Below are positions 1 to 64,000 of a stretch of DNA of 64,000 nt, in pieces. How positions within the stretch are numbered: the first letter of the stretch is position 1; each line of letters begins with the position of its first letter. The notes beneath the pieces were generated by a model. It saw only the letters and a list, made by a program, of their open reading frames with translations. It had not been told where the DNA came from and searched no databases. The stretch lies in contig JALHMS010000011.1 in assembly GCA_022843925.1 (NCBI GenBank), forward strand, positions 1-64,000, read 5' to 3'. Made by a program: the position numbers and the translations under genes. Source of the DNA: Burkholderiales bacterium. GTDB taxonomy: Bacteria; Pseudomonadota; Gammaproteobacteria; Burkholderiales; Ga0077523.

Positions 1-107
1 TCAACCGCGATCTGAAGACCAGCCTCGTCATCGTCACCCACGACCCCGATATCGCCGCGCGCATGGATCGCACGCTGCGCATCACCGACGGCGTCCTGAC
101 CGGCTGA
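1..107 (+). CDS. lolD: LolD-like ABC transporter ATPase, C-terminal end only
   Basis: The first 107 bases are the 3' end of a gene whose start lies outside the window. The readable tail (34 residues from position 3, stop TGA at 105-107) contains VIVTHDP, the ABC-ATPase H-loop histidine context, followed by a short conserved C-terminus ending DGVLTG. That ending fits LolD, the ATPase of the LolCDE complex that releases lipoproteins from the inner membrane. The position directly before comEC also fits, because lolD-comEC is a common proteobacterial order. Another small ABC ATPase of the same class (for example FtsE or MacB type) cannot be excluded from so short a piece. Confidence 0.6.
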   Translation, partial: NRDLKTSLVIVTHDPDIAARMDRTLRITDGVLTG

Positions 108-175
108 GCCGCCGTCCCTCTCGCGGGCGGTGATCCCAACCCGCCCGCGCCGCGCCTCCCGCGGCCGTGGGCCTT

Positions 176-431
176 GGTGTCTCGACACGGAAGTTCGCAA
201 ACATTGATTGCTATCGCGGCATCGGTGAGCGGAGGGGATCGGACCATGAATGAGCACTGCGCTGGTCCGGCGTCGGAGCGCCTCTCAGAACGTCACGTAA
301 GGGGCGTCAGGCAAGGCGCGAACCACAGCCGGGTTGGACACCTGGCGAGGATTCGCAACGCCGCAGTTTGCAACGTCGCATGGCGCCGCGCGGCACGTTC
401 CGATGTTGCGATACTTCCGTGTCGCGACACC
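176..431. repeat. MITE-like unit bounded by ~29-bp inverted repeats
   Basis: The ends 176-204 and 402-431 are near-perfect inverted copies of each other (core TCGACACGGAAG against CTTCCGTGTCGCGA). They enclose about 200 bp with no convincing gene. A further inverted-repeat arm (310-359) inside this unit pairs with 520-569 in the adjacent unit. No transposase is present. The structure resembles a miniature inverted-repeat element or a BIME-type mosaic; that is inference from symmetry alone. Confidence 0.55.
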
Positions 432-621
432 AGGGCCTGTTCGCACTATGGACACCCGCGCGGACACGCTTGGCCAAGCGTGCTCCCTCCGGGTTGCCGC
501 CGCGAAGGTCGCGGGCGGTGTTGCGAATCCTCACCGGGTGCCCAACCCGGTTCCGGTTCGCGCCTTGCCTGCGACCTTCGCGGCGGCAACGCGCGGGCGT
601 CCATACGTGTGAACAGGCCCT
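432..621. repeat. Second inverted-repeat unit, abutting the first
   Basis: Arms 432-462 and 590-621 are inverted copies (about 28 of 31 bases). Inside them, 493-516 pairs with 567-590 (23 of 24 bases, core GCCGCCGCGAAGGTCGC). The left side also carries a perfect 16-bp palindrome, ACGCTTGGCCAAGCGT, at 466-481. The arm 520-569 pairs with 310-359 of the neighbouring unit over about 50 bp. Together these could fold the lolD-comEC spacer into nested cruciforms. No open frame here looks like a gene. Confidence 0.6.
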
Positions 622-638
622 AGGTCAGGCATCCGCCC

Positions 639-2981
639 ATGCTGCAAGCCTGTGCATTCGTCGCCGGTGCGTGGTGGCTGCAGCAGCAGGCGACGCTTCC
701 ACCGCTGTCCGCGGCCTTCCTGATCGTCGTTCCCGTCCTCGCCGCGGTGCATTGGCGCGCCGTCCGACCGGCGCCCCTGCGTCTCGCCGCGGATGTTTCC
801 GCGCTCGCGGCATGGGGGCTCGCCGGGTTCTTCCTCGCGGCGACGGTGGCGGCCGTGAAGCTCTCGGACGGCCTGCCTTCTGCCGACGAAGGGCGCGACC
901 TCCGCGTGGCAGGCGTCGTGGAAGGGTTGCCCGTCCAGGGTGAGCACGGCTGGCGCTTCGTTCTCCGGATGGAACGATGCCTGACCCCGGACGCCCATGT
1001 CCCAGGGCGTCTGTTGCTCGGGTGGTACCACCCGCGCGGCGCCAGCGAGGTCGGGTCTTCCCCCGTGGCGCCCGGCGAGCGCGTGGTGATGACCGTCCGG
1101 CTCAAGCGACCCCACGGGGCCCGCAACCCGCACGGCTTCGACCGCGAGGGCTGGCTGTTCGAGCAGGGGATCCGTGCAACGGGGTACGTGAACGATCGCG
1201 CTGCAGTGGTGCGCGAGGGCTTCGCCAGCGGGTCGCCCGGCGCGTGGATCGACCGGGCCCGCGGTGCGCTCCGGGCCCGCATCCTTGCCGCGCTCGCCGA
1301 AGCACCCTATGCAGGGGTCATCGTCGCGCTCGCCGTGGGTGAGCAGCGGGCGATTCCGCCGGGCCAATGGGATCTCTTCACGCTGACGGGCGTGAATCAC
1401 CTCATGAGCATCTCGGGCCTGCACATCACGATGCTGGCGGCGCTCGTGCAGGGCGCGGTGCTGCGGATCTGGCGACGCCTCCCCGCGATGGCAGTGCACC
1501 ATCCGGCCGACGATGTCGCGCGCCTCGCCGGGTTCGCCACGGCGCTCGCCTACGTGCTGCTGTCCGGTTTCGCGGTGCCCGCCCAGCGCACGCTCTGGAT
1601 GCTGGCAGTCGTCACCCTGGCCGGATGGCTGCGGGTCTTCACGGACGGTGCCCAGGTGCTCGCGGTGGCCCTCGTGCTGGTGGTGGTCCTCGACCCGATG
1701 GCCGTCATCTCGCCGGGTTTCTGGCTGTCGTTTGGCGCAGTCGCGCTGCTGATGGCCTTCACCGGCCGGACGGGTGGCCGCTGGGCATGGATCACGGCCT
1801 GGTCGCGCACCCAATGGATCCTGTTCGCAGGTCTTGCCCCCGCCATGCTCGTCCTGTTCCAGCAGGTCTCGCTCGTGGCGCCCCTCGCCAACGCCTTCGC
1901 GATACCGCTGGTGGGACTGGTGGTCGTGCCGCTCGCGTTGGCGGGCATGCTGCTGCCGATGGACTGGCCGCTCCATTTCGCGCACGCGGTCATGGCCTGG
2001 ACGGTGGATGGATTGGCGCTCGTGGGCCAGATCCCGGGCGCTCGGTGGACCCAGGCGGCGCCGCCGGCGTGGACGGTGATGCTGGCGCTCGCCGGTGCCG
2101 CGTGGATGCTGCTGCCCCGCGGTCTGCCGTCCCGCTGGCTCGGCCTGCTCGCCTTCCTGCCGCTGCTGCTGCCGCCGGTGTGGATGCCGGCGCCCGGCAC
2201 GGCGCGGATCACCGTACTCGACGTCGGGCAGGGCCTGGCCGTGGTCGTCCGCACGGCGGCCGGGACGCTGCTCTTCGATACCGGTCCCGCGTGGTCGGCC
2301 GACGCGGACAGCGGGTCGAGGACCATCATCCCTTTCCTGCGTGGCAGCGGCGTGCGGTCCATCGACGTCATGGTCGTCAGTCACGACGATCGCGACCACA
2401 CGGGTGGCGCCGCCTCCGTGCTGGCACGGGTGCCCGTCGGTGCGGTCCTGACGTCGCTCGTGCAGCCGCACGCTGCACTTTCCGGCGCGAAGCGGGCCGG
2501 ACCTTGCGTGGCGGGGCAGCGCTGGGTCTGGAGCGGAGTGACCTTCGAGATGCTCCATCCCGCGCGGCAGCCGTCGGCGCGGTCGATGCGCGACAATGCC
2601 AGGAGCTGCGTGCTGCGGGTGACTGCGGGCGGGCATGCGGTGCTGATCCCGGCGGATGTGGAGGCCGATTCCGAACGCGCGCTGCTGGCCGGTGGCGCCG
2701 ATCTCTCCGCCGACGTGCTCGTCGCCCCCCACCACGGCAGCCGGACGTCGTCGACGGCAGCGTTCGTCGCGGCGGTGCGTCCCGCCTACGTGGTCGTGAC
2801 GGCAGGGTATCGGAATCGATTCGGCCATCCCCATCCGGACGTCGTCGCGCGATACGCTGCAGCGGGAACGACGCTGATGCCGACCTTTCGCGATGGCGCG
2901 GTATCGTTCTCCCTGGATGGCGGGCCGGTCCGGATGGAGCCGTGGTACCCGCGGCACGCGCGCTATTGGCATCGACGATGA
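639..2981 (+). CDS. comEC: DNA internalisation competence protein ComEC/Rec2
   Basis: This 780-residue membrane protein has the complete three-part ComEC layout. An N-terminal hydrophobic/DUF4131 part is followed by the polytopic competence domain, whose signature NHLMSISGLHITMLA lies near residue 250, and then several membrane helices. The C-terminal metallo-beta-lactamase-like domain starts near residue 525, with VLDVGQG, LLFDTGP, SHDDRDHTGG and APHHGSRTS. ComEC forms the inner-membrane channel that passes single-stranded DNA into the cytoplasm during natural transformation. The metal-ligand motif SHDDRDH is intact, so a nuclease role for the C-terminal domain is possible. No other competence gene lies nearby, so competence itself cannot be judged. 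The ATG at 639 follows directly after the repeat cluster. Confidence 0.93.
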   Translation: MLQACAFVAGAWWLQQQATLPPLSAAFLIVVPVLAAVHWRAVRPAPLRLAADVSALAAWGLAGFFLAATVAAVKLSDGLPSADEGRDLRVAGVVEGLPVQGEHGWRFVLRMERCLTPDAHVPGRLLLGWYHPRGASEVGSSPVAPGERVVMTVRLKRPHGARNPHGFDREGWLFEQGIRATGYVNDRAAVVREGFASGSPGAWIDRARGALRARILAALAEAPYAGVIVALAVGEQRAIPPGQWDLFTLTGVNHLMSISGLHITMLAALVQGAVLRIWRRLPAMAVHHPADDVARLAGFATALAYVLLSGFAVPAQRTLWMLAVVTLAGWLRVFTDGAQVLAVALVLVVVLDPMAVISPGFWLSFGAVALLMAFTGRTGGRWAWITAWSRTQWILFAGLAPAMLVLFQQVSLVAPLANAFAIPLVGLVVVPLALAGMLLPMDWPLHFAHAVMAWTVDGLALVGQIPGARWTQAAPPAWTVMLALAGAAWMLLPRGLPSRWLGLLAFLPLLLPPVWMPAPGTARITVLDVGQGLAVVVRTAAGTLLFDTGPAWSADADSGSRTIIPFLRGSGVRSIDVMVVSHDDRDHTGGAASVLARVPVGAVLTSLVQPHAALSGAKRAGPCVAGQRWVWSGVTFEMLHPARQPSARSMRDNARSCVLRVTAGGHAVLIPADVEADSERALLAGGADLSADVLVAPHHGSRTSSTAAFVAAVRPAYVVVTAGYRNRFGHPHPDVVARYAAAGTTLMPTFRDGAVSFSLDGGPVRMEPWYPRHARYWHRR

Positions 2982-2982
2982 A

Positions 2983-3001
2983 GCCCCGCCGGAGTCGGGG
3001 C
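2983..3001 (+). other. Stem-loop between comEC and relA
   Basis: GCCCCG (2983-2988) pairs with CGGGGC (2996-3001) around a 7-base loop, two bases after the comEC stop. No U-run follows. It may protect the mRNA end or attenuate weakly before relA, whose start is 18 bases further on. Confidence 0.35.
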
Positions 3002-3018
3002 GAACGACAGGGAGTCCC

Positions 3019-5187
3019 ATGATCGTGCAGTCCCAGCCCGCGGCAACCGATACCGCCGGCGTTCTTTCCGCCTGGCGCACGGCTGGTGCGCGCATCGATG
3101 CCGCGGACGAAGCCCGACTGTGCGACGCCCTCGCCGTCGTCGCCGGTGCCGTCGAGGATCGCATGCGCATCGCGCTGGATGCCGCGGGGATTCTCGCCGC
3201 GCTCAGGCTGGACGCGGAGGCCCTCGTGGCCGCACTGCTGCTCGGCGCGGACGTCGACCTGGGCGATCGCGATGCGGTCACCGAACGTTGGGGGCCGGGT
3301 GTCGCGGCCCTCATGGACGGCGCCCGGCGCATGCGCGAGACGCAGGCCCTCCTGCCGGAGGCCGCGAACGCGCGACGCGCGCCCGACCACGCCCACCAGC
3401 TCGAGCAGTTGCGGAAGATGCTGCTCGCCATGGCCCAGGACGCGCGGGTCGTGCTGCTCCGCCTCGCCGAACACCTGGGCTGGATGCGCTGGATCGTGCG
3501 TGCCGGCAGCGACGCCGAGCGCGAAAGCGCCGCCCACGAGACCTTCGAACTCCTCGCGCCGCTGGCCAATCGTCTGGGCGTCTGGCAGGTGAAGTGGGAG
3601 CTGGAGGACCTCGCGTTCCGCTGCCGCGATCCCGAGACCTACCGGCAGATCGCCCGCGACCTCGACGAGAAGCGCGCCGACCGCGAGACGTTCATCGCCG
3701 AGGTCACGACGCGTCTGCGCGACGAACTGGCAACCGCGGGATTGAAGGGCGAGGTCACGGGGCGTCCGAAGCACATCTACAGCATCTGGAAGAAGATGCA
3801 GCGCAAGGATCTCGGGCTCGCCGACGTCTTCGACGTTCGCGCGGTGCGCGTGCTGGTCGACGACGTGAAGGACTGCTATGCCGCGCTCGGCATCGTGCAC
3901 AACCTGTGGACGCCGTTCCCGCGCGAGTTCGACGACTACATCGCGAAGCCGAAGGCGAACAGCTATCGCTCGTTGCACACGGCGGTCATCGGCCCCGGTG
4001 ACAAGGTGCTTGAAGTGCAGATCCGCACCCACGAGATGCACCAGGCGAACGAGTTGGGCATCGCGGCGCACTGGCGCTACAAGGAGGGCGGGCGCCGGGA
4101 TCTCGGCTTCGAGGAGCGCATCGCGTGGTTGCGGCAGGTCCTCGACTGGCGCTTGGGCGATGCCGATTCCGGCGAGCTCGCCGAGTCGTTCCGCACCGAG
4201 CTGTTCCAGGACACCGTGTACGTCCTCACGCCGCAGGGCCGCGTGATCGACATGCCGCGCGGGGCCACCCCCGTCGACTTCGCGTATCACGTCCACTCCG
4301 ATCTCGGTCATCGCTGCCGCGGCGCGAAGGTGAACGGCGCCATCGTCCCGCTGAACCAGCCGCTCGCGACGGGGCAGCGGGTCGAGATCATCGCGGCGAA
4401 GGAGGGCGGTCCGAGCCGCGACTGGCTGAACAGCGCGCTGGGATATCTCCGCAGCCAGCGTGCCCGCGCCAAGGTCCGCCAGTGGTTCAACAGCCAGAAT
4501 CTCGAGCAGGCGACAGCCCAGGGTCGCACGGTGCTGGACAAGGAGGCGCAGCGGCTCGGGGTGGCACTGCCACCGTTGGAAGCCCTCGCGGGCGTGCTCG
4601 GCCACGGCAAGGTCGACGACATGCTGGCGGCGGTGGGGCGCGGCGATGTCGGGACGCGAGCGCTCCAGACGGCGCTCCGCGGCGCGCCTGCGCCGGATCC
4701 GGTGCGCCGGGATCCGTTGCGCGATGCCGACGCCCCGCCCGCCACGGGACGCACCGGCGGCGTGCTCGTGGTCGGGGTCGACCGGCTGCTCACCCAGCTC
4801 TCCCGATGCTGCAAGCCGGCACCGCCGGATCCGATCATCGGATTCGTCACACGCGGCCGCGGGGTATCGATCCATCGGGCCTCCTGCCCGAACGTCCGCC
4901 AGCTCACGGTCGATCGACAGGTCGAAGTCCAGTGGGGAGCGGATCGCCCGGACGCCCGCTTCACCGTGGACATCGAGCTCCAGGGCGGCACCGAGGACAC
5001 CCTCCTGCGCGACGCCGCCGACATACTCTCGCGCGAGAAGGTGGCCGTGCGGGCTGCCCGGACCGTGACCCATGGTTTGCGGCAGCGACTCCGGATAACA
5101 GTCGACGTCGCGGGTGGCGAGCAGCTCGCGCGCGTCATGACCGTCCTGCGCGATGTTCCCGGCGTCGGGGAGGTTCGTCGCTGCTGA
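3019..5187 (+). CDS. relA: (p)ppGpp synthetase, RelA type
   Basis: The 722-residue product has the RelA/SpoT architecture. The N-terminal HD-like part lacks the His-Asp pair of an active hydrolase. The synthetase domain has RPKHIYSIWKKM near residue 249 and EFDDYIAKPK near 302. TGS follows at about 395-460 (starting DTVYVLTPQGRVIDMP), then a cysteine-containing region (LSRCCKP near 593) and a C-terminal ACT domain. The EFDD signature is the acidic variant of synthetase-only RelA, as opposed to the basic RxKD of bifunctional SpoT/Rel. The enzyme therefore probably makes ppGpp on stalled ribosomes and cannot degrade it. The frame stays open upstream to 2893 inside comEC, but ATG 3019 has GGGAG six bases upstream and gives the expected N-terminus. 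Confidence 0.93.
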   Translation: MIVQSQPAATDTAGVLSAWRTAGARIDAADEARLCDALAVVAGAVEDRMRIALDAAGILAALRLDAEALVAALLLGADVDLGDRDAVTERWGPGVAALMDGARRMRETQALLPEAANARRAPDHAHQLEQLRKMLLAMAQDARVVLLRLAEHLGWMRWIVRAGSDAERESAAHETFELLAPLANRLGVWQVKWELEDLAFRCRDPETYRQIARDLDEKRADRETFIAEVTTRLRDELATAGLKGEVTGRPKHIYSIWKKMQRKDLGLADVFDVRAVRVLVDDVKDCYAALGIVHNLWTPFPREFDDYIAKPKANSYRSLHTAVIGPGDKVLEVQIRTHEMHQANELGIAAHWRYKEGGRRDLGFEERIAWLRQVLDWRLGDADSGELAESFRTELFQDTVYVLTPQGRVIDMPRGATPVDFAYHVHSDLGHRCRGAKVNGAIVPLNQPLATGQRVEIIAAKEGGPSRDWLNSALGYLRSQRARAKVRQWFNSQNLEQATAQGRTVLDKEAQRLGVALPPLEALAGVLGHGKVDDMLAAVGRGDVGTRALQTALRGAPAPDPVRRDPLRDADAPPATGRTGGVLVVGVDRLLTQLSRCCKPAPPDPIIGFVTRGRGVSIHRASCPNVRQLTVDRQVEVQWGADRPDARFTVDIELQGGTEDTLLRDAADILSREKVAVRAARTVTHGLRQRLRITVDVAGGEQLARVMTVLRDVPGVGEVRRC

Positions 5188-5215
5188 AGGCGGTCGGCTG
5201 CAGGAAGAAGCTCCA

Positions 5216-5242
5216 TAAAGTTCAGGAGGGTGGTTCCGTTAA
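5216..5242 (+). promoter_or_regulatory. Candidate sigma-28 (FliA) promoter
   Basis: TAAAGTTC, an 11-base spacer and TCCGTTAA match the flagellar sigma-28 consensus TAAAGTTT-N11-GCCGATAA at 7 of 8 and 6 of 8 positions with exact spacing. It lies about 75 bp upstream of the first chemotaxis gene and within the relA-MCP gap. An inverted repeat (GTTCAGGAGG at 5220-5229 against CCCCCTGAAC at 5245-5254) overlaps it and could instead be a weak relA terminator. Confidence 0.5.
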
Positions 5243-5315
5243 GACCCCCTGAACGTAGTGGCAGTGCGACCTTCGGGCGGGCACGGTCCCTCGTTCCAAT
5301 GACTCACGAGGAACC

Positions 5316-6515
5316 ATGACCGTACAACCCAAGGACCAGCCGCTCGCGACCAGCACCCCCTGGATCGTCGCGTTCGTCGCGCTCGCCTTCCTCGCGCTTG
5401 CCTGGCCGGTCTCTGCGTTCGGTGCCCTTGCGGGCATCGTGTTCGCGGGGCTGGGTACCGCGGCACCGTTGGCATGGCTCGCGTTCCACTATCACGGAAT
5501 CGCGCAACGGGCAGCCGGCGCAGGCGAACAGCACGCACCACCTTCGACCTCACCGGAGACCGTCGTTGCCCTGGATGCCATCGCCGGTGGCATCGTCCTG
5601 GCCGAGGGCGCGGACGACGAGCTGCGCCGCATCGACGGGCTGATCTCGGACGCCGCGCCCACGCTGATCGAGGCGTTCGGCGCCATCGCCTCCGACGTGC
5701 GCCGCCAGCAGGCCATCTTCGAGACCATCATCACCGGCGAAGGCTCCGATCTCTTCGTCAACTTCGTCGCCGGGACCTCCCGCACGCTCCAGGACTACGT
5801 CGAGAAGATCATCGAGGGCAGCAAGAACGCGATGCAACTCGTCGAGCAGATGGAGCGCATCTCCGAGCAGGTCACGCACGTCAGCAGCATCCTCGGCGAG
5901 ATCGATGCGATCTCCAAGCAGACCAACCTGCTGGCGCTCAACGCCGCCATCGAGGCCGCCCGGGCCGGCGAGACCGGCCGGGGATTCGCGGTGGTCGCCG
6001 ACGAAGTGCGAAACCTCTCGAACCGCACGACGAACTTCAGCAGTCAGATCCGTACCCGCATGCACACCGTCTCGAGCGACATCCGCGAGGCGGACGCCCT
6101 GATCAACTCGATGGCCTCGCAGGACATGGTCACGGCCCTCTCGGCGAAGACCAATGTGGAGGACGCGCTGGCCGAACTGTCGCGCTCCAACGACGTGATG
6201 TCGAAGGCCGCGGCCGAGGTCGGAAAGATCGCACTCGCCGTGGAAGCGCGTGCCAACGCCGCAGTCACAAATCTGCAGTTTCAGGACCTGGCCGGGCAGC
6301 TCGTGACGCATGCCAGGCGCCGGGCGAACGCACTGAAGGCGGTGCTCGAGGGCGCGGGGACCATGGCGGCCTGCCTGCGGGACCCACGGGACGTCGGTCG
6401 CATCGAAGGGCATGTGCAGGAACTGGAACGACTCGTCGCAGACGCGCGGGAAGTCATCAATCGCACGCCGGTACGCCAGCACGCCATGGCCGTCGGTGAT
6501 GTGGAACTGTTTTGA
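5316..6515 (+). CDS. Methyl-accepting chemotaxis-like protein without a ligand domain
   Basis: This 399-residue protein has two adjacent N-terminal membrane helices (about residues 17-58) with almost no periplasmic loop, then a cytoplasmic coiled coil. The MCP hairpin-tip signature is present: [19 protein letters not shown] near residue 200. It lacks the HAMP and PAS modules of the three larger MCPs in this locus, and its C-terminus ends DVELF, not WEDF. With no sensory domain it may sense membrane or cytoplasmic state, or act as a scaffold for the CheA/CheW array. It opens the chemotaxis cluster 23 bp ahead of cheY and follows a candidate sigma-28 promoter. ATG 5316 has GAGGA six bases upstream. 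Confidence 0.8.
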
Positions 6516-6538
6516 ACCGACTCTTGGAGAACTGAGAC

Positions 6539-6904
6539 ATGTCGAAGACGATCCTGGCGGTGGACGATTCACCGTCCATCCGGAACATGGTGGCCTTCAC
6601 GCTGAAGAGCGCTGGCTACGAGGTGGTCGAGGCGGTGGACGGACAGGACGGGCTGGACAAGGCCAAGTCCCGCCGCGTGAACCTGATCCTGACCGACCAG
6701 AACATGCCCAAGATGGATGGCCTCACGCTCGTGAAGAGCCTGCGCGGCATGGCCGAGTACAAGACGGCACCCATCCTGATCCTCACGACCGAATCGTCCG
6801 ACGACATGAAGGCCAAGGGCAAGGCGGCCGGTGCGACGGGCTGGCTCGTCAAGCCCTTCGATCCGCCCAAACTGCTCGAGGTCGTGAAGAAGGTCATCGG
6901 CTGA
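6539..6904 (+). CDS. cheY: Chemotaxis response regulator CheY
   Basis: The 121-residue product is a single receiver domain. The acidic pair is in AVDDSP, the phosphorylated aspartate is Asp53 in LILTDQNMPKMDG, the switch threonine is in ILTTES and the conserved lysine is in WLVKPF. Phospho-CheY, formed by CheA, binds the flagellar motor switch. It lies 23 bp after the MCP-like gene and 40 bp before cheA, so it is probably co-transcribed with both. No cheZ was found in the window, so dephosphorylation must be intrinsic or encoded elsewhere. Confidence 0.93.
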   Translation: MSKTILAVDDSPSIRNMVAFTLKSAGYEVVEAVDGQDGLDKAKSRRVNLILTDQNMPKMDGLTLVKSLRGMAEYKTAPILILTTESSDDMKAKGKAAGATGWLVKPFDPPKLLEVVKKVIG

Positions 6905-6944
6905 AGCCAAACATCCAAGTGAAGACGAGAAGCGGGAGCGTGCG

Positions 6945-9194
6945 ATGAGTTTCGACATGGCGCAGTTCACCCAGGTGTTCTTCGACGAGACGCAGGAGCA
7001 TCTCGCGACCATCGAGAAGGTGCTTCTGGCGCTCGATGTGGCGGCTCCCGATCCGGAGGATCTCAACGCGATCTTCCGGGCCGCCCATTCGATCAAGGGT
7101 GGAGCCGGCACATTCGGCTTCAACGACATGGCGGACTTCACCCACGTCATGGAGACGCTGCTCGATCGGCTCCGCAAAGGGGAGCTCGGCATCACGTCGG
7201 GCATGATCGACGCACTGCTCGATGCGAAGGACGTCATCGGTCGCCTGCTGGCAGCCCATCAGTCCGGCGAACCGGCGGATGACAGCGTCGAGTCCGATGT
7301 CCGCGCGCGCCTGACCGAGTTCGCCTGCCTCGACGAGGGGACCAAGACCGCGTCAGCGTCGTCCGCAACCCCGACGGTCGCGATGGCCACCACCCGCAGC
7401 CGGTTCGTCATCAAGCTCGAAGGCGCCGCCGGCGAGTCCGGCATGGACAATGTGCTCGAGGAACTCGGCAGCCTGGGATCGCTGCTCGTGGTCCAGCGCC
7501 CGGAGTCGGGGCGATCCGGCGTGTGGGAGCTGCGCCTCGACACCGCGGCCGAGGCCGATGAACTGCGCGACATGATCGGCTACGTGCTGCCCGCCGACCG
7601 CATTGCCGTCGAGCACGTCGGCGACGCACCGGCCGTGCCCACGGACGCATCGGGCAGCGACGGATTCGGTTTCTTCGACGATGCCGCCGGCGCCCCGCAG
7701 GCGGCCAGCGGGTTCGGATTCTTCGACGAGGCTCCCGGCGCACCTGTGGCCGATCCGGGCTACGGGCTCTTCGAGCCGGTCGCAGCCCCCGTGGCTATGG
7801 AGCCCGCCGGATTCGGTTTCTTCGACGATGCGCCCGGAACGCCCGCCGGGACGCCTGCCGCGGAGGATCGGAGCGGATCCAACGACTCCGCCGGCCTTGC
7901 GCGTTCGCCCGGCCGGCGCGAAACCGACGGTCCCGCGGAAGCGGGCGCCCGTGCGGGACGCCGGCAGAACGACAAGACCGTGGCCGCGCCAGCTGCGGCG
8001 GCGGCAGCCGACAGCTCGATCCGCGTGAGCGTCGAGAAGGTGGACCAGCTGATCAATCTGGTCGGCGAACTCGTCATCACGCAGTCGATGCTCGCGCAGG
8101 CGGTCGGACGGACCGACGGTGCGTTGAGCGAGACGCTCATGAACGGTGTCGCCCAGCTCGAACGCAACTCCCGCGATCTGCAGGAGGCGGTGATGTCGAT
8201 CCGCATGATGCCGATCGCGTTCGTCTTCAGCCGCTTCCCCCGTCTCGTGCGCGACCTCGCGTCGAAGCTCGACAAGCAGGTGGATCTCAAGCTCGTCGGT
8301 GAGCAGACCGAACTGGACAAGGGCGTGATCGAGAAGATCGCCGATCCGCTGGCGCACCTGCTGCGCAACAGCCTCGATCACGGCCTCGAGACCCGTGAGG
8401 AGCGCGAGGCGAGCGGAAAACCCGCGGTCGGCACCATCGCACTGCGTGCATACCATCAGGGCGGCAACATCGTCATCCAGGTGATGGACGATGGGCGCGG
8501 TCTCAATCGCGACAAGATTCTCGCCAAGGCGAAGAGCCGCGGCATGTCCGTCTCGGACGACATGAGCGATGGCGATGTCTTCTCGCTCATCTTCGAGCCG
8601 GGATTCTCCACCGCCGAAGTGGTGACCGACGTGTCGGGCCGCGGGGTCGGCATGGACGTCGTACGCAGGAACATCCATGCGCTCGGCGGGCGCGTCGAGA
8701 TCGCCAGCCAGCTCGGCAAGGGCTGCACGGTCTCCATCCGCCTGCCACTGACCCTCGCGATCCTGGACGGCATGTCTGTGGCCGTCGGCGAGGAGCTGTA
8801 CATCCTGCCGCTCGGCTTCATCGTCGAATCGCTGCAACCGGCGGCGACGGACATCAAGACCATCTCCGGTCAGGGGGTCGTGCTCAAGGTGCGCGGCGAC
8901 TACCTGCCGGTCATCCGCCTCCACGAGGCCATGGGGGTTCGTCCGAGGGTCGAAGCGTTCCATCAGGGAATCATGGTGATCCTGGAAGCCGAAGGCTCGC
9001 GCGTCGCGATGTTCGTGGACGAGCTGGTCGGACAGCACCAGGTCGTGATCAAGAGCATCGAGAGCAACTACCGCAAGGTACCCGGGATCTCCGCCGCGAC
9101 CATCATGGGCGATGGCCGCGTGGCGATGATCCTGGACGCCGGCCACCTGGTACGTGTGGCGAACACGCGGCGCGAGTACACCGAGGCGGCCTGA
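6945..9194 (+). CDS. cheA: Chemotaxis histidine kinase CheA with an FGFFD-repeat linker
   Basis: The 749-residue protein starts with a histidine-phosphotransfer domain (AAHSIKGGAGTFGF, His48). A variable region follows, then dimerisation (VEKVDQLINLVGELVITQS near 365), the kinase ATPase domain (LLRNSLDHGLE, DDGRGLN, GRGVGMDV) and a C-terminal CheW-like domain. The unusual part is the linker: the motif G-F/Y-G-F/L-F-D/E occurs four times, starting at residues 240, 256, 272 and 289, an almost exact 16-residue period with intervening Ala/Pro/Gly. This lies where a CheY/CheB-binding P2 domain would be expected. CheA passes phosphate to CheY and CheB. GGGAG precedes ATG 6945. Confidence 0.94.
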   Translation: MSFDMAQFTQVFFDETQEHLATIEKVLLALDVAAPDPEDLNAIFRAAHSIKGGAGTFGFNDMADFTHVMETLLDRLRKGELGITSGMIDALLDAKDVIGRLLAAHQSGEPADDSVESDVRARLTEFACLDEGTKTASASSATPTVAMATTRSRFVIKLEGAAGESGMDNVLEELGSLGSLLVVQRPESGRSGVWELRLDTAAEADELRDMIGYVLPADRIAVEHVGDAPAVPTDASGSDGFGFFDDAAGAPQAASGFGFFDEAPGAPVADPGYGLFEPVAAPVAMEPAGFGFFDDAPGTPAGTPAAEDRSGSNDSAGLARSPGRRETDGPAEAGARAGRRQNDKTVAAPAAAAAADSSIRVSVEKVDQLINLVGELVITQSMLAQAVGRTDGALSETLMNGVAQLERNSRDLQEAVMSIRMMPIAFVFSRFPRLVRDLASKLDKQVDLKLVGEQTELDKGVIEKIADPLAHLLRNSLDHGLETREEREASGKPAVGTIALRAYHQGGNIVIQVMDDGRGLNRDKILAKAKSRGMSVSDDMSDGDVFSLIFEPGFSTAEVVTDVSGRGVGMDVVRRNIHALGGRVEIASQLGKGCTVSIRLPLTLAILDGMSVAVGEELYILPLGFIVESLQPAATDIKTISGQGVVLKVRGDYLPVIRLHEAMGVRPRVEAFHQGIMVILEAEGSRVAMFVDELVGQHQVVIKSIESNYRKVPGISAATIMGDGRVAMILDAGHLVRVANTRREYTEAA

Positions 9195-9197
9195 GTT

Positions 9198-9215
9198 CCG
9201 ACCGGCACCGGTCGG
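9198..9215 (+). other. Stem-loop after cheA
   Basis: CCGACCGG (9198-9205) pairs with CCGGTCGG (9208-9215). It sits four bases after the cheA stop and has no U-run, so it is more likely an mRNA-stabilising or processing hairpin than a strong terminator. Confidence 0.35.
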
Positions 9216-9308
9216 TCACAGTAGGAATCGTGCTGGGCGGGACGTGACGGAGTCGCGTCTATGTGGGATGCCGGGCACCAACTTGAATCATCGAGGAAGG
9301 GGAAGCGA

Positions 9309-11711
9309 ATGGGAAATCTGTCGATCCGGGCGCGGTTTGCCTTGTTGGCGCTGGTTCTGATCGGAGCCATGTCCGTCATCGGATTCTTCGGTGTCCAGGG
9401 CATGGGCGCAACGAACGCAAGCCTGCATACGGTCTATCAGGACCGGGTCGTTCCCCTCAAGCAGTTGAAGCAGGTCGCGGACGCCTATGCGGTCAACATC
9501 ATCGACGCAGCCAACAAGGCGAACGCGGGGCTGATGACGGCCGAGGATGCACTGAAGGCGGTGCACGAAGCGCGCGAGGTGATCAAGTCGCAGTGGACGG
9601 GCTACGCCTCCACGACGATGGTTCCTGCGGAGAAGGCGATCGCTGATGAGGTGCAACGCGCTTTCGCCGACGTCGACAGGGCGGTCGAGGCGTTCGAGTC
9701 CGAGCTGAAGGGAAGGAGCGGCTCCGTGAAGGGGCGGCTGGACGGTTTCGACGGCCCGCTCTACGCGGCGGTGGATCCGATCGGCGGGAAGATCAGCCAG
9801 CTCATCGATCTCCAGATCGAGACGGCCAGGCAGGACTACGACGCCGCCGAGGCCCTCTACGAGCAGCGTCGCTTGCTCGTCGTCGCGATCGCAGTGGCGG
9901 CCGCGGTCGCCGCGTGCTTCTTCGGGTTCATGCTCTATCGCAACATCGTTCCGCCGATGCTGAAGCTGGCGTCCCAGATGCGCGAGATCACCGCCGGCAA
10001 CACCGATCTGCAGGTCGACTCCGATCGCTCGGACGAACTCGGCGACGTGGTGACGGCTTTCCGGGCGCTGTTCTCCAAGGTCAATGCCGACTTCGAGGAG
10101 GCGACCCGCAAGGCGACCGAGAACGAGCGGATCAAGCAGGCGCTGGAAGGCACCAGCACGAACGTGATGATCGCTGATCCCGACGGGAAGATCATCTACA
10201 TGAATCGCGCCGTCACGGACATGATGCGCCGGAACGAGACGGACTTGCGCCGCGAGTTGCCCGGCCTCACCTCCGTCAACGACATGGTCGGGTCGAGCTT
10301 CGACGTGTTCCACAAGAATCCGTCGCACCAGCGGAACCTGCTGTCGAACCTCCGCGGTACGCACAAGACCCAGATCAAGCTCGGCGGCATGGCCTTCGCG
10401 CTGGCAGCCAGCCCGATCATCGACACGACGGGAGTCCGGATCGGCACCGTCCTCGAGTGGATCGACCGGACCCGGGAAGTGAACGCCGAGGAGGAGATCG
10501 CGAACGCGGTGAGGGCAGCGGCCGCCGGCGACTTCTCGGTGCGAATCGCTCTCGATGGCAAGGATGGCTTCCTGCTCGCCATGGTCGAGGGCCTGAATCG
10601 CGTGTTGCAGGTGTCTCAGACAGGACTCAATGAAGTGAGTCGCGTCACGCAGTCCCTCGCCGAGGGCGATCTCACGCAGACGGTCACCGGTGACTTCGAA
10701 GGCCAGTTCGCTCAGCTCCAGGGGGATACCAATGCCTCGACGCAGAAGCTGCGGGAGCTGATCGGTCAGGTGCAGGAATCGGTGGAGTCCATCACCACGG
10801 CCTCGAAGGAGATCGCCGCCGGGAATGCAGACCTGTCGGGCCGCACGGAAGAGCAGGCCTCGAGCCTGGAAGAGACGGCGAGTTCGATGGAAGAGCTGAC
10901 CTCGACGGTGAAGCAGAACGCGGAGAACGCGCGTCAGGCGAACCAGCTGGTGGTGGGGACGGCGGACGTGGCGGTACGAGGCGGCGCGGTGGTGCAGCAG
11001 GTGGTGTCGACGATGGGTGAGATCTCGGAGAGCAGCAAGAAGATCGCGGACATCATCTCGGTGATCGACGGGATCGCGTTCCAGACGAACATCCTGGCGC
11101 TGAATGCGGCGGTGGAAGCGGCGCGTGCGGGGGAGCAGGGTCGCGGGTTCGCGGTGGTGGCGACGGAGGTTCGGAATCTCGCGCAGCGCAGTGCGGCGGC
11201 GGCGAAGGAGATCAAGGAGTTGATCTCGGACTCGGTGGGGAAGGTGGAGTCGGGGTCGAAGCTGGTGGACGAAGCGGGTCGGACGATGGAAGAGATCGTC
11301 GCGTCGGTGAAGCGGGTGACGGACATCATGGCGGAGATCGCGGCGGCGTCGATCGAGCAGAGTTCGGGGATCGAGCAGGTGAATCAGGCGATCACGCAGA
11401 TGGACGAGGTGACGCAGCAGAACGCGGCGCTGGTGGAAGAGGCGGCGGCGGCGGCGGAGAGCCTGGAGGAGCAGGCGCAGATGCTGTCGCAGGCGGTGTC
11501 GGTGTTCAAGGTGACGGAGAGCGCGGGAAGCGGCGGCGGACAGTGGGACGGAAGCGCCGAGCGTCGCGGGCCGGACCGCGCGAAGAACGTGGCGCGTCTG
11601 CCGAAGGCGGCCCCTTCGAAGAAGGCGGGAAAGTCGGCAGCGAAGCCCGCGGCCAAGGTGTCGCGGGTGGTGGGGGGAGACGACGCGGAAGGGGAGTGGG
11701 AAGACTTCTGA
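9309..11711 (+). CDS. Methyl-accepting chemotaxis protein, four-helix-bundle plus PAS type
   Basis: The 800-residue receptor has a first membrane helix (about 8-29), a periplasmic helical bundle of about 155 residues and a second membrane helix (about 189-211). HAMP is followed by a PAS-like domain (about 270-390, containing [18 protein letters not shown]), a further HAMP-like stretch and the long signalling hairpin with [20 protein letters not shown] near 588. It ends EGEWEDF, an xWxxF tail of the kind that docks CheR and CheB. Having both a periplasmic domain and PAS suggests ligand plus redox or energy sensing; the ligand is unknown. ATG 9309 was chosen over upstream in-frame codons because AGGAAGGGG precedes it. 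Bases 10898-11512 are almost identical to two other MCP genes here. Confidence 0.92.
10898..11512 (+). repeat. MCP homology block, copy 1
   Basis: This 615-bp coding block aligns without gaps to 17506-18120 with about five differences by eye, and to 20661-21275 with more differences but long identical runs. Third codon positions inside it are strongly G (GCG, GTG, GGG, CTG, TCG), unlike the C-rich third positions of the flanks. Conservation at silent sites points to recombination between copies. Confidence 0.85.
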
Positions 11712-11740
11712 CGCCGAAGGAAGCGCGTCCGCTGCGTCGC

Positions 11741-11775
11741 ACGAAGGCCGGGGAGACCCGGCCTTCGTCTTTCTC
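11741..11775 (+). terminator. Rho-independent terminator after the first large MCP gene
   Basis: A perfect 12-bp stem, ACGAAGGCCGGG (11741-11752) with CCCGGCCTTCGT (11757-11768), has a GAGA loop and is followed by the pyrimidine tract CTTTCTC. It should separate the MCP transcript from the peroxidase gene. Confidence 0.75.
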
Positions 11776-11995
11776 TCCCGGCTTCCGTTGTTCCACGGCG
11801 CTGCCGATGGCGGCAATGTCACCGAAGGCCCGCGCGCAACGGGCTCTCACGCAGAAGCGCTGCCCGCTTGTCGCCCGGCGAAGACGAGAAGATTTCCTTC
11901 AAGTCCTGCAGGGAAAAGTCGATCAAGCCCCTGTTCGGTACATGCCAATTTCGCCGATGCGACCGACGTCATACCAACGAACGAGGGTTAGATCC

Positions 11996-13075
11996 GTGAA
12001 GAAAGCGTTTCTCGGTGGTGCAGTGGTCATCTCGATGACGGTGGGTGCCGTGGTCTCCTACGCGAGCAAGCCCCACGACGCGGTTGTCCAGGATACGGAC
12101 GGTGAGGCGATCACCCTGGAGGCCGGTCACGGGAGTCTCGGGAAATGGCGCTTCCCCGATGCGGTCCCCGCACCTGCGGACAATGCGATCACGGCCGAGC
12201 GCGTGGAACTCGGCAAGAAGCTCTTCTTCGACCCCCGGCTCTCCCGCGACGGCAACATGTCGTGCGCAAGCTGCCACAGCCCGATGTTCGGTTGGTCGGA
12301 CGCCTTGCCGACGGCGCGCGGCTTCCGGTCGGAGCGTCTCGAGCGCGCCACGCCCACCATCTTCAACACCGGCTACAACCCCATCCAGATGTGGGACGGA
12401 CGCAAGCCCACGCTCGAGGCCCAGGCCATGGGGCCGATGGAGGCGTCGAGCGAGATGAACATGGATCTGGGCCGGCTGTTCAAGTGGCTGAACACGAACC
12501 CCGGGTACCGCGCGGAGTTCGCGCGCGCGTACCCCGGTGAGGCGATCGATGCGAACACGGTGTCGAAGGCCATCGCCACCTACGAACGGACGATCGTCAG
12601 CAAGAACTCCCCGTTCGATCGCTGGGTGGCCGGCGACAAGTCCGCCCTCACCCCGCAGGAGGTGCGTGGGTTCGCCGTCTTCATCGATCCGAACAAGGGG
12701 AACTGCTCGGTGTGCCACTCGGGCCCCAACTTCACGGACAACGGATTCCACAATCTCGGTCTGCCGTCCTGGGGTGACCCCAATCCCGACGTCGGCCGCT
12801 TCGCACAGAAAGCGATCGGCAAGATGAAGGGTGCTTTCAAGACGCCGACGGTGCGTGAGGCGGCCGCCACGGCGCCTTACTTCCACGACGGCTCTGCCGA
12901 GACCCTCGAGCAACTCGTCGAGCATTACAACAAGGGCGGCGTGGTGAAGACCAATCTCTCGCCCAACATGAAGGAACTCAACCTCACTGCCGAGGACAAG
13001 GCCGCTCTGGTGGCCTTCATGCGGTCGCTGAGTTCCCCGGTCACCCAGGTCGCGCTCCCGACGCTGCCGAACTGA
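11996..13075 (+). CDS. Di-heme cytochrome c peroxidase (CcpA/MauG family)
   Basis: The 359-residue exported protein has two c-type heme sites, CASCH near residue 93 and CSVCH near 237. It also has the conserved di-heme peroxidase segments LFFDPRLSRDGNMSCASCH and FKTPTVREAAATAPYFHDGS. The N-terminus KKAFLGGAVVISMTVGAVVS is a signal peptide or anchor. Such enzymes reduce hydrogen peroxide in the periplasm with electrons from small cytochromes or cupredoxins. The frame is open upstream, but GTG 11996 is preferred: it has GAGGG upstream and places the signal sequence at the N-terminus. A GTG start is the least certain part. It precedes the msr-cupredoxin-cytochrome unit, which encodes possible electron donors. 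Confidence 0.87.
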   Translation: MKKAFLGGAVVISMTVGAVVSYASKPHDAVVQDTDGEAITLEAGHGSLGKWRFPDAVPAPADNAITAERVELGKKLFFDPRLSRDGNMSCASCHSPMFGWSDALPTARGFRSERLERATPTIFNTGYNPIQMWDGRKPTLEAQAMGPMEASSEMNMDLGRLFKWLNTNPGYRAEFARAYPGEAIDANTVSKAIATYERTIVSKNSPFDRWVAGDKSALTPQEVRGFAVFIDPNKGNCSVCHSGPNFTDNGFHNLGLPSWGDPNPDVGRFAQKAIGKMKGAFKTPTVREAAATAPYFHDGSAETLEQLVEHYNKGGVVKTNLSPNMKELNLTAEDKAALVAFMRSLSSPVTQVALPTLPN

Positions 13076-13096
13076 TCGCCCGCTTCCCTCCAATTT

Positions 13097-13130
13097 CCCG
13101 TACGCGGCGCAAACCATTGCTGCGTACGGG
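13097..13130 (+). other. Long stem-loop after the peroxidase gene
   Basis: CCCGTACGC (13097-13105) pairs perfectly with GCGTACGGG (13122-13130) around a 16-base loop, ending 15 bases before msrP. Only two U residues follow, so termination would be inefficient; partial read-through into msrP is plausible. Confidence 0.45.
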
Positions 13131-13145
13131 TTCCGCTTCACGTCC

Positions 13146-14069
13146 ATGACAAGATCGGTGCCGATCCTGCCGTCAGAGATCACGCCACCCGCGTGGTACG
13201 AAGGACGCCGACGTTTCCTCGCGCACGCGGGAGCGCTGCTTGCCATCACGGCAGCCGGCGCGGTGCGCGATGCCGGCGCAGTGCCCGCACGCACCTACGC
13301 GGCTCTCGGGCCGGACGAGTCCGTCACCCGCTTCGAGGAGGTGACGAACTACAACAACTTCTACGAGTACTCGACCGACAAGAAGGCCGTCGCCGCGCTC
13401 GCGGAGAACCTGCGCCCGAGGCCGTGGCGGGTGGAGATCCGGGGCGAGGTCGAGCAGTCGGTCTCGTGGGATCCAGACGATCTCGAGCGCCGCTTCGGAC
13501 TCGAGGAGCGGATCTATCGACTCCGCTGCGTGGAAGGCTGGTCGGCCGTGGTGCCGTGGACGGGCGTGCCGCTCGCCAAGGTGCTCGGTGCCGTGAAGTT
13601 CACCTCGCGCGCACGGTTCGTCCGTTTCGTGGCGCCGCACGATCCATCACGCTTCTACGGACAGCGAGGCCGCAGCCTGCCGTGGCCCTACACCGAAGGG
13701 TTGACGATGGAGGAGGCGATGCATCCGCTCGCCATGCTGGTCACCGGCATGTACGGCAAGCCGCTTCCCAATCAGAACGGCGCACCGGTGCGTCTGGTCG
13801 TGCCGTGGAAATACGGTTACAAGAGTCTGAAGTCCGTGGTGTCGATCGTGCTGGAGAACGAGCGTCCGGAGTCGTTCTGGATGCGCATGAGTCCTGAGGA
13901 GTACGGCTTCTACGGGAATGTAAACCCCGAAGTCCCGCATCCGCGCTGGAGCCAGGCGCGGGAGGTGCGGCTGGGCGAAGTGCGCCGGCGACCGACGCTG
14001 CCTTACAACGGATACGCCGCCGAGGTGGCTCATCTCTATCGCGGGCTCGATCCGCTCAAGCATCCGTGA
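13146..14069 (+). CDS. msrP: Periplasmic methionine-sulfoxide reductase, molybdenum subunit MsrP
   Basis: The 307-residue protein matches MsrP (YedY). It has a twin-arginine-type signal (RRRFLAHAGALLAITAAGA), the sulfite-oxidase fold, and the molybdenum-ligating cysteine in RLRCVEGWSAVVPWTGVPL near residue 128. The typical C-terminal PWKYGYKSLKS and FYGNVNPEVPHPRWSQA segments are also present. MsrP reduces methionine sulfoxide in oxidised periplasmic proteins and receives electrons from MsrQ. Its stop overlaps the msrQ start in GTGA, so the two are translationally coupled. It begins 70 bp after the di-heme peroxidase gene. No clear Shine-Dalgarno is visible at ATG 13146. Confidence 0.93.
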   Translation: MTRSVPILPSEITPPAWYEGRRRFLAHAGALLAITAAGAVRDAGAVPARTYAALGPDESVTRFEEVTNYNNFYEYSTDKKAVAALAENLRPRPWRVEIRGEVEQSVSWDPDDLERRFGLEERIYRLRCVEGWSAVVPWTGVPLAKVLGAVKFTSRARFVRFVAPHDPSRFYGQRGRSLPWPYTEGLTMEEAMHPLAMLVTGMYGKPLPNQNGAPVRLVVPWKYGYKSLKSVVSIVLENERPESFWMRMSPEEYGFYGNVNPEVPHPRWSQAREVRLGEVRRRPTLPYNGYAAEVAHLYRGLDPLKHP

Positions 14070-14863
14070 ACGCGGCCGTGCTGCATCCCGCCCGGTTGCT
14101 CAGGGAGCGCTACCGCATCTGCTGGTGGACGCTCCTCGGTTTGCTGGCGCTTCCGGCGTTGTCGCTCTTCCACGGCGCCTGGAGCGGCACGTTGGGTGCG
14201 AATCCCCTCGAGCGCATCGAGCGCGATACCGGCCGGTGGGCGATCGTCTGCCTCACGCTCAGTCTTGCGGTGACGCCGGGACGGAAGCTTCTGGCCCGCA
14301 CCATGACAGTCGTTCGTTCGCCGCTCGGGAAGCGCCTCTCCGACTGGAATCCGCTGGTTCGCATGCGCCGGATGATCGGTCTGATGGCCTTCGCCTATGC
14401 GGCGCTGCATGTCGGCGCCTATCTGGAACTGGATGTCGGTTGGGAATGGCGCGAACTGCTCGGCGGCCTTCGAGAGAAGCCGTACGTGCTGGCGGGCGCA
14501 CTCGCATTCCTGGCGCTGATTCCACTGGCTGCGACATCGACCGACGCTGCCATCCGTCGCCTGGGCCGCCACTGGAAGCGGCTGCACCGTCTCACATACG
14601 TCGCTGCGATCGCGGCGGCATTGCATTTCCTCTGGATGTCCAAGCCAGGTGTCCTCACGGCGTATCCGTACGTGGGTGCCATCGCGGCGTTGCTCGGCTA
14701 TCGCGTCCTGGTCGCACTGCGGCCCGGATTCGATCCCCGACGGGATGGCGGCGACGAGATTCCGGAGCGCCCGCGTGCCCCGGGATCCGCGCCGGTGCCT
14801 GTCGGACCCGAGCAACCCGGATCCAGTCAACCCTCTCTCAAACGGAAGGAGTACTCCGCATGA
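14066..14863 (+). CDS. msrQ: MsrQ heme-binding membrane subunit
   Basis: The 265-residue polytopic protein matches MsrQ (YedZ), a ferric-reductase-like membrane b-type heme protein. Features include the LGANPLERIERDTGRWA segment, helices with histidines such as YAALHVGAYLELDV, and RLGRHWKRLHRLTYVAAIAAALHF. It passes quinol- or flavin-derived electrons across the membrane to MsrP. The start is GTG 14066, overlapping the msrP stop by four bases; the stop overlaps the next ATG as ATGA. The charged, proline-rich C-terminal tail (about residues 222-265) is longer than the membrane core needs and carries no recognised motif. Confidence 0.92.
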   Translation: MNAAVLHPARLLRERYRICWWTLLGLLALPALSLFHGAWSGTLGANPLERIERDTGRWAIVCLTLSLAVTPGRKLLARTMTVVRSPLGKRLSDWNPLVRMRRMIGLMAFAYAALHVGAYLELDVGWEWRELLGGLREKPYVLAGALAFLALIPLAATSTDAAIRRLGRHWKRLHRLTYVAAIAAALHFLWMSKPGVLTAYPYVGAIAALLGYRVLVALRPGFDPRRDGGDEIPERPRAPGSAPVPVGPEQPGSSQPSLKRKEYSA

Positions 14864-15177
14864 AGCGCATCTATCGGATTCTGGCCGTGGGCATCGCCCT
14901 CTCTGCATTCAATGCACAGGCGGCCGAGATCGTCGTCAGCCAGAAGAACAAGGACTTCAGCCAGAAGCACGTTAAGCTGAAGGTCGGAGATTCGATCTCC
15001 TTCCGCAACGACGACCCGTTCTTCCACAACGTGTTTTCCCTGTCGGATACGGCTTCGTTCGATCTGGGCTCCTATCCGCAGGGCCAGAGCAAGAGTGTCA
15101 AGTTCACCAAGGCCGGCACGGTGGAGATCGAATGCTCCATTCATCCGAACATGAAGCTCGTGGTGGAGGTGCAGTGA
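14860..15177 (+). CDS. Small secreted plastocyanin-like cupredoxin
   Basis: The 105-residue product has a signal peptide (about 1-21, ending NAQA) and a mature domain of about 84 residues. The type-1 copper ligands are visible: His56 in DPFFHNVF, Cys92 and His95 in ECSIHPNMK, and Met98. The fold and spacing match plastocyanin/amicyanin-like cupredoxins that move single electrons in the periplasm. Its ATG overlaps the msrQ stop, and its stop overlaps the next start, so it is made together with MsrPQ and the cytochrome. It may donate electrons to the peroxidase, to the cytochrome or to MsrP; which one is not shown by the sequence. Confidence 0.85.
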   Translation: MKRIYRILAVGIALSAFNAQAAEIVVSQKNKDFSQKHVKLKVGDSISFRNDDPFFHNVFSLSDTASFDLGSYPQGQSKSVKFTKAGTVEIECSIHPNMKLVVEVQ

Positions 15178-15602
15178 TGCGGGCTCTCGCGTGGGCCCTG
15201 GTGCTGACAGCCCTGTCGCCCGTTTCCGCCTTTGCTGCAGAGGCCGGCGCCGAGCAGATCCTCAAGGTCTGCAAGAAGACCGATGCGGAGGACTGCATCG
15301 TCCGCGAGTTCAAGCACACGGTGGAGGCCGCCCAGATCCGCGGTCGCAGCGTCTATCGCGCGTACTGCGTGCTGTGCCACGGCGAGAGCGGCCTCGGCGA
15401 CGGGCGCGCGGCGAAGGTGCACACGCCGCGTCCGGCGAATCTGGTCGCGTCCCAGGTGCCGCCGGAGTACATCGAGCTGATCGTCCGCAAGGGCGGGGCC
15501 GGTGTGGGCAGGTACGCCGGGATGCCGCCGTGGAGCGACCAGCTCACCGATGAGCAGATCAACGATGTGAAGCAGTTCCTGATCGCCCTGCGCAAGCCTT
15601 GA
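15177..15602 (+). CDS. Small secreted c-type cytochrome
   Basis: The 141-residue protein has a signal peptide (about 1-21, ending SAFA) and one heme site, CVLCH, near residue 64. It ends with the monoheme cytochrome c pattern [19 protein letters not shown] (axial Met) and the closing helix. Two extra cysteines before the heme site ([10 protein letters not shown]) could form a disulfide. Its start overlaps the cupredoxin stop in TGATG, making it the fourth coupled gene of the msr unit. It probably shuttles electrons in the periplasm. The next gene is an MCP, 53 bp downstream beyond a hairpin. Confidence 0.88.
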
Positions 15603-15618
15603 TTGCAACACAGACGCA

Positions 15619-15638
15619 CAGCCGGCTGCCGCCGGCTG
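15619..15638 (+). other. Stem-loop between cytochrome c and MCP genes
   Basis: CAGCCGGC (15619-15626) pairs with GCCGGCTG (15631-15638), loop TGCC. No U-run follows, so the downstream MCP gene could be co-transcribed with the msr unit. Confidence 0.4.
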
Positions 15639-15655
15639 CGCGCCCGGAGATGTCG

Positions 15656-18319
15656 ATGAAGTTCGTGAATTTTTGGCGTCGCAGCCTGACGAGGCAGTTC
15701 TTGCTGATCGCGATCGTCCTGGCGATTCCGCTGATGGCCGCGACGGGCATGCTCTATCGATCGCTCGATCAGGGGATCCGGTTGGCCGGGACCGAAACCC
15801 GGGGAATCGAGTATCACCGTGCCACGCGCGTTCTGCTCGAGGCCATTCAGCGTCACCGATCGGTTGCCGTGGTTGCAGCGGCGAACCGGGGTGGTGCTTC
15901 GACCGAACTGAAGCTGGCGGAGGACAAGGTCGAGGGAGCGTTGGAGGCCTTGAAGAAGCTGGATGCCGGCGGCGCCGGCGCCGCGTTCGGCACCGCGGCG
16001 ATGCTCGACACGCTGGCCAGTCACTGGAAGGAGATCCGTTCCGCGGCCATCGGCGCGAGCCCGGATGACATCACCCGCGCGGAGAGCGATCTGCTGACCG
16101 AGCTTGCCGCCCTGATGGACAAGGTGGCGATGTCGTCGAGCCTGCTGCTCGATCCCGAGGCAGACTCCCTGCTCGTACTGCTCGTCCTCACCCAGCACGT
16201 GCCGGCACTCACCGAACGTGTGGGGCTGCTCCATGCGAACGGACAGATCGCCATCGGACAGGGGCAGCTCTCCAATGCCATGCGCGAGAAGCTGACCGGG
16301 TTCACGGCCACGTCCGCGGCCACTCGCCTCGAGGTATTGAAGGCGATGAGCCAGGCGTTCGAGGTCAACCCCGCGCTGCAGCCGCTCCTGAACGACAAGG
16401 TGGTGGCGCTCGACTCCGAGCTTGGTGGATTCACCATTTTCACGCGCAAGAGTTTCCTGTTCAACCCGCAGCTCACCATCAATCCGGCGGATTTCACCGC
16501 CCGCACGGAGCCTTCCCTGGCCGCAGCCTACGCACTCTACGATGCTGCCCACGAGGTCGCGCAGGGGCTGCTGGCGACGAGAACGACGAGGCTCAGCTGG
16601 CAGAAGTGGGGTCTGCTGGCCTTCGTCGTGGCGTTCAGTGCCCTCGGTGCGCTCGTGGCATCGCTGATCGTTCGCGGCATCACCCGCGGAGCAGCGATCG
16701 CGGTCCGAGCGGCCGACGACATCGCTGCGGGGGATCTCGAGAAGAGCATCCCGGTGGCCGGCGATGACGAGATCGGGGCGATCCAGAACGCCATGCGGCG
16801 GATGCAGGACACGCTGAAATCGTTCGTGGCTGCGCAGGAGGAGATGCGTGCGAGTCACGAAGCGGGCATGGTCAGTCACGTGCTCGACGTGGATCGCTTC
16901 CAGGGCGCCTACTCGGACATGGCGCGTGGAACGAACGGTCTCGTGCAGGGGCAACTCGCGATCACCCGGGAGCTCGTGAATGTGCTCGGCTACTGTGCCC
17001 GCGGGGACTTCTCGGTCGAGATCCCGTCGCTTCCCGGCGAGAACGCGGCGATCACGGACGCTGCGGCGCGTGCGAAGCGGAACATGGTCGATGTGAACGC
17101 GCAGATCCAGATGCTGGTGGAGGCGGCGCAGCGCGGCGAGTTCTCCATGCGCGGCGAGCCCCGGGAGTTCGACGGCGTCTATCGCCAGATGGTGGAGGGT
17201 CTCAACAATCTGATGCTGACGGCGGATTCCGGTCTGTCCGAAGTCGGACGGGTGATGCGCGAAGTGGCCGCCGGGGATCTCACGCAGCAGGTGAGCGGCG
17301 AGTTCGACGGACAGTTTGCGGTGCTGAAGGGTGACACGAACACCTCGGTCGGGCGGCTTCGCGACGTGCTCGAGACGATTCGCGAGTCCGCATTGACCAT
17401 TTCGACTGGCTCCAAGGAGATCGCGAGCGGCAACTCGGATCTGTCTGCGCGTACGGAGTCCCAGGCGGCGAGCCTCGAGGAAACCGCGAGCACCATGGAG
17501 GAGCTGACCTCGACGGTGAAGCAGAACGCGGAGAACGCGCGCCAGGCGAACCAGTTGGTGGTGGGGGCGGCGGACGTGGCGGTACGAGGCGGCGCGGTGG
17601 TGCAGCAGGTGGTGTCGACGATGGGTGAGATCTCGGAGAGCAGCAAGAAGATCGCGGACATCATCTCGGTGATCGACGGGATCGCGTTCCAGACGAACAT
17701 CCTGGCGCTGAATGCGGCGGTGGAAGCGGCGCGTGCGGGGGAGCAGGGTCGCGGGTTCGCGGTGGTGGCGACGGAGGTTCGGAATCTCGCGCAGCGCAGT
17801 GCGGCGGCGGCGAAGGAGATCAAGGAGTTGATCTCGGACTCGGTGGGGAAGGTGGAGTCGGGGTCGAAGCTGGTGGACGAAGCGGGTCGGACGATGGAAG
17901 AGATCGTCGCGTCGGTGAAGCGGGTGACGGACATCATGGCGGAGATCGCGGCGGCGTCGATCGAGCAGAGTTCGGGGATCGAGCAGGTGAACCAGGCGAT
18001 CACGCAGATGGACGAGGTGACGCAGCAGAACGCGGCGCTGGTGGAAGAGGCGGCGGCGGCGGCGGAGAGCCTGGAGGAGCAGGCGCAGGTGCTGTCGCAG
18101 GCGGTGTCGGTGTTCAAGGTTCGCGACGGCATGGCGGCTGCAGCGGCGGTGCAGGTGGATCGCCGCGGCCCGGATCGGGCGAAGAACGTCGCGCGGCTCG
18201 CGCCCAAGGCGCCGCCGAAGCGATCGAACGGGGCGTCGGGAGGCAAGCCGCGACAGGCAGGTGCGTCCGCCCGGGCTGCGGGTGGGCAGTCGACGGACGG
18301 AGGGTGGGAAGACTTCTGA
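15656..18319 (+). CDS. Methyl-accepting chemotaxis protein with a large helical periplasmic domain
   Basis: The 887-residue receptor has a membrane helix at about 10-32, a mostly helical periplasmic domain of about 290 residues and a second membrane helix near 318-340. Several HAMP-like repeats follow (for example [20 protein letters not shown]), then the signalling hairpin and a C-terminal GGWEDF tail suited to CheR/CheB docking. The periplasmic part resembles long nitrate/nitrite-type or four-helix sensors but carries no diagnostic motif that I recognise. It follows the msr-cupredoxin-cytochrome genes closely, which raises the possibility that it senses a redox signal linked to them. ATG 15656 is preferred over ATG 15650 because CCCGGAG lies at the right distance. 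Bases 17506-18120 belong to the shared MCP block. Confidence 0.9.
17506..18120 (+). repeat. MCP homology block, copy 2
   Basis: Ungapped partner of 10898-11512 at a constant offset of 6608 bp. The flanking coding sequence on both sides is clearly diverged, so the edges of identity are sharp. Confidence 0.85.
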
Positions 18320-18342
18320 TCCGGGATTCATTCTCCTCGACG

Positions 18343-18379
18343 CACGAGCGGCTGGCGAGTCCAGCCGCTTTCACTCGTG
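18343..18379 (+). terminator. Probable terminator hairpin after the second large MCP gene
   Basis: AGCGGCTGG (18347-18355) pairs with CCAGCCGCT (18361-18369) around CGAGT, and an outer pairing CACGAG/CTCGTG extends it. A short TTTC tract follows the inner stem. The U-run is weak, so strength is uncertain. Confidence 0.5.
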
Positions 18380-18645
18380 GGCCGGCGCTCGCGACGCGAG
18401 AGCCTTGCGCCGTCCTCCCCAGGTCGTCTCACTGCCCTCGCCATGTCCCTGCCGCGTCCTCCTGACCGACCTGACCCTTGCCGCGCATCCGGCGATCCCG
18501 CTGCGGTCCGCGAGGCCTCGGGTCGTCATGACATGAAGGAGTGCATTCGCCTCAAGTGTGCCCGTGCGGAACCGTCATTCGAATGCACAAAGTTGGTGAA
18601 TCGATCGCTCCGATCGGAGCGGTCACGGGTCCCAGGAGACAAAAC
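18380..18645. other. Intergenic stretch upstream of the third MCP gene
   Basis: No gene is seen here. It contains a perfect 14-bp palindrome, GCTCCGATCGGAGC (18607-18620), which could be an operator. There is also a weak sigma-28-like pair, TCAAGTGT-N11-ACCGTCAT (18552-18578), with exact spacing but a poor -10. The Shine-Dalgarno AGGAG at 18633-18637 serves the next gene. Confidence 0.35.
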
Positions 18646-21462
18646 ATGATGTGGCTTCGGAAGCTGGGAGGCGCCGGCGTGGGCATGAAGCTCGCGAGCG
18701 TGGCGGTCATCGCCGTGATGATCGTGCTCGGGGCGCTTGCAGCGATCATCGCCGGTTCCGCCCGCAAGGCGATGGACGACGAGGCTCTCAGGACGCTTCA
18801 GATCGAGTTGAAGATGACCATCGATCTGCTCGAGAGCTATCACGAGAGCCTCGAAGCCCAGACCTCGCGTATCGGCAACACGCTGCTCGCCGCCTACCCG
18901 GGTGACTTCGCCGTCGACGGTCGGAAGCGGGTGGTGGTGGGTTCGCGGACCGTGCCGACGCTCGTGAGCGGCAAGCGCACCATCAACCTCGACGCGTCCG
19001 AAGTGGATCGGCTGCAGAGACTGACCGGCGCGGTCGGCACGTTGTTCGTGCGCGACGGCGACGATTTCGTCAGGGTGGCCACTTCCGTCCGGGATGGTGC
19101 CGGACAACGCATGCTCGGAACCGTCCTTGCACGCGACAGCGGCGCCTATCAGGCCGCCAGCGCGGGCAAGATCTTCGTAGGCAAGACGACCCTCTTCGAG
19201 CGCGACTACATTGCCCGCTACGAACCCATCAAGGGGGCCGACGGCAAGGTCATCGGCGTCGCCTTCGTCGGGCTCGATATCAGCAAGGAACTGCAGCACC
19301 TGAAGGACCGGATCCACCGCGTGAAGGTGGGCGAGACCGGTTACATCTATGCGCTCGACGCGACGCCCGGTCCGCATCTCGGATTCGCGACGATCCACCC
19401 CGCCAAGGAGGGGAAGAACCTCCTCGGCGCAAAGGATGCGGACGGCAAGGAGTTCATCCGCGAGATGGTCGGGAAGCGCGAGGGCGTGATTCGGTATCCG
19501 TGGTTCAACCCGGAGCTGGGTGACAGGGCGCCCCGCGAGAAGATCGTGGCCTACGGGCACTTCCCCGCCTGGAACTGGGTGGTCGGTGTGGGCAGCTACA
19601 CCGAGGAGTTCTCTCGCGGCGCGGCGATGCTTCGCAACCGGGTGTTCATGGTCGCGGTGATCGGGGTGATCCTGCTGGCCGTCGTCCTGTACCTGGCGGT
19701 CCGACGCATCGTCGTCCGACCGTTGGCGCAGGCCGGCGCGGCCGCTGCCGAGATCGCGGCCGGCAACCTGCACCACGCCGTACGGCGTGGCACGCATGAC
19801 GAGGTCGGGGCGTTGCTCGGCGCGTTGGACCAGATGCGCATCAAGCTCCTGGAGCGCATCGAGGCTGACCAGCGCGTCGCGCGGGAGGCATTGCGGGTCA
19901 AGGTGGCGCTCGACTGCTCGACCACCAGCGTGCGCATTGCCGACAACGACGGAAAGGTTCTGTACGTGAACGACGCGATGAAGGCGACCCTGCGGCGCGT
20001 CGAGAGCGAACTGCGCAAGCGCCACCCGGGTTTCTCCGTGGACGACATCGTCGGGCAGAGCGTCGGCATCTTCTACGACGATCCCGACGCGGCGCTCGCG
20101 CGCCTTTCCATGCTGGACCGCGGCGTGTCGATGGAGATGACGATCGGCGGTCGCGATTTCGAGATCAGCACCACCCCCATCCTGGATGCCGACGGCGTCC
20201 GGCTGGGCAGCGTGGGGGAATGGGTCGACCGGACGGACCAACGCAAGGCCGAGCGGGAGATCGAGGGTTCCGTGCAGGCGGCGTCCCAGGGGGACTTCTC
20301 GCGCCTCGTCCCCCTCGAAGGGAAGGAGGGCTTCCTCGAGCAGATGGCCAAGGGTCTGAACGGAATCATGAGGTCGTGCGACACGAATCTGGCGGCTGTC
20401 GCAGGTGTGCTCAACGGGATGGCGTTGGGCGATCTGACGCGGCGCGTCGAGGGAGAGTTCGTGGGCCGGTTCGCGGAACTGCAGGAGGACTCGAACGCGA
20501 CCACGACCCGCCTTCGTGAACTCATCGGTCAGGTCCAGGAGTCGGTTGCGTCGATCACGACGGCGTCGAAGGAGATCGCGGCAGGCAACACGGACCTGTC
20601 GGAGCGGACGGAGGAGCAGGCCTCCAGCCTCGAGCAGACGGCGAACTCGATGGAGCAATTGACCTCGACGGTGAAGCAGAACGCGGAGAACGCGAAGCAG
20701 GCGAACCAGCTGGTGGTGGGCGCCTCGGACGTCGCGGTACGTGGTGGGCGCGTTGTGCAGCAGGTGGTGTCGACGATGGGCGAGATCTCGGAGAGCAGCA
20801 AGAAGATCGCGGACATCATCTCGGTGATCGACGGGATCGCGTTCCAGACGAACATCCTGGCGCTGAACGCGGCGGTGGAGGCGGCGCGTGCGGGGGAGCA
20901 GGGTCGCGGGTTCGCGGTGGTGGCGACCGAAGTGCGGAATCTCGCGCAGCGCAGTGCGGCGGCGGCGAAGGAGATCAAGGAGTTGATCTCGGACTCGGTG
21001 GGGAAGGTGGAGTCGGGGTCGAAGCTGGTGGACGAAGCGGGTCGGACGATGGAAGAGATCGTCGCGTCGGTGAAGCGGGTGACGGACATCATGGCGGAGA
21101 TCGCAGCGGCGTCCGTGGAGCAGACGTCGGGGATCGAGCAGGTCAACGGCGCGATCGCGCAGATGGACGAGGTGACACAGCAGAACGCGGCGCTGGTGGA
21201 GGAGGCGGCTGCCGCCGCGGAGAGCCTGGAGGAGCAGGCGCAGGTGCTGTCGGGCGCGGTCGCCGTGTTCAAGGTCTCGGCGGGCGGGGCTTCCGGGCGG
21301 AACACAGCCATTGAGCGTCGAGGACCGGGTCGAGCGAAGAACGTGGTCCGGATCCCGGCCGAAACTGCTGCAGGCGAGATGGGTGGCAGGCGCAAGGCTG
21401 CGGGGAAGCGCTCGAAGGTGGTCGGCGGCAACGCGGCCGAGACTGAATGGGAGGACTTCTGA
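18646..21462 (+). CDS. Methyl-accepting chemotaxis protein, Cache plus PAS type
   Basis: The 938-residue receptor has a membrane helix at about 14-38 and a periplasmic region of about 285 residues of the Cache type. Cache features include a first lobe with [15 protein letters not shown], a VGVFDIS-like [13 protein letters not shown] and [15 protein letters not shown] second helix (about 326-348), HAMP, PAS (about 415-525, with [17 protein letters not shown]), another HAMP-like part and the signalling hairpin follow; the protein ends ETEWEDF. Cache domains usually bind small organic acids, amines or amino acids directly. ATG 18646 has AGGAG nine bases upstream; ATG 18649 is an alternative. Bases 20661-21275 belong to the shared MCP block. 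Confidence 0.92.
20661..21275 (+). repeat. MCP homology block, copy 3
   Basis: Partner of copy 1 at offset 9763. It is more diverged at both edges but contains an identical run of roughly 190 bp around 20934-21110, including silent sites. Confidence 0.8.
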
Positions 21463-21585
21463 TCGGAGTGACGATTGACTGCGCATCGCAGGTAGACCCC
21501 ACTGCCCGGCGCAACGGACGGATCGCCGTTTCATAGCGTCCGGATTCAAGGGATCGGGCACCCCCGGGAATGCTGTCCGATCCCC

Positions 21586-21612
21586 TCAACTTCCCGCCCC
21601 GGTCGTCGATAA
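21586..21612 (+). promoter_or_regulatory. Candidate sigma-28 promoter upstream of cheW
   Basis: TCAACTTC-N11-GTCGATAA: the -10 part matches the FliA consensus GCCGATAA at 7 of 8 positions, the -35 part at 5 of 8, and the spacer is exact. It lies 42 bp before the cheW start and would drive cheW-cheR-cheD-cheB. Confidence 0.45.
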
Positions 21613-21653
21613 GCCGTCCGGGCCCGAATTGGCCAAGCATGGAGAGAGCGGAT

Positions 21654-22154
21654 ATGACGCAAGAGAACCAGAGTACGTCCTCCCTCGACACCGGACGCGC
21701 CGGTGCAGGTGAGTTCCTTACGTTCTGTCTCGGCGCCGAGGAGTACGGCATCGAGATCCTCAAGGTGCAGGAGATCCGCGGCTACGACGCCGTGACCACG
21801 ATCGCTAATGCGCCGGAGTTCATCAAGGGCGTGATCAACCTGCGCGGGGTCATCGTTCCTATCGTCGACCTGCGCATCAAGTTCGGGCTCGGTCGCGCGG
21901 AGTACAACCAGTTCACGGTGGTGATCGTGCTGAACCTCGGGTCCCGGGTCGTGGGCATCGTCGTGGACAGTGTCTCCGATGTGCTGACGCTCGAAGCGTC
22001 GCGCATCAAGGATGCCCCGGAGTTCGCCTCCAGCTTCGACACGCGCTATCTGATGGGCATCGGATCGGTCGACGAGCGGATGCTGATCCTTGTGGACATC
22101 CAAAGACTCATGCTGTCTTCGGACATGGCACTCGTCGACGAAGTGGTCGAATGA
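21654..22154 (+). CDS. cheW: Chemotaxis coupling protein CheW
   Basis: The 166-residue product is a single CheW domain: [20 protein letters not shown] near the start, then [20 protein letters not shown] and VDLRIKFGL, ending with [19 protein letters not shown]. It links MCPs to CheA in the signalling array. ATG 21654 is preferred over ATG 21639 because GGAGAG lies eight bases upstream. Its stop overlaps the cheR start as ATGA, so the two are coupled. Confidence 0.93.
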
Positions 22155-23035
22155 GTGGCGTCTCGCTGAAGCAGCGCGATGCCTCCCCTGCGGCGGAAGC
22201 ATCGCGGGAGTTCGCGTTCACCTCCGCGGATTTCGAGACGGTCCGCGATCTCATCTATCGGCGGGCCGGCATCACGCTCTCACCGGTCAAGCGCGACATG
22301 GTCTACAGCCGGCTCGCCAGGCGGCTCCGGGTGCTCGGTCTGGACAGTTTCAGCGACTATCTGGCGTTTCTCAAGTCGGGTCAGGACGAGTCCGAATGGG
22401 AGGCGTTCACGAACGCTCTCACGACGAATCTCACGTCGTTCTTCCGCGAGGCGCATCACTTCCCCCTGCTGGCCGAGCATCTCGCCCAGCGGCGCGGGCG
22501 GCCCCTGTCGATCTGGTGCTGTGCCTCGTCGACGGGCGAGGAGCCGTACTCCATCGCCATCACCGTCGCCGAGACGTTTGGCACGGCCGACGTGCCGGTC
22601 AAGATCATCGCTTCCGATCTCGATACCAACGTCCTGGCGAAGGCGCGCGCAGCCGTGTATCCGCTGGAGCGGATCGAGAAGCTGTCCCCCGAACGGGTGA
22701 GACGCTTCTTCATGCGCGGCACCGGAGCCCAGGAGGGGCACGTCCGCGTGCGTCCGGAGATTGCGCGCATGGTCGCGTTCGAACAGGTGAACCTGCTGAA
22801 GGATCCGCTTCCCGTGAAGGGGCCGTTCGATGCGGTCTTCTGTCGGAACGTGATGATCTACTTCGACAAGCCCACCCAGGCGGATGTGGTGCGTCGTCTC
22901 GCGAAAGTGATGAAGCCCGACGCGCTGATGTTCGTCGGGCACTCCGAAAGCCTTTTCCACGTCGCCGATACGCTCAAGCTCCGCGGCAAGACCGTCTATC
23001 AACTGACCGGCGCCGGGGTGACCGATGCCACTTGA
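22151..23035 (+). CDS. cheR: Chemotaxis methyltransferase CheR
   Basis: The 294-residue enzyme has the small N-terminal helical domain (about 25-80) and the SAM-binding methyltransferase domain with [46 protein letters not shown] and [15 protein letters not shown]. CheR methylates glutamates on MCPs during adaptation, and its N-terminal basic region binds xWxxF tails such as the WEDF ends of the three large MCPs here. Its start overlaps cheW and its end overlaps cheD by 11 bases. Confidence 0.94.
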
Positions 23036-23639
23036 CGTCGTGGTCGAGTCCCTGGCCACCAATCACTACCACGACCGGCAGTTCGACATCGACGCGGTGA
23101 AGATCCTGCCCGGGGAGTACTACGTCACCAATGCCGATCTGCTGCTGTCGACCACGCTCGGTTCGTGCATCGCAGCCTGCATACGCGACAAGGTGTCGGG
23201 TATCGGAGGCATCAATCACTTCATGCTGCCCGACACGGGGTCGGAGAACGCCGTTCCTGCATCGGCGTCTGCCCGCTACGGGTCCTATGCGATGGAACTG
23301 CTAATCAACGAACTTCTCAAGCTTGGCGCGCGGCGCGTGAATCTCGAGGCGAAGGTGTTCGGTGGAGGGAACGTGCTTGCCAACATGACGGTCACGCGCG
23401 TGGGTTCGCGCAACACCGCGTTCGCGCTGGACTACCTCGCCACGGAAGGCATCCGGATCGTCGGGAAGGACGTGCTGGACCAGTTCCCCCGCAAGGTCTA
23501 TTTCTTTCCCAAGACCGGTCGCGCCCTGGTGAAGAAGCTTCGCGCCACGCGCAACGACACGCTCTTCGTCCGCGAAGTCGACTACGCGAAGCGCATCAGC
23601 AGCGTCAAGGAAGTGAGCGGCGAAGTGGAGTTGTTCTGA
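23025..23639 (+). CDS. cheD: Chemoreceptor glutamine deamidase CheD
   Basis: The 204-residue product matches CheD. The catalytic cysteine lies in [14 protein letters not shown] near residue 48 and the histidine in [10 protein letters not shown] near 66, followed by [19 protein letters not shown] and VFGGGNVL. CheD deamidates receptor glutamines to glutamates, which CheR can then methylate. The start overlaps cheR and the stop overlaps cheB (TGATG), so cheW-R-D-B form one tightly coupled operon. Confidence 0.92.
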
Positions 23640-24745
23640 TGAGCGCATCGAGCACATGGCATCCCGGCGCCGGTCGCCGGATCCGGGTCGTGATCGTCGA
23701 CGACTCCGCCCTCGTGCGGTCGCTGCTCTCCCAGTTGCTGGCGGCCGCGCGGGATATCGAGGTGGTCGGCGTCGCTGCCGATCCGATCGCCGCGCGCGAG
23801 ATCATCCGCGCCACGAATCCGGATGTGATCACGCTCGACGTCGAGATGCCGCGCATGGATGGGCTGGAGTTCCTGTCCCGGCTGATGCGTCTGAAGCCGA
23901 CGCCCGTCATCATGGTGTCGTCGCTCACGCAGCGCGGGTCCGAGGTGGCGTTGCGCGCGCTGGAACTCGGCGCTGTCGATTTCGTCGCGAAGCCTCGTCT
24001 GGGGATCCAGGAAGGTCTCCAGGGATCCGCGGACGAATTGATCGACAAGATCCGGGCGGCAGCGGGTGCGAAGGTTCGCCGATCCTCGTTCGAGGTGGCG
24101 CCTGCCCTGGGAGCGGATGCGGTGCTCCCCGCCGCCGGCCTCTCCCGCATCGCGGCCACCGAGAAGCTGATCATCGTGGGTGCGAGCACCGGCGGCACCG
24201 AGGCCATCAAGGCGTTCCTCACGCAGCTTCCGCCGGCCTGTCCGGGTGTGCTCATCACCCAGCACATGCCGGGCGCGTTCACCAGGTCGTTCGCGCAGAG
24301 GCTGGACAGTCTCTGCCGTATTGCCGTCAAGGAAGCGGAAGGCGGGGAGCGGGTCCTTCCCGGGCACGCGTACATCGCGCCCGGCGATTTCCACCTGCTG
24401 CTGGCCCGGAGCGGCGCGAACTACGTCACCGAGATCTCGGACGCCCCGCCGGTGAACCGCCATCGTCCGTCGGTCGATGTCCTGTTCCGGTCGGCCGCGA
24501 ACGTGGCCGGCAAGAACGCGATCGGCGTCATCCTCACGGGGATGGGCAAGGACGGGGCGGCCGGGATGCTGGAGATGAAGCAGGCCGGGGCACACACGTT
24601 TGCGCAGGACGAGGCGTCCTGCGTCGTATTCGGCATGCCACGCGAAGCCATTGCCGTGGGGGGCGTCGATGAAGTCGTGGCGCTGAAGGACATGGCGGCG
24701 CGAGTGATGGCACGCGCCGGCGCGGATCGGGCCGTCCGGGTGTGA
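23639..24745 (+). CDS. cheB: Chemotaxis methylesterase/response regulator CheB
   Basis: The 368-residue protein has an N-terminal receiver domain ([14 protein letters not shown]; phosphorylated Asp67 in [13 protein letters not shown]) and a C-terminal methylesterase. The triad is visible as Ser in [10 protein letters not shown] (near 183), His in ITQHMPGAF (near 209) and Asp in [12 protein letters not shown] (near 304). CheA-phosphorylated CheB removes methyl groups from MCPs. ATG 23639 overlaps the cheD stop; the longer upstream frame runs inside cheD and is not coding. Confidence 0.94.
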
Positions 24746-24800
24746 CTCCCGCAGGCGCATGCCGTAACCTTGCACTGGAAATCGTCGAGAGGAAGGAACA

Positions 24801-25106
24801 ATGCAGACTCAAGTCATGACTTCGGGAAAGACGGCGACGATCAAGTTGAGCGGGCGCTTCGACTTCAATGCCCACCGGAGCTTCCGGGATGCCTACGAGT
24901 CCCAGCTCGGGGCATCCGAGGTGAAGGAATTCGAGATCGACTTCGGACAGGTGGAGTACGTCGACAGTTCGGCGCTGGGCATGCTGCTCATGCTTCGTGA
25001 AAAGGCCCAGGCGTCGGCGAAGGGGGTTGCCCTCGTCAACTGCCGCGGGACCGTTAAGCAGGTGCTCGACATCGCGAACTTCGGGAAGTTGTTCCAGATG
25101 CGTTGA
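24801..25106 (+). CDS. STAS-domain anti-sigma-factor-antagonist-like protein
   Basis: The 101-residue protein is a lone STAS domain: KLSGRFDFNAHRSFRDAYE, then VEYVDSSALGMLLMLREKA with the serine position used for phosphorylation in SpoIIAA-type antagonists. It ends the chemotaxis locus 55 bp after cheB, behind GAGAGGAAGG at its ATG. Related proteins beside motility genes (for example HsbA in Pseudomonas) regulate anti-sigma factors or diguanylate cyclases; that role here is inference. No partner kinase or phosphatase is nearby. Confidence 0.82.
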   Translation: MQTQVMTSGKTATIKLSGRFDFNAHRSFRDAYESQLGASEVKEFEIDFGQVEYVDSSALGMLLMLREKAQASAKGVALVNCRGTVKQVLDIANFGKLFQMR

Positions 25107-25168
25107 CCAACGCGGGCGCCGCAGGCCCTTCAACCGGAGCGAGCTTTCCGCTAAACTCCGTTTTCCTT

Positions 25169-25245
25169 AGGCGCGTAGCTCAGCTGGTTAGAGCACCACC
25201 TTGACATGGTGGGGGTCGTTGGTTCGAGTCCAATCGCGCCTACCA
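25169..25245 (+). tRNA. tRNA-Val (GAC)
   Basis: A 77-nt cloverleaf with encoded CCA. Acceptor stem AGGCGCG pairs with CGCGCCT, the D arm is GCTCAGCTGGTTAGAGC, the anticodon stem-loop is CCACC-TTGACAT-GGTGG (anticodon GAC) and the T arm contains GGTTCGAGTCC. A possible -10 box, TAAACT, lies at 25152-25157 with no good -35. Confidence 0.95.
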
Positions 25246-25251
25246 AATAGA

Positions 25252-25312
25252 GACAGGAGTCGATGCAGGGCACGAGGCGTTGGCCTCGGTCCTCGCCGAC
25301 TCCTGTCGCATT
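25252..25312 (+). promoter_or_regulatory. Branched hairpin between tRNA-Val and thrS
   Basis: A perfect 11-bp stem, GACAGGAGTCG (25252-25262) with CGACTCCTGTC (25297-25307), encloses a second stem CGAGGC/GCCTCG (25273-25278, 25283-25288) with loop GTTG and is followed by GCATTTTC. It may terminate the tRNA transcript or act as a thrS leader: threonyl-tRNA synthetase is known to repress its own mRNA in E. coli through leader stem-loops. The thrS ATG is 18 bases downstream of this structure. Confidence 0.5.
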
Positions 25313-25330
25313 TTCGGGTGTTCGTCCGCG

Positions 25331-27238
25331 ATGCCAACAGTACGCCTGCCCGATGGGGCAACGAGGGAGTTCCCGGGCCCCGTGACGGTGGCCGAGATCG
25401 CAGCAGCGATCGGGCCTGGTCTGGCAAAGGCCGCTCTTGCCGGAAGAGTCGATGGCAAGCTGGTCGATGCTTCCTTCGCCGTGAATGCGGATGCGGATGT
25501 CGCCATCGTCACCGCCAAGGATCCCGAGGGCTTGGAGGTGATCCGTCACTCCACCGCCCATCTGCTCGCCTATGCTGTGAAGGAACTCTTTCCCGACGCG
25601 CAGGTGACCATCGGGCCCGTGATCGAGCACGGCTTCTACTACGACTTCGCTTACAAACGCCCCTTCACGCCGGACGATCTTGGCGTGATCGAGAAACGCA
25701 TGGCGGAACTTGCAGCCCGCAATCTGCCCGTGACGCGGGAAGTCTGGGACCGCGACGAGGCCGTGGCATTCTTCGAGTCTATTGGCGAGAAGTACAAGGC
25801 CGAGTTGATCCGTGCCATCCCGGCTGGCGAGCAGGTCTCCCTATATCGCGAGGGTGATTTCGTCGATCTGTGCCGTGGTCCGCATGTGCCGTCGACCGGA
25901 CACCTCAAGGTCTTCAAGCTGATGAAGCTTGCAGGGGCCTACTGGCGCGGTGATTCCCGCAACGAGATGCTCCAGCGCATCTACGGAACAGCTTGGGCGA
26001 CCAAGGCGGACCAGGATGCCCATCTGCACATGCTCGAGGAGGCCGAGAAGCGCGACCACCGCAAGCTTGGGCGGCAACTGGACCTCTTCCACGTGCAGGA
26101 AGAAGCGCCCGGTATGGTGTTCTGGCATCCGAACGGCTGGACGATCTGGCAGCAGGTCGAGCAATACATGCGCCGCACGCTCGGAATGAACGGCTACCGT
26201 GAGGTACGCACGCCCCAGGTGATGGACCGCGTACTCTGGGAGCGCTCTGGGCACTGGGAGAACTACCGGGAGCACATGTTCACCACGGCGTCGGAGAATC
26301 GTGACTACGCTGTGAAGCCCATGAACTGCCCGGGGCACATCCAGATCTTCAATCAGGGGCTGAAGAGTTACCGCGATCTTCCGCTGCGGCTTGCGGAGTT
26401 CGGCGCGTGCCATCGCAACGAGCCGTCGGGCGCCCTGCACGGCATCATGCGCGTCCGGGCGTTCACGCAGGACGATGCCCACATCTTCTGTCGTGAGGAT
26501 CAGGTGCAGGACGAGGCGGCTGCCTTCATCGACCTCCTGCGTCGGATCTACGCAGACTTCGGGTTCCACGACATCCTCATCAAGCTCTCCACCCGACCCG
26601 AGAAGCGGATCGGGGCCGACGAGGCCTGGGATCGGGCCGAATCAGCGCTGATGGCAGCCCTCGACGCGAAGCAGCTGAAGTGGGAGCTCAACCCGGGCGA
26701 GGGGGCATTCTACGGGCCGAAGATCGAGTTTTCTTTGCAGGACTCCATTGGTCGCGTATGGCAGTGCGGGACGCTGCAGCTGGATTTCGCCCTCCCAGGG
26801 CGCCTCGGCGCCGAGTACGTCGACGAGGACAACACGCGCAAGGTGCCCGTGATGCTCCATCGGGCCATCCTTGGGTCTCTCGAGCGCTTCATCGGTATCC
26901 TGATCGAGAACCACGCTGGGGCGTTGCCGGTCTGGCTCGCGCCTGTCCAGGCGGTCGTGCTCAATATCTCCGAAGGTCAGGCCGATTACGCCACGCACGT
27001 CACCTCGGAATTGCGGGCGGCGGGGCTCCGCGTGGAGTCCGACTTGAGGAACGACAAGATTACCTTTAAGATTCGGGAACATAGCTTGATGAAGCTGCCG
27101 TACCAGTTGGTCGTAGGCGATAAGGAAGTGGCAGCTGGGATGGTGGCAGTGCGCGTGCGCGGAGGTCAGGATCTCGGGCAGATGACAGTGGCGGACTTCA
27201 TCCGTCGTGTTCGCTCGGAGCTTCCGGCCGGCGTTTAA
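25331..27238 (+). CDS. thrS: Threonyl-tRNA synthetase
   Basis: The 635-residue enzyme has the full ThrRS layout: an N-terminal TGS domain ([17 protein letters not shown]), the editing domain ([27 protein letters not shown]), the class-II catalytic core ([41 protein letters not shown]) and the anticodon-binding domain. Length is close to the E. coli enzyme. It charges tRNA-Thr. It heads the translation operon with infC starting 21 bases after its stop. ATG 25331 was chosen because the upstream in-frame extension overlaps the leader hairpin and lacks homology. Confidence 0.95.
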
Positions 27239-27259
27239 CCCTTTGCGGAGGTTACTTCC

Positions 27260-27781
27260 ATCCTTCAAGAACGTGAACTGCGGATCAACGGGGAAATCAA
27301 TTCGCCCGAGATCCGGCTGGTGGGCCCGGACAGCGAGCAACTGGGCGTCGTCACCTTGGCAGAAGCGTTTCAGGCAGCAGAAGCCGCGGAGCTTGATCTC
27401 GTCGAGATCGCGCCTACCGCCAAGCCCCCTGTCTGTCGCATCATGGACTTCGGCAAGTTCAAGTACAGCGAAGCCAAGAAGCGCCACGACGCCAAGCTCA
27501 AGCAGAAGCAGATCCAGGTCAAGGAAATCAAATTCCGACCCGGGACGGATGACGGTGATTACCAGATCAAGCTGCGTAATCTGATCCGCTTCCTGGAGGA
27601 GGGCGACAAGACCAAGATCACCCTGCGATTCCGCGGGCGGGAAATGGCTCACCAGGAATTCGGCATCAAGCTGCTGGAGCGGGTCCGACAGGATCTGGAA
27701 GCGGTAGGTGTCGTCGAGCAGTTTCCGAAGCTGGAAGGGCGGCAGATGGTCATGGTGCTTTCGCCCAAGAAGAAGACCTGA
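27260..27781 (+). CDS. infC: Translation initiation factor IF-3, ATC start
   Basis: The 173-residue product matches IF-3: N-terminal [17 protein letters not shown], linker and C-terminal domain with [33 protein letters not shown] and [13 protein letters not shown]. The conserved N-terminus is in frame only from an ATC codon at 27260; no ATG, GTG or TTG is in frame until ATG 27320, which would delete about 20 conserved residues. GGAGG (27247-27251) sits eight bases before ATC, an ideal spacing. IF-3 rejects non-standard start codons, and infC is known for AUU or similar starts that allow self-repression. ATC would serve the same purpose here. Confidence 0.93.
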
Positions 27782-28018
27782 CGAGAATTCCTGAGTGCCG
27801 CGGTCGGCGAACATCGCCGCCGTCTGATCAGGAGCGGGAGTGTGGTTCTGAAGGTGGTGGTTCGCAGCAGCGCGGGACCCCGGGCGATGCCTGAGTGGGA
27901 CCGCGAACGCCCCCGGCGCCAAGGCGGGCCGGGGCGCACCAGAAGCACGGTCATGGCAATCGAAGGGCCCTCCGTCCACGGAGAGCCGCCATGTCGTGCA
28001 GCCAACCAGGAGCGGCAA
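27782..28018 (+). promoter_or_regulatory. infC-rpmI spacer with leader-like structure
   Basis: A 237-bp gap inside a translation operon, longer than its neighbours. It includes the hairpin CTCCGT-CC-ACGGAG (27970-27983) and dense G/C pairing such as CCCGGGCG. Ribosomal protein L20 represses rpmI-rplT through leader RNA in several bacteria; this spacer is where such a site would lie. No gene is seen. Confidence 0.4.
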
Positions 28019-28216
28019 ATGCCGAAGATGAAGACCAAGCGGGGCGCTGCAAAGCGCTTCAAGGCGCAGGGAAGTGGTGGCATCAAGCGCGGGAAGGCCT
28101 TCCTGCGACACATCCTTACGAAGAAGTCGACCAAGCGTAAGCGCAATCTTCGCGGGACGACCCAGGTGCACGAATCCAATGAGCGCGGAGTCCGCGCCAT
28201 GATGCCCTACGCGTAA
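28019..28216 (+). CDS. rpmI: 50S ribosomal protein bL35
   Basis: The 65-residue basic protein begins [20 protein letters not shown] and ends VRAMMPYA, a clear bL35. AGGAG lies about eight bases before ATG 28019. It sits between infC and rplT in the standard order, 12 bases before rplT. It is a structural component of the large ribosomal subunit. Confidence 0.96.
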
Positions 28217-28228
28217 GGAGGACAGGAG

Positions 28229-28588
28229 ATGCCACGAGTCAAACGCGGAGTAACCGCACACGCCCGTCACAAGAAGGTCCTCGATCGCGCCAAGGGTTAT
28301 CGTGGCCGTCGCAGTACCGTTTATCGGATCGCAAAGCAGGCGGTCATGCGCGCAGGGCAGTACGCCTACCGCGACCGTCGCAACCGCAAGCGCGATTTCC
28401 GCGCCCTCTGGATCACCCGGATCAACGCAGCAGCGCGGGAAGTCGGTCTGACTTACAGCACGTTCATGAACGGGCTCAAGAAGGCGGCGATCGAGGTGGA
28501 CCGCAAGGTGCTCGCCGACATCGCCGTGTTCGACAAGCCGGCATTCGAGCAGTTGGCGAATCAGGCGAAGGCAAGCCTGGGTCGTTGA
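28229..28588 (+). CDS. rplT: 50S ribosomal protein bL20
   Basis: The 119-residue basic protein begins [18 protein letters not shown] and contains [16 protein letters not shown], diagnostic of bL20, an assembly protein of the large subunit. TAAGGAGGACAG precedes the ATG. It is followed by an intrinsic terminator before pheS. Confidence 0.96.
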
Positions 28589-28610
28589 CCCGGGCAAGGC
28601 TGATCGAAGA

Positions 28611-28637
28611 AAGGAGGCCATCCGGCCTCCTTTTTTG
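28611..28637 (+). terminator. Intrinsic terminator between rplT and pheS
   Basis: AAGGAGGCC (28611-28619) pairs with GGCCTCCTT (28624-28632), loop ATCC, with a run of T residues. It is a strong terminator placed 20 bp before pheS. In enterobacteria pheST is controlled by attenuation at this position; no phenylalanine-rich leader peptide was found here. Confidence 0.85.
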
Positions 28638-28655
28638 TTGTGACCAGGGGATGTC

Positions 28656-29654
28656 ATGGATGATCTCGACGGGGTCGTGGCCGAGGCACTGGATGTTTTC
28701 GCGGCCGCGGGGGATCCGGCCTCGCTGGAACAGGGCAAGGCGCGGTATCTCGGCAAGGCCGGGCGCCTCACCGAGGCGCTGAAGTCTCTCGGGAAGCTAG
28801 ATCCGGCGGAGCGCCGGGAAGCGGGTGCCCGGATCAACGCTGCGAAGGAGCGGATCGAAGGCGCTCTCGCCGCCCGTCGCGACGCTCTGCTCGAGGCCGA
28901 ATTCGAAGCACGCCTCCGCGGCGAGGCTGTCGATGTGACCCTGCCCGGACGCATGCGCGCGCGCGGCAGCGTGCACCCGGTGATCCGGACCTGGCGCCGG
29001 GTCGAGGATATCTTCCGGTCGATCGGGTTCGCCGTGGCCGATGGTCCGGAGATCGAGACCGACTGGTACAACTTCACCGCGCTGAATCAGCCCGAGAACC
29101 ATCCCGCCCGCTCGATGCACGACACCTTCTACGTCGAGGGGGGGCTTCTTCTCAGGACCCACACGAGCCCGATGCAGGTCCGCTACGCCCGTACGCACGA
29201 GCCGCCTATCAAGGTCATCGCGCCGGGGCGCACCTATCGCGTCGACTCCGATGCCACACACTCACCGATGTTCCATCAGGTGGAGGGGCTCTGGATCGAC
29301 GAGAACATCAGCTTCGCCGACCTGAAGGGCGTCTACACCGACTTCCTGCGGCGCTTCTTCGAAACCGATCAGCTCGACGTGCGCTTCCGGCCGTCGTTCT
29401 TCCCGTTCACCGAACCTTCGGCGGAGATCGACATGGCGTTCTCGTCCGGACCTCTCAAAGGGCGCTGGCTTGAGATCTCCGGGTCGGGGCAGGTCCACCC
29501 GCAGGTGATCCGCAATTTCGGCCTCGATCCGGAACGCCACGTCGGGTTCGCGTTCGGCTCCGGTCTCGAGCGTCTCACCATGCTGCGCTACGGCGTCGGC
29601 GACCTGCGCCTGTTCTTCGAGGGCGACGTGCGCTTCCTCGAACAGTTCGCCTGA
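28656..29654 (+). CDS. pheS: Phenylalanyl-tRNA synthetase alpha subunit
   Basis: The 332-residue subunit has the N-terminal coiled-coil ([20 protein letters not shown]) and the class-II catalytic core: [64 protein letters not shown] and [16 protein letters not shown]. It forms the alpha2-beta2 PheRS with pheT, which starts seven bases later. ATG 28656 is in frame; the out-of-frame ATG at 28651 is not used. Confidence 0.95.
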
Positions 29655-29661
29655 GGCCCCC

Positions 29662-32070
29662 ATGCAATTCTCCGAGCGCTGGCTGCGCAGCATTGTCGAT
29701 CCGAATTTGAGCACCGCGGAGCTCTCGCACCTGCTCACCATGTCGGGGTTGGAGGTCGAGGCCTGTGATCCGGTCGCCCCGGACTTCGCCGGTGTCGTGG
29801 TCGCCCGCGTTCTCGATTACGAGAAGCATCCCAATGCCGACCGACTGAAGGTGTGTCGCGTGGACGCCGGCGGCGAGATCCTGAAGATCGTCTGCGGAGC
29901 GCCCAACGTCGTCGAAGGGATGAAGGTCCCGCTCGCGCGGGTGGGGGCGTCGGTGCCCGGAGCCGACGGCGCCGTCGTGGAGATCCGGCGCGCAACAATG
30001 CGCGGTGTCGACAGCGAGGGGATGCTCTGCTCCGCACGGGAGCTGGGTCTGTCGGACGATCACGGTGGTCTGCTCGTGCTTCCTGACGAAGCGATGGTCG
30101 GCGCCGACGTGAGGGACGCTCTCGCCCTGGACGATCACATCTTCACGGTGAAGCTCACGCCCAATCGCGCTGATTGTCTGTCGGTGCTCGGGATCGCCCG
30201 CGAGGTGGCAGCGTTGACGGGGGCCGCGCTGGTGCCGCCGCCGACCTCGCCGGTGGCGTCGACCACCGATGCGACGCACCCGGTGCGGATCGCGTCGCCG
30301 GCAGGTTGCGGTCGCTTCACCGGACGTGTCATCCGCAACGTGAACGCAAACGCGGCGACACCCGAGTGGATGCGGGAGCGGCTCGAGCGGGCCGGGCAGC
30401 GTTGCATCTCGATCCTGGTCGACGTGACCAACTACGTCATGCTCGAGCTAGGGCGGCCGCTGCACGTGTACGACGCCGACAAGCTCCGTGGCCCCGTCGT
30501 CGTGCGTTTCGGGCACGAAGGCGAGTCCGTGGCGCTGCTGAATGGACAGACCGTGCCACTCGCCGACGACGTCGTCGCCATCACCGACGACAGCGGTCCC
30601 ATCGGTCTCGCGGGGATCATGGGCGGCGAGAGCACGAAGGCCGATCTCGATACGCGTCACTGCTTTCTCGAGGCGGCCTTCTTCTTCCCCGATGCCATCG
30701 CCGGACGCGCGCGTCGTTACAACTTCGGCAGCGATGCGTCCCATCGCTTCGAGCGAGGCGTCGATTTCGACAACAACCTGGCCGGTATCGAGCGTGCCAC
30801 GCGCCTCATCGTCGACATCTGCGGTGGAGAGCCCGGTCCCGTCACGGACGTGATCGCCGAGCTGCCCGCCCGCCCGCCCGTGCGCATGCGGGTCGCCCGC
30901 GCGCAGAAGATCATCGGTGTGCCGATTCCGGCCGACGAGATGGCAGGGATCTTCTCCCGTCTCGGGCTGCCGGCCGAGCGCGTCGGGAGCGGTCCGGACC
31001 AAGCGTTCGTCGTGACGCCGCCCAGCTACCGGTTCGACCTGGTGATCGAGGAGGATCTCATCGAGGAGGTCGCTCGCGTTCACGGATTCGAGCGGATCCC
31101 GGCAGAGCCTCCCCGGGCGCCCGCAGCGATGTACGCCCTCCCGGAGGCGTTGCGCTCCCTGCACGAGATCCGGGATCGCATGGCCGATCTCGGATACCAC
31201 GAGACGATCAACTTCAGTTTCGTCGACGCTGCCTGGGAGGCCGATCTGGCGGGGTCGTCCGATCCGATTCGGGTGCTCAACCCGATCGCGAGTCAGATGT
31301 CGGTGATGCGTACGACGCTGCTCGGCGGATTGCTCTCGGTGATCCGCTACAACGCGAACCGCAAGCTCCCGCGCGTGCGGGTGTTCGAAGTCGGGCGCGT
31401 GTTCCTCCGCGACGCCACGGCGCAGGACGGCCCGCTCGGCGTTGCCGGACTCACACAGCCGATGCGCGTCGCAGGCGCCGCCTGGGGACCCGTCGTCGAC
31501 GAGCAGTGGGGCGTGCCTGCACGCCCCGTGGACTTCCACGACGCGAAAGGGGATCTCGAATCGTTGCTCGATCCGTTGTCAGCCACGTTCGAGGCTGCCG
31601 TGCATCCTGCACTTCATCCGGGACGATCTGCACGGGTCATCATCGACGGGCGACCCGCCGGATGGATCGGCGAACTGCATCCGCGCTGGCAACAGTCGTT
31701 CGGGATTCCATCACCTGTCGTCGTGTTCGAGCTCGATGCGGAACCCCTCCAGGCGCGCGGACTTCCCGCGCTGCAGGAGGTCTCCAAGCTGCCGGGTCTG
31801 CGGCGCGATGTGGCGGTGCTGGCCGACGAGCACATCCCCGCCGGTGCGATGCTCGAGAGGCTTCGCGAAGGCCTTCCGCCGATCGTCGAGAACGTCGAGG
31901 TTTTCGACGTATATCGCGGAAAAGGCGTGGAAAATGGGAAGCGCAGTCTTGCCTTCCGGATGCTGATGCAAGATACTCGGCGCACGCTTACCGATGCGGA
32001 TGCGGACGAAGTTGTCGCCACCGCGCTGTCTTTGCTCGAACAGTCGTTCGGCGCCAAGTTGAGGACGTAG
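29662..32070 (+). CDS. pheT: Phenylalanyl-tRNA synthetase beta subunit
   Basis: The 802-residue subunit shows the B1 tRNA-binding domain ([19 protein letters not shown]), B3/B4 editing region ([28 protein letters not shown]), B5 domain, catalytic-like core ([20 protein letters not shown]) and the C-terminal ferredoxin-fold anticodon-binding domain ([17 protein letters not shown]). Length matches the family. It edits mischarged Tyr-tRNA and completes PheRS. It is followed ten bases later by ihfA, as in many proteobacteria. Confidence 0.95.
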
Positions 32071-32080
32071 AGGCCGCAGC

Positions 32081-32383
32081 ATGACCCTTACCAAGGCGGA
32101 GCTCGCCGACCTGCTGTTCGAGAAAGTCGGGCTTAACAAGCGTGAAGCGAAGGACATGGTGGAGACCTTCTTCGAGGAAGTGCGCATCGCGCTCGAAAAC
32201 GGAGATGGCGTGAAACTGTCCGGCTTCGGGAATTTCCAGTTGCGCGACAAGCCGCAACGTCCCGGACGCAATCCCAAGACCGGCGAAGAGATTCCGATCA
32301 CCGCCCGGCGGGTGGTCACCTTCCACGCGAGCCAGAAGCTGAAGGCCATGGTTGAGAAGAACTACCATGGAAGCGCCGAGTAA
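32081..32383 (+). CDS. ihfA: Integration host factor alpha subunit
   Basis: The 100-residue DNA-binding protein has the IHF/HU fold with [19 protein letters not shown] at the start, the beta-arm region [20 protein letters not shown] and the tip proline. Its position after pheT supports IhfA rather than HU. IHF bends DNA at specific sites in promoters and recombination sites. The next gene overlaps its 3' end by 17 bases. Confidence 0.93.
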
Positions 32384-32753
32384 CGACTCTCGCATCGTCC
32401 TCCCGCCCATCCCCGCCAAGCGCTACTTCACCATCGGCGAGGTGAGCGAGCTGTGCGGGGTGAAGCCCCATGTGCTTCGGTACTGGGAGCAGGAATTCAC
32501 CCAGCTGAAGCCGGTGAAGCGCCGGGGAAATCGCCGCTACTACCAACACCACGAAGTGCTCCTCATCCGACGCATCCGCGAGTTGCTGTACGAGGAAGGC
32601 TTCACGATCAGCGGCGCGCGGCATCGCCTCGATCTGGGGTTGGGCGAACCCTCCCGGAACGAAGTGGCCCCCTCCGCGCCAGCGCCGTCCGGTTTGGACA
32701 CGGCTGACGTTCGCCGGGCGATCGGCGAAATCATCGCCTTGCTCGACGCCTGA
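32367..32753 (+). CDS. MerR-family transcriptional regulator
   Basis: The 128-residue protein has a MerR-type winged-helix DNA-binding domain ([20 protein letters not shown], then [19 protein letters not shown], about residues 20-85). A short C-terminal part without effector-binding motifs follows. Such small MerR proteins accompany ihfA-tRNA-Pro in many beta- and gammaproteobacteria; targets are unknown. ATG 32367 was chosen; a TTG at 32352 is possible. The gene overlaps ihfA and is therefore likely co-transcribed with it. Confidence 0.85.
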
Positions 32754-32980
32754 CGAAGTCGGGCCCGTCCCGGCCCTCTCCTATCCATCTCCATCTTCGT
32801 CCGCGCGGCTCCCGCTCCGCGCAGGTAGGTGACTTGCAGTGTGGGAGGGAGTCCCCCGATGCCTTCACGATCCGTGGTGTCGGCAACCCGGGCGATGGGC
32901 CGTCCGACGGCGCGCCCGGCGACGCACCTCGACCGGCGCAACTGCGCTTCGCGCAATGCGTCGTTGCGGGCCGCTTCTCG
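32754..32980. other. Noncoding stretch before the tRNA-Pro promoter
   Basis: About 230 bases with no supported gene, repeat or terminator. It is C-rich and separates merR from the tRNA-Pro promoter. Confidence 0.4.
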
Positions 32981-33010
32981 TTGCCCGGGCCGGGGTCGCT
33001 CCGATATACT
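32981..33010 (+). promoter_or_regulatory. Sigma-70 promoter of tRNA-Pro
   Basis: TTGCCC (32981-32986) and TATACT (33005-33010) are separated by 18 bases. The -10 box ends nine bases before the tRNA 5' end. Confidence 0.6.
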
Positions 33011-33019
33011 CCGCGCCTT

Positions 33020-33096
<77 letters not shown>

Positions 33097-33325
33097 TAGT
33101 TTCAGATTCGACGATTCGCAGTTTCCGAGATCCGAATCATTCCAGGAAAGTCCAACAACGCGCGACTGGCACCCCGTTCCGTACGCGCTGGCATGGGCGG
33201 GCCTCGATGCTCTGTCGCACATGTCGTGGAGCGCGCGATGCCGCACAAGGGCCACGCGTCGCATCCGTTGCGCGGCGCCCACCGGCTGGCTGTCGAGCGT
33301 CCTGCTTCGATCGTGGGTCACCCCA

Positions 33326-34069
33326 ATGCGTATTCTTCTGAGTAACGATGACGGGTACTTCGCGCCAGGTCTTCAAGCCCTGGCGGATGCTCTGGCCCAG
33401 CTCGGTGAAGTGGTCGTCGTCGCGCCGGAGCGCGATCGCTCCGGTGCCAGCAACTCCCTGACGCTCGACCGACCGCTCACCGTCAGGCGTTCCCACCTCG
33501 GTTATCACTACGTGAACGGCACGCCCACCGACTGTGTGCACCTCGCGGTCACGGGGCTTCTCGATCACCTTCCCGACATCGTCGTCTCCGGCATCAATCA
33601 CGGGGCGAACATGGGCGACGACACCATCTATTCGGGTACGGTCGCCGCTGCCACCGAAGGCTTTCTGCTCGGCATTCCGTCCATCGCGGTCTCCCTCGCG
33701 GGTCGTCGTGACGGAAACTTCTCAGCGGCGGGTCGCGTCGCGGCACAGCTGGTGCAGCGGTGCATCGAGAGTCGTCCTGCCGGGCCGTTCCTGCTGAACG
33801 TCAACGTACCGGATATGCCGTTCGAGCAGATCGGCGGCACGGAGATCACGCGCCTCGGCAAGCGCCACAAGGCGGAGGGTGTGGTGCGTACCACCAATCC
33901 GCGTGGCGACACCGTCTACTGGGTGGGCGCTGCCGGGGATGCCGCCGAGGCCGGACCCGGCACCGACTTCCATGCAGTGGCCCAGGGACGTGTGTCCGTC
34001 ACGCCGCTGCAGATGGATCTCACGCACTTCGAGCAGCTCGATCTCGTTCGAGCCTGGCTCGGCGCCTGA
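33326..34069 (+). CDS. surE: 5'/3'-nucleotidase SurE
   Basis: The 247-residue phosphatase begins [16 protein letters not shown] with the metal-binding Asp pair. It continues [27 protein letters not shown] and [20 protein letters not shown], all standard SurE motifs. It dephosphorylates nucleoside monophosphates under stress and stationary phase. The frame extends far upstream through tRNA-Pro, but ATG 33326 gives the exact conserved N-terminus. It heads surE-pcm-nlpD, with pcm starting 15 bases after its stop. Confidence 0.95.
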
Positions 34070-34083
34070 GTCCCTTCGACGTG

Positions 34084-34743
34084 ATGGACTCCCGTCACAT
34101 CGGTATCGGCATGACGTCGCAGCGCACGCGACTGCGCATGGTCGAGCGCCTGCGGGAGCAGGGCATCCGGGACGAGACCGTGCTCGCAGCGATGGGTGAG
34201 GTGCCCCGTCACATCTTCATCGACGAAGCCCTCGCGAGCCGGGCCTACGAAGACCTCTCGTTGCCGATCGGTTTCGGGCAGACGATCTCCGCCCCGCTCA
34301 CTGTCGCACGCATGCTGGAGCTGGCGCGGGGCGGGCGCACGCCGATGCGGGCCCTGGAGATCGGGACGGGATGCGGATACCAGGCGGCCGTCCTCGCGCG
34401 CATCGCCAAGGAGGTTTTCTCCGTCGAGCGGATCGCCGCACTGCTCGGACGCGCACGCCGCAGCCTCCGCGAGTTGCGCACGGGCAACGTCAAGCTTAAG
34501 CACGCAGACGGCAACTTCGGCCTTCCGGACCTCGCGCCGTTCGATCTCATCGTGATGGCGGCAGCCGCGCCGGAAGTCCCCGAAGCCCTCACCACCCAAC
34601 TCGATGTGGGAGGGCGCCTCGTGATGCCCATCGGCACGCGCGAGCAACGCCTGGTGCTGATCGAGCGTACTGACAAGGGTCTGGTGGAAACGCGCCTGGA
34701 GGACGTCCATTTCGTGCCGCTCCTGCCGGGCACCCGGGTGTGA
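34084..34743 (+). CDS. pcm: Protein-L-isoaspartate O-methyltransferase
   Basis: The 219-residue enzyme shows the PIMT motifs [32 protein letters not shown], the SAM-binding [16 protein letters not shown] and GRLVMPIGT. It methylates isoaspartyl residues so that damaged proteins can be repaired. The start may be ATG 34084 or ATG 34111; the first is listed. The stop overlaps the nlpD GTG as GTGA, coupling the two. Confidence 0.93.
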
Positions 34744-35723
34744 GGCGGCGTCTAGCGATCCGTGGCTTCCTTGCGGCGCTGCTCCTGACAGTCGGGGGCT
34801 GCGCGTTCATCGAGCAGCAGCCCGTCTCCGTCACGACGGCAGAGGGCGCAAGAGCCCTGGATCCATCCTCGAAAAGGGTGACCCGACGTCGGGGCGACGA
34901 GCGTCCCGATGCCTACGTGGTCCAGCGCGGCGACACCCTCTACGCGATCGCCCTGGATTTCGGGTTCGACTATCGCGAGCTTGCTGCCTGGAACGAACTG
35001 GCGGATCCCTCGCGGATCCTCGTCGGGCAGCGGCTTCGCTTCACGCCGCCGCAGAGGGACGTCGCGCCGGAAGTGAAGGCGCTGCCGGCGGCAGTGGTCG
35101 TCGCAGCCGAGCCGCTCGGGCAGCCGACCACCCAGGGGGGCGCGACGGTCGAGGACGGCGTCCCGACGGGCAAGGTGCCGGTGCTGTCGGAGCCCCGCGC
35201 AACAACTGTCCCCTACAGCGAGCAGGCGCTGGCCAAGGCATCACCGGCCGTTGCTGCGCCCGCCACGCCAAAGCCCGCTCAGCCGCCTGTGCCTTCGGTG
35301 GTGTCGCCCGCGGCGCCCTCTGCGCCCGACAAGCAAGCCCCCGAGGACGACGAAGCCCTCGAGTGGGGCTGGCCCGTGCGCGGCGATCTTCTCTACCGCT
35401 TCGGTGATACCGGCCGCTTGAAGGGCATCGGGATCGGCGGTCGCATGGGACAGCCGGTGTCCGCCGCGGCTGCCGGCAAGGTGGTCTACAGCGGGACCGG
35501 GCTGCGGGGCTACGGCAGGTTGGTCATCGTGAAGCACAACGAGACCTACCTGTCGGTGTATGCCCACAACAGCGCACTGGCAGTGAAGGAGGGCGACCTC
35601 GTGAAGCGCGGACAGCGCATCGCGGACATGGGCGACACCGATGCCTCCCGGGTCTCGCTGCACTTCGAGGTGCGGCGGTTCGGCAGGCCCATCGATCCGC
35701 TCGGACGTCTGCCATCGCCCTGA
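34740..35723 (+). CDS. nlpD: NlpD-like lipoprotein with LysM and degenerate M23 domain
   Basis: The 327-residue protein has a lipoprotein signal with lipobox cysteine near residue 21 (LLTVGGC). A LysM domain ([20 protein letters not shown], about 59-103) and an Ala/Pro/Val-rich linker follow, then a C-terminal M23/LytM domain (about 215-325). The M23 metal ligands are replaced: the HxxD-type entry reads [12 protein letters not shown] and the final motif is LHFEVR. This is the pattern of NlpD activators of AmiC-type amidases rather than active endopeptidases. The start is GTG 34740 overlapping pcm. The usual downstream partner rpoS is absent; a convergent minus-strand gene follows. Confidence 0.88.
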
Positions 35724-35777
35724 GTCGCCGGGCCGTGCGTCGTCCCTCCGGCCGGTTGCGCCGGCTTATCCGCGGAT

Positions 35778-37757
35778 TCAGTCGAGTCGAAGCGACCGGA
35801 TGGCGCGCTCGAGGTTCGCGAGATCTTCCGGGCCCGAGTGCGCCTCGTAGCGCAGCCGCGCGTACAGGGCCGCGATCGCCCGGATGGCGTTCGCATGGCC
35901 TGGCAATGCCGCCGATGCCCGGATGGCGAAGGCCTGCGGCCCTTCGTTCAATGCGCGAGCGACGCCGTGCTTCGCGAGTTTCAACGAGAACGCCTGCCAG
36001 AGCAGCCACGCGGGATCGGCCGGCGCCGAGCGCGTGCGGCGCAGCGCGATCAACGCAAGAATCGCCACGATGATGCCGGTCGCCGCCACGAGTGCGGTCG
36101 AGATGCCTCTCCACGAGACATGGCCGCCGGCGAAGCGCGACATCATGTTCATCTGTCGCTCGGGCGAGTAGTCGAGCACCCACTGGTTCCAGCCGTTCGC
36201 CACCATGTCCATGGCGAATCGCAGGTCCTTGATCCAGTCGTTGTCGACCCGGCCGAGCAGCGGAACGGCGCCCACGCCCGGAAGCGCTGCGGCGGCGCCG
36301 CGCTCGATCCGCAGGGGTGAGACGGCTGCGGTGGGGTCGACCCGGATCCATCCCCGACCCTCGACCCAGACCTCGGCCCAGGCGTGGGCATCCGACTGAC
36401 GCACGACGAGGTACTTGCCGACCGGATTCAGCGTCCCTCCCTGATACCCCGTGACGATGCGCGTCGGGACGCCTGCAGCCCGCATCAGGAACGCGAAGGC
36501 TGCCGCATAGTGTTCGCAGAAGCCGCGGCGGGTGACGAAGAGGAAATCGTCGACGGCGTGGCCGGCCGCCACCGGAGGCGTCAACGTGTAGACGAAGGGT
36601 TGTTCACGGAACATCGCCAGGGCCCGCTGCACCAGTTGCTCCGGCGCGAGCCCCTCTTCGCGCCATGACTCGGCGAGTTGTCGGCTGCGCGGGTTGAAGC
36701 TGGGAGGCAGATGCAGCGCCCGTTCGAGCAGCCCCGGGACTTCGTACCGGGCGAGGCGGTAGCTCGGGAAGGAAGTCACCTCGTAGCGCATCCGTTCCCG
36801 CACCGGTCGTGCCGCGCGCAACTGGAGATCCAGCGTGAGGTAGCTCGAGGTCGGCGCGCCGCCCGGCACGTCGAGGGCGAACAACCACCGCATGTCGTGG
36901 GCTTCGAGCGTGATCGTCTGGCGGATCGGCGTGCCGCCGATCTCGAGTTCCGCCTGGCCCACGAGATCGTTCCCGGGCGCACGCCAGGTGCGGCCGTCGA
37001 AGTCCCAAAGCACCGGTCCGCGCCAGTAGAGCGTGTCCGCCTTCGGTGGGTTCGCGCCCAATTCCACCCGGAAAGCCACGGCATCCGACAGGCTCAGGCT
37101 GGACAGGCTGCCCGGCGACATCGCGTCCGAGAGCCCTGACAGACCACCCGCCCCGGCCTGCGGCAGCGCCCAGAGCGGCCCCTGCACGCGCGGGAAGAGG
37201 AGGAACAGGACCAGCATCAGGGGCGCCGCCTGAGCGAGCAGAACAGCAGACTCGCGCAGGAGACCCGTGACGCGTGGACGGCCGGCGCGCTGGGTCGCGA
37301 GCAGGTTGGCCGTGATCGTCCAGACGCATCCGAGAAGGTATGCGCCCATCGGGATCGACTGCGAGTACAGGAAGTTGGTGATCACCGTGAAGTACGCCAG
37401 GAACACCAGCACCATGGCGTCCCGGGTGTCCCGCATCTCCATCAGCTTCAGGCACAGCATCAGGATGAGCAGCGCCACCGCGGCGTCCCGTCCGAAGATG
37501 ACGCCGTAGGACATCCAGGTCCCGAGCGCCGCGAAGAGCGTCAGCACCGCCAGCATCCACGTCCGCGGGAGCCGTTGCCCACGCCAGGCGAGCCAGGTGC
37601 GGAGGATCATCGCCGCGGCGGCGAGTATCGCCATCCAGAGCGGGATCCGCGCGGCATGGGGCGCGAGGACGAGCGCGAGGCTCGCCGTCAGCCCGGTGAC
37701 CCGGTCCGGCGACAGTGTGACGACGCGATCGCGGCCGGCGCGCTTATCGCTGGCCAT
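35778..37757 (-). CDS. TgpA-like transmembrane transglutaminase (DUF3488)
   Basis: The 659-residue membrane protein has several N-terminal helices (about 15-195), a large periplasmic transglutaminase-like domain and a further helix near 565-585. The catalytic triad is visible as Cys near 414 (RRGFCEHYAAAF), His near 457 (SDAHAWAEVWVEGRGW) and Asp near 473 (RVDPTAAV). Homologues such as Pseudomonas TgpA are essential periplasmic enzymes of unknown substrate. It overlaps the DUF58 gene by 14 bases and completes a moxR-DUF58-tgpA unit. ATG 37757 was chosen over an upstream in-frame codon deep inside DUF58. Confidence 0.87.
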   Translation of the reverse strand: MASDKRAGRDRVVTLSPDRVTGLTASLALVLAPHAARIPLWMAILAAAAMILRTWLAWRGQRLPRTWMLAVLTLFAALGTWMSYGVIFGRDAAVALLILMLCLKLMEMRDTRDAMVLVFLAYFTVITNFLYSQSIPMGAYLLGCVWTITANLLATQRAGRPRVTGLLRESAVLLAQAAPLMLVLFLLFPRVQGPLWALPQAGAGGLSGLSDAMSPGSLSSLSLSDAVAFRVELGANPPKADTLYWRGPVLWDFDGRTWRAPGNDLVGQAELEIGGTPIRQTITLEAHDMRWLFALDVPGGAPTSSYLTLDLQLRAARPVRERMRYEVTSFPSYRLARYEVPGLLERALHLPPSFNPRSRQLAESWREEGLAPEQLVQRALAMFREQPFVYTLTPPVAAGHAVDDFLFVTRRGFCEHYAAAFAFLMRAAGVPTRIVTGYQGGTLNPVGKYLVVRQSDAHAWAEVWVEGRGWIRVDPTAAVSPLRIERGAAAALPGVGAVPLLGRVDNDWIKDLRFAMDMVANGWNQWVLDYSPERQMNMMSRFAGGHVSWRGISTALVAATGIIVAILALIALRRTRSAPADPAWLLWQAFSLKLAKHGVARALNEGPQAFAIRASAALPGHANAIRAIAALYARLRYEAHSGPEDLANLERAIRSLRLD

Positions 37758-38709
37758 GGAGCGCAAGCGCCTCGAGACACCGGCTTCGGTGCGCAGGTCC
37801 GACGCCGGGGGGGATCTCCCGGCCCGGCAGGCGGAGGGAATAGCGCACCCGTGCATCCTCTGCCATCGTCACCCAGGCCGTGAGGCGGGACAGCGCGCGC
37901 TCGAGCCCGAGTTCGTGCGGCACGTCGGCGAGGTCGAGTCGGATCGTCGCGCCGCCTTCCCCGCCGGAGAACTGCTTCGTCAGCACCGTGTCCGCGCGCG
38001 CCATGGCCTTCCACGCGATCCGGGCGGGGGCATCCCCCGGCTGATAGTCCCGGACGCCGGAGAACTCGTCCTCGCCGATGCGGGTGCGGCCACCGTTTCC
38101 GGGTCGCCCGGGGGAGGCCGGCAGCGTCGGTGGCGACGCCTCGGGCGTCGGATACACGACGGTGTCCATGGCGAGCGCCGCATGGGACCAGGCGCGAAAG
38201 AGGCCGAGCGGATAGATCGTCGCGATCCGTACCCGTGCCGCGCGGACCCGGCCCCTGACCGAGACCGGAACGTCCAGGGTCGCGACGACCTCGTCGCGTG
38301 CCGGGACATCGAGATGCAGCGGTGTTGCACCCTCCATCCAGAGGCCGACGCTGCCCCGGGTGAGCGTGCTCGAGTTGGCGATCCGGATCCGCCATGTGAT
38401 CCGACCACCTGCGAATGCAGGAGTGGCCCGGCCAGGCGTCACCTCGAGCCCTGCGAGGTTGCGCCACGTGTGCAGCATGCCCACCACGCCGAGCCCGGCG
38501 AGCAGGAAGGTCAGCACGTACCCCAGACCGAGGTTGTAGTTGATGGACCCGGCCAGCATCAGCGCCAGTGTCGCGCCGAGGGCGAGGCCGGCGCGCGTCG
38601 GCACGATGTAGATGCTGCGCCGGGTGAGCGTGACCCGGGCGTGCGCCGCGCTGCTGGACGCCGTGCGCGAGGAGCGGGTGGACGGGGCGCGCGCCCGGAG
38701 CGTGGCCAC
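37744..38709 (-). CDS. DUF58 membrane protein
   Basis: The product (about 321 residues) has two membrane helices near the N-terminus (TRAGLALGATLALMLAGS and LGYVLTFLLAGLGVVGML) and a long soluble region. The DUF58 signature GEDEFSGVRDYQPGDAPARI is followed by AWKAMARADTVLTKQF. DUF58 proteins act with MoxR ATPases, and such operons are linked to envelope or metalloprotein maturation; the function here is unknown. GTG 38709, one base after the moxR stop, is listed as start. GTG 38757, overlapping moxR by 47 bases, is the alternative and would add 16 residues. Confidence 0.85.
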   Translation of the reverse strand: MATLRARAPSTRSSRTASSSAAHARVTLTRRSIYIVPTRAGLALGATLALMLAGSINYNLGLGYVLTFLLAGLGVVGMLHTWRNLAGLEVTPGRATPAFAGGRITWRIRIANSSTLTRGSVGLWMEGATPLHLDVPARDEVVATLDVPVSVRGRVRAARVRIATIYPLGLFRAWSHAALAMDTVVYPTPEASPPTLPASPGRPGNGGRTRIGEDEFSGVRDYQPGDAPARIAWKAMARADTVLTKQFSGGEGGATIRLDLADVPHELGLERALSRLTAWVTMAEDARVRYSLRLPGREIPPGVGPAHRSRCLEALALHGQR

Positions 38710-38710
38710 C

Positions 38711-39625
38711 TCAGGGAACGGCGACGTCGTCGACCAGGCGTCGGACCAGGGTGTCACCGCCGCTCACTGCGCCGTCCGGGGGCGTGAGGCGATGACCTGC
38801 AACGCCGGGCAGCACGGCCTGGATATCTTCCGGCAATACGGCATTGCGGCCTTCGATGAGCGCCCAGGCACGGGCCGCGGCGAGCAGCGAGAGCCCTGCC
38901 CGCGGGCTCAGTCCGCTTCCGAAGGCGGGGGATTGGCGCGAATGGGTCAGCAATGCCTGGACATAGTCGAGGAGTGCCGGCGCCGCGTGCACGGCGCGGG
39001 CGGCCGTCTGCAGCGTGAGGAGGCGTGCCGTGTCGAGCACCGGCGTCGTGGCCTCGATGAGGGAGCGCCGCGTCTCGCCGCCCAGGAGGGCGCGCTCGGC
39101 CTTGGCATCCGGGTAGCCCAGGTGGATCCGCATCAGGAACCGGTCGAGCTGCGATTCGGGGAGGGGATAGGTGCCGACCTGGTTGGACGGGTTCTGCGTG
39201 GCGATCACGAAAAAGGGAGCGGGGAGGGCACGCGTCTGGCCGTCGACCGTGACCTGCTGCTCCTCCATGGCCTCGAGCAGCGCACTCTGGGCCTTGGGAG
39301 TCGCGCGGTTCACCTCGTCGGCCAGCACGACCTGCGAGAAGACCGGCCCCGGATGGAAATCGAAGCGCCCCTGTTCGCGGTCGTACACCGAGACGCCGAT
39401 GATGTCGGCCGGCAGGAGGTCGCTCGTGAACTGGATCCTGTGGAAGGCGAGCCCGAGCACCCGCGCGAACGCATGGGCGAGCGTCGTCTTGCCGACGCCG
39501 GGAACGTCTTCGATCAGCAGGTGACCACGGGCGAGCACGCAGGCGAGGGTGAGTCGGACCTCGCGGGGTTTGCCGAGGACGATGCCGTCGATGGCGGCAA
39601 GGACGGACTGGATGTCTGGATTCAT
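38711..39625 (-). CDS. MoxR-family AAA+ ATPase
   Basis: The 304-residue ATPase has Walker A (LIEDVPGVGKTTLAHAFA), Walker B (VVLADEVNRATPK), sensor 1 (FVIATQNPSNQVGTYPLPE) and the arginine-finger segment (QLDRFLMRI). MoxR proteins are chaperone-like and work with von Willebrand or DUF58 partners. It is the first gene of the moxR-DUF58-tgpA unit on the minus strand. An 82-bp gap separates it from the preceding Pat-like gene, so it may have its own promoter. Confidence 0.92.
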   Translation of the reverse strand: MNPDIQSVLAAIDGIVLGKPREVRLTLACVLARGHLLIEDVPGVGKTTLAHAFARVLGLAFHRIQFTSDLLPADIIGVSVYDREQGRFDFHPGPVFSQVVLADEVNRATPKAQSALLEAMEEQQVTVDGQTRALPAPFFVIATQNPSNQVGTYPLPESQLDRFLMRIHLGYPDAKAERALLGGETRRSLIEATTPVLDTARLLTLQTAARAVHAAPALLDYVQALLTHSRQSPAFGSGLSPRAGLSLLAAARAWALIEGRNAVLPEDIQAVLPGVAGHRLTPPDGAVSGGDTLVRRLVDDVAVP

Positions 39626-39707
39626 GGAGTCGGTTTTCGTCGTGGCGCCGTTGCCCTTGAGTGCCTGTTGGGCGAAGCACGTGTTCGAGGGTTCGCAGGC
39701 CCGGGTG

Positions 39708-42401
39708 TCAGGTCGCGAGGTGCTTGACCACGATGCGCATCGTGGGGTCGTCCGGATCGGCCATCGCGTCGAAGCCGAGGCGGCTCATCAGGTGAAGCAT
39801 CTTCGTGTTGTGGCCGAGCACGTAGCCGACCATCGAGCGCAGGCCGCGCGCGCGCGCCACTTCGATGAGCTGGCCGAGAAGCCGCGTCCCGATGCCCTTG
39901 CCGTGCCAGTCGTCGGCGACCGCGAGGGCGAACTCGCAACTCGCGCCGTCCGGGTCGATCACGTAGCGCGCCACGGCGATCTGGTGTTCCACGCCGGCCT
40001 CCGACAGCACGGCCACCAAAGCGAGTTCCCTGTCGTAGTCGATCTGCGTGAAGCGCACGAGCATCCGCTCCGACAGTTCGTGCAGGGCGTTCGCGAAACG
40101 GAAGTAGCGCGACTCCTCCGACAGCCCCCGGACGAAGGCCTGCTCCATCTCGGCGTCCTCGGGCCGGATCGGTCGCACGAAGACTTCGCGACCGTCGTCG
40201 AGCACCCAGCTTCTCGCGAGGTGTCCCGGGTAGGGGCAGATGGCCATGTGGGCGTAGCGGTCCGCCGCAATGTCGTCGACGATCGGGCCCACCACCATGC
40301 GGGCGTCCGCGGCCACGGCACCGTTCTCGTCGAGGATGAGCGGATTGATGTCCAACTCCGCGAGCCAGGGCAACTCGCACACCATCTCGGACACCCGGAG
40401 CAGGACCTGCTCGAGGCTGACCAGGCTGGCCGGTGGCATGCCGCGCCAGGATCGAAGCGTCGCTGCGACGCGCGTGCGATCGATGAGATTCCGGGCAAGC
40501 AGCTCGTTCAGCGGCGGCAGTGCGACCGCCCGATCGGCGATCAGCTCCACCTGCGTGCCGCCTGCCCCGAGCGCGATGACGGGGCCGAAGACCGGATCCC
40601 GCGAGACTCCCACCATGACTTCCCGCCCGTGCGACTTGCGGACCATGGGTTCGATCGCGATGCCCTCGATCCGCGCCTCGGGCACGGCCGCCCGGACGCT
40701 CGCCTCGATCTGCAGGTAGGCGGAGCGGACCTCCTGGGTCGTCCCGATATCGAGGCGCACGCCACCCACGTCGGATTTGTGGGCGAGATCGGGTGAATGC
40801 ACTTTCATGGCGACCGGGAACCCCGTCTGCTGTGCGAGAGCGATGGCTTCCGTCACGGACCGGGCGACGGCGGTCGCCGCCACGGGGATCCAGAATGCCG
40901 CGAGGACACCCTTCGATTCGCTCTCCGTGAGGCCCGTGCGGCCCTCGGCGAGCGCGGCCTCGACGAGGGCGCGTGCACCCTCCAGGTCGGGCGGTTGATG
41001 GTCTTGCGCGAGGGGCCCCGGCACCTGCATCAGCAACCGCTGGTTGCTGTAGAACGCGACGATGTTCGCGAAGGCTTCCACGGCGGGCTCGGGTGCACCG
41101 AAGGCGGGAAGTCCTGCAGCCTGCAACGTACGCAGCGGCGATGCCGTGCTCGTCTCGCCCATGAAGCACGCGATCACGGGTTTGCCGGGTGCGGCGGACG
41201 CTTCGGCGATGCTCCGGGCGACATCGTCCGGATCGCTCATCGCCTGCGGCGTCACGATCGCCACGACGCCATCGACGCCCTCGTCCGCGAGACAGGCCGC
41301 GATCGCCAATCGGTAGCGTTCCGGCGAGGCGTCCTCCAGCACGTCGACCGGGTTGCCGCCGGACCAGCTGGCCGGCAACGCGGCGTCGAGGGCGCGTTGC
41401 GTCGCCGGGGCGAGTTCGGACAGCAGCAGCCCGACCTCCGTCGCACGATCGACCGCCATCACGCCCGGCCCGCCGCCGTTGGTCACGATGGCGAGATGCC
41501 GGCCGACCGGGCGGTAGCGCGACGACAGGTACTTCGCCGCTGCGAAGAGTTGTGTGTAGCTCGACACACGCACCGCGCCGGCGCGGCGCAGGGCGGCGTC
41601 GAAGGCTTCGTCGGGACCCGCCATGGCGCCGGTGTGGGTCGTCGCCGCTCGGGAGCCCGCCGGGCCTCGTCCGCTCTTCAGCACCACCACCGGCTTGATC
41701 CGCGCAGCCGCCCTGAGCGCGCTCATGAAACGGCGGGCGCCGCGCACGCCTTCGACGTACAGCACGATGCTGTCGGTGAGCGGGTCCGCCGTCAGGAAAT
41801 CGAGGACTTCGGAGAAGTCGATGTCGAGCTGGTTACCCAGGGATACGACGCTGGAGAAACCGAGGCCATCCGCGCGGGCCCAGTCGAGCATCGCGCTGGC
41901 GAGCCCGCCGGATTGCGAGACGAGGGCCATGGCGCCGGCCTTCGCGCCGGTCCGGGCGAACGATGCGTTCAGTCCCGCCGAGGGGCGCAACAGACCCAGG
42001 GAGTTGGGACCGAGCACCCGCACGCGCGCGTCGCGGGCGGTGCGCGCCACCTCCTCGAGGAGTCGGGCGTCGGCGGGTGTGCGGTCGTTGAGTCCGGATG
42101 TCAGGATCGCGACGCCGCCGGCACCGCGTTCGCCTGCGGCCGCAACGAGGTCGGGGAGGGTGGCCGCCTGGGTCGCCAGGACGACGAGATCGGGGGACGA
42201 CGGCAGCGCCGCGAGACTCCGGAAGGCGGGGCGTCCCAGGACCGATGCGTGGCGCGGATGGACCGGGTAGAGCGCCCCCTCGAATCCGCTTTCGGCGAGA
42301 TTGCGCATGACCGCGGCACCGACGGACCCCGGATCCTCACCCGCCCCGACGATGGCGACACTGACGGGGCTGAAGAGGCGGTGCAGCGGATGGGCGGACA
42401 T
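39708..42401 (-). CDS. Pat/PatZ-like acyl-CoA-synthetase/GNAT lysine acetyltransferase fusion
   Basis: The 897-residue protein has a CoA-binding domain (SVAIVGAGEDPGSVGAAV), succinyl-CoA-synthetase-like domains (VSQSGGLASAMLDWA), an ATP-grasp region (about 480-700, with VAMKVHSPDLAHKSDVGGV) and a C-terminal GNAT domain (about 730-897, with ADDWHGKGIGTRLLGQLIEV). This is the layout of Pat/PatZ enzymes that acetylate and silence acetyl-CoA synthetase. Near residue 256 it retains a histidine in TTHTGAMAG, the position of the phospho-histidine of ADP-forming acyl-CoA synthetases, so ligase activity may survive. It is divergent from a deacetylase-like gene 184 bp away, suggesting a linked acylation cycle. 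Confidence 0.85.
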   Translation of the reverse strand: MSAHPLHRLFSPVSVAIVGAGEDPGSVGAAVMRNLAESGFEGALYPVHPRHASVLGRPAFRSLAALPSSPDLVVLATQAATLPDLVAAAGERGAGGVAILTSGLNDRTPADARLLEEVARTARDARVRVLGPNSLGLLRPSAGLNASFARTGAKAGAMALVSQSGGLASAMLDWARADGLGFSSVVSLGNQLDIDFSEVLDFLTADPLTDSIVLYVEGVRGARRFMSALRAAARIKPVVVLKSGRGPAGSRAATTHTGAMAGPDEAFDAALRRAGAVRVSSYTQLFAAAKYLSSRYRPVGRHLAIVTNGGGPGVMAVDRATEVGLLLSELAPATQRALDAALPASWSGGNPVDVLEDASPERYRLAIAACLADEGVDGVVAIVTPQAMSDPDDVARSIAEASAAPGKPVIACFMGETSTASPLRTLQAAGLPAFGAPEPAVEAFANIVAFYSNQRLLMQVPGPLAQDHQPPDLEGARALVEAALAEGRTGLTESESKGVLAAFWIPVAATAVARSVTEAIALAQQTGFPVAMKVHSPDLAHKSDVGGVRLDIGTTQEVRSAYLQIEASVRAAVPEARIEGIAIEPMVRKSHGREVMVGVSRDPVFGPVIALGAGGTQVELIADRAVALPPLNELLARNLIDRTRVAATLRSWRGMPPASLVSLEQVLLRVSEMVCELPWLAELDINPLILDENGAVAADARMVVGPIVDDIAADRYAHMAICPYPGHLARSWVLDDGREVFVRPIRPEDAEMEQAFVRGLSEESRYFRFANALHELSERMLVRFTQIDYDRELALVAVLSEAGVEHQIAVARYVIDPDGASCEFALAVADDWHGKGIGTRLLGQLIEVARARGLRSMVGYVLGHNTKMLHLMSRLGFDAMADPDDPTMRIVVKHLAT

Positions 42402-42585
42402 GGTGACCGGACGCGAGCGACGACGTGGCAGGGAATTCCATCGGCATTCTAGCGGCGGGTGGTCCGGGCCCGGCGATCCGCGGGAGGTTTTCTCGCAGCC
42501 GACGGCGCCGACCCTGTCTGTCCCGCGCCGCGGGCGCTACCATCGTCAACGAACACCGTCCTTCCGACTTCCCGATTCCGCCGCC
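42402..42585. promoter_or_regulatory. Divergent promoter region between Pat-like and deacetylase genes
   Basis: A 184-bp gap between two divergently oriented starts. It must hold both promoters or serve as a shared control region. No strong -35/-10 pair or operator palindrome is obvious. The C-rich run just before ATG 42586 offers no good Shine-Dalgarno. Confidence 0.35.
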
Positions 42586-43509
42586 ATGACCACTGCGCTC
42601 ATCCGTCACACAGACTGCGTCCGCCACGACATGGGGCACCATCACCCGGAGTGTCCGGCACGGCTCGGTGCCGTCGAGGATCAGCTCATCGCCTCGGGTC
42701 TCATGCAGGCCCTCGACGTACACGAAGCCCCGCTGGCGACCCGTGAACAGCTTCTCCGGGTGCATTCCGAGGCCCATCTCGATGCCCTCGAACGGAAGGC
42801 GCCGGACCAGGGCATTGCACACGTGGACCCCGACACGGCGATGAACCCGTACACATTGAGGGCGGCGTACCGCGCTGCGGGTGCGGCCGTGCTGGCCACG
42901 GACCTCGTGTGCGGTGGTCGGGCCGACAACGCGTTCTGCAACGTCCGCCCGCCGGGACACCACGCCGAACGGCGCCGGGCCATGGGGTTCTGCTTCTTCA
43001 ACAATGTCGCGGTCGCCGCCGCGCACGCGTTGGCGGTCCACGGACTGGAGCGGGTCGCGGTGATCGACTTCGACGTGCACCACGGCAATGGCACCGAGGA
43101 CATCTTCGCCGAGGACGGACGCGTCCTGATGGTGTCGATCTTCCAGCACCCGTTCTACCCGTACAGCGGTGCCGAACCGCGTGGCGAACACATGGTGAAC
43201 GTACCCCTGCCGGCCTACAGCGCCGGACGCCAGTTCCGGGAGGCCGTCGAGCGTCACTGGTGGCCGGCGCTCGATCGGTTCGACCCGCAGATGCTGTTCG
43301 TGTCGGCCGGGTTCGATGCGCACCGGGACGACGACATGGCGTCGATGGGCCTGGTGGAGGCCGACTACGCCTGGATCACCGGGAGCCTGATGGAGTTCGC
43401 GGCGCGGCGATGCGCCGGGCGCATCGTCTCGGCGCTCGAAGGCGGATACGAGCTCCATGCGTTGGGCCGCAGTGTCGCGGCGCACGTACGGGTGCTTGCC
43501 GGGTTGTGA
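42586..43509 (+). CDS. Histone-deacetylase-like family protein (class II / AcuC-like)
   Basis: The 307-residue enzyme has the zinc-dependent deacetylase fold. It begins with HTDCVRHDMGHHHPECPARL and contains NVRPPGHHAERRRAMGFCFF, the zinc-ligand motif VIDFDVHHGNGTEDIF, the second metal aspartate in VSAGFDAHRDDD, and a closing ALEGGYELHALG. All catalytic and metal-binding residues appear intact. Bacterial relatives act on acetylated lysines, acetylpolyamines or small amides. Divergence from a Pat-type acetyltransferase makes protein deacetylation the leading guess. ATG 42586 gives the standard N-terminus. Confidence 0.9.
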   Translation: MTTALIRHTDCVRHDMGHHHPECPARLGAVEDQLIASGLMQALDVHEAPLATREQLLRVHSEAHLDALERKAPDQGIAHVDPDTAMNPYTLRAAYRAAGAAVLATDLVCGGRADNAFCNVRPPGHHAERRRAMGFCFFNNVAVAAAHALAVHGLERVAVIDFDVHHGNGTEDIFAEDGRVLMVSIFQHPFYPYSGAEPRGEHMVNVPLPAYSAGRQFREAVERHWWPALDRFDPQMLFVSAGFDAHRDDDMASMGLVEADYAWITGSLMEFAARRCAGRIVSALEGGYELHALGRSVAAHVRVLAGL

Positions 43510-43515
43510 TCCGCC

Positions 43516-43535
43516 GTCGCGACACGAAGATTGCG
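43516..43535 (+). repeat. Short relic resembling the 176-204 inverted repeat
   Basis: GTCGCGACACGAAGATTGCG resembles the arm at 402-431 read in reverse (GTCGCGACACGGAAG followed by TATCGCAAC). It lies seven bases after the deacetylase stop. One other 12-base match, ATCGCGGCATCG at 43834-43845, also occurs in the first repeat unit (213-224). It is weak evidence for a dispersed repeat family. Confidence 0.35.
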
Positions 43536-43572
43536 CTCAAGTCTGCGCAGACCGATCCGACAAGCCATCAAC

Positions 43573-43645
43573 CTCCGGGTCGCCTGCCGTCCAGTCCGGA
43601 CTGGACGCACGGGCCGGAGGGGCGCCTCCTGGTGGGGGAGGCGCC
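43573..43645 (+). other. Perfect 18-bp palindrome followed by a strong hairpin
   Basis: GTCCAGTCCGGACTGGAC (43589-43606) is a perfect palindrome, flanked by CTCCGG (43573-43578) and CCGGAG (43614-43619), which can pair around it. Right after it comes a 9-bp stem, GGCGCCTCC (43621-43629) with GGAGGCGCC (43637-43645). The set may terminate the deacetylase transcript, form an operator or lead the small gene that starts 20 bases later. There is no U-run. Confidence 0.5.
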
Positions 43646-43665
43646 GGTACACGGAGAGGCGGAAC

Positions 43666-43803
43666 ATGGATGGTGCAACGGAAAACCAGGTGGACGACGG
43701 GTCCCGCGAGTGGCTGCTGTCGCTCGCAGTGATCCAGGCCGTGGTGGTGACGGCGATCCTCTGGAGCGGGCAGGGGGCGGCGTGGGCACTGGCGGGGCTG
43801 TAG
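43666..43803 (+). CDS. 45-residue single-span membrane peptide
   Basis: The peptide has an acidic N-terminus (MDGATENQVDDGSREW) and one hydrophobic helix (LLSLAVIQAVVVTAILWSG, about 17-35), ending AAWALAGL. GGAGAGG lies seven bases before the ATG, a good Shine-Dalgarno. I do not recognise a family. It is downstream of a strong palindrome/hairpin pair and upstream of a convergent DUF498 gene. Small single-span proteins often modulate larger membrane complexes; nothing here identifies a partner. Confidence 0.55.
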   Translation: MDGATENQVDDGSREWLLSLAVIQAVVVTAILWSGQGAAWALAGL

Positions 43804-43909
43804 GGCGCGATTGATACGTCGCGATCGCGGCATCGAGAAGGCCTTCCAGGTCTGCCGGTAAGGTAGCCCGGGCGAGAACCATCTCCCGCCGGGGACTCTC
43901 CGATTCTCT

Positions 43910-44278
43910 TCAGAGCATCAGGGCCGCGGCGACCTTCCGTCCTTCCGCCAGCAGGATGTTGTACGTGCGACACGCGGCCGGCGTGTCCATGACCTCCACG
44001 CCGATCCGGGCGGCCGACAGCGGCGCGTAGATCCGCGGATGGACTAGGTGCATGCGGGGCCCGGTGCCGAGCAGCACGATCTCCAGCGGGAGCGCTGCCA
44101 GGAACGTCAGATCCGCCGCCGCAAGACGGTCAGCCGGCCCCGCCTCCCAGGGTTCGATCAGGCGGTCAGCGAACACCACGACGCTGGTCGCGACGCGTCT
44201 TCCATTGATGACGACATGACCGTCACCGTAGCCGGTGAAGGCGTTCATGCCTTCGAATCGGTCGAGATGCAACTTCAA
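43910..44278 (-). CDS. Mth938-like (DUF498/Xcc1710) protein, TTG start
   Basis: The 122-residue protein matches the DUF498 fold: [39 protein letters not shown] and [21 protein letters not shown]. Family members occur widely in proteobacteria and as the human C11orf67-type protein, with no established reaction. TTG 44278 is proposed as start because it gives the usual MKLHL N-terminus and GGGAGA lies seven bases upstream; the next ATG is internal. It is divergent from alaC with an 86-bp gap. Confidence 0.8.
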
Positions 44279-44364
44279 GCGGGATCTCCCGGTTTGCCGA
44301 ACGGGGGTGCGGACTCTACCATTGGTGCTTTTCCCGGCCCGCCGGCCCCTTCCGGAGTCCCCTC

Positions 44365-45576
44365 GTGCACGAGTTCCCACGCATCAAGCGCCTGCCGCCG
44401 TACGTCTTCAACATCACCGGCGAGCTGAAGGCGGCGGCTCGCAAGCGCGGCGAGGACATCATCGACTTCGGCATGGGCAATCCGGACCAGCCCACGCCCC
44501 GGCACATCGTCGACAAGCTGGTCGAGACGGCCCAGCGCGGTGACACGCACCGCTACTCGGTTTCGAAGGGCATTCCCAGGCTGCGCCGTGCCATCACCAA
44601 CTGGTACAAGACCCGATACGCCGTCGACCTCGACCCCGATACCGAGGCCATCGCCACCATCGGCTCGAAGGAAGGCATCGCGCACCTCGCCCTCGCGACG
44701 CTCGACCGCGGGGACATCGTCCTCGTCCCGAATCCGAGCTACCCCATCCACATCTACGGGCCGGTGATCGCCGGTGCCGACATCCGCCACGTGGCGCTGG
44801 TGCCGGGTCGCGACTTCTTCGAGGAACTCGAGAAGGCCATCCGGGATTCGTATCCGAAGCCCAAGATGCTGATCCTGAACTTCCCGGCGAATCCGACGGC
44901 GCAGTGCGTCGAGCTGCCGTTCTTCGAACGGATCATCAAGCTCGCCCGCGAACACGACATCTTCGTCGTGCACGATCTGGCCTATGCCGACATCGTCTAC
45001 GACGGCTGGAAGGCCCCGTCGATTCTCCAGGTGCCCGGTGCCAAGGACGTCGCGGTGGAGTTCTTCACGCTGTCGAAGAGCTACAACATGGCGGGCTGGC
45101 GCGTGGGCTTCATGGTCGGCAATCGTGAGCTCGTCGGTGCGCTCGCCCGGATGAAGAGCTATCACGACTACGGCACGTTCACCCCGATCCAGGTGGCTGC
45201 CATCGTGGCGCTGGAAGGGCCGCAGGACTGCGTGCACACCATCGCCCAGACCTATCAGAAGCGTCGCGACGTGCTCGTCGCGGGCCTCCATGCCCTCGAC
45301 TGGATGGTCGAGATTCCCAAGGCCACGATGTACATCTGGGCGCAGATCCCGGAGGCCTATCGCGCCATGGGGTCGCTCGAGTTCTCGAAGAAGCTGCTGG
45401 CGGATGCGAAGATCGCCGTCTCGCCCGGCATCGGCTTCGGCGACTATGGCGACGACCACGTCCGCTTCTCGCTGATCGAGAACGAGGCCCGGACCCGTCA
45501 GGCGATCCGTGGCATCCGGGACATGTTCCGGAAGGACGGCCTGCTCTCGCCGTCGCAGATCGCGAAGGTCGGATGA
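44365..45576 (+). CDS. alaC: Pyridoxal-phosphate aminotransferase, AlaC-like
   Basis: The 403-residue class-I aminotransferase shows [55 protein letters not shown] and the PLP-lysine motif [16 protein letters not shown]. It closely resembles AlaC, which makes alanine from pyruvate and glutamate, and sits upstream of hom and thrC as in many betaproteobacteria. The start is GTG 44365 with GGAG upstream. Its last 39 bases (45538-45576) recur with two changes at 45681-45719. Confidence 0.92.
45538..45576 (+). repeat. alaC tail, original copy of a 39-bp direct repeat
   Basis: It matches 45681-45719 at 37 of 39 positions, offset 143 bp. The repeat encodes [12 protein letters not shown] plus stop here and [12 protein letters not shown] plus stop in the second copy. 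Confidence 0.85.
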
Positions 45577-45593
45577 GTTCGGGGGAGGCTGAT

Positions 45594-45719
45594 ATGCGCA
45601 GCATGTCAAGGCCGACGGCCGGCCGACACCAGAACACCCTGCCGTACCGGCAGGGTCGTCCGGGCATGCGCGGGATGCGCGGCCTGATTTCGCCGTCGCA
45701 GATCGCGAAGGTCGGATGA
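45594..45719 (+). CDS. 41-residue mini-ORF made from a duplicated alaC tail
   Basis: ATG 45594 is preceded by GGGGGAGG five to twelve bases upstream. The frame runs 41 codons (MRSMSRPTAGRHQNTLPYRQ to the end), finishing with [10 protein letters not shown], which repeats the AlaC C-terminus. Its stop overlaps the next gene as ATGA. The middle contains the stem ACCCTGCC/GGCAGGGT (45636-45643, 45649-45656). The peptide is basic and probably unfolded. It could be a translated leader coupling alaC to the GNAT gene, or a non-functional duplication relic. Expression is not shown by the sequence. Confidence 0.5.
   Translation: MRSMSRPTAGRHQNTLPYRQGRPGMRGMRGLISPSQIAKVG
45681..45719 (+). repeat. alaC tail, duplicated copy
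   Basis: This second copy of the 39-bp repeat supplies the ATGA junction that forms the start of the GNAT gene at 45716. Confidence 0.85.
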
Positions 45720-46165
45720 CGGGGTTCCGGGTGGTGCGGGTGAGCAGCCCCGCAGGCGAACTGCTCGAGCCCGACTGGCTGCCGCGGGCGGAGTCCGTGC
45801 ACCGGCAGTTGCGGCCTGATCTCGAGGCCGACTACCCGGCGCAGATGCGTCGGATCCTGGCCGGTGGCGGCGAGATGGCGGTCGTGGCGGACGGTAATGT
45901 CGTGCGGTGCGTGACGGTCTTCCGCAGCTTCGCGAACACCCACCTCGGCCTGCGCTTCTACGTCGATGATCTCGTCACGGACGAGGCGGCGCGCTCCACC
46001 GGCGCCGGTGCGACGATGCTGCGCTGGCTGGAGGCCGAGGCCCGCGCCCGCGGTTGCGGGTCGATCGATCTCGAATCCGGCGTGCAGCGTGCAGGTGCCC
46101 ATCGCTTCTACTTTCGCGAAGGTTTTTCAATCCCGAGTTACAGCTTCAGGAAACCGATTCGATGA
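45716..46165 (+). CDS. GNAT-family N-acetyltransferase
   Basis: The 149-residue protein has the GNAT acetyl-CoA-binding pattern: a central strand FYVDDLVTDEAARSTGAGATML, then WLEAEARARGCGSIDLESG and the closing HRFYFREGFSIPSYSF. The substrate is unknown. Both ends overlap neighbours (ATGA with the mini-ORF upstream, ATGA with hom downstream), so it is coupled to threonine-pathway genes. A role in modifying amino acids or as a resistance-type acetyltransferase is possible but not indicated further. Confidence 0.85.
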   Translation: MTGFRVVRVSSPAGELLEPDWLPRAESVHRQLRPDLEADYPAQMRRILAGGGEMAVVADGNVVRCVTVFRSFANTHLGLRFYVDDLVTDEAARSTGAGATMLRWLEAEARARGCGSIDLESGVQRAGAHRFYFREGFSIPSYSFRKPIR

Positions 46166-47478
46166 AACCCATCAACGTGGGCCTTCTGGGCATCGGCACC
46201 GTGGGCGGCGGCACGTTCAACGTGCTGAAGCGGAATCAGAGCGAGATCCAGCGCCGCGCAGGCCGCGGCATCCAGATCACCGCCGTGGCCGACAAGGATC
46301 TCGCCCGCGCACAGTCGGTGGTGGGCGAGGGCGTGCGCGTCACCGACGATGCCTTCACCGTCGTACGCGACCCCGACATCGACATCGTCGTCGAACTGAT
46401 CGGCGGATACACCATCGCGAAGACGCTCATCCTGGAGGCCATCGCGAACGGCAAGCACGTGGTGACGGCCAACAAGGCGCTGCTCGCCACGCACGGCAAC
46501 GAGATCTTCGCGCGCGCCCGGGAGAAGGGCGTGATGGTCGCCTTCGAGGCTGCGGTGGCCGGCGGCATCCCGATCATCAAGGCGCTGCGGGAGGGCCTCA
46601 CCGCCAATCGCATCGAATGGATCGCCGGGATCATCAACGGCACGAGCAACTTCATCCTGTCGGAGATGCGTGACAAGGGTCTCGCGTTCGACACCGTGCT
46701 GGCCGAGGCCCAGCGACTGGGGTACGCGGAGGCCGACCCGACGTTCGACATCCAGGGCATCGACGCGGCCCACAAGCTGACGATCATGTCGGCCATCGCG
46801 TTCGGCATCCCCATGCAGTTCGAGAAGGCCTACACCGAGGGCATCGCAGCCCTCACGAAGGACGACATCCGCTACGCCGAGCAACTGGGCTATCGCATCA
46901 AGCTGCTCGGCATCACGCGTCGCACGCCGGCGGGCATCGAGCTGCGCGTGCATCCGACGCTCATCCCCGCGCGCCGACTCATTGCCAACGTCGAGGGCGT
47001 GATGAACGCGGTGCTCGTGAAAGGCGATGCGGTCGGGGCGACCCTCTACTACGGTGCCGGCGCCGGTGCGGAACCGACGGCGTCGGCCGTGGTGGCCGAT
47101 CTGGTCGACGTGACGCGCATGCAGACGGCCGATCCGGAGAACCGGGTCCCGCATCTTGCGTTCCAGCCCGATCAGCTCTCCGACACGCCGATTCTGCCGA
47201 TGGAGGAGGTCGAGACGTCCTACTACCTCAGGCTCCGCGTGTTCGACCGTCCCGGGGTGCTCGCCGACGTGGCGCGCATCCTTGCCGACCACACCATATC
47301 GATCGATGCGATGGTGCAGAAGGAACCCGCGGAGGGCGAGGACCAGGCCGACATCGTCCTGCTCACCCACCGCACGATCGAGAAGCACACGAACGCGGCC
47401 ATCGCACGGATCGAGGCCCTGCCCACCGTGTCCGGCAAGATCACCCGGATCCGGCTCGAAGAGCTGGGTCGCCACTGA
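46162..47478 (+). CDS. hom: Homoserine dehydrogenase
   Basis: The 438-residue enzyme has the NAD(P)-binding N-terminus (NVGLLGIGTVGGGTFNVLK), VTANKALLATHG, the catalytic lysine region GGIPIIKALREGL and EADPTFDIQGIDAAHKL, plus a C-terminal ACT domain (YYLRLRVFDRPGVLADVA) that usually gives threonine feedback inhibition. It converts aspartate semialdehyde to homoserine. ATG 46162 overlaps the GNAT stop. thrC follows 21 bases later. Confidence 0.94.
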   Translation: MKPINVGLLGIGTVGGGTFNVLKRNQSEIQRRAGRGIQITAVADKDLARAQSVVGEGVRVTDDAFTVVRDPDIDIVVELIGGYTIAKTLILEAIANGKHVVTANKALLATHGNEIFARAREKGVMVAFEAAVAGGIPIIKALREGLTANRIEWIAGIINGTSNFILSEMRDKGLAFDTVLAEAQRLGYAEADPTFDIQGIDAAHKLTIMSAIAFGIPMQFEKAYTEGIAALTKDDIRYAEQLGYRIKLLGITRRTPAGIELRVHPTLIPARRLIANVEGVMNAVLVKGDAVGATLYYGAGAGAEPTASAVVADLVDVTRMQTADPENRVPHLAFQPDQLSDTPILPMEEVETSYYLRLRVFDRPGVLADVARILADHTISIDAMVQKEPAEGEDQADIVLLTHRTIEKHTNAAIARIEALPTVSGKITRIRLEELGRH

Positions 47479-47499
47479 CAGCGGGCCACGGAGCTTTCC

Positions 47500-48906
47500 A
47501 TGCGCTACGTTTCCACCCGCGGCGGCATGCCGCCGACGCCGTTCACCGGGATCCTCCTGGAGGGCCTCGCGCCCGACGGCGGGCTCTCGATGCCGGAGAC
47601 CTATCCGCAGGTGAGCCGTGCGGATCTCGATGCGTGGCGGCGGCTCGGCTATCGGGATCTCGCCTTCGAGATCTTCTCGCGGTTCATGGACGACATCCCG
47701 TCCGCCGACCTGCGCGACATCGTCTATCGCACGTACACGGCTGCGGCGTTCGGGTCCGACGACATCACGCCGCTGTCGACGTTGGAGCCCGGCGTGCATC
47801 TGCTGCACCTCTCGAACGGCCCGACGCTCGCGTTCAAGGACGTCGCGATGCAGTTGCTCGGCAACCTGTTCGAGTACGTGCTCGCGAAACGCGGCGACGA
47901 GCTGAACATCCTCGGCGCGACCTCCGGCGACACGGGCTCTGCCGCCGAGTACGCCATGCGTGGCAAGCAGGGCGTGCGGGTGTTCATGCTCTCGCCCGAC
48001 GGCAAGATGAGTCCGTTCCAGACGGCGCAGATGTACTCGCTCCAGGACGCCAACATCTTCAACATCGCCGTGAAGGGCGTGTTCGACGACTGCCAGGACA
48101 TGGTGAAAGCCGTGTCCAACGATCTCTCGTTCAAGGCGAAGTACCGCATCGGCACCGTGAACTCGATCAACTGGGCGCGCCTCGTCGCGCAGGTCGTCTA
48201 CTACTTCAAGGGCTACTTCGCCGCGACGAAGGGCAACGACGAGCAGGTCACCTTCTCGGTGCCGTCCGGCAATTTCGGCAATGTCTGCGCGGGCCACGTG
48301 GCGCGCATGATGGGCCTGCCCGTCCGCCGCCTCGTCGTCGCGACGAACGAGAACGATGTCCTCGACGAGTTCTTCCGGACCGGGCGCTATCGCGTTCGAC
48401 CCTCGTCCGCCGTCGCGCAGACGTCCAGCCCGTCGATGGACATCTCCAAGGCCTCGAACTTCGAACGATTCGTGTTCGACCTGGTGGGGCGTGACCCGAA
48501 GATCGTCGCCGGTCTCTGGAAGCAGGTCGACACCAACGGCGAGTTCGATCTCTCGGCCACGCCCTACTTCGCGCGTCTCGCGGATTTCGGCTTCGTGTCC
48601 GGCCGAAGCAGTCACGCCGATCGCCTTGCGACCATCCGCCGGGTCCATGCGACTTACGGGGTGATCGTCGACACCCACACGGCCGACGGCATCAAGGCGG
48701 GGCTCGAGCAACGCGAGGCGGGCATCCCGCTGCTGTGCCTCGAGACCGCGCTTCCGGCCAAGTTCTCGGCGACCATCGTCGAGGCGCTCGGCCACGAACC
48801 CGCGCGGCCCGCCGGGTTCGACCGGATCGAGGCGCTGCCGCTGCGCTACGACGTGATGCCGGCCGACGCCGAGGCGGTGAAGCGGTACATCGAAGCGCGT
48901 TGCTGA
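47500..48906 (+). CDS. thrC: Threonine synthase
   Basis: The 468-residue PLP enzyme begins MRYVSTRGGMPPTPFTGILL and contains the PLP-lysine motif SNGPTLAFKDVAMQLLGN, GATSGDTGSAAEYAM, INSINWARLVAQVVYY-type residues and FSVPSGNFGNVCAGHVA. Length fits the long (E. coli-type) threonine synthase class. It makes threonine from phosphohomoserine. It ends the alaC-GNAT-hom-thrC unit; homoserine kinase is not in this operon. Confidence 0.94.
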   Translation: MRYVSTRGGMPPTPFTGILLEGLAPDGGLSMPETYPQVSRADLDAWRRLGYRDLAFEIFSRFMDDIPSADLRDIVYRTYTAAAFGSDDITPLSTLEPGVHLLHLSNGPTLAFKDVAMQLLGNLFEYVLAKRGDELNILGATSGDTGSAAEYAMRGKQGVRVFMLSPDGKMSPFQTAQMYSLQDANIFNIAVKGVFDDCQDMVKAVSNDLSFKAKYRIGTVNSINWARLVAQVVYYFKGYFAATKGNDEQVTFSVPSGNFGNVCAGHVARMMGLPVRRLVVATNENDVLDEFFRTGRYRVRPSSAVAQTSSPSMDISKASNFERFVFDLVGRDPKIVAGLWKQVDTNGEFDLSATPYFARLADFGFVSGRSSHADRLATIRRVHATYGVIVDTHTADGIKAGLEQREAGIPLLCLETALPAKFSATIVEALGHEPARPAGFDRIEALPLRYDVMPADAEAVKRYIEARC

Positions 48907-48960
48907 GCGCGCGACCCATCGATCCTGCAGGGCGCGCGCCGCCATCGCGTCGGGGACGGC

Positions 48961-50922
48961 ATGCCATCCCTCGGTCCTGATCTCGAAGCGGTCTTCTCGC
49001 CGGAGGGGCCCCTCGCGCGGAGCATCCCGGGGTTCCGCAGCCGGCCGTCGCAGGTTGCCATGGCGCAGGCCATCGGACACGCGATCGAGGACCGCGAGGT
49101 GCTCGTGGCCGAGGCGGGCACCGGCACCGGCAAGACGTTCGCGTATCTCGTCCCGGCGCTCCTCTACGGAGGCAAGGTGATCGTCTCGACGGGCACCAAG
49201 ACGCTCCAGGACCAACTCTTCGGGCGCGATCTCCCGGTGGTACGCGAGGCCCTCGGCGCGTCGGTCACCACCGCGCTGTTGAAGGGCCGCGCGAACTATG
49301 TCTGCCACTATCACCTCGAGCGCGCACGCACCGACGGCCGCTTCCAGAATCGGGCGGACGTGGGTTACCTCGAACGCATCGCGAGCTATGCGCGCACCAG
49401 CGACAGCGGCGACAAGAGCGGGCTCGCGGACGTCCCCGAGGACGCCACGGTCTGGCCGCTCGTGACCTCGACCCGCGAGAACTGCCTCGGCGCCGACTGC
49501 ACCCACTTCCGCGAATGCTTCGTGATGAAGGCGCGGAAGCAGGCGCTGGAGGCCGACGTCGTCGTGGTGAACCACCATCTCTTCTTCGCGGACGTCGTCC
49601 TGCGCGACGAGGGCGTGGCCGAACTGCTGCCCAACTGCAACACGGTGATCCTCGACGAGGCGCATCAGTTGCCCGACACCGCGAGCCTCTTCTTCGGCGA
49701 GAGTCTTTCCACGACGCAACTCGTCGAACTTGCACGCGATACCCGACTCGAGGCCGCCGCCGGTGCGCGCGACTTCGCGCCGTTGCCCGAAGCCGCACAG
49801 CAGCTGGAGAAGGCCGCGAAGGATCTCCGGCTCGCTTGGGGTGAGGGTGATATGGGCCGGGCGCCGGCACGCGACGCACTGCAGAAGCCGAAGCTCGTGC
49901 CGGCCATCGAGAACGTGGAGACCTGCCTCGCGAAGCTCGACGAGCTACTCGATCTGCAGGCCGAGCGCAGCGAAGGGCTGGGGCGATGCCGCGAGCGCAG
50001 CGCACTTCTCGTGACGACCCTGAAGCGGTGGTATCGCGAGCCCGACGCGGCTTACGTGCGCTGGGTGGAGGTGTTCGCGGGTTCACTGCAACTGCACGCG
50101 ACGCCGCTCGATGTCGGCACGATCTTCCAGCGCCAGGTGGGCGGTGGCACGCGCGCATGGATCCTCACGTCGGCGACCCTCTCGGTCCGCGGCGACTTCT
50201 CGCACTACGTCGCGCAGCTCGGCCTCACGTCGGCGCGCACCGAGTGCTGGGACAGCCCGTTCGACTATCCACAGCAGGCGGTGCTCTACGTGCCCGAGGG
50301 ATTGCCCGAACCCAACACGCCGTACTACACCGAGGCGGTGGTCGAGGCGGCGCTTCCCGCGATCGAGGCGGCCGGAGGTCGCACCTTCCTGCTCTTCACC
50401 AGCCTGCGCGCGATGCGCGAGGCGCGCGATCTCGTGGCGGCAGGATTGCGTCGGCTGGGCCGCGACTATCCGATCCTGTTGCAGGGCGAGGGGTCACGAA
50501 CCGAGCTGCTCGAGCGCTTCCGTCGCCTGGGCAACGCGGTGCTGGTCGGCAGCCAGTCGTTCTGGGAGGGCGTGGACGTCCGCGGTCCGACGTTGTCGCT
50601 GGTGGTGATCGACCGCGTGCCGTTCGCGCCGCCGGACGATCCGGTGCTGACGGCGCGCATCGAGCGCATCAACGCGGCCGGCGGCAACGCCTTCATGGAC
50701 TACCAGCTGCCGCACGCGGTGATCCTCCTGAAGCAGGGGGCCGGGCGGCTGATTCGCGATGAAGCCGATCGCGGCGTGCTGATGATCTGCGATCCGAGGC
50801 TGATCTCGAAGTCGTACGGGAAGCGTGTCTGGCGCAGCCTGCCGCCGATGCGACGGACGCGGGACATCGTTGATGTGGTCGCGTTTCTGTCAGGCACGGG
50901 AACACCGATCGAAGCGCCCTGA
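48961..50922 (+). CDS. ATP-dependent DNA helicase, YoaA/DinG type
   Basis: The 653-residue superfamily-2 helicase has Walker A (AEAGTGTGKTFAYLVP near 50), four candidate iron-sulfur cysteines (YVCHYHL near 115; ENCLGADCTHFRECF near 175-188), the DEAH box (VILDEAHQLPD near 232), LTSATLS and the C-terminal GSQSFWEGVDVRG and LKQGAGRLIRDEAD. This matches YoaA more than DinG in length. These XPD-like helicases unwind DNA during repair. It follows thrC by 54 bp and converges with a DUF1232 gene. Confidence 0.9.
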   Translation: MPSLGPDLEAVFSPEGPLARSIPGFRSRPSQVAMAQAIGHAIEDREVLVAEAGTGTGKTFAYLVPALLYGGKVIVSTGTKTLQDQLFGRDLPVVREALGASVTTALLKGRANYVCHYHLERARTDGRFQNRADVGYLERIASYARTSDSGDKSGLADVPEDATVWPLVTSTRENCLGADCTHFRECFVMKARKQALEADVVVVNHHLFFADVVLRDEGVAELLPNCNTVILDEAHQLPDTASLFFGESLSTTQLVELARDTRLEAAAGARDFAPLPEAAQQLEKAAKDLRLAWGEGDMGRAPARDALQKPKLVPAIENVETCLAKLDELLDLQAERSEGLGRCRERSALLVTTLKRWYREPDAAYVRWVEVFAGSLQLHATPLDVGTIFQRQVGGGTRAWILTSATLSVRGDFSHYVAQLGLTSARTECWDSPFDYPQQAVLYVPEGLPEPNTPYYTEAVVEAALPAIEAAGGRTFLLFTSLRAMREARDLVAAGLRRLGRDYPILLQGEGSRTELLERFRRLGNAVLVGSQSFWEGVDVRGPTLSLVVIDRVPFAPPDDPVLTARIERINAAGGNAFMDYQLPHAVILLKQGAGRLIRDEADRGVLMICDPRLISKSYGKRVWRSLPPMRRTRDIVDVVAFLSGTGTPIEAP

Positions 50923-50929
50923 TCGTCGG

Positions 50930-51310
50930 TCAGCCGACCCAGAGGCGCCACGCGAGGAGCAGGATCGCGATCCACACGACACCGACGATGGCGGCACCCG
51001 CCAGGCTGACCGGCTTGCCCTTGCGATCCGCAAACCATTGGTCCGCCTGATCACGGCAGTGGCGCAGGACCTCGGGAGGCAGCAGGCGGAGGCAGACCCA
51101 GATGGCCCCGGGCAGCAGGATCACTTCGTCGAGGTATCCCAGGATCGGGATGAAATCGGGGATGAGATCGATGGGGCTCAACGCGTAGGCTGCGACGCAG
51201 ACCGCCAGCACCTTCGCGATGAGCGGCGTGTCGGGGTGCCGCGTCGCGAACCAGACCGTCAGGGCATCCCTGCGCAGTGTCTTGGCCCAGGCGACGATGC
51301 GGGCCCACAC
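50930..51310 (-). CDS. DUF1232 (YkvA-like) membrane protein
   Basis: The 126-residue protein has the DUF1232 core YALSPIDLIPDFIPILGYLDE and LLPPEVLRHCRDQADQWFADR. Two or three hydrophobic segments end with a C-terminal helix (GAAIVGVVWIAILLLAWRLW). Its function is unknown in the family. The start is GTG 51310, 11 bases after the rimO stop, so it is probably co-transcribed with rimO. It ends seven bases from the convergent helicase gene. Confidence 0.85.
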   Translation of the reverse strand: MWARIVAWAKTLRRDALTVWFATRHPDTPLIAKVLAVCVAAYALSPIDLIPDFIPILGYLDEVILLPGAIWVCLRLLPPEVLRHCRDQADQWFADRKGKPVSLAGAAIVGVVWIAILLLAWRLWVG

Positions 51311-51321
51311 GCCGTTGCGAC

Positions 51322-52662
51322 CTACGGAATGGCGATGCCGTGCAGGTCGTGCGTGTCCGAGTGCTCCACGCGGACCTTCACGAAATCACCGACCTTCACG
51401 CCCTGCGCGCCGGAGACGTGGACGACTCCGTCGATCTCGGGCGCGTCGGCGGCGCTGCGCGCCACCAGGGTGTCGCCATCGACCTCGTCGACGAGGACGG
51501 TGATCTCCCGACCGACCCGCGCCGCGAGCCGGCGTGCGGAGATCTCCGCCTGGAGCGTCATGAACCGCTCCCGGCGCTCCTGCTTCACGGGCTCGGGGAC
51601 GGGATCGGGCAGGGCATTCGCCGTGGCCCCCTCGACCGGCGAGTACGCGAAACAGCCGACCCGATCGAGTTCAGCTTCCTCGAGGAATTCGAGCAGCGAT
51701 TCGAACTCGGCCTCGGTCTCGCCGGGAAATCCGACGATGAAGGTGGATCGCAGGGTGATGTCGGGGCACACCGATCGCCATGCACGGATGCGGGCGAGGT
51801 TGTTCTCGGCACTGGCCGGACGCTTCATCAACTTCAGGAGTCGCGGACTGGCGTGCTGGAACGGGATGTCGAGGTACGGCAGGACCCGTCCCTCCGCCAT
51901 CAGCGGGATGACTTCGTCCACGTGCGGATACGGGTAGACGTAGTGGAGACGGGTCCAGACACCGAGATCACCGAGGGCCGTGACCAGCTCGGTCATCCGG
52001 GTCTTCACGGGCCGTCCTTTGTGGAAGCCCGTGCGGTACTTCACGTCGACCCCGTACGCACTGGTGTCCTGCGAGATCACCAGGAGTTCCTTCACACCGG
52101 CGCGGACGAGATGCTCGGCTTCCTGCAGAACTTCGCCCACGGGCCGGCTGACGAGGTCGCCCCGCATCGAGGGGATGATGCAGAACGTGCATCGGTGATT
52201 GCAGCCTTCCGAGATCTTCAGGTAGGCGTAGTGCTTCGGCGTGAGTCGGATCCCTTGGGGCGGGACGAGATCCGAGAACGGATCGTGGGGCTTCGGCAGG
52301 TGCGTGTGGATGGCCGCCATGACCTCCTCGGTCGCGTGGGGGCCGGTCACGGCGAGCACGCTCGGATGGGTCTCGCGGACCACGGCACCCTTGGCGCCGA
52401 GGCATCCCGTGACGATCACCTTGCCGTTCTCCCGCACGGCCTCACCGATGGCGTCCAGCGATTCCTCGACCGCGGAATCGATGAACCCGCACGTGTTGAC
52501 GACTACGAGATCGGCGGACTCGTAGGAGGGTGCGATCCGGTAACCCTCCGCCCGGAGGCGGGTGAGGATCTGCTCGGAGTCGACCAATGCCTTCGGACAT
52601 CCGAGCGAGACGAAACCCACCTTGGGCGCCGGCTCGGGGCGTGCGCGAACTTTCGACTGCAT
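51322..52662 (-). CDS. rimO: Ribosomal protein S12 methylthiotransferase RimO
   Basis: The 446-residue radical-SAM enzyme has the N-terminal UPF0004 cluster cysteines ([35 protein letters not shown]), the radical-SAM CxxxCxxC motif ([18 protein letters not shown]) and a C-terminal TRAM domain. [12 protein letters not shown] is typical of RimO rather than MiaB. It adds a methylthio group to an aspartate of ribosomal protein S12. It starts ten bases downstream of the phaR stop on the same strand. Confidence 0.94.
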
Positions 52663-52672
52663 CGGGTTGGCC

Positions 52673-53254
52673 TCAGCCCTTGCGATCGGGGTCGGACGGG
52701 TCGTCTTGCGAGGCCCCGGTGGCGAAGGGTGAGAAGGGAAACGTGGAGAACATGTTCCGCGCCTGCTTCTGCAGCTGCTGCTGCATCTCGACGAATGTGT
52801 TGGCGCTCTGTTCCAGGTAGCTGCCCATGAGCCCCTGGATGGCCGGGCCCTGCATCTTCACGAACTGGTTCCAGGCATCCGACCCCACCACAGGGTTCTC
52901 GCCGAACTTGGCCAGCGACTGCTGCTGCAGCTTCCGCTGGATCTCCATGAACGTCTGGATGTTCTTCTCGAGGTAAGAACCCATCATGCCCTGCATGGCA
53001 TTGCCGTAGAACCGGATGATCTGCGAGAGCATGTCGCTGGAGAACATCGGTGCGCCGGCGGTTTCCTCTTCCAGGATGATCTGCAGAAGGATGCTCCGGG
53101 TGAGATCGTCGCCCGACTTCGCGTCGAGGACCTTGAACTGCACCTGCTCCAGGACGAGCGCCTTGACGTCTGCCAGCGTGATGTAACTGCTCGTTGCCGT
53201 GTCGTACAGGCGGCGGTTCGGATACTTCTTGATCAGTCGAAGTTCTTCAGCCAT
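52673..53254 (-). CDS. phaR: Polyhydroxyalkanoate synthesis repressor PhaR
   Basis: The 193-residue regulator has the PhaR DNA-binding domain at its start ([20 protein letters not shown]) and two copies of the granule-associating repeat. The repeats are [20 protein letters not shown] near 88 and [20 protein letters not shown] near 139. PhaR represses phasin and its own gene and leaves DNA when it binds nascent PHA granules. GAGGGA precedes the ATG at 53254. The 605-bp region upstream holds a candidate noncoding RNA on the opposite strand. Confidence 0.93.
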
Positions 53255-53383
53255 GGATCCCTCGTAGCGGCGACTTTATGGAGGAGGCCTGCCGCGGGCC
53301 GGATGACGAGCGGTTCCCGCCTCGTTGTTATGGGGTCGCTCATGGACTCTAGCGGAATCATGGTGCGACGCGCAAAAAAATCG

Positions 53384-53412
53384 TTGACAGCGAAATCGGT
53401 CACGCCTAGCAT
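53384..53412 (+). promoter_or_regulatory. Sigma-70 promoter pointing away from phaR
   Basis: A perfect -35 box TTGACA (53384-53389) and TAGCAT (53407-53412) are spaced 17 bases apart. The predicted start is near 53419, followed by a TGC/GCA-rich imperfect dyad, TTGTGCGCTGCAGCACGA (53418-53435), that could be a regulator site. No protein gene lies downstream on this strand before the terminator at 53782. Confidence 0.6.
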
Positions 53413-53418
53413 CGGGGT

Positions 53419-53782
53419 TGTGCGCTGCAGCACGACATCGGTGAAGCACCAGTTGTAAGAAAACATTACTCTGGCGTATCATGAAGTTGGGTTGCAAAGC
53501 TAGAGCTGGTCTCAATGGCGCAGCGAACAAGATTGTTGCGCGGGTGGCGGAGTGCCACCGTTGGCCAGACATACGATCGTCGAACGTTGCAGACCGCACA
53601 AAACGCCGCAGACGAACGCGGCACCAGATTCGGCCAGACGAAGACCCGAAGTCTTCGCGAAACGGATGTCCCGGCAGGTGGCGCATGCAGCCGCCGCAGA
53701 GGAATCCCGGCCAGACGGCTCCTCCCCCTTTATCGAAAGATAAAGGTTCAACCCCGGCGGGTTTTCTCGCCGGGGTTTTTTT
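53419..53782 (+). ncRNA. Candidate structured noncoding RNA in the phaR-phaB gap
   Basis: A transcript from the upstream promoter (or a second one, TTGTAA-N18-TATCAT at 53453-53482) would run to the terminator near 53782. It has consecutive hairpins at 53544-53558 (GTGGC/GCCAC, loop GGAGT), 53605-53622, 53639-53657 (CGAAGAC/GTCTTCG) and 53727-53746 (CCTTTATC-GAAA-GATAAAGG), then the terminator. GGCCAGAC recurs three times (53563, 53632, 53709). A pyrimidine-rich anti-Shine-Dalgarno-like CTCCTCCCCC lies at 53719-53728. No conserved coding frame exists, and no match to RNase P, tmRNA or 6S core motifs was recognised. Confidence 0.5.
53750..53782 (+). terminator. Intrinsic terminator of the candidate RNA
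   Basis: AACCCCGGCG (53750-53759) pairs with CGCCGGGGTT (53768-53777), followed by a run of seven T residues (53776-53782). The T-run is on the plus strand, so it terminates rightward transcription, not phaB. Confidence 0.88.
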
Positions 53783-53859
53783 ATTCGCTCGCTTGGAGGC
53801 GACCGGCCTCCGCGCGGCGGTCTCACCGGGCGCCGCACGACGTGGGGCGTCATGAGGGA

Positions 53860-54603
53860 TCAGGACATGTGCTGGCCGCCATTGATCGAAATGTTCGCCC
53901 CGGTCAGGAAGGCCGCTTCGTCCGAAGCCAGATAGATGATGAGACCGGCGACTTCCTCGGGCTTTCCGAGGCGGCCGACCGGGATCTGCGGGACGATCTT
54001 CGTGTCGAGGATGTCCTTCGGAATGGCCGTCACCATCTTGGTGCCGATGTAACCGGGCGAGATCGTGTTGACTGTCACCCCCTTCTTGGCCACTTCGAGG
54101 GCGAGCGCCTTCGTGAAACCGTGCATCCCGGCCTTTGCCGCCGAGTAGTTGGTCTGACCGAAGGCACCTTTCTGCCCGTTCACCGACGAGATGTTGATGA
54201 CGCGACCCCAGCCGCGATCGACCATCCCGTCCATCACCTGCTTCGTCATGTTGAAGCAGCTGTCGAGGTTCGTGCGGATCACGGCATCCCAGTCCGCCTT
54301 GCCCATCTTCTTGAAGGTCATGTCGCGCGTGATGCCGGCGTTGTTCACGAGCACATCGACGGCGCCGACCTCCGCCGTCACCTTCTCGACCGCGGCCGCG
54401 GCCGAATCGAAGTCGGTCACGTCGCAAGGCACTGCGTGGAAGTCGTATCCCTTGGCCTTCATGGAGGTTACCCACGCATCGGCTGTCTTGTTGCTCGGTG
54501 AGTAGGTGGCGACCACGGTGTACCCCTGGTCCGCCATGCCCGTGCAGATGGGTTCTCCGAGTCCGCCCATTCCTCCCGTCACGAGTACCACGCGCTTTGG
54601 CAT
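53860..54603 (-). CDS. phaB: Acetoacetyl-CoA reductase
   Basis: The 247-residue short-chain dehydrogenase has the NADPH-binding VVLVTGGMGGLGEPICTGM, VLVNNAGITRDMTFKKM, the catalytic Ser/Tyr/Lys in INISSVNGQKGAFGQTNYSAAKAG and the C-terminal FLTGANISINGGQHMS. This is the PhaB pattern. It reduces acetoacetyl-CoA to (R)-3-hydroxybutyryl-CoA. AAGGAG precedes ATG 54603. It follows phaC by 14 bases on the minus strand, so both are one operon. Confidence 0.94.
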   Translation of the reverse strand: MPKRVVLVTGGMGGLGEPICTGMADQGYTVVATYSPSNKTADAWVTSMKAKGYDFHAVPCDVTDFDSAAAAVEKVTAEVGAVDVLVNNAGITRDMTFKKMGKADWDAVIRTNLDSCFNMTKQVMDGMVDRGWGRVINISSVNGQKGAFGQTNYSAAKAGMHGFTKALALEVAKKGVTVNTISPGYIGTKMVTAIPKDILDTKIVPQIPVGRLGKPEEVAGLIIYLASDEAAFLTGANISINGGQHMS

Positions 54604-54617
54604 GCTCTGCTCCTTGT

Positions 54618-56390
54618 TCAATGAGTTCCTCGATCGTGTCCGGCACCTCCGGCCGGTTCGCCGTGCTCCAGCACGTAGCGACCGGGCGAGGGTTCGATGA
54701 CCGGATGCTGCGCGTTGCCCGGACCGGCCGGGGCGGTGCGCCAGCGGCCAGCGTGCCGCGCCTGCCATCCGGCCCAATCCTGCCACCAACTTCCGCTGGC
54801 GTGTTGTGCGGCGTCCATCCATTCGTCCGCCGTGGCGATCGGGGGTGGGCCACTCCAGTAGCCGCGTCGCCGTCCCCCGGCCGGATTGACAATGCCCGCC
54901 ACATGGCCGCTCTCCGTCAGGACGAACCTCTCGACCCGCGCCAGGAGCGAGGCGCTCGAGTAGGCGCTGCGCCACGGGACGATGTGGTCTTCCCGTGCTG
55001 CCAGCAGGTAGACGGGTGCGTCGATCGCGGCCAGGTCGATGGCGCCATGGACGGTGTCGATCCCGCCGGGATCGCGCAGCCGGTTCTCCAGGTAGAGCAG
55101 TCGGAGGAGCTGGCAGTACAGGCGCCCCGGCACGTTCGCGCTGTCCCCGTTCCAATGCAGCAGGTCGAAGGGCGGTGGCGTCTCGCCCAGGAAGTAGTTG
55201 TGCTGGATGAAGTGCCAGACGAGCTCGCGGGCGCGAAGACTCGCGAACGCAGCGGCGAGGCGCTGCCCGGGGACGACCGCCCCATGCCCGAATTCGCGCT
55301 CGCACTGTTCGACGAACGCAGTGTGGATGTAGTGGCCGATGTCGCCGGGGGCAGCGAAGTCCAGCAGAGTGGCGAGCAGGGTCAGCGAAGCGATCCGGGA
55401 TCTTCCTGCCGCCGCATCGAGCGCGGCCGCCGCGGCGGCGAGCGTGCCCCCGATGCAGAACCCGAGCACGGCTGCACGCTTGCTGTTCGAAAGCTGCAGG
55501 GCGACTGTGAGCGTGTCGAGCACGCCTTCCTGCAGGTAGTCGTCCCAGCCCGCATCCGCCTGGGCCGAGCCCGCATCGCGCCATGAAACGACGAACACGT
55601 CGAACCCCTGCGAGACGGCGTATCGGACGAACGAGTTCTCCGGGCGGAGATCGAGGATGTAATACCGGTTGATGAAGGGCGGGACGATCAGAAGCGGGCG
55701 CCCGCGCACCCTGTCGCCGGAGGGCGTGTATCGGATCAACTGTGCGAGGGGCGACTCGTGGATCACGTGACCCGGGGTCACGGCCAGGTTGACGCCGACG
55801 CGGAACGCCTCGGCGTCGCTCATGGTGATCCTGCCTCGGGCGAGGTCCGCGGTCAGTTGCCTTGCGCCCCGGGCGACGGAGGCACCCTCGCTCTCGTAGG
55901 CGCGGCGCAGGGCAACCGGGTTCGAGGCGAGCTGGTTTTCCGGCGACATCGCGTCGACCCATTGCTGCAGGAAGAACGCGAGCCGCCGCCGATCATCGTC
56001 GGACAACTCGAGCACGCCGGGCAGGGCGGATGCGAACGCCTGCCATAGCGCATGCTGTTGCCGCAGGTAGGCGAACCACGGGATCTCGCGCCAGGCGGGA
56101 TCGCGGAATCGCGGGTCCGGTGTCGCAGTCTCGACGCGCTCGCCGAACGCTGAGGGGGTGCCCAGCACCGATGCCCAGAGCGCGAATTGCCTTTCGTAGA
56201 CATCCTCGAGGAACGCGCGCAGACGTCCGGGGTCTGTCGCCAGCGTCGCGGCCAGCCCGGCGAACAGCAGCCGGGACTGCTCGGCACCGGCCATCGTGAA
56301 TGACAGCAGGGCGCCGCCACCGGGGGGCAGCAGGGCGGCGAGCAGGGCGTCGCCGCCTGGCGGCAGCGCGGACGTGGGGGATGTCGGCAT
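54618..56390 (-). CDS. phaC: Class I poly(3-hydroxyalkanoate) synthase PhaC
   Basis: The 590-residue synthase has the lipase-like box with catalytic Cys near 312 (VLGFCIGGTLAAAAA), Asp near 468 (LLAAREDHIVPWRSAY) and His near 495 (VLTESGHVAGIVNPAG). The PhaC N-terminal domain is present (PRFRDPAWREIPWFAYLRQQ). It polymerises 3-hydroxyacyl-CoA at granule surfaces. ATG 56390 (MPTSPTSA) is listed. ATG 56459, adding 23 residues, is possible and would overlap the divergent small gene's start. No phaA lies next to it, unlike the classic phaCAB order. Confidence 0.9.
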   Translation of the reverse strand: MPTSPTSALPPGGDALLAALLPPGGGALLSFTMAGAEQSRLLFAGLAATLATDPGRLRAFLEDVYERQFALWASVLGTPSAFGERVETATPDPRFRDPAWREIPWFAYLRQQHALWQAFASALPGVLELSDDDRRRLAFFLQQWVDAMSPENQLASNPVALRRAYESEGASVARGARQLTADLARGRITMSDAEAFRVGVNLAVTPGHVIHESPLAQLIRYTPSGDRVRGRPLLIVPPFINRYYILDLRPENSFVRYAVSQGFDVFVVSWRDAGSAQADAGWDDYLQEGVLDTLTVALQLSNSKRAAVLGFCIGGTLAAAAAALDAAAGRSRIASLTLLATLLDFAAPGDIGHYIHTAFVEQCEREFGHGAVVPGQRLAAAFASLRARELVWHFIQHNYFLGETPPPFDLLHWNGDSANVPGRLYCQLLRLLYLENRLRDPGGIDTVHGAIDLAAIDAPVYLLAAREDHIVPWRSAYSSASLLARVERFVLTESGHVAGIVNPAGGRRRGYWSGPPPIATADEWMDAAQHASGSWWQDWAGWQARHAGRWRTAPAGPGNAQHPVIEPSPGRYVLEHGEPAGGAGHDRGTH

Positions 56391-56457
56391 CGTGGGGGCG
56401 GCGCGAAACGCAGACGCCGCGGGTGATTCTCGAAGGGGCGGGCAAGGGCGGTCAAGC

Positions 56458-56688
56458 ATGTATCTCGTGGCAATCGCGTGGCTCTACGTCACGCTTCTGA
56501 TGGCGGCGGCAGAACGCAACGTCGTGTCCGGTGTGATGACCTTCCTGGTCTACGGTCTCGGCCCGCTCGCGCTCTTCCTCTGGCTGTTCGGGACGCCTCA
56601 GCGTGCCCGCTTCCGCGCGCTCCGCGAACAGCAGCGCGCGCGGCGGGATGCACAGGCTGCGGGAGAGGAGGGGCCGCCGCCGCCCTGA
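56458..56688 (+). CDS. Small two-span membrane protein beside phaC
   Basis: The 76-residue protein has two hydrophobic helices (YLVAIAWLYVTLLMAAA and VMTFLVYGLGPLALFLWLF), then a basic tail (RARFRALREQQRARRDAQAA) and a proline end. It is divergent from phaC and convergent with pgeF. I recognise no functional family, though similarly placed small membrane proteins occur in betaproteobacteria. If phaC began at 56459 the two start codons would overlap as CATG; this argues for the shorter phaC or for shared control. Confidence 0.7.
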   Translation: MYLVAIAWLYVTLLMAAAERNVVSGVMTFLVYGLGPLALFLWLFGTPQRARFRALREQQRARRDAQAAGEEGPPPP

Positions 56689-56709
56689 CGGTGACGGGCC
56701 GGACCGGGG

Positions 56710-57450
56710 TCAGCGTGCCAGCCAGATCGTCGCGGCCATCCGGCCGCTGACGCGGTCCCGCCGATGCGAGAAGAATCGCTTCGGATCGCTGACGGTGCAC
56801 AGGCCGCCGCCGTGGATCGCGCCGACACCGAGCGCAGCGAGTCGCTGCCTGGCGAGGAGGAAGAGATCCGCGAGCCACTTCCCCGGCCCATGCGGCACGA
56901 ACGCAGCAGCGGCTTCCACGGCGTGGCCGACGAAGGCGTCCCGCACATCGTCGCCCACTTCGAAAGCGGACGCACCGATGGCCGGGCCCATCCACGCGAT
57001 CAGCGTGGCCGGATCCGTGTCGAGTGCCCGCACGGTGTTCCCCAGAACATCGCCCGCCAGGCCGCGCCAGCCCGCGTGCGCGGCGGCGACCCGCGTCCCC
57101 GCCCGATCGGCGAGCAGCACCGGCATGCAGTCGGCCATCTGCACCACGCAGACGATGCCGGCCTCGGTGGTGAAGCTTCCGTCGGCCTCGACGGGGGTCG
57201 CCACCGCGGCTGCGTCGACCACGCGGTTGCCGTGCACCTGCCGCAACCACCGGGGCTCGGCAGGGAGGCGCGTCCGCAGGCGCGCCCGGTTCTCACGCAC
57301 CGATGCCGGATCGTCACCGACGGCGATACCGAGATTGAGGGAGTCGTACGGCGCTCGGCTCACCCCGCCGGAGCGTGTCGTGACCAGCGATCGCACGGCA
57401 GCATGCGCGGGCCAGTCGGGTACCAGCAGATCGGCGTCGGTGAGCGTCAT
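56710..57450 (-). CDS. pgeF: Peptidoglycan editing factor PgeF (multicopper-oxidase-like, DUF152)
   Basis: The 246-residue protein matches the YfiH/PgeF family: TTRSGGVSRAPYDSLNLG, WLRQVHGNRVV, the zinc-binding VQMADCMPVLLADRAG, AAAHAGWRGLAGDVL and a closing SHRRDRVSGRMAATIWL. The family is called polyphenol oxidase or purine phosphorylase in databases; in E. coli it removes wrong amino acids from peptidoglycan precursors. Its start overlaps the rluD stop as ATGA. Confidence 0.9.
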   Translation of the reverse strand: MTLTDADLLVPDWPAHAAVRSLVTTRSGGVSRAPYDSLNLGIAVGDDPASVRENRARLRTRLPAEPRWLRQVHGNRVVDAAAVATPVEADGSFTTEAGIVCVVQMADCMPVLLADRAGTRVAAAHAGWRGLAGDVLGNTVRALDTDPATLIAWMGPAIGASAFEVGDDVRDAFVGHAVEAAAAFVPHGPGKWLADLFLLARQRLAALGVGAIHGGGLCTVSDPKRFFSHRRDRVSGRMAATIWLAR

Positions 57451-58418
57451 CGGAGCGGCAGTCGATCGAGGAGTGCGGCGAAGTCCGCGGGCAGCGCGGA
57501 CTCCCAGCGCAGCGAGGCCTCGGTTCGCGGATGGACCAGGGCCAGTGCCGTCGCGTGGAGCGCCTGCCGGCCAAAGCCCGAAAGTGCCGGGGCGAGGGCG
57601 CGCTGGGCGTGCTTCGATCCGTAGACCGGATCGCCGATCAACGGATACCCCAGCGATTGCATGTGCACCCGTATCTGGTGCGTGCGGCCGGTCTCCAGGC
57701 GACACTCGACGAGGGTCCACCCTTCGCCGGCGCGCAACGGCGTGTAGTGGGTGCGTGCGGACTTGCCCTGGGTCGTCACGGCCATGCGGGTCCGTTGGAC
57801 GGGATGCCTGCCCACCGGCGCATCGACGGTGCCCGCCCCGCGGAGAACGCCGTGGACCAAGGCGTGATAGGTCCGCGAGACGGTCCTCGCCTGGAGCTGG
57901 CGTACGAGCGAGGTCTGCGCCTCCAGCGTTTTTGCCACCACCATGAGCCCGCTGGTGTCCTTGTCGAGCCGGTGCACGATGCCGGCGCGGGGGAGGTCGG
58001 CGCAGCCGGCGTGATGCGCGACCAGACCGTTCAGCAGGGTCCCGCCGCGGTGCCCGGCCCCGGGATGAACCACGAGGCCGGCCGGCTTGTCGATCACGAC
58101 GATGTCGGCGTCCTCGTGCACGATGACGAGCGGCATGGGTTCCGGGAGGAACGTCGAACCGTCGTGCGATGGTCCGGGCTCCAGATGGAGTCGTTCTCCG
58201 CCGCGAGCTTTCCGCGTGGCCTCCGTCGCGTGCCCGTCCACGAGCAGGCGCCCATCCTCCAGCCATTGGCGCAACTGACTGCGCGAGAAGTCGGTGAACA
58301 CGCGGGCGAGTGCCAGGTCCATGCGCAGGCCGGCACAGGCCTGTGGCATCACCGCGTCACGCGGGTCGGCGCCAGTGTGCAGGCTATAATCGAGGTCTTC
58401 TTCGTCGGTGACTTCCAT
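57447..58418 (-). CDS. rluD: 23S rRNA pseudouridine synthase RluD
   Basis: The 323-residue enzyme has an N-terminal S4-like domain (SRSQLRQWLEDGRLLVDG) and the RluA-type catalytic domain with the aspartate in AGIVHRLDKDTSGLMVVAKT. LETGRTHQIRVHMQSLGYPL and GFGRQALHA also fit. Gene order with pgeF fits RluD, which modifies helix 69 of 23S rRNA. ATG 58418 overlaps the divergent bamD ATG (58417), so both genes start at the same CATG. The frame remains open further upstream but that part is inside bamD. Confidence 0.92.
   Translation of the reverse strand: MEVTDEEDLDYSLHTGADPRDAVMPQACAGLRMDLALARVFTDFSRSQLRQWLEDGRLLVDGHATEATRKARGGERLHLEPGPSHDGSTFLPEPMPLVIVHEDADIVVIDKPAGLVVHPGAGHRGGTLLNGLVAHHAGCADLPRAGIVHRLDKDTSGLMVVAKTLEAQTSLVRQLQARTVSRTYHALVHGVLRGAGTVDAPVGRHPVQRTRMAVTTQGKSARTHYTPLRAGEGWTLVECRLETGRTHQIRVHMQSLGYPLIGDPVYGSKHAQRALAPALSGFGRQALHATALALVHPRTEASLRWESALPADFAALLDRLPLR
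58385..58390 (+). promoter_or_regulatory. -10 box for bamD inside rluD
   Basis: A perfect TATAAT lies 27 bases upstream of the bamD ATG. No good -35 is present at 16-18 bases (region around CGGGTC). The promoter must lie within the rluD coding sequence because the two genes share their start region. Confidence 0.45.
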
Positions 58419-59205
58419 GCTCCGAAGTTTAGCTTTGATCGCGGTGATGCTCGTGCTCTGCGCATGTGGTGGTGGAGACGGCGGCCTCAAGAAGGACGAG
58501 ACGCAGGGTTGGAGCGTCGAGAAGCTCTACGCCGAGGCGCGGGCCGAAGCGGCGGCGGGCAACTACCGGCGGGCCATCAGCTACTACGAGCGCCTGTCGT
58601 CGCGCTATCCGTACGGCAGGTACGCCCAGCAGTCGCAGCTCGATCTCGCCTACGCGTATTTCAAGGACCGTGAGCCGGCCTCGGCGATCGCCACGTGCGA
58701 TCGGTTCCTGAAGCTCTATCCCAATCATCCCAACGCCGACTACGCGTACTTCCTGAAGGGCCTCATCTCCTTCAACGAAGACCTCGGCATCGCGGCGAAG
58801 GTCACCGACCAGGACATGACCGATCGCGATCCGCAGGCGATGCGCGAGTCGTTCTATGCATTGCAGGAACTCGTGACGCGGTACCCCGAGAGCCGGTACA
58901 CGCCCGACGCGCTGCGGCGCATGCAGTATCTGGTCAACGCGCTCGCGTCGTCCGAGGTGAAGGTGGCGGACTACTACCTGCGCCGCAAGGCCTACGTGGC
59001 CGCCGTCAACCGCGCGCAATTCGCGATCGACAACTACCCGCAGGCGCCGGCGCTGGAGCGTGCGCTGCAGATCCTGGCAGCCTCCTATCGGGCGATGGGC
59101 CTGACCGATCTGCAGAAAGACGCCGAACGGATGCTCGACATCAACTTCCCGAAGTCTCGCAAGCTCGCGGACGCCAAGCCGAAGCCCTGGTGGAATCCGT
59201 TCTGA
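58417..59205 (+). CDS. bamD: Outer-membrane assembly lipoprotein BamD
   Basis: The 262-residue lipoprotein starts with a short signal (SLALIAVMLVLCAC; lipid cysteine most likely Cys17). TPR helices follow (EARAEAAAGNYRRAISYYER, SQLDLAYAYFKDREPASAIA, RAQFAIDNYPQAPALERALQ), ending PKPWWNPF. It matches BamD/YfiO, the essential BAM-complex component that helps insert beta-barrel proteins. The start is fixed by the shared CATG with rluD. It converges with a diguanylate cyclase gene. Confidence 0.93.
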   Translation: MLRSLALIAVMLVLCACGGGDGGLKKDETQGWSVEKLYAEARAEAAAGNYRRAISYYERLSSRYPYGRYAQQSQLDLAYAYFKDREPASAIATCDRFLKLYPNHPNADYAYFLKGLISFNEDLGIAAKVTDQDMTDRDPQAMRESFYALQELVTRYPESRYTPDALRRMQYLVNALASSEVKVADYYLRRKAYVAAVNRAQFAIDNYPQAPALERALQILAASYRAMGLTDLQKDAERMLDINFPKSRKLADAKPKPWWNPF

Positions 59206-59206
59206 C

Positions 59207-59229
59207 GCCCGGTGCCTGACGGGCCGGGC
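59207..59229. other. Stem-loop between convergent bamD and GGDEF genes
   Basis: GCCCGG (59207-59212) pairs with CCGGGC (59224-59229). It has no U-run on either strand, so bidirectional termination is uncertain. Confidence 0.35.
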
Positions 59230-59246
59230 AGGCGCCGCTGCGAAGT

Positions 59247-61016
59247 TCAGGTACCGGACACCAAGGCCGGCAGGACCTTCGGGGGCTCCTGGTCACCCCA
59301 AAGCACCGCCTGATTGCGGCCGCGGCGCTTGGCTTCGTAGAGCGCCCGATCGGCGGCCAGGACCAGTTCGCGTGCTGAAGGCACTGCGCTCATCGTGGCG
59401 ACGCCCGCACTGAAGCTCACCGAGATCCGCGTGCCGTCGGCGTCGTGCTCGACCATCGCGAAATCGCTGCACAGCTTCGCGAGCACGGCCAGGGCATCCG
59501 GGCCATCGGTGTCCGTCAGCACCACCGCGAACTCCTCCCCGCCGTAGCGTCCGACGATGTCGCTCTTCCTGAGGTTCTGGCGCAGGAACCGCGCGAGGTT
59601 CTTCAGGACGCGGTCCCCGACGGGATGCCCGAACTGATCGTTCACCGATTTGAAGTGATCGATGTCGATCATCGCGAAGGAAAGCGGATGGTTCTGCCGC
59701 AGGGCCCGCAGCGATTCGATCTCGACGTACTGATGTAGACGGGAATGATTCAGCAGGCCCGTGAGGCTGTCGTGCTGCATGAGCGCCGACAGCGTTCGGT
59801 AGCGCTCCACGCGGGCGATGACCGTGGCGATCAGTTGCGACGCCTGCAGCGGCAGCGGCAGCAGTGCGTCGCCGCCGACGTTCATCAGCCCGATCTGGCG
59901 GTCGAGGTTCCAGTGTTCCGACAGGAACACCACCGGCAGACTGACGTACGACGGAATCTGGTGCACCACCTGGGCTATCTCGTCACCGCCGCACTCCGGA
60001 AGCTTCAGCGCGATCAGGAGAAGCTCCGGATTGAAGTCGCCCAGCATCGTGACGAGTTGCATCGGGTCCAGGACGAGCGAGACTTCCATCCCCACCTCGT
60101 GCAGCACGGCGCGACAGAGATCGGCCCGTGCGGCCTCGCCGTCGACGATCATCACCCGGTAGGGCTCGGGAAACTCCCGCTGCGACAGGGCGTCGAGCTT
60201 GTCGACCAGGTCGGTCACCCGCAGCGGCTTGGGGAAGTAGGCGACCGCGCCGGCGCGGACACTTTCCAGCCGCGCGTCGATGTCGCTGCGGTCCGAGACG
60301 AAGATCACCGGTGCGCGGCTGCTGATCGAACCGCGGGGTGACGCGATGGCGCGAGCCGTCGCGAGTCCGACCCCCGGAGTGTCCGGATCCAGGATCACGG
60401 CGTACGGCGCGGCGCCGACCAGCGCCTCGACCAGGGCCTCCGACGTGTCGCGCGTCTCGATGGAATAGCCGAAGGGCGCGAGTTGCGTTGCGAGCATCGT
60501 CGCCACGTGCGGGTCCTTCTCCAGGACGTACAGCATCCGCGGCGGTGTCGTGTCGTTCGGCGCCGATGGTACGACGGGGGGTGGTGTCGCTTCCCGGACC
60601 TCGCGGGGCAGATCGGGGGTTCCCGAGCCCTCGGTCCGGCAGTGTTCCCCCGGAGGATCCCCCTGCCAACCGGCGGTGGTCCGCGCGGCGATCCGGAGTT
60701 CGGCGATCAACGCCTCGATGCGCTGGATGTTCGTCGGGATCAGCGGCTCGTTGCAGGCCAGGAGCGAAGCCAGGGACGCCGCGAGCCTGCGCGCAGGGGC
60801 CGCCAGCTGCGGGAGACCCAGCACGCTGGACGCGGCATCGAACCCATGGGCCATCCGCTGCAGGCCCGAAACGATGTTCCGTTCGCCGCCTGCGGCAAGG
60901 GCGCGATCCCATTCCTGCTCGATCTCCGAGAGCTTGCGAGGCAGCTCGTGCGTGTGCCGATCCGAAAGCTCTCTCAGGGCTTTTCGGTAGACATCCAGCG
61001 CGTTCATCGACGACAT
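59247..61016 (-). CDS. Diguanylate cyclase with HPt-like and two receiver domains
   Basis: The 589-residue protein has an N-terminal helical HPt-like region (about 1-110, with RMAHGFDAASSVLG), a first receiver (about 160-275; phosphoacceptor in VILDPDTPGVG) and a second receiver (about 285-400). In the second receiver the expected aspartate is alanine (PELLLIALKLPECGG). The GGDEF domain (about 415-580) has an intact active site, VGRYGGEEFAVV near 492, and an RxxD inhibitory site (RKSD) five residues before it. It should make cyclic di-GMP under phosphorelay control. The cognate kinase is not adjacent. AGGGA precedes ATG 61016. Confidence 0.9.
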   Translation of the reverse strand: MSSMNALDVYRKALRELSDRHTHELPRKLSEIEQEWDRALAAGGERNIVSGLQRMAHGFDAASSVLGLPQLAAPARRLAASLASLLACNEPLIPTNIQRIEALIAELRIAARTTAGWQGDPPGEHCRTEGSGTPDLPREVREATPPPVVPSAPNDTTPPRMLYVLEKDPHVATMLATQLAPFGYSIETRDTSEALVEALVGAAPYAVILDPDTPGVGLATARAIASPRGSISSRAPVIFVSDRSDIDARLESVRAGAVAYFPKPLRVTDLVDKLDALSQREFPEPYRVMIVDGEAARADLCRAVLHEVGMEVSLVLDPMQLVTMLGDFNPELLLIALKLPECGGDEIAQVVHQIPSYVSLPVVFLSEHWNLDRQIGLMNVGGDALLPLPLQASQLIATVIARVERYRTLSALMQHDSLTGLLNHSRLHQYVEIESLRALRQNHPLSFAMIDIDHFKSVNDQFGHPVGDRVLKNLARFLRQNLRKSDIVGRYGGEEFAVVLTDTDGPDALAVLAKLCSDFAMVEHDADGTRISVSFSAGVATMSAVPSARELVLAADRALYEAKRRGRNQAVLWGDQEPPKVLPALVSGT

Positions 61017-61088
61017 GACCGGTCCCTGATCTCCCTCGACGGCCGACCATTCTATCGGCCGTCGTCGGCGGCTCGAACGAGACGATGC

Positions 61089-61108
61089 AAAAAAAAGCGG
61101 CCCGCTCG
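61089..61108 (-). terminator. Weak intrinsic terminator for the CopZ-like gene
   Basis: On the minus strand a short GC stem (AGCG/CGCT) is followed by eight T residues (A-run 61089-61096 on the plus strand). The stem is short, but the U-run is strong and it lies just after the copZ-like stop. Confidence 0.5.
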
Positions 61109-61124
61109 GGTTGCGTGGGGGCGG

Positions 61125-61331
61125 TCAGCGCACCGTGAATCCGGCCTCCTCCACGGCGGAGCGCAGCACCTCCAACGGTGCCGTCGCGGGATCATGCTCG
61201 ACGATGGCCTGCGCCTTCTCGAGGGATACCTCGGTACCGGTGACGCCGGGCAGGTCGGTGAGGACGCGGGTCACGCTGGCGACGCAGCCGCCGCAGGTCA
61301 TGCCATCGATTTCCAGGGTGGTGCGGGTCAT
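61125..61331 (-). CDS. CopZ-like heavy-metal-binding protein
   Basis: The 68-residue protein is a single HMA domain with the metal-binding GMTCGGCVASV motif near residue 12. TLEIDGM comes before it and the typical VEEAGFTV end after it. Such proteins carry Cu(I) or other soft metals to ATPases or regulators. AGGAG precedes ATG 61331. A thioredoxin-like protein with CxC motifs is encoded divergently 183 bp away, which may point to metal handling; no metal ATPase is in the window. Confidence 0.9.
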   Translation of the reverse strand: MTRTTLEIDGMTCGGCVASVTRVLTDLPGVTGTEVSLEKAQAIVEHDPATAPLEVLRSAVEEAGFTVR

Positions 61332-61514
61332 GGGAGTTTCTCCTCGAGGATGTCGAAAAAAGCCGGAAGCCATCCGGACCGGTCGGACCTTCACGGATTG
61401 GTCACGCGAAGGGCATAGCCTCCGTTGGTCATCGTTGCACACGATCAAGCCCCCCGGGTCGCCGGGTCGGGGGCAGGCCCTCAATCCACCACCCGGACCG
61501 CCGATAAGCCCGTG

Positions 61515-62198
61515 ATGATCACCTCGACCGCCGCTTCCGCCCGGGAAGACCGTTCCGGATCGTCCCCGGACCGCCGCCGCCGTCGCCGGAATGTGCTCCT
61601 CGCGATGCTGGCCGTGGTGGTCGCGGCATTCGTCGGCCAGGTGTTGTTCGACCGGATCTCGCACTCCCGCGGCACCGTGGCGTCCCGACCGGTGCACTTC
61701 GAGGTCGGCGACCTGGATCCGTCCGTGATCCGCGGCTACCTTCTCGAGAACGGCATGGCGGGGCGCGTCCGGGCCGTCGTCGTGCATTTCCGCGACGGCA
61801 GCTGCCCGTGTTCCACGCTGGGCGATGCGCGATTCCTCGCACTGCGCACCCGCCACGTCGGCGAGGACGTCATCTTCGCCACCGCGGAATCTCCGGGCGG
61901 AAGCAGCGACCCGGTGCGAGGGCTGGAGCGCCTCCCGCGGTTGCCGCCGGAGGCATCCGCCCGGCTCTGGTCGACGCTGCCCGCAGCCCCGGCGGTGGCC
62001 GTCTTCGATGGGCAGGGGACTCCGCTCTTCGTGGGTCCGTATGCCGAAGGCGAGCATTGCAGTGCCGCCCACGGCGGTCGCGCGGAGGCCGCGCTGGCGA
62101 ACATCGGCAGCGATCCGCAAGCGCCGGTGCCATCGGGGGAGGCGGCGGGCTGCGTCTGCGACACCCCCCGCCGACCGACCAGGTCAGAGTCTCCTTAG
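61515..62198 (+). CDS. Membrane-anchored thioredoxin-like protein (DUF6436-like)
   Basis: The 227-residue protein has an arginine-rich N-terminus and one membrane helix (NVLLAMLAVVVAAFVGQVLF, about 25-45). A periplasmic thioredoxin-like domain follows, with VVVHFRDGSCPCSTLGDARF near 100 replacing the usual CxxC by CxC. Later cysteines occur in GEHCSAAHGG and AAGCVCDTPRR. This resembles the DUF6436 type; identification is tentative. The CxC and terminal CVC could bind metal. It converges with the acetoacetyl-CoA synthetase gene. ATG 61515 was chosen; upstream in-frame codons lack Shine-Dalgarno support. Confidence 0.65.
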   Translation: MITSTAASAREDRSGSSPDRRRRRRNVLLAMLAVVVAAFVGQVLFDRISHSRGTVASRPVHFEVGDLDPSVIRGYLLENGMAGRVRAVVVHFRDGSCPCSTLGDARFLALRTRHVGEDVIFATAESPGGSSDPVRGLERLPRLPPEASARLWSTLPAAPAVAVFDGQGTPLFVGPYAEGEHCSAAHGGRAEAALANIGSDPQAPVPSGEAAGCVCDTPRRPTRSESP

Positions 62199-62215
62199 AC
62201 CCTAGACCCCGGGCC

Positions 62216-64000
62216 CTAGCGCCCCAACTCGGGCAGGTCGCGATACAGCTCCAGCGCCTCCGGATTCGCGAGTGCCTCACGATTCTTCACGGTGCGCCCG
62301 TGCACGACGTCCCGCACGGCGAGTTCCACGATCTTGCCGCTCTTGGTGCGCGGGATGTCGGCGACGGCAATCACCTTGTCGGGCACGTGCCGCGGTGTGG
62401 TGTTCGCCCGCACCTTCTCCTTGATCCGCCTCACCAGCGCGTCGTCCAGCGTCGTGCCTTCGCGCAGGCGGACGAACAGCACGACGCGGACGTCGTTGTT
62501 CCAGTCCTGACCGATCACCAGGCTCTCCACCACCTCGTCGAGCTGTTCGACTTGGCGATAGATCTCGGCCGTCCCGATGCGTACGCCGCCCGGATTCAGC
62601 ACGGCGTCCGAGCGCCCGTAGATCACGCAGCTGCCGCGGTCGGTGATCTCCATCCAGTCGCCGTGGCACCACACGTTCGGAAAGCGCTCGAAGTACGCCG
62701 CGTGGTACTTGGTGCCGTCCGGGTCGTTCCAGAACGCGACGGGCATGCAGGGGAACGGCTTCGAACACACAAGCTCGCCCTTGGTGCCGATCAAGGGCTT
62801 GCCGTCGTCGTCGTAGACCTCGACCGCCAAGCCCAGCCCCCGGCATTGGATCTCACCGCGCCACACCGGCAGCCACGGGCTGCCCAGCACGAAGCACGAC
62901 ACGATGTCGGTGCCGCCCGAGATCGACGAGAGCAGCAGGTCGGACTTCACGTTCGCGTAGACGTAGTCGAAACCTTCGGCCACCAGCGGGCTGCCGGTGG
63001 AGGTCATCGCCTTCAGCGCCGAAAGGTCGTGGGTCTCGGCGGGCTTCAGCTTCAGCTTGTTCAGTGCATCGATGTACTTCGCGGACGTCCCGAAGACGGT
63101 CATCCGTTCCTGCGCCGCGAAGTCCCAGAGAGTGTTCGCACCCGGATGGAAGGGCGATCCGTCGTAGAGCAGCAGCGTCGCCCCGGTGCCGAGGCCGGAC
63201 GCGAGCCAGTTCCACATCATCCAGCCGCAGGTCGTGAAGTAGAAGAGACGGTCGTCGCGCTTCAGGTCGGTCTGGAGCTGATGCTCCTTCATGTGCTGCA
63301 GCAGGGAGCCGCCCTGGCCGTGGACGATGCACTTCGGCACCCCTGTCGTGCCGGACGAGTAAAGGATGTACAGCGGATGCGAAAACGGCAGCCGGGCGAA
63401 CGGAATGTCGCCGGCCGCGAAGGGGCCGACGAATGTCCGGAACGTCACCGCCCGGTCGACGCCGGACAAGTCGGGCGATTCGTCGAGGTACGGGACGACG
63501 ACCACGCGCCGCACCGAAGGCAGCGCCTTCACGATCTCGGCGAGGCGCGGCAACACCTCGAGCCGTTTCCCGCCGTACCAGTAGCCGTCCACGGACAACA
63601 GGACCACGGGCTCGATCTGGCCGAAGCGGTCGAGCACCCCCTGCACCCCGAAATCGGGCGAGCACGAAGACCAGATGGCGCCGATGCTGTTGGCCGCGAG
63701 CAATCCGATGATGGCCTCGGGCATGTTCGACACGATCGCAGCCACGCGATCGCCAGGCTTCACTCCCTCTGCGAGCAGCGCCTGGGCGAGGCGCGAGACG
63801 CTGTCGTACACGTCCGCGAACGAGAGTGTCCGGCGCACCTTGTTCTCGCCGCGGAAGATCATCGCCGGGGCGTCGTCCCGCCGGCGCAGCATGTTCTCCG
63901 CGTAGCTGAGGCGGGCATCGGGGAACCACTGCGCCCCGGGCATGCGGTGGCCGTCGACGAGGACCCGCGCGCCCTTCGTCTCGGAGATCACCCCGCAGAA
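62216..64000 (-). CDS. Acetoacetyl-CoA synthetase, 3' part (N-terminus beyond window)
   Basis: About 594 residues are visible, open to the window edge. The N-terminal [18 protein letters not shown] and [15 protein letters not shown] match acetoacetate-CoA ligase of about 650 residues. AMP-binding motifs are intact: [64 protein letters not shown] and the C-terminal lysine in [10 protein letters not shown]. It activates acetoacetate to acetoacetyl-CoA, linking ketone-body or PHB breakdown to the pha pathway. The true start lies past 64000; the in-frame GTG at 63991 is internal. Confidence 0.92.

Follow-up and report, generated by a model that had tools for sequence, protein, structure and literature searches.

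The window, that is, the whole 64,000-nt stretch of DNA analyzed, represents contig C11 of a betaproteobacterial genome of 5.57 Mb. The named congeners, e.g., Ga0077526 and Ga0077532, are uncultured assemblies, as are nearly all genomes behind the comparison. The window contains phaR and phaB, whose identities passed the curated NCBIfam cut-offs; both are located on the minus strand and are separated by 605 bp. On the opposite strand of this gap an earlier note had placed a near-consensus sigma-70 promoter, an anti-Shine-Dalgarno-like stretch, and a textbook terminator, and all three were confirmed at the positions it had given. The following features were recognized, the bit score of the module referring to the covariance model R1:

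52673–53254, minus strand: phaR, PHA synthesis repressor (TIGR01848, 176 bits, cut-off 109), divergent from the sRNA
53362–53374, plus strand: TGC/GCA dyad GGTGCGACGCGCA upstream of the −35 element, candidate PhaR operator
53384–53412, plus strand: sigma-70 promoter TTGACA-N17-TAGCAT, predicted start near 53419
53418–53433, plus strand: TTGTGCGCTGCAGCAC, PhaR-type TGC-N3-GCA dyad spanning the start site, candidate PhaR operator
53419–53717, plus strand: 5′ part of a primary transcript predicted at ~364 nt, specific to the lineage and lying in place of the presumably lost phasin gene
53453–53482, plus strand: second promoter, present here and not common to relatives
53718–53783, plus strand: double-hairpin sRNA module, predicted mature RNA of ~65 nt (84.8 bits)
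53719–53728, plus strand: CTCCTCCCCC, mostly unpaired anti-Shine-Dalgarno seed, invariant in 14/14 training sequences
53727–53746, plus strand: hairpin 1, CCTTTATC-GAAA-GATAAAGG, based on fold and covariation
53750–53782, plus strand: intrinsic terminator (hairpin 2), a 12-bp stem and a T tract, with most of the compensatory changes
53860–54603, minus strand: phaB, acetoacetyl-CoA reductase (TIGR01829, 378 bits, cut-off 302), convergent with the sRNA

When 100 relatives were searched at the DNA level, all congeners proved to carry the last ~65 nt, and so did members of three further families. In all 11 congeners the module is near-invariant and occupies the same phaB-phaR gap on the opposite strand. 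Within the gap, conservation is limited to these last ~65 nt (53718–53783) and to the promoter together with the TGC/GCA dyads on either side of it. When this genome was compared with phasin-less congeners, identity was 85%–95% in the module, 69%–87% in the promoter and dyads, and 47%–69% in the middle, against a shuffled level of 54%. For the 5′ part (53419–53717), the value of 69% was obtained with G006, and the other phasin-less congeners gave 47%–56%.

Folding relative to shuffled sequences yielded z-scores of −4.6 for 53416–53784, −3.5 for its 5′ part, and −6.2 for the last 67 nt; no shuffle of 53416–53784 folded as well as the sequence itself. Sequence conservation is confined to the 3′ element; the hairpins upstream of the module combine a stable predicted fold with a diverged sequence. 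The three copies of GGCCAGAC are present as claimed (at 53563, 53632, and 53709). Since relatives have 0–2 copies (G006 keeps two) and some 8-mer occurred three times in 26 of 2,000 Markov simulations, a chance of about 1%, these repeats do not belong to the conserved part. Two promoter-like sites were found, compared with 0.4 ± 0.6 in shuffles. The second of the promoters proposed earlier does exist at 53453–53482, but it is not conserved in relatives and is therefore probably due to chance. Both the repeats and the second promoter were rejected as functional parts because relatives do not conserve them.

Alignment, one of the checks suggested in the earlier note, revealed an invariant CTCCTCCCCCTTT followed by hairpin 1 and then by the terminator with compensatory changes. 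In the window, CTCCTCCCCC occurs once, at 53719, and most sequences outside the training set have CTCCTCCYCC as the seed. In 55 PHA-linked sequences, 98.2% of the cells were paired and 16 of 18 pairs had double-sided changes, in an alignment fitted to the covariance model, which favors the covariation count; five pairs with double-sided changes were found in an unfitted alignment of 14 sequences. Double-changed cells numbered 153, whereas shuffles gave 30 and slid structures no more than 38, and sliding the structure along the 55-sequence alignment abolished covariation. No conserved reading frame crossing the terminator was found, in agreement with the earlier statement that none fits. Although short frames cross the region, a small-protein mRNA or a functionless chance structure is hardly credible given the lack of a conserved frame, the strong covariation, and the invariance of the seed. 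From these comparative data the RNA is very likely real; the covariation thus upholds the proposed small RNA as a ~65-nt double-hairpin module, not as a conserved RNA of the whole ~400 nt. No second copy of the module was found in this genome, and at curated Rfam thresholds the whole window yielded only two tRNAs.

In six congeners, a phasin-like frame stops 2–29 nt before the module. Three of the four full-length congener frames were clearly above the cut-off of Pfam Phasin_2 (PF09361) and one was just above it; a phasin fragment at a contig end of a congener scored below. At 35 loci in several families, a phasin gene divergent from phaR stops 2–129 nt upstream of the module, which thus follows the coding sequence directly and shares its terminator, as in 3′-UTR-derived sRNAs, while in the window it follows no coding sequence and forms a stand-alone RNA gene. 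Model R1 matched 131 of 399 genomes in the order, representing 73 of 159 genera. All 39 matches of at least 47 bits were PHA-linked: 24 were located behind a Phasin_2-type phasin, 1 behind a PhaF-type gene, and 14 were phaR-divergent without a phasin. Of these 39, 24 were neither training sequences nor copies, and all 24 were PHA-linked. Matches below 47 bits were mixed and included members of RF02278. A scan of 84,980 species with a fixed pattern independent of R1 gave 41 terminator-bearing matches, a tally that omits one further match, and all 41 were PHA-linked (31 behind phasins and 10 phaR-divergent without them). Nine chance pattern matches, nearly all outside Betaproteobacteria, had neither a terminator nor PHA genes.

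The idea that all phasins carry the module was rejected: it was present at 2 of the 31 phasin loci inspected (L141 and L168), and most phasin genes lack it, having ordinary terminators. Judging from the loci compared, the module belongs to the phaR-linked phasin, and it is highly probable that the RNA derives from the phasin tail. A literature search joining phasins with UTR-derived sRNAs found no prior report of a phasin-tail sRNA.

Some individual loci had additional features. At L058 (G389, 1327–2064) the module is located behind a PhaF/PhaI-type granule protein gene (TIGR01837) and not behind a Phasin_2 phasin, and an apparent acyl-CoA-binding protein frame adjoins this gene. The phasin and module have a match to 6S RNA and a cobalamin riboswitch close by in G158 (L077, 1780–1961 on the plus strand and 898–1103 on the minus strand) and in G031 (L141, 930–1111 on the plus strand and 52–257 on the minus strand). 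The G185 genome has three matches; among them, two module-like copies at L065 (about 2001 and 2874), separated by ~870 nt and located close to a contig end outside PHA genes, are possibly a sibling sRNA pair. In the congener G010, an additional copy of the module without PHA linkage (L060, 2000–2064, 46.4 bits) directly follows a frame of another kind and may be another 3′-UTR case.

Neither a phasin frame nor its remnant was found in the window, and the two other phasins encoded elsewhere in the host genome are not followed by the module. Phasin-less loci occur in several families, with predicted stand-alone transcripts of 111–521 nt (~364 nt here). The stand-alone type is also represented by a culturable relative, strain GR16-43. 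On the PhaR tree, phasin presence switches eight times, and six of these switches are forced by well-supported branches. Within one genus, G058 and G101 have almost identical modules and share the promoter, while the phasin frame is missing in G058. Repeated loss of the phasin is preferred as the simpler account, since the alternative would require a phasin to have been inserted several times between promoter and module; this parsimony argument was made on the PhaR gene tree and not on a species tree. The comparison therefore suggests that the phasin was lost repeatedly, this lineage included, with the promoter, dyads, and RNA being kept.

Since the module, terminator included, is located directly behind phasin stops, it could be a mere phasin terminator and mRNA-stabilizing 3′ UTR, a leftover with no trans function in phasin-less genomes. 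Such an origin is unlikely to be the whole explanation, because the most invariant part is the CUCCUCCYCC seed, which is unpaired and not needed for termination. Phasin-less congeners keep the promoter (69%–87%) and the module (85%–95%) with a middle mostly at the shuffled level, the same outcome is seen in several lineages, and the module is missing behind most other phasins, whose terminators are ordinary. A trans-acting RNA is thus preferred.

Phasin-bearing and phasin-less loci have a common promoter design, comprising a dyad upstream of −35, TTGACA, the −10 element, and a TTGTGC-N2-TGCA dyad at +1, and in phasin-bearing relatives the phasin gene is driven by the same promoter type as the sRNA here. 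The upstream dyad GGTGCGACGCGCA is retained in nearly all congeners, whether the phasin gene is present or absent, and an upstream dyad was found in 39 of 48 phaR-divergent promoters. Of 48 promoters, 47 carried at +1 the TGC-N3-GCA operator expected in a PhaR regulon, versus 8 of 1,105 control segments from the same gaps. PhbF, the PhaR homologue of Herbaspirillum, is a repressor of phaP1 whose motif is TG[N]TGC[N]3GCAA, and PhaR of Ralstonia was reported to have two binding positions at phaP, one over the start site and one upstream of −35 (PMC3206438); the +1 dyad agrees with both the PhbF/PhaR site and this promoter layout. Upon granule formation PhaR departs from the phaP promoter (PMC3079617). 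Because of the +1 dyads, the published PhbF/PhaR sites, and this departure, control of the locus by PhaR is likely, and the suggestion of the earlier note that the dyad is a PhaR target gains comparative support (47/48 promoters).

PhaR-type repressors autoregulate (PMC3206438), and here phaR is divergent from the sRNA, so that the dyad is also part of its own upstream region and its conservation could serve phaR. If the dyads had only this role, the trans-acting sRNA would answer another signal, as the related S17 and NcS27 do. This explanation is quite unlikely: however far away phaR is, the sRNA promoter has the dyad at +1 in 47 of 48 cases, and phasin genes, which are the classic target of PhaR, are driven by this same promoter. 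PhaR control thus remains the favored reading.

The best Rfam match of the window was anti-hemB (RF02837), with 29.7 bits over the full model and a threshold of 49.5 bits. For RF02278 (Betaproteobacteria toxic small RNA; NcS27/bdhR1 of Burkholderia cenocepacia) the window scored 20.0 bits, where the threshold is 50 bits, and none of 20 further PHA-linked loci reached it. Like the module, RF02278 has two hairpins, the second being the terminator, and an unpaired CU-rich anti-Shine-Dalgarno stretch, so that hairpins, stretch, and terminator are all found here; carbon-uptake genes are the predicted targets of NcS27, as of the module (PMC5688073). Model R1 detected the RF02278 members L076 and L081 at 40–43 bits, but these loci, unlike the window type, have no PHA linkage, and in the PHA type, unlike RF02278, the seed runs into CUUUAU. 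The module is related to RF02278 and RF02837 but falls below their thresholds, is tied to PHA genes, and has apparently been freed repeatedly from a coding gene.

NcS27 acts by anti-Shine-Dalgarno pairing and is tied to the shutdown of carbon use (PMC5688073, PMC10987360). The Hfq-linked S17 of Bordetella pertussis also relies on such pairing, and RNase E cuts its 190-nt form to a 67-nt form (PMC11722255). It resembles the module in that a long precursor gives a ~67-nt RNA with a 5′ CU-rich anti-Shine-Dalgarno stretch followed by a terminator (PMC11722255); here the predicted precursor is ~364 nt and the module is ~65 nt. However, S17 is located beside coq7 and is controlled by BvgA, and no link to a phasin or PhaR is reported in PMC11722255. 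MmgR of Sinorhizobium meliloti is likewise an sRNA of PHB metabolism and is negatively controlled by AniA (PhaR) (PMC8401924), but it is alphaproteobacterial, is a reported phasin repressor, and has not been described as the 3′ UTR of a phasin mRNA. Nothing in this analysis indicates sequence kinship between MmgR and the module.

In this genome, 25 sites fitted GGGGAGGA-N4-12-ATG versus 9 for the reversed control, although Shine-Dalgarno-like strings are common by nature, which weakens such counts as evidence of targets. The best-pairing start region was that of a metabolite/H+ symporter gene, a predicted target. Pairing energies of −19.5 to −25.4 kcal/mol were obtained in six of the eight genomes of the genus having this gene (best background, −17.2), and the site was absent in the other two, G001 and G002. 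The PHA genes were rejected as targets: the start regions of phaR (−8.8 kcal/mol), phaB (−11.5), and phaC (−6.3) paired unremarkably against a background median of −10.0, and the proposal that the RNA tunes PHA genes found no support. The alternative offered with it, a report on carbon status, is supported comparatively, every strong match being PHA-linked. Hfq is encoded in the host genome. Repression of carbon uptake by the RNA is plausible.

Lying on the strand opposite to phaB and phaR in the window, the RNA would be antisense to any read-through transcript of the two genes and could in principle act in cis, pairing with such a transcript or with the phaR leader and titrating either partner. 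This is very improbable: the module and its divergence from phaR are kept at L038, L041, L051, and L052, where phaB points the other way, and at other loci where phaB is not a neighbor. Overlap with phaB is therefore not a conserved feature, and action in trans is preferred.

Besides what comes from sequence comparison, i.e., the module, its structure, the PHA linkage, the shared promoter with dyads, and the repeated absence of the phasin, we infer PhaR binding, transcription, processing, a role of Hfq, and targets, which could be combined as follows. When the cell contains little PHB, PhaR would occupy the dyads around the promoter and keep it shut. PHB granules, once formed, would bind PhaR, and the promoter would open. 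The transcript would stop at the terminator and then be cut just upstream of CUCCUCCCCC, giving a short RNA. Together with Hfq, this RNA could pair with ribosome-binding sites of the GGGGGAGGAG type and repress mRNAs of carbon uptake and catabolism, thereby telling the cell that its carbon store is filling.

We therefore consider it fairly probable that the locus encodes a ~65-nt anti-Shine-Dalgarno double-hairpin sRNA from a PhaR-controlled promoter, which forms the phasin 3′ UTR in most relatives, stands alone on a ~364-nt precursor here, and signals a filling carbon store. With somewhat less assurance, we favor the broader view that phasin-tail sRNAs under PhaR control form a family not described before, which across Betaproteobacteria couples the filling of the store to post-transcriptional repression of carbon uptake, and that the RNA and not the phasin is kept by selection.

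Riboregulation of PHB storage has been called undeciphered in the best-studied betaproteobacterial producer (PMC8401924). If the RNA is switched by PhaR, it would be a direct output of granule formation, making the sensing of a full store testable and providing a handle for bioplastic strains. The locus would also represent a clear comparative case of a 3′-UTR sRNA that became independent when its coding gene was lost.
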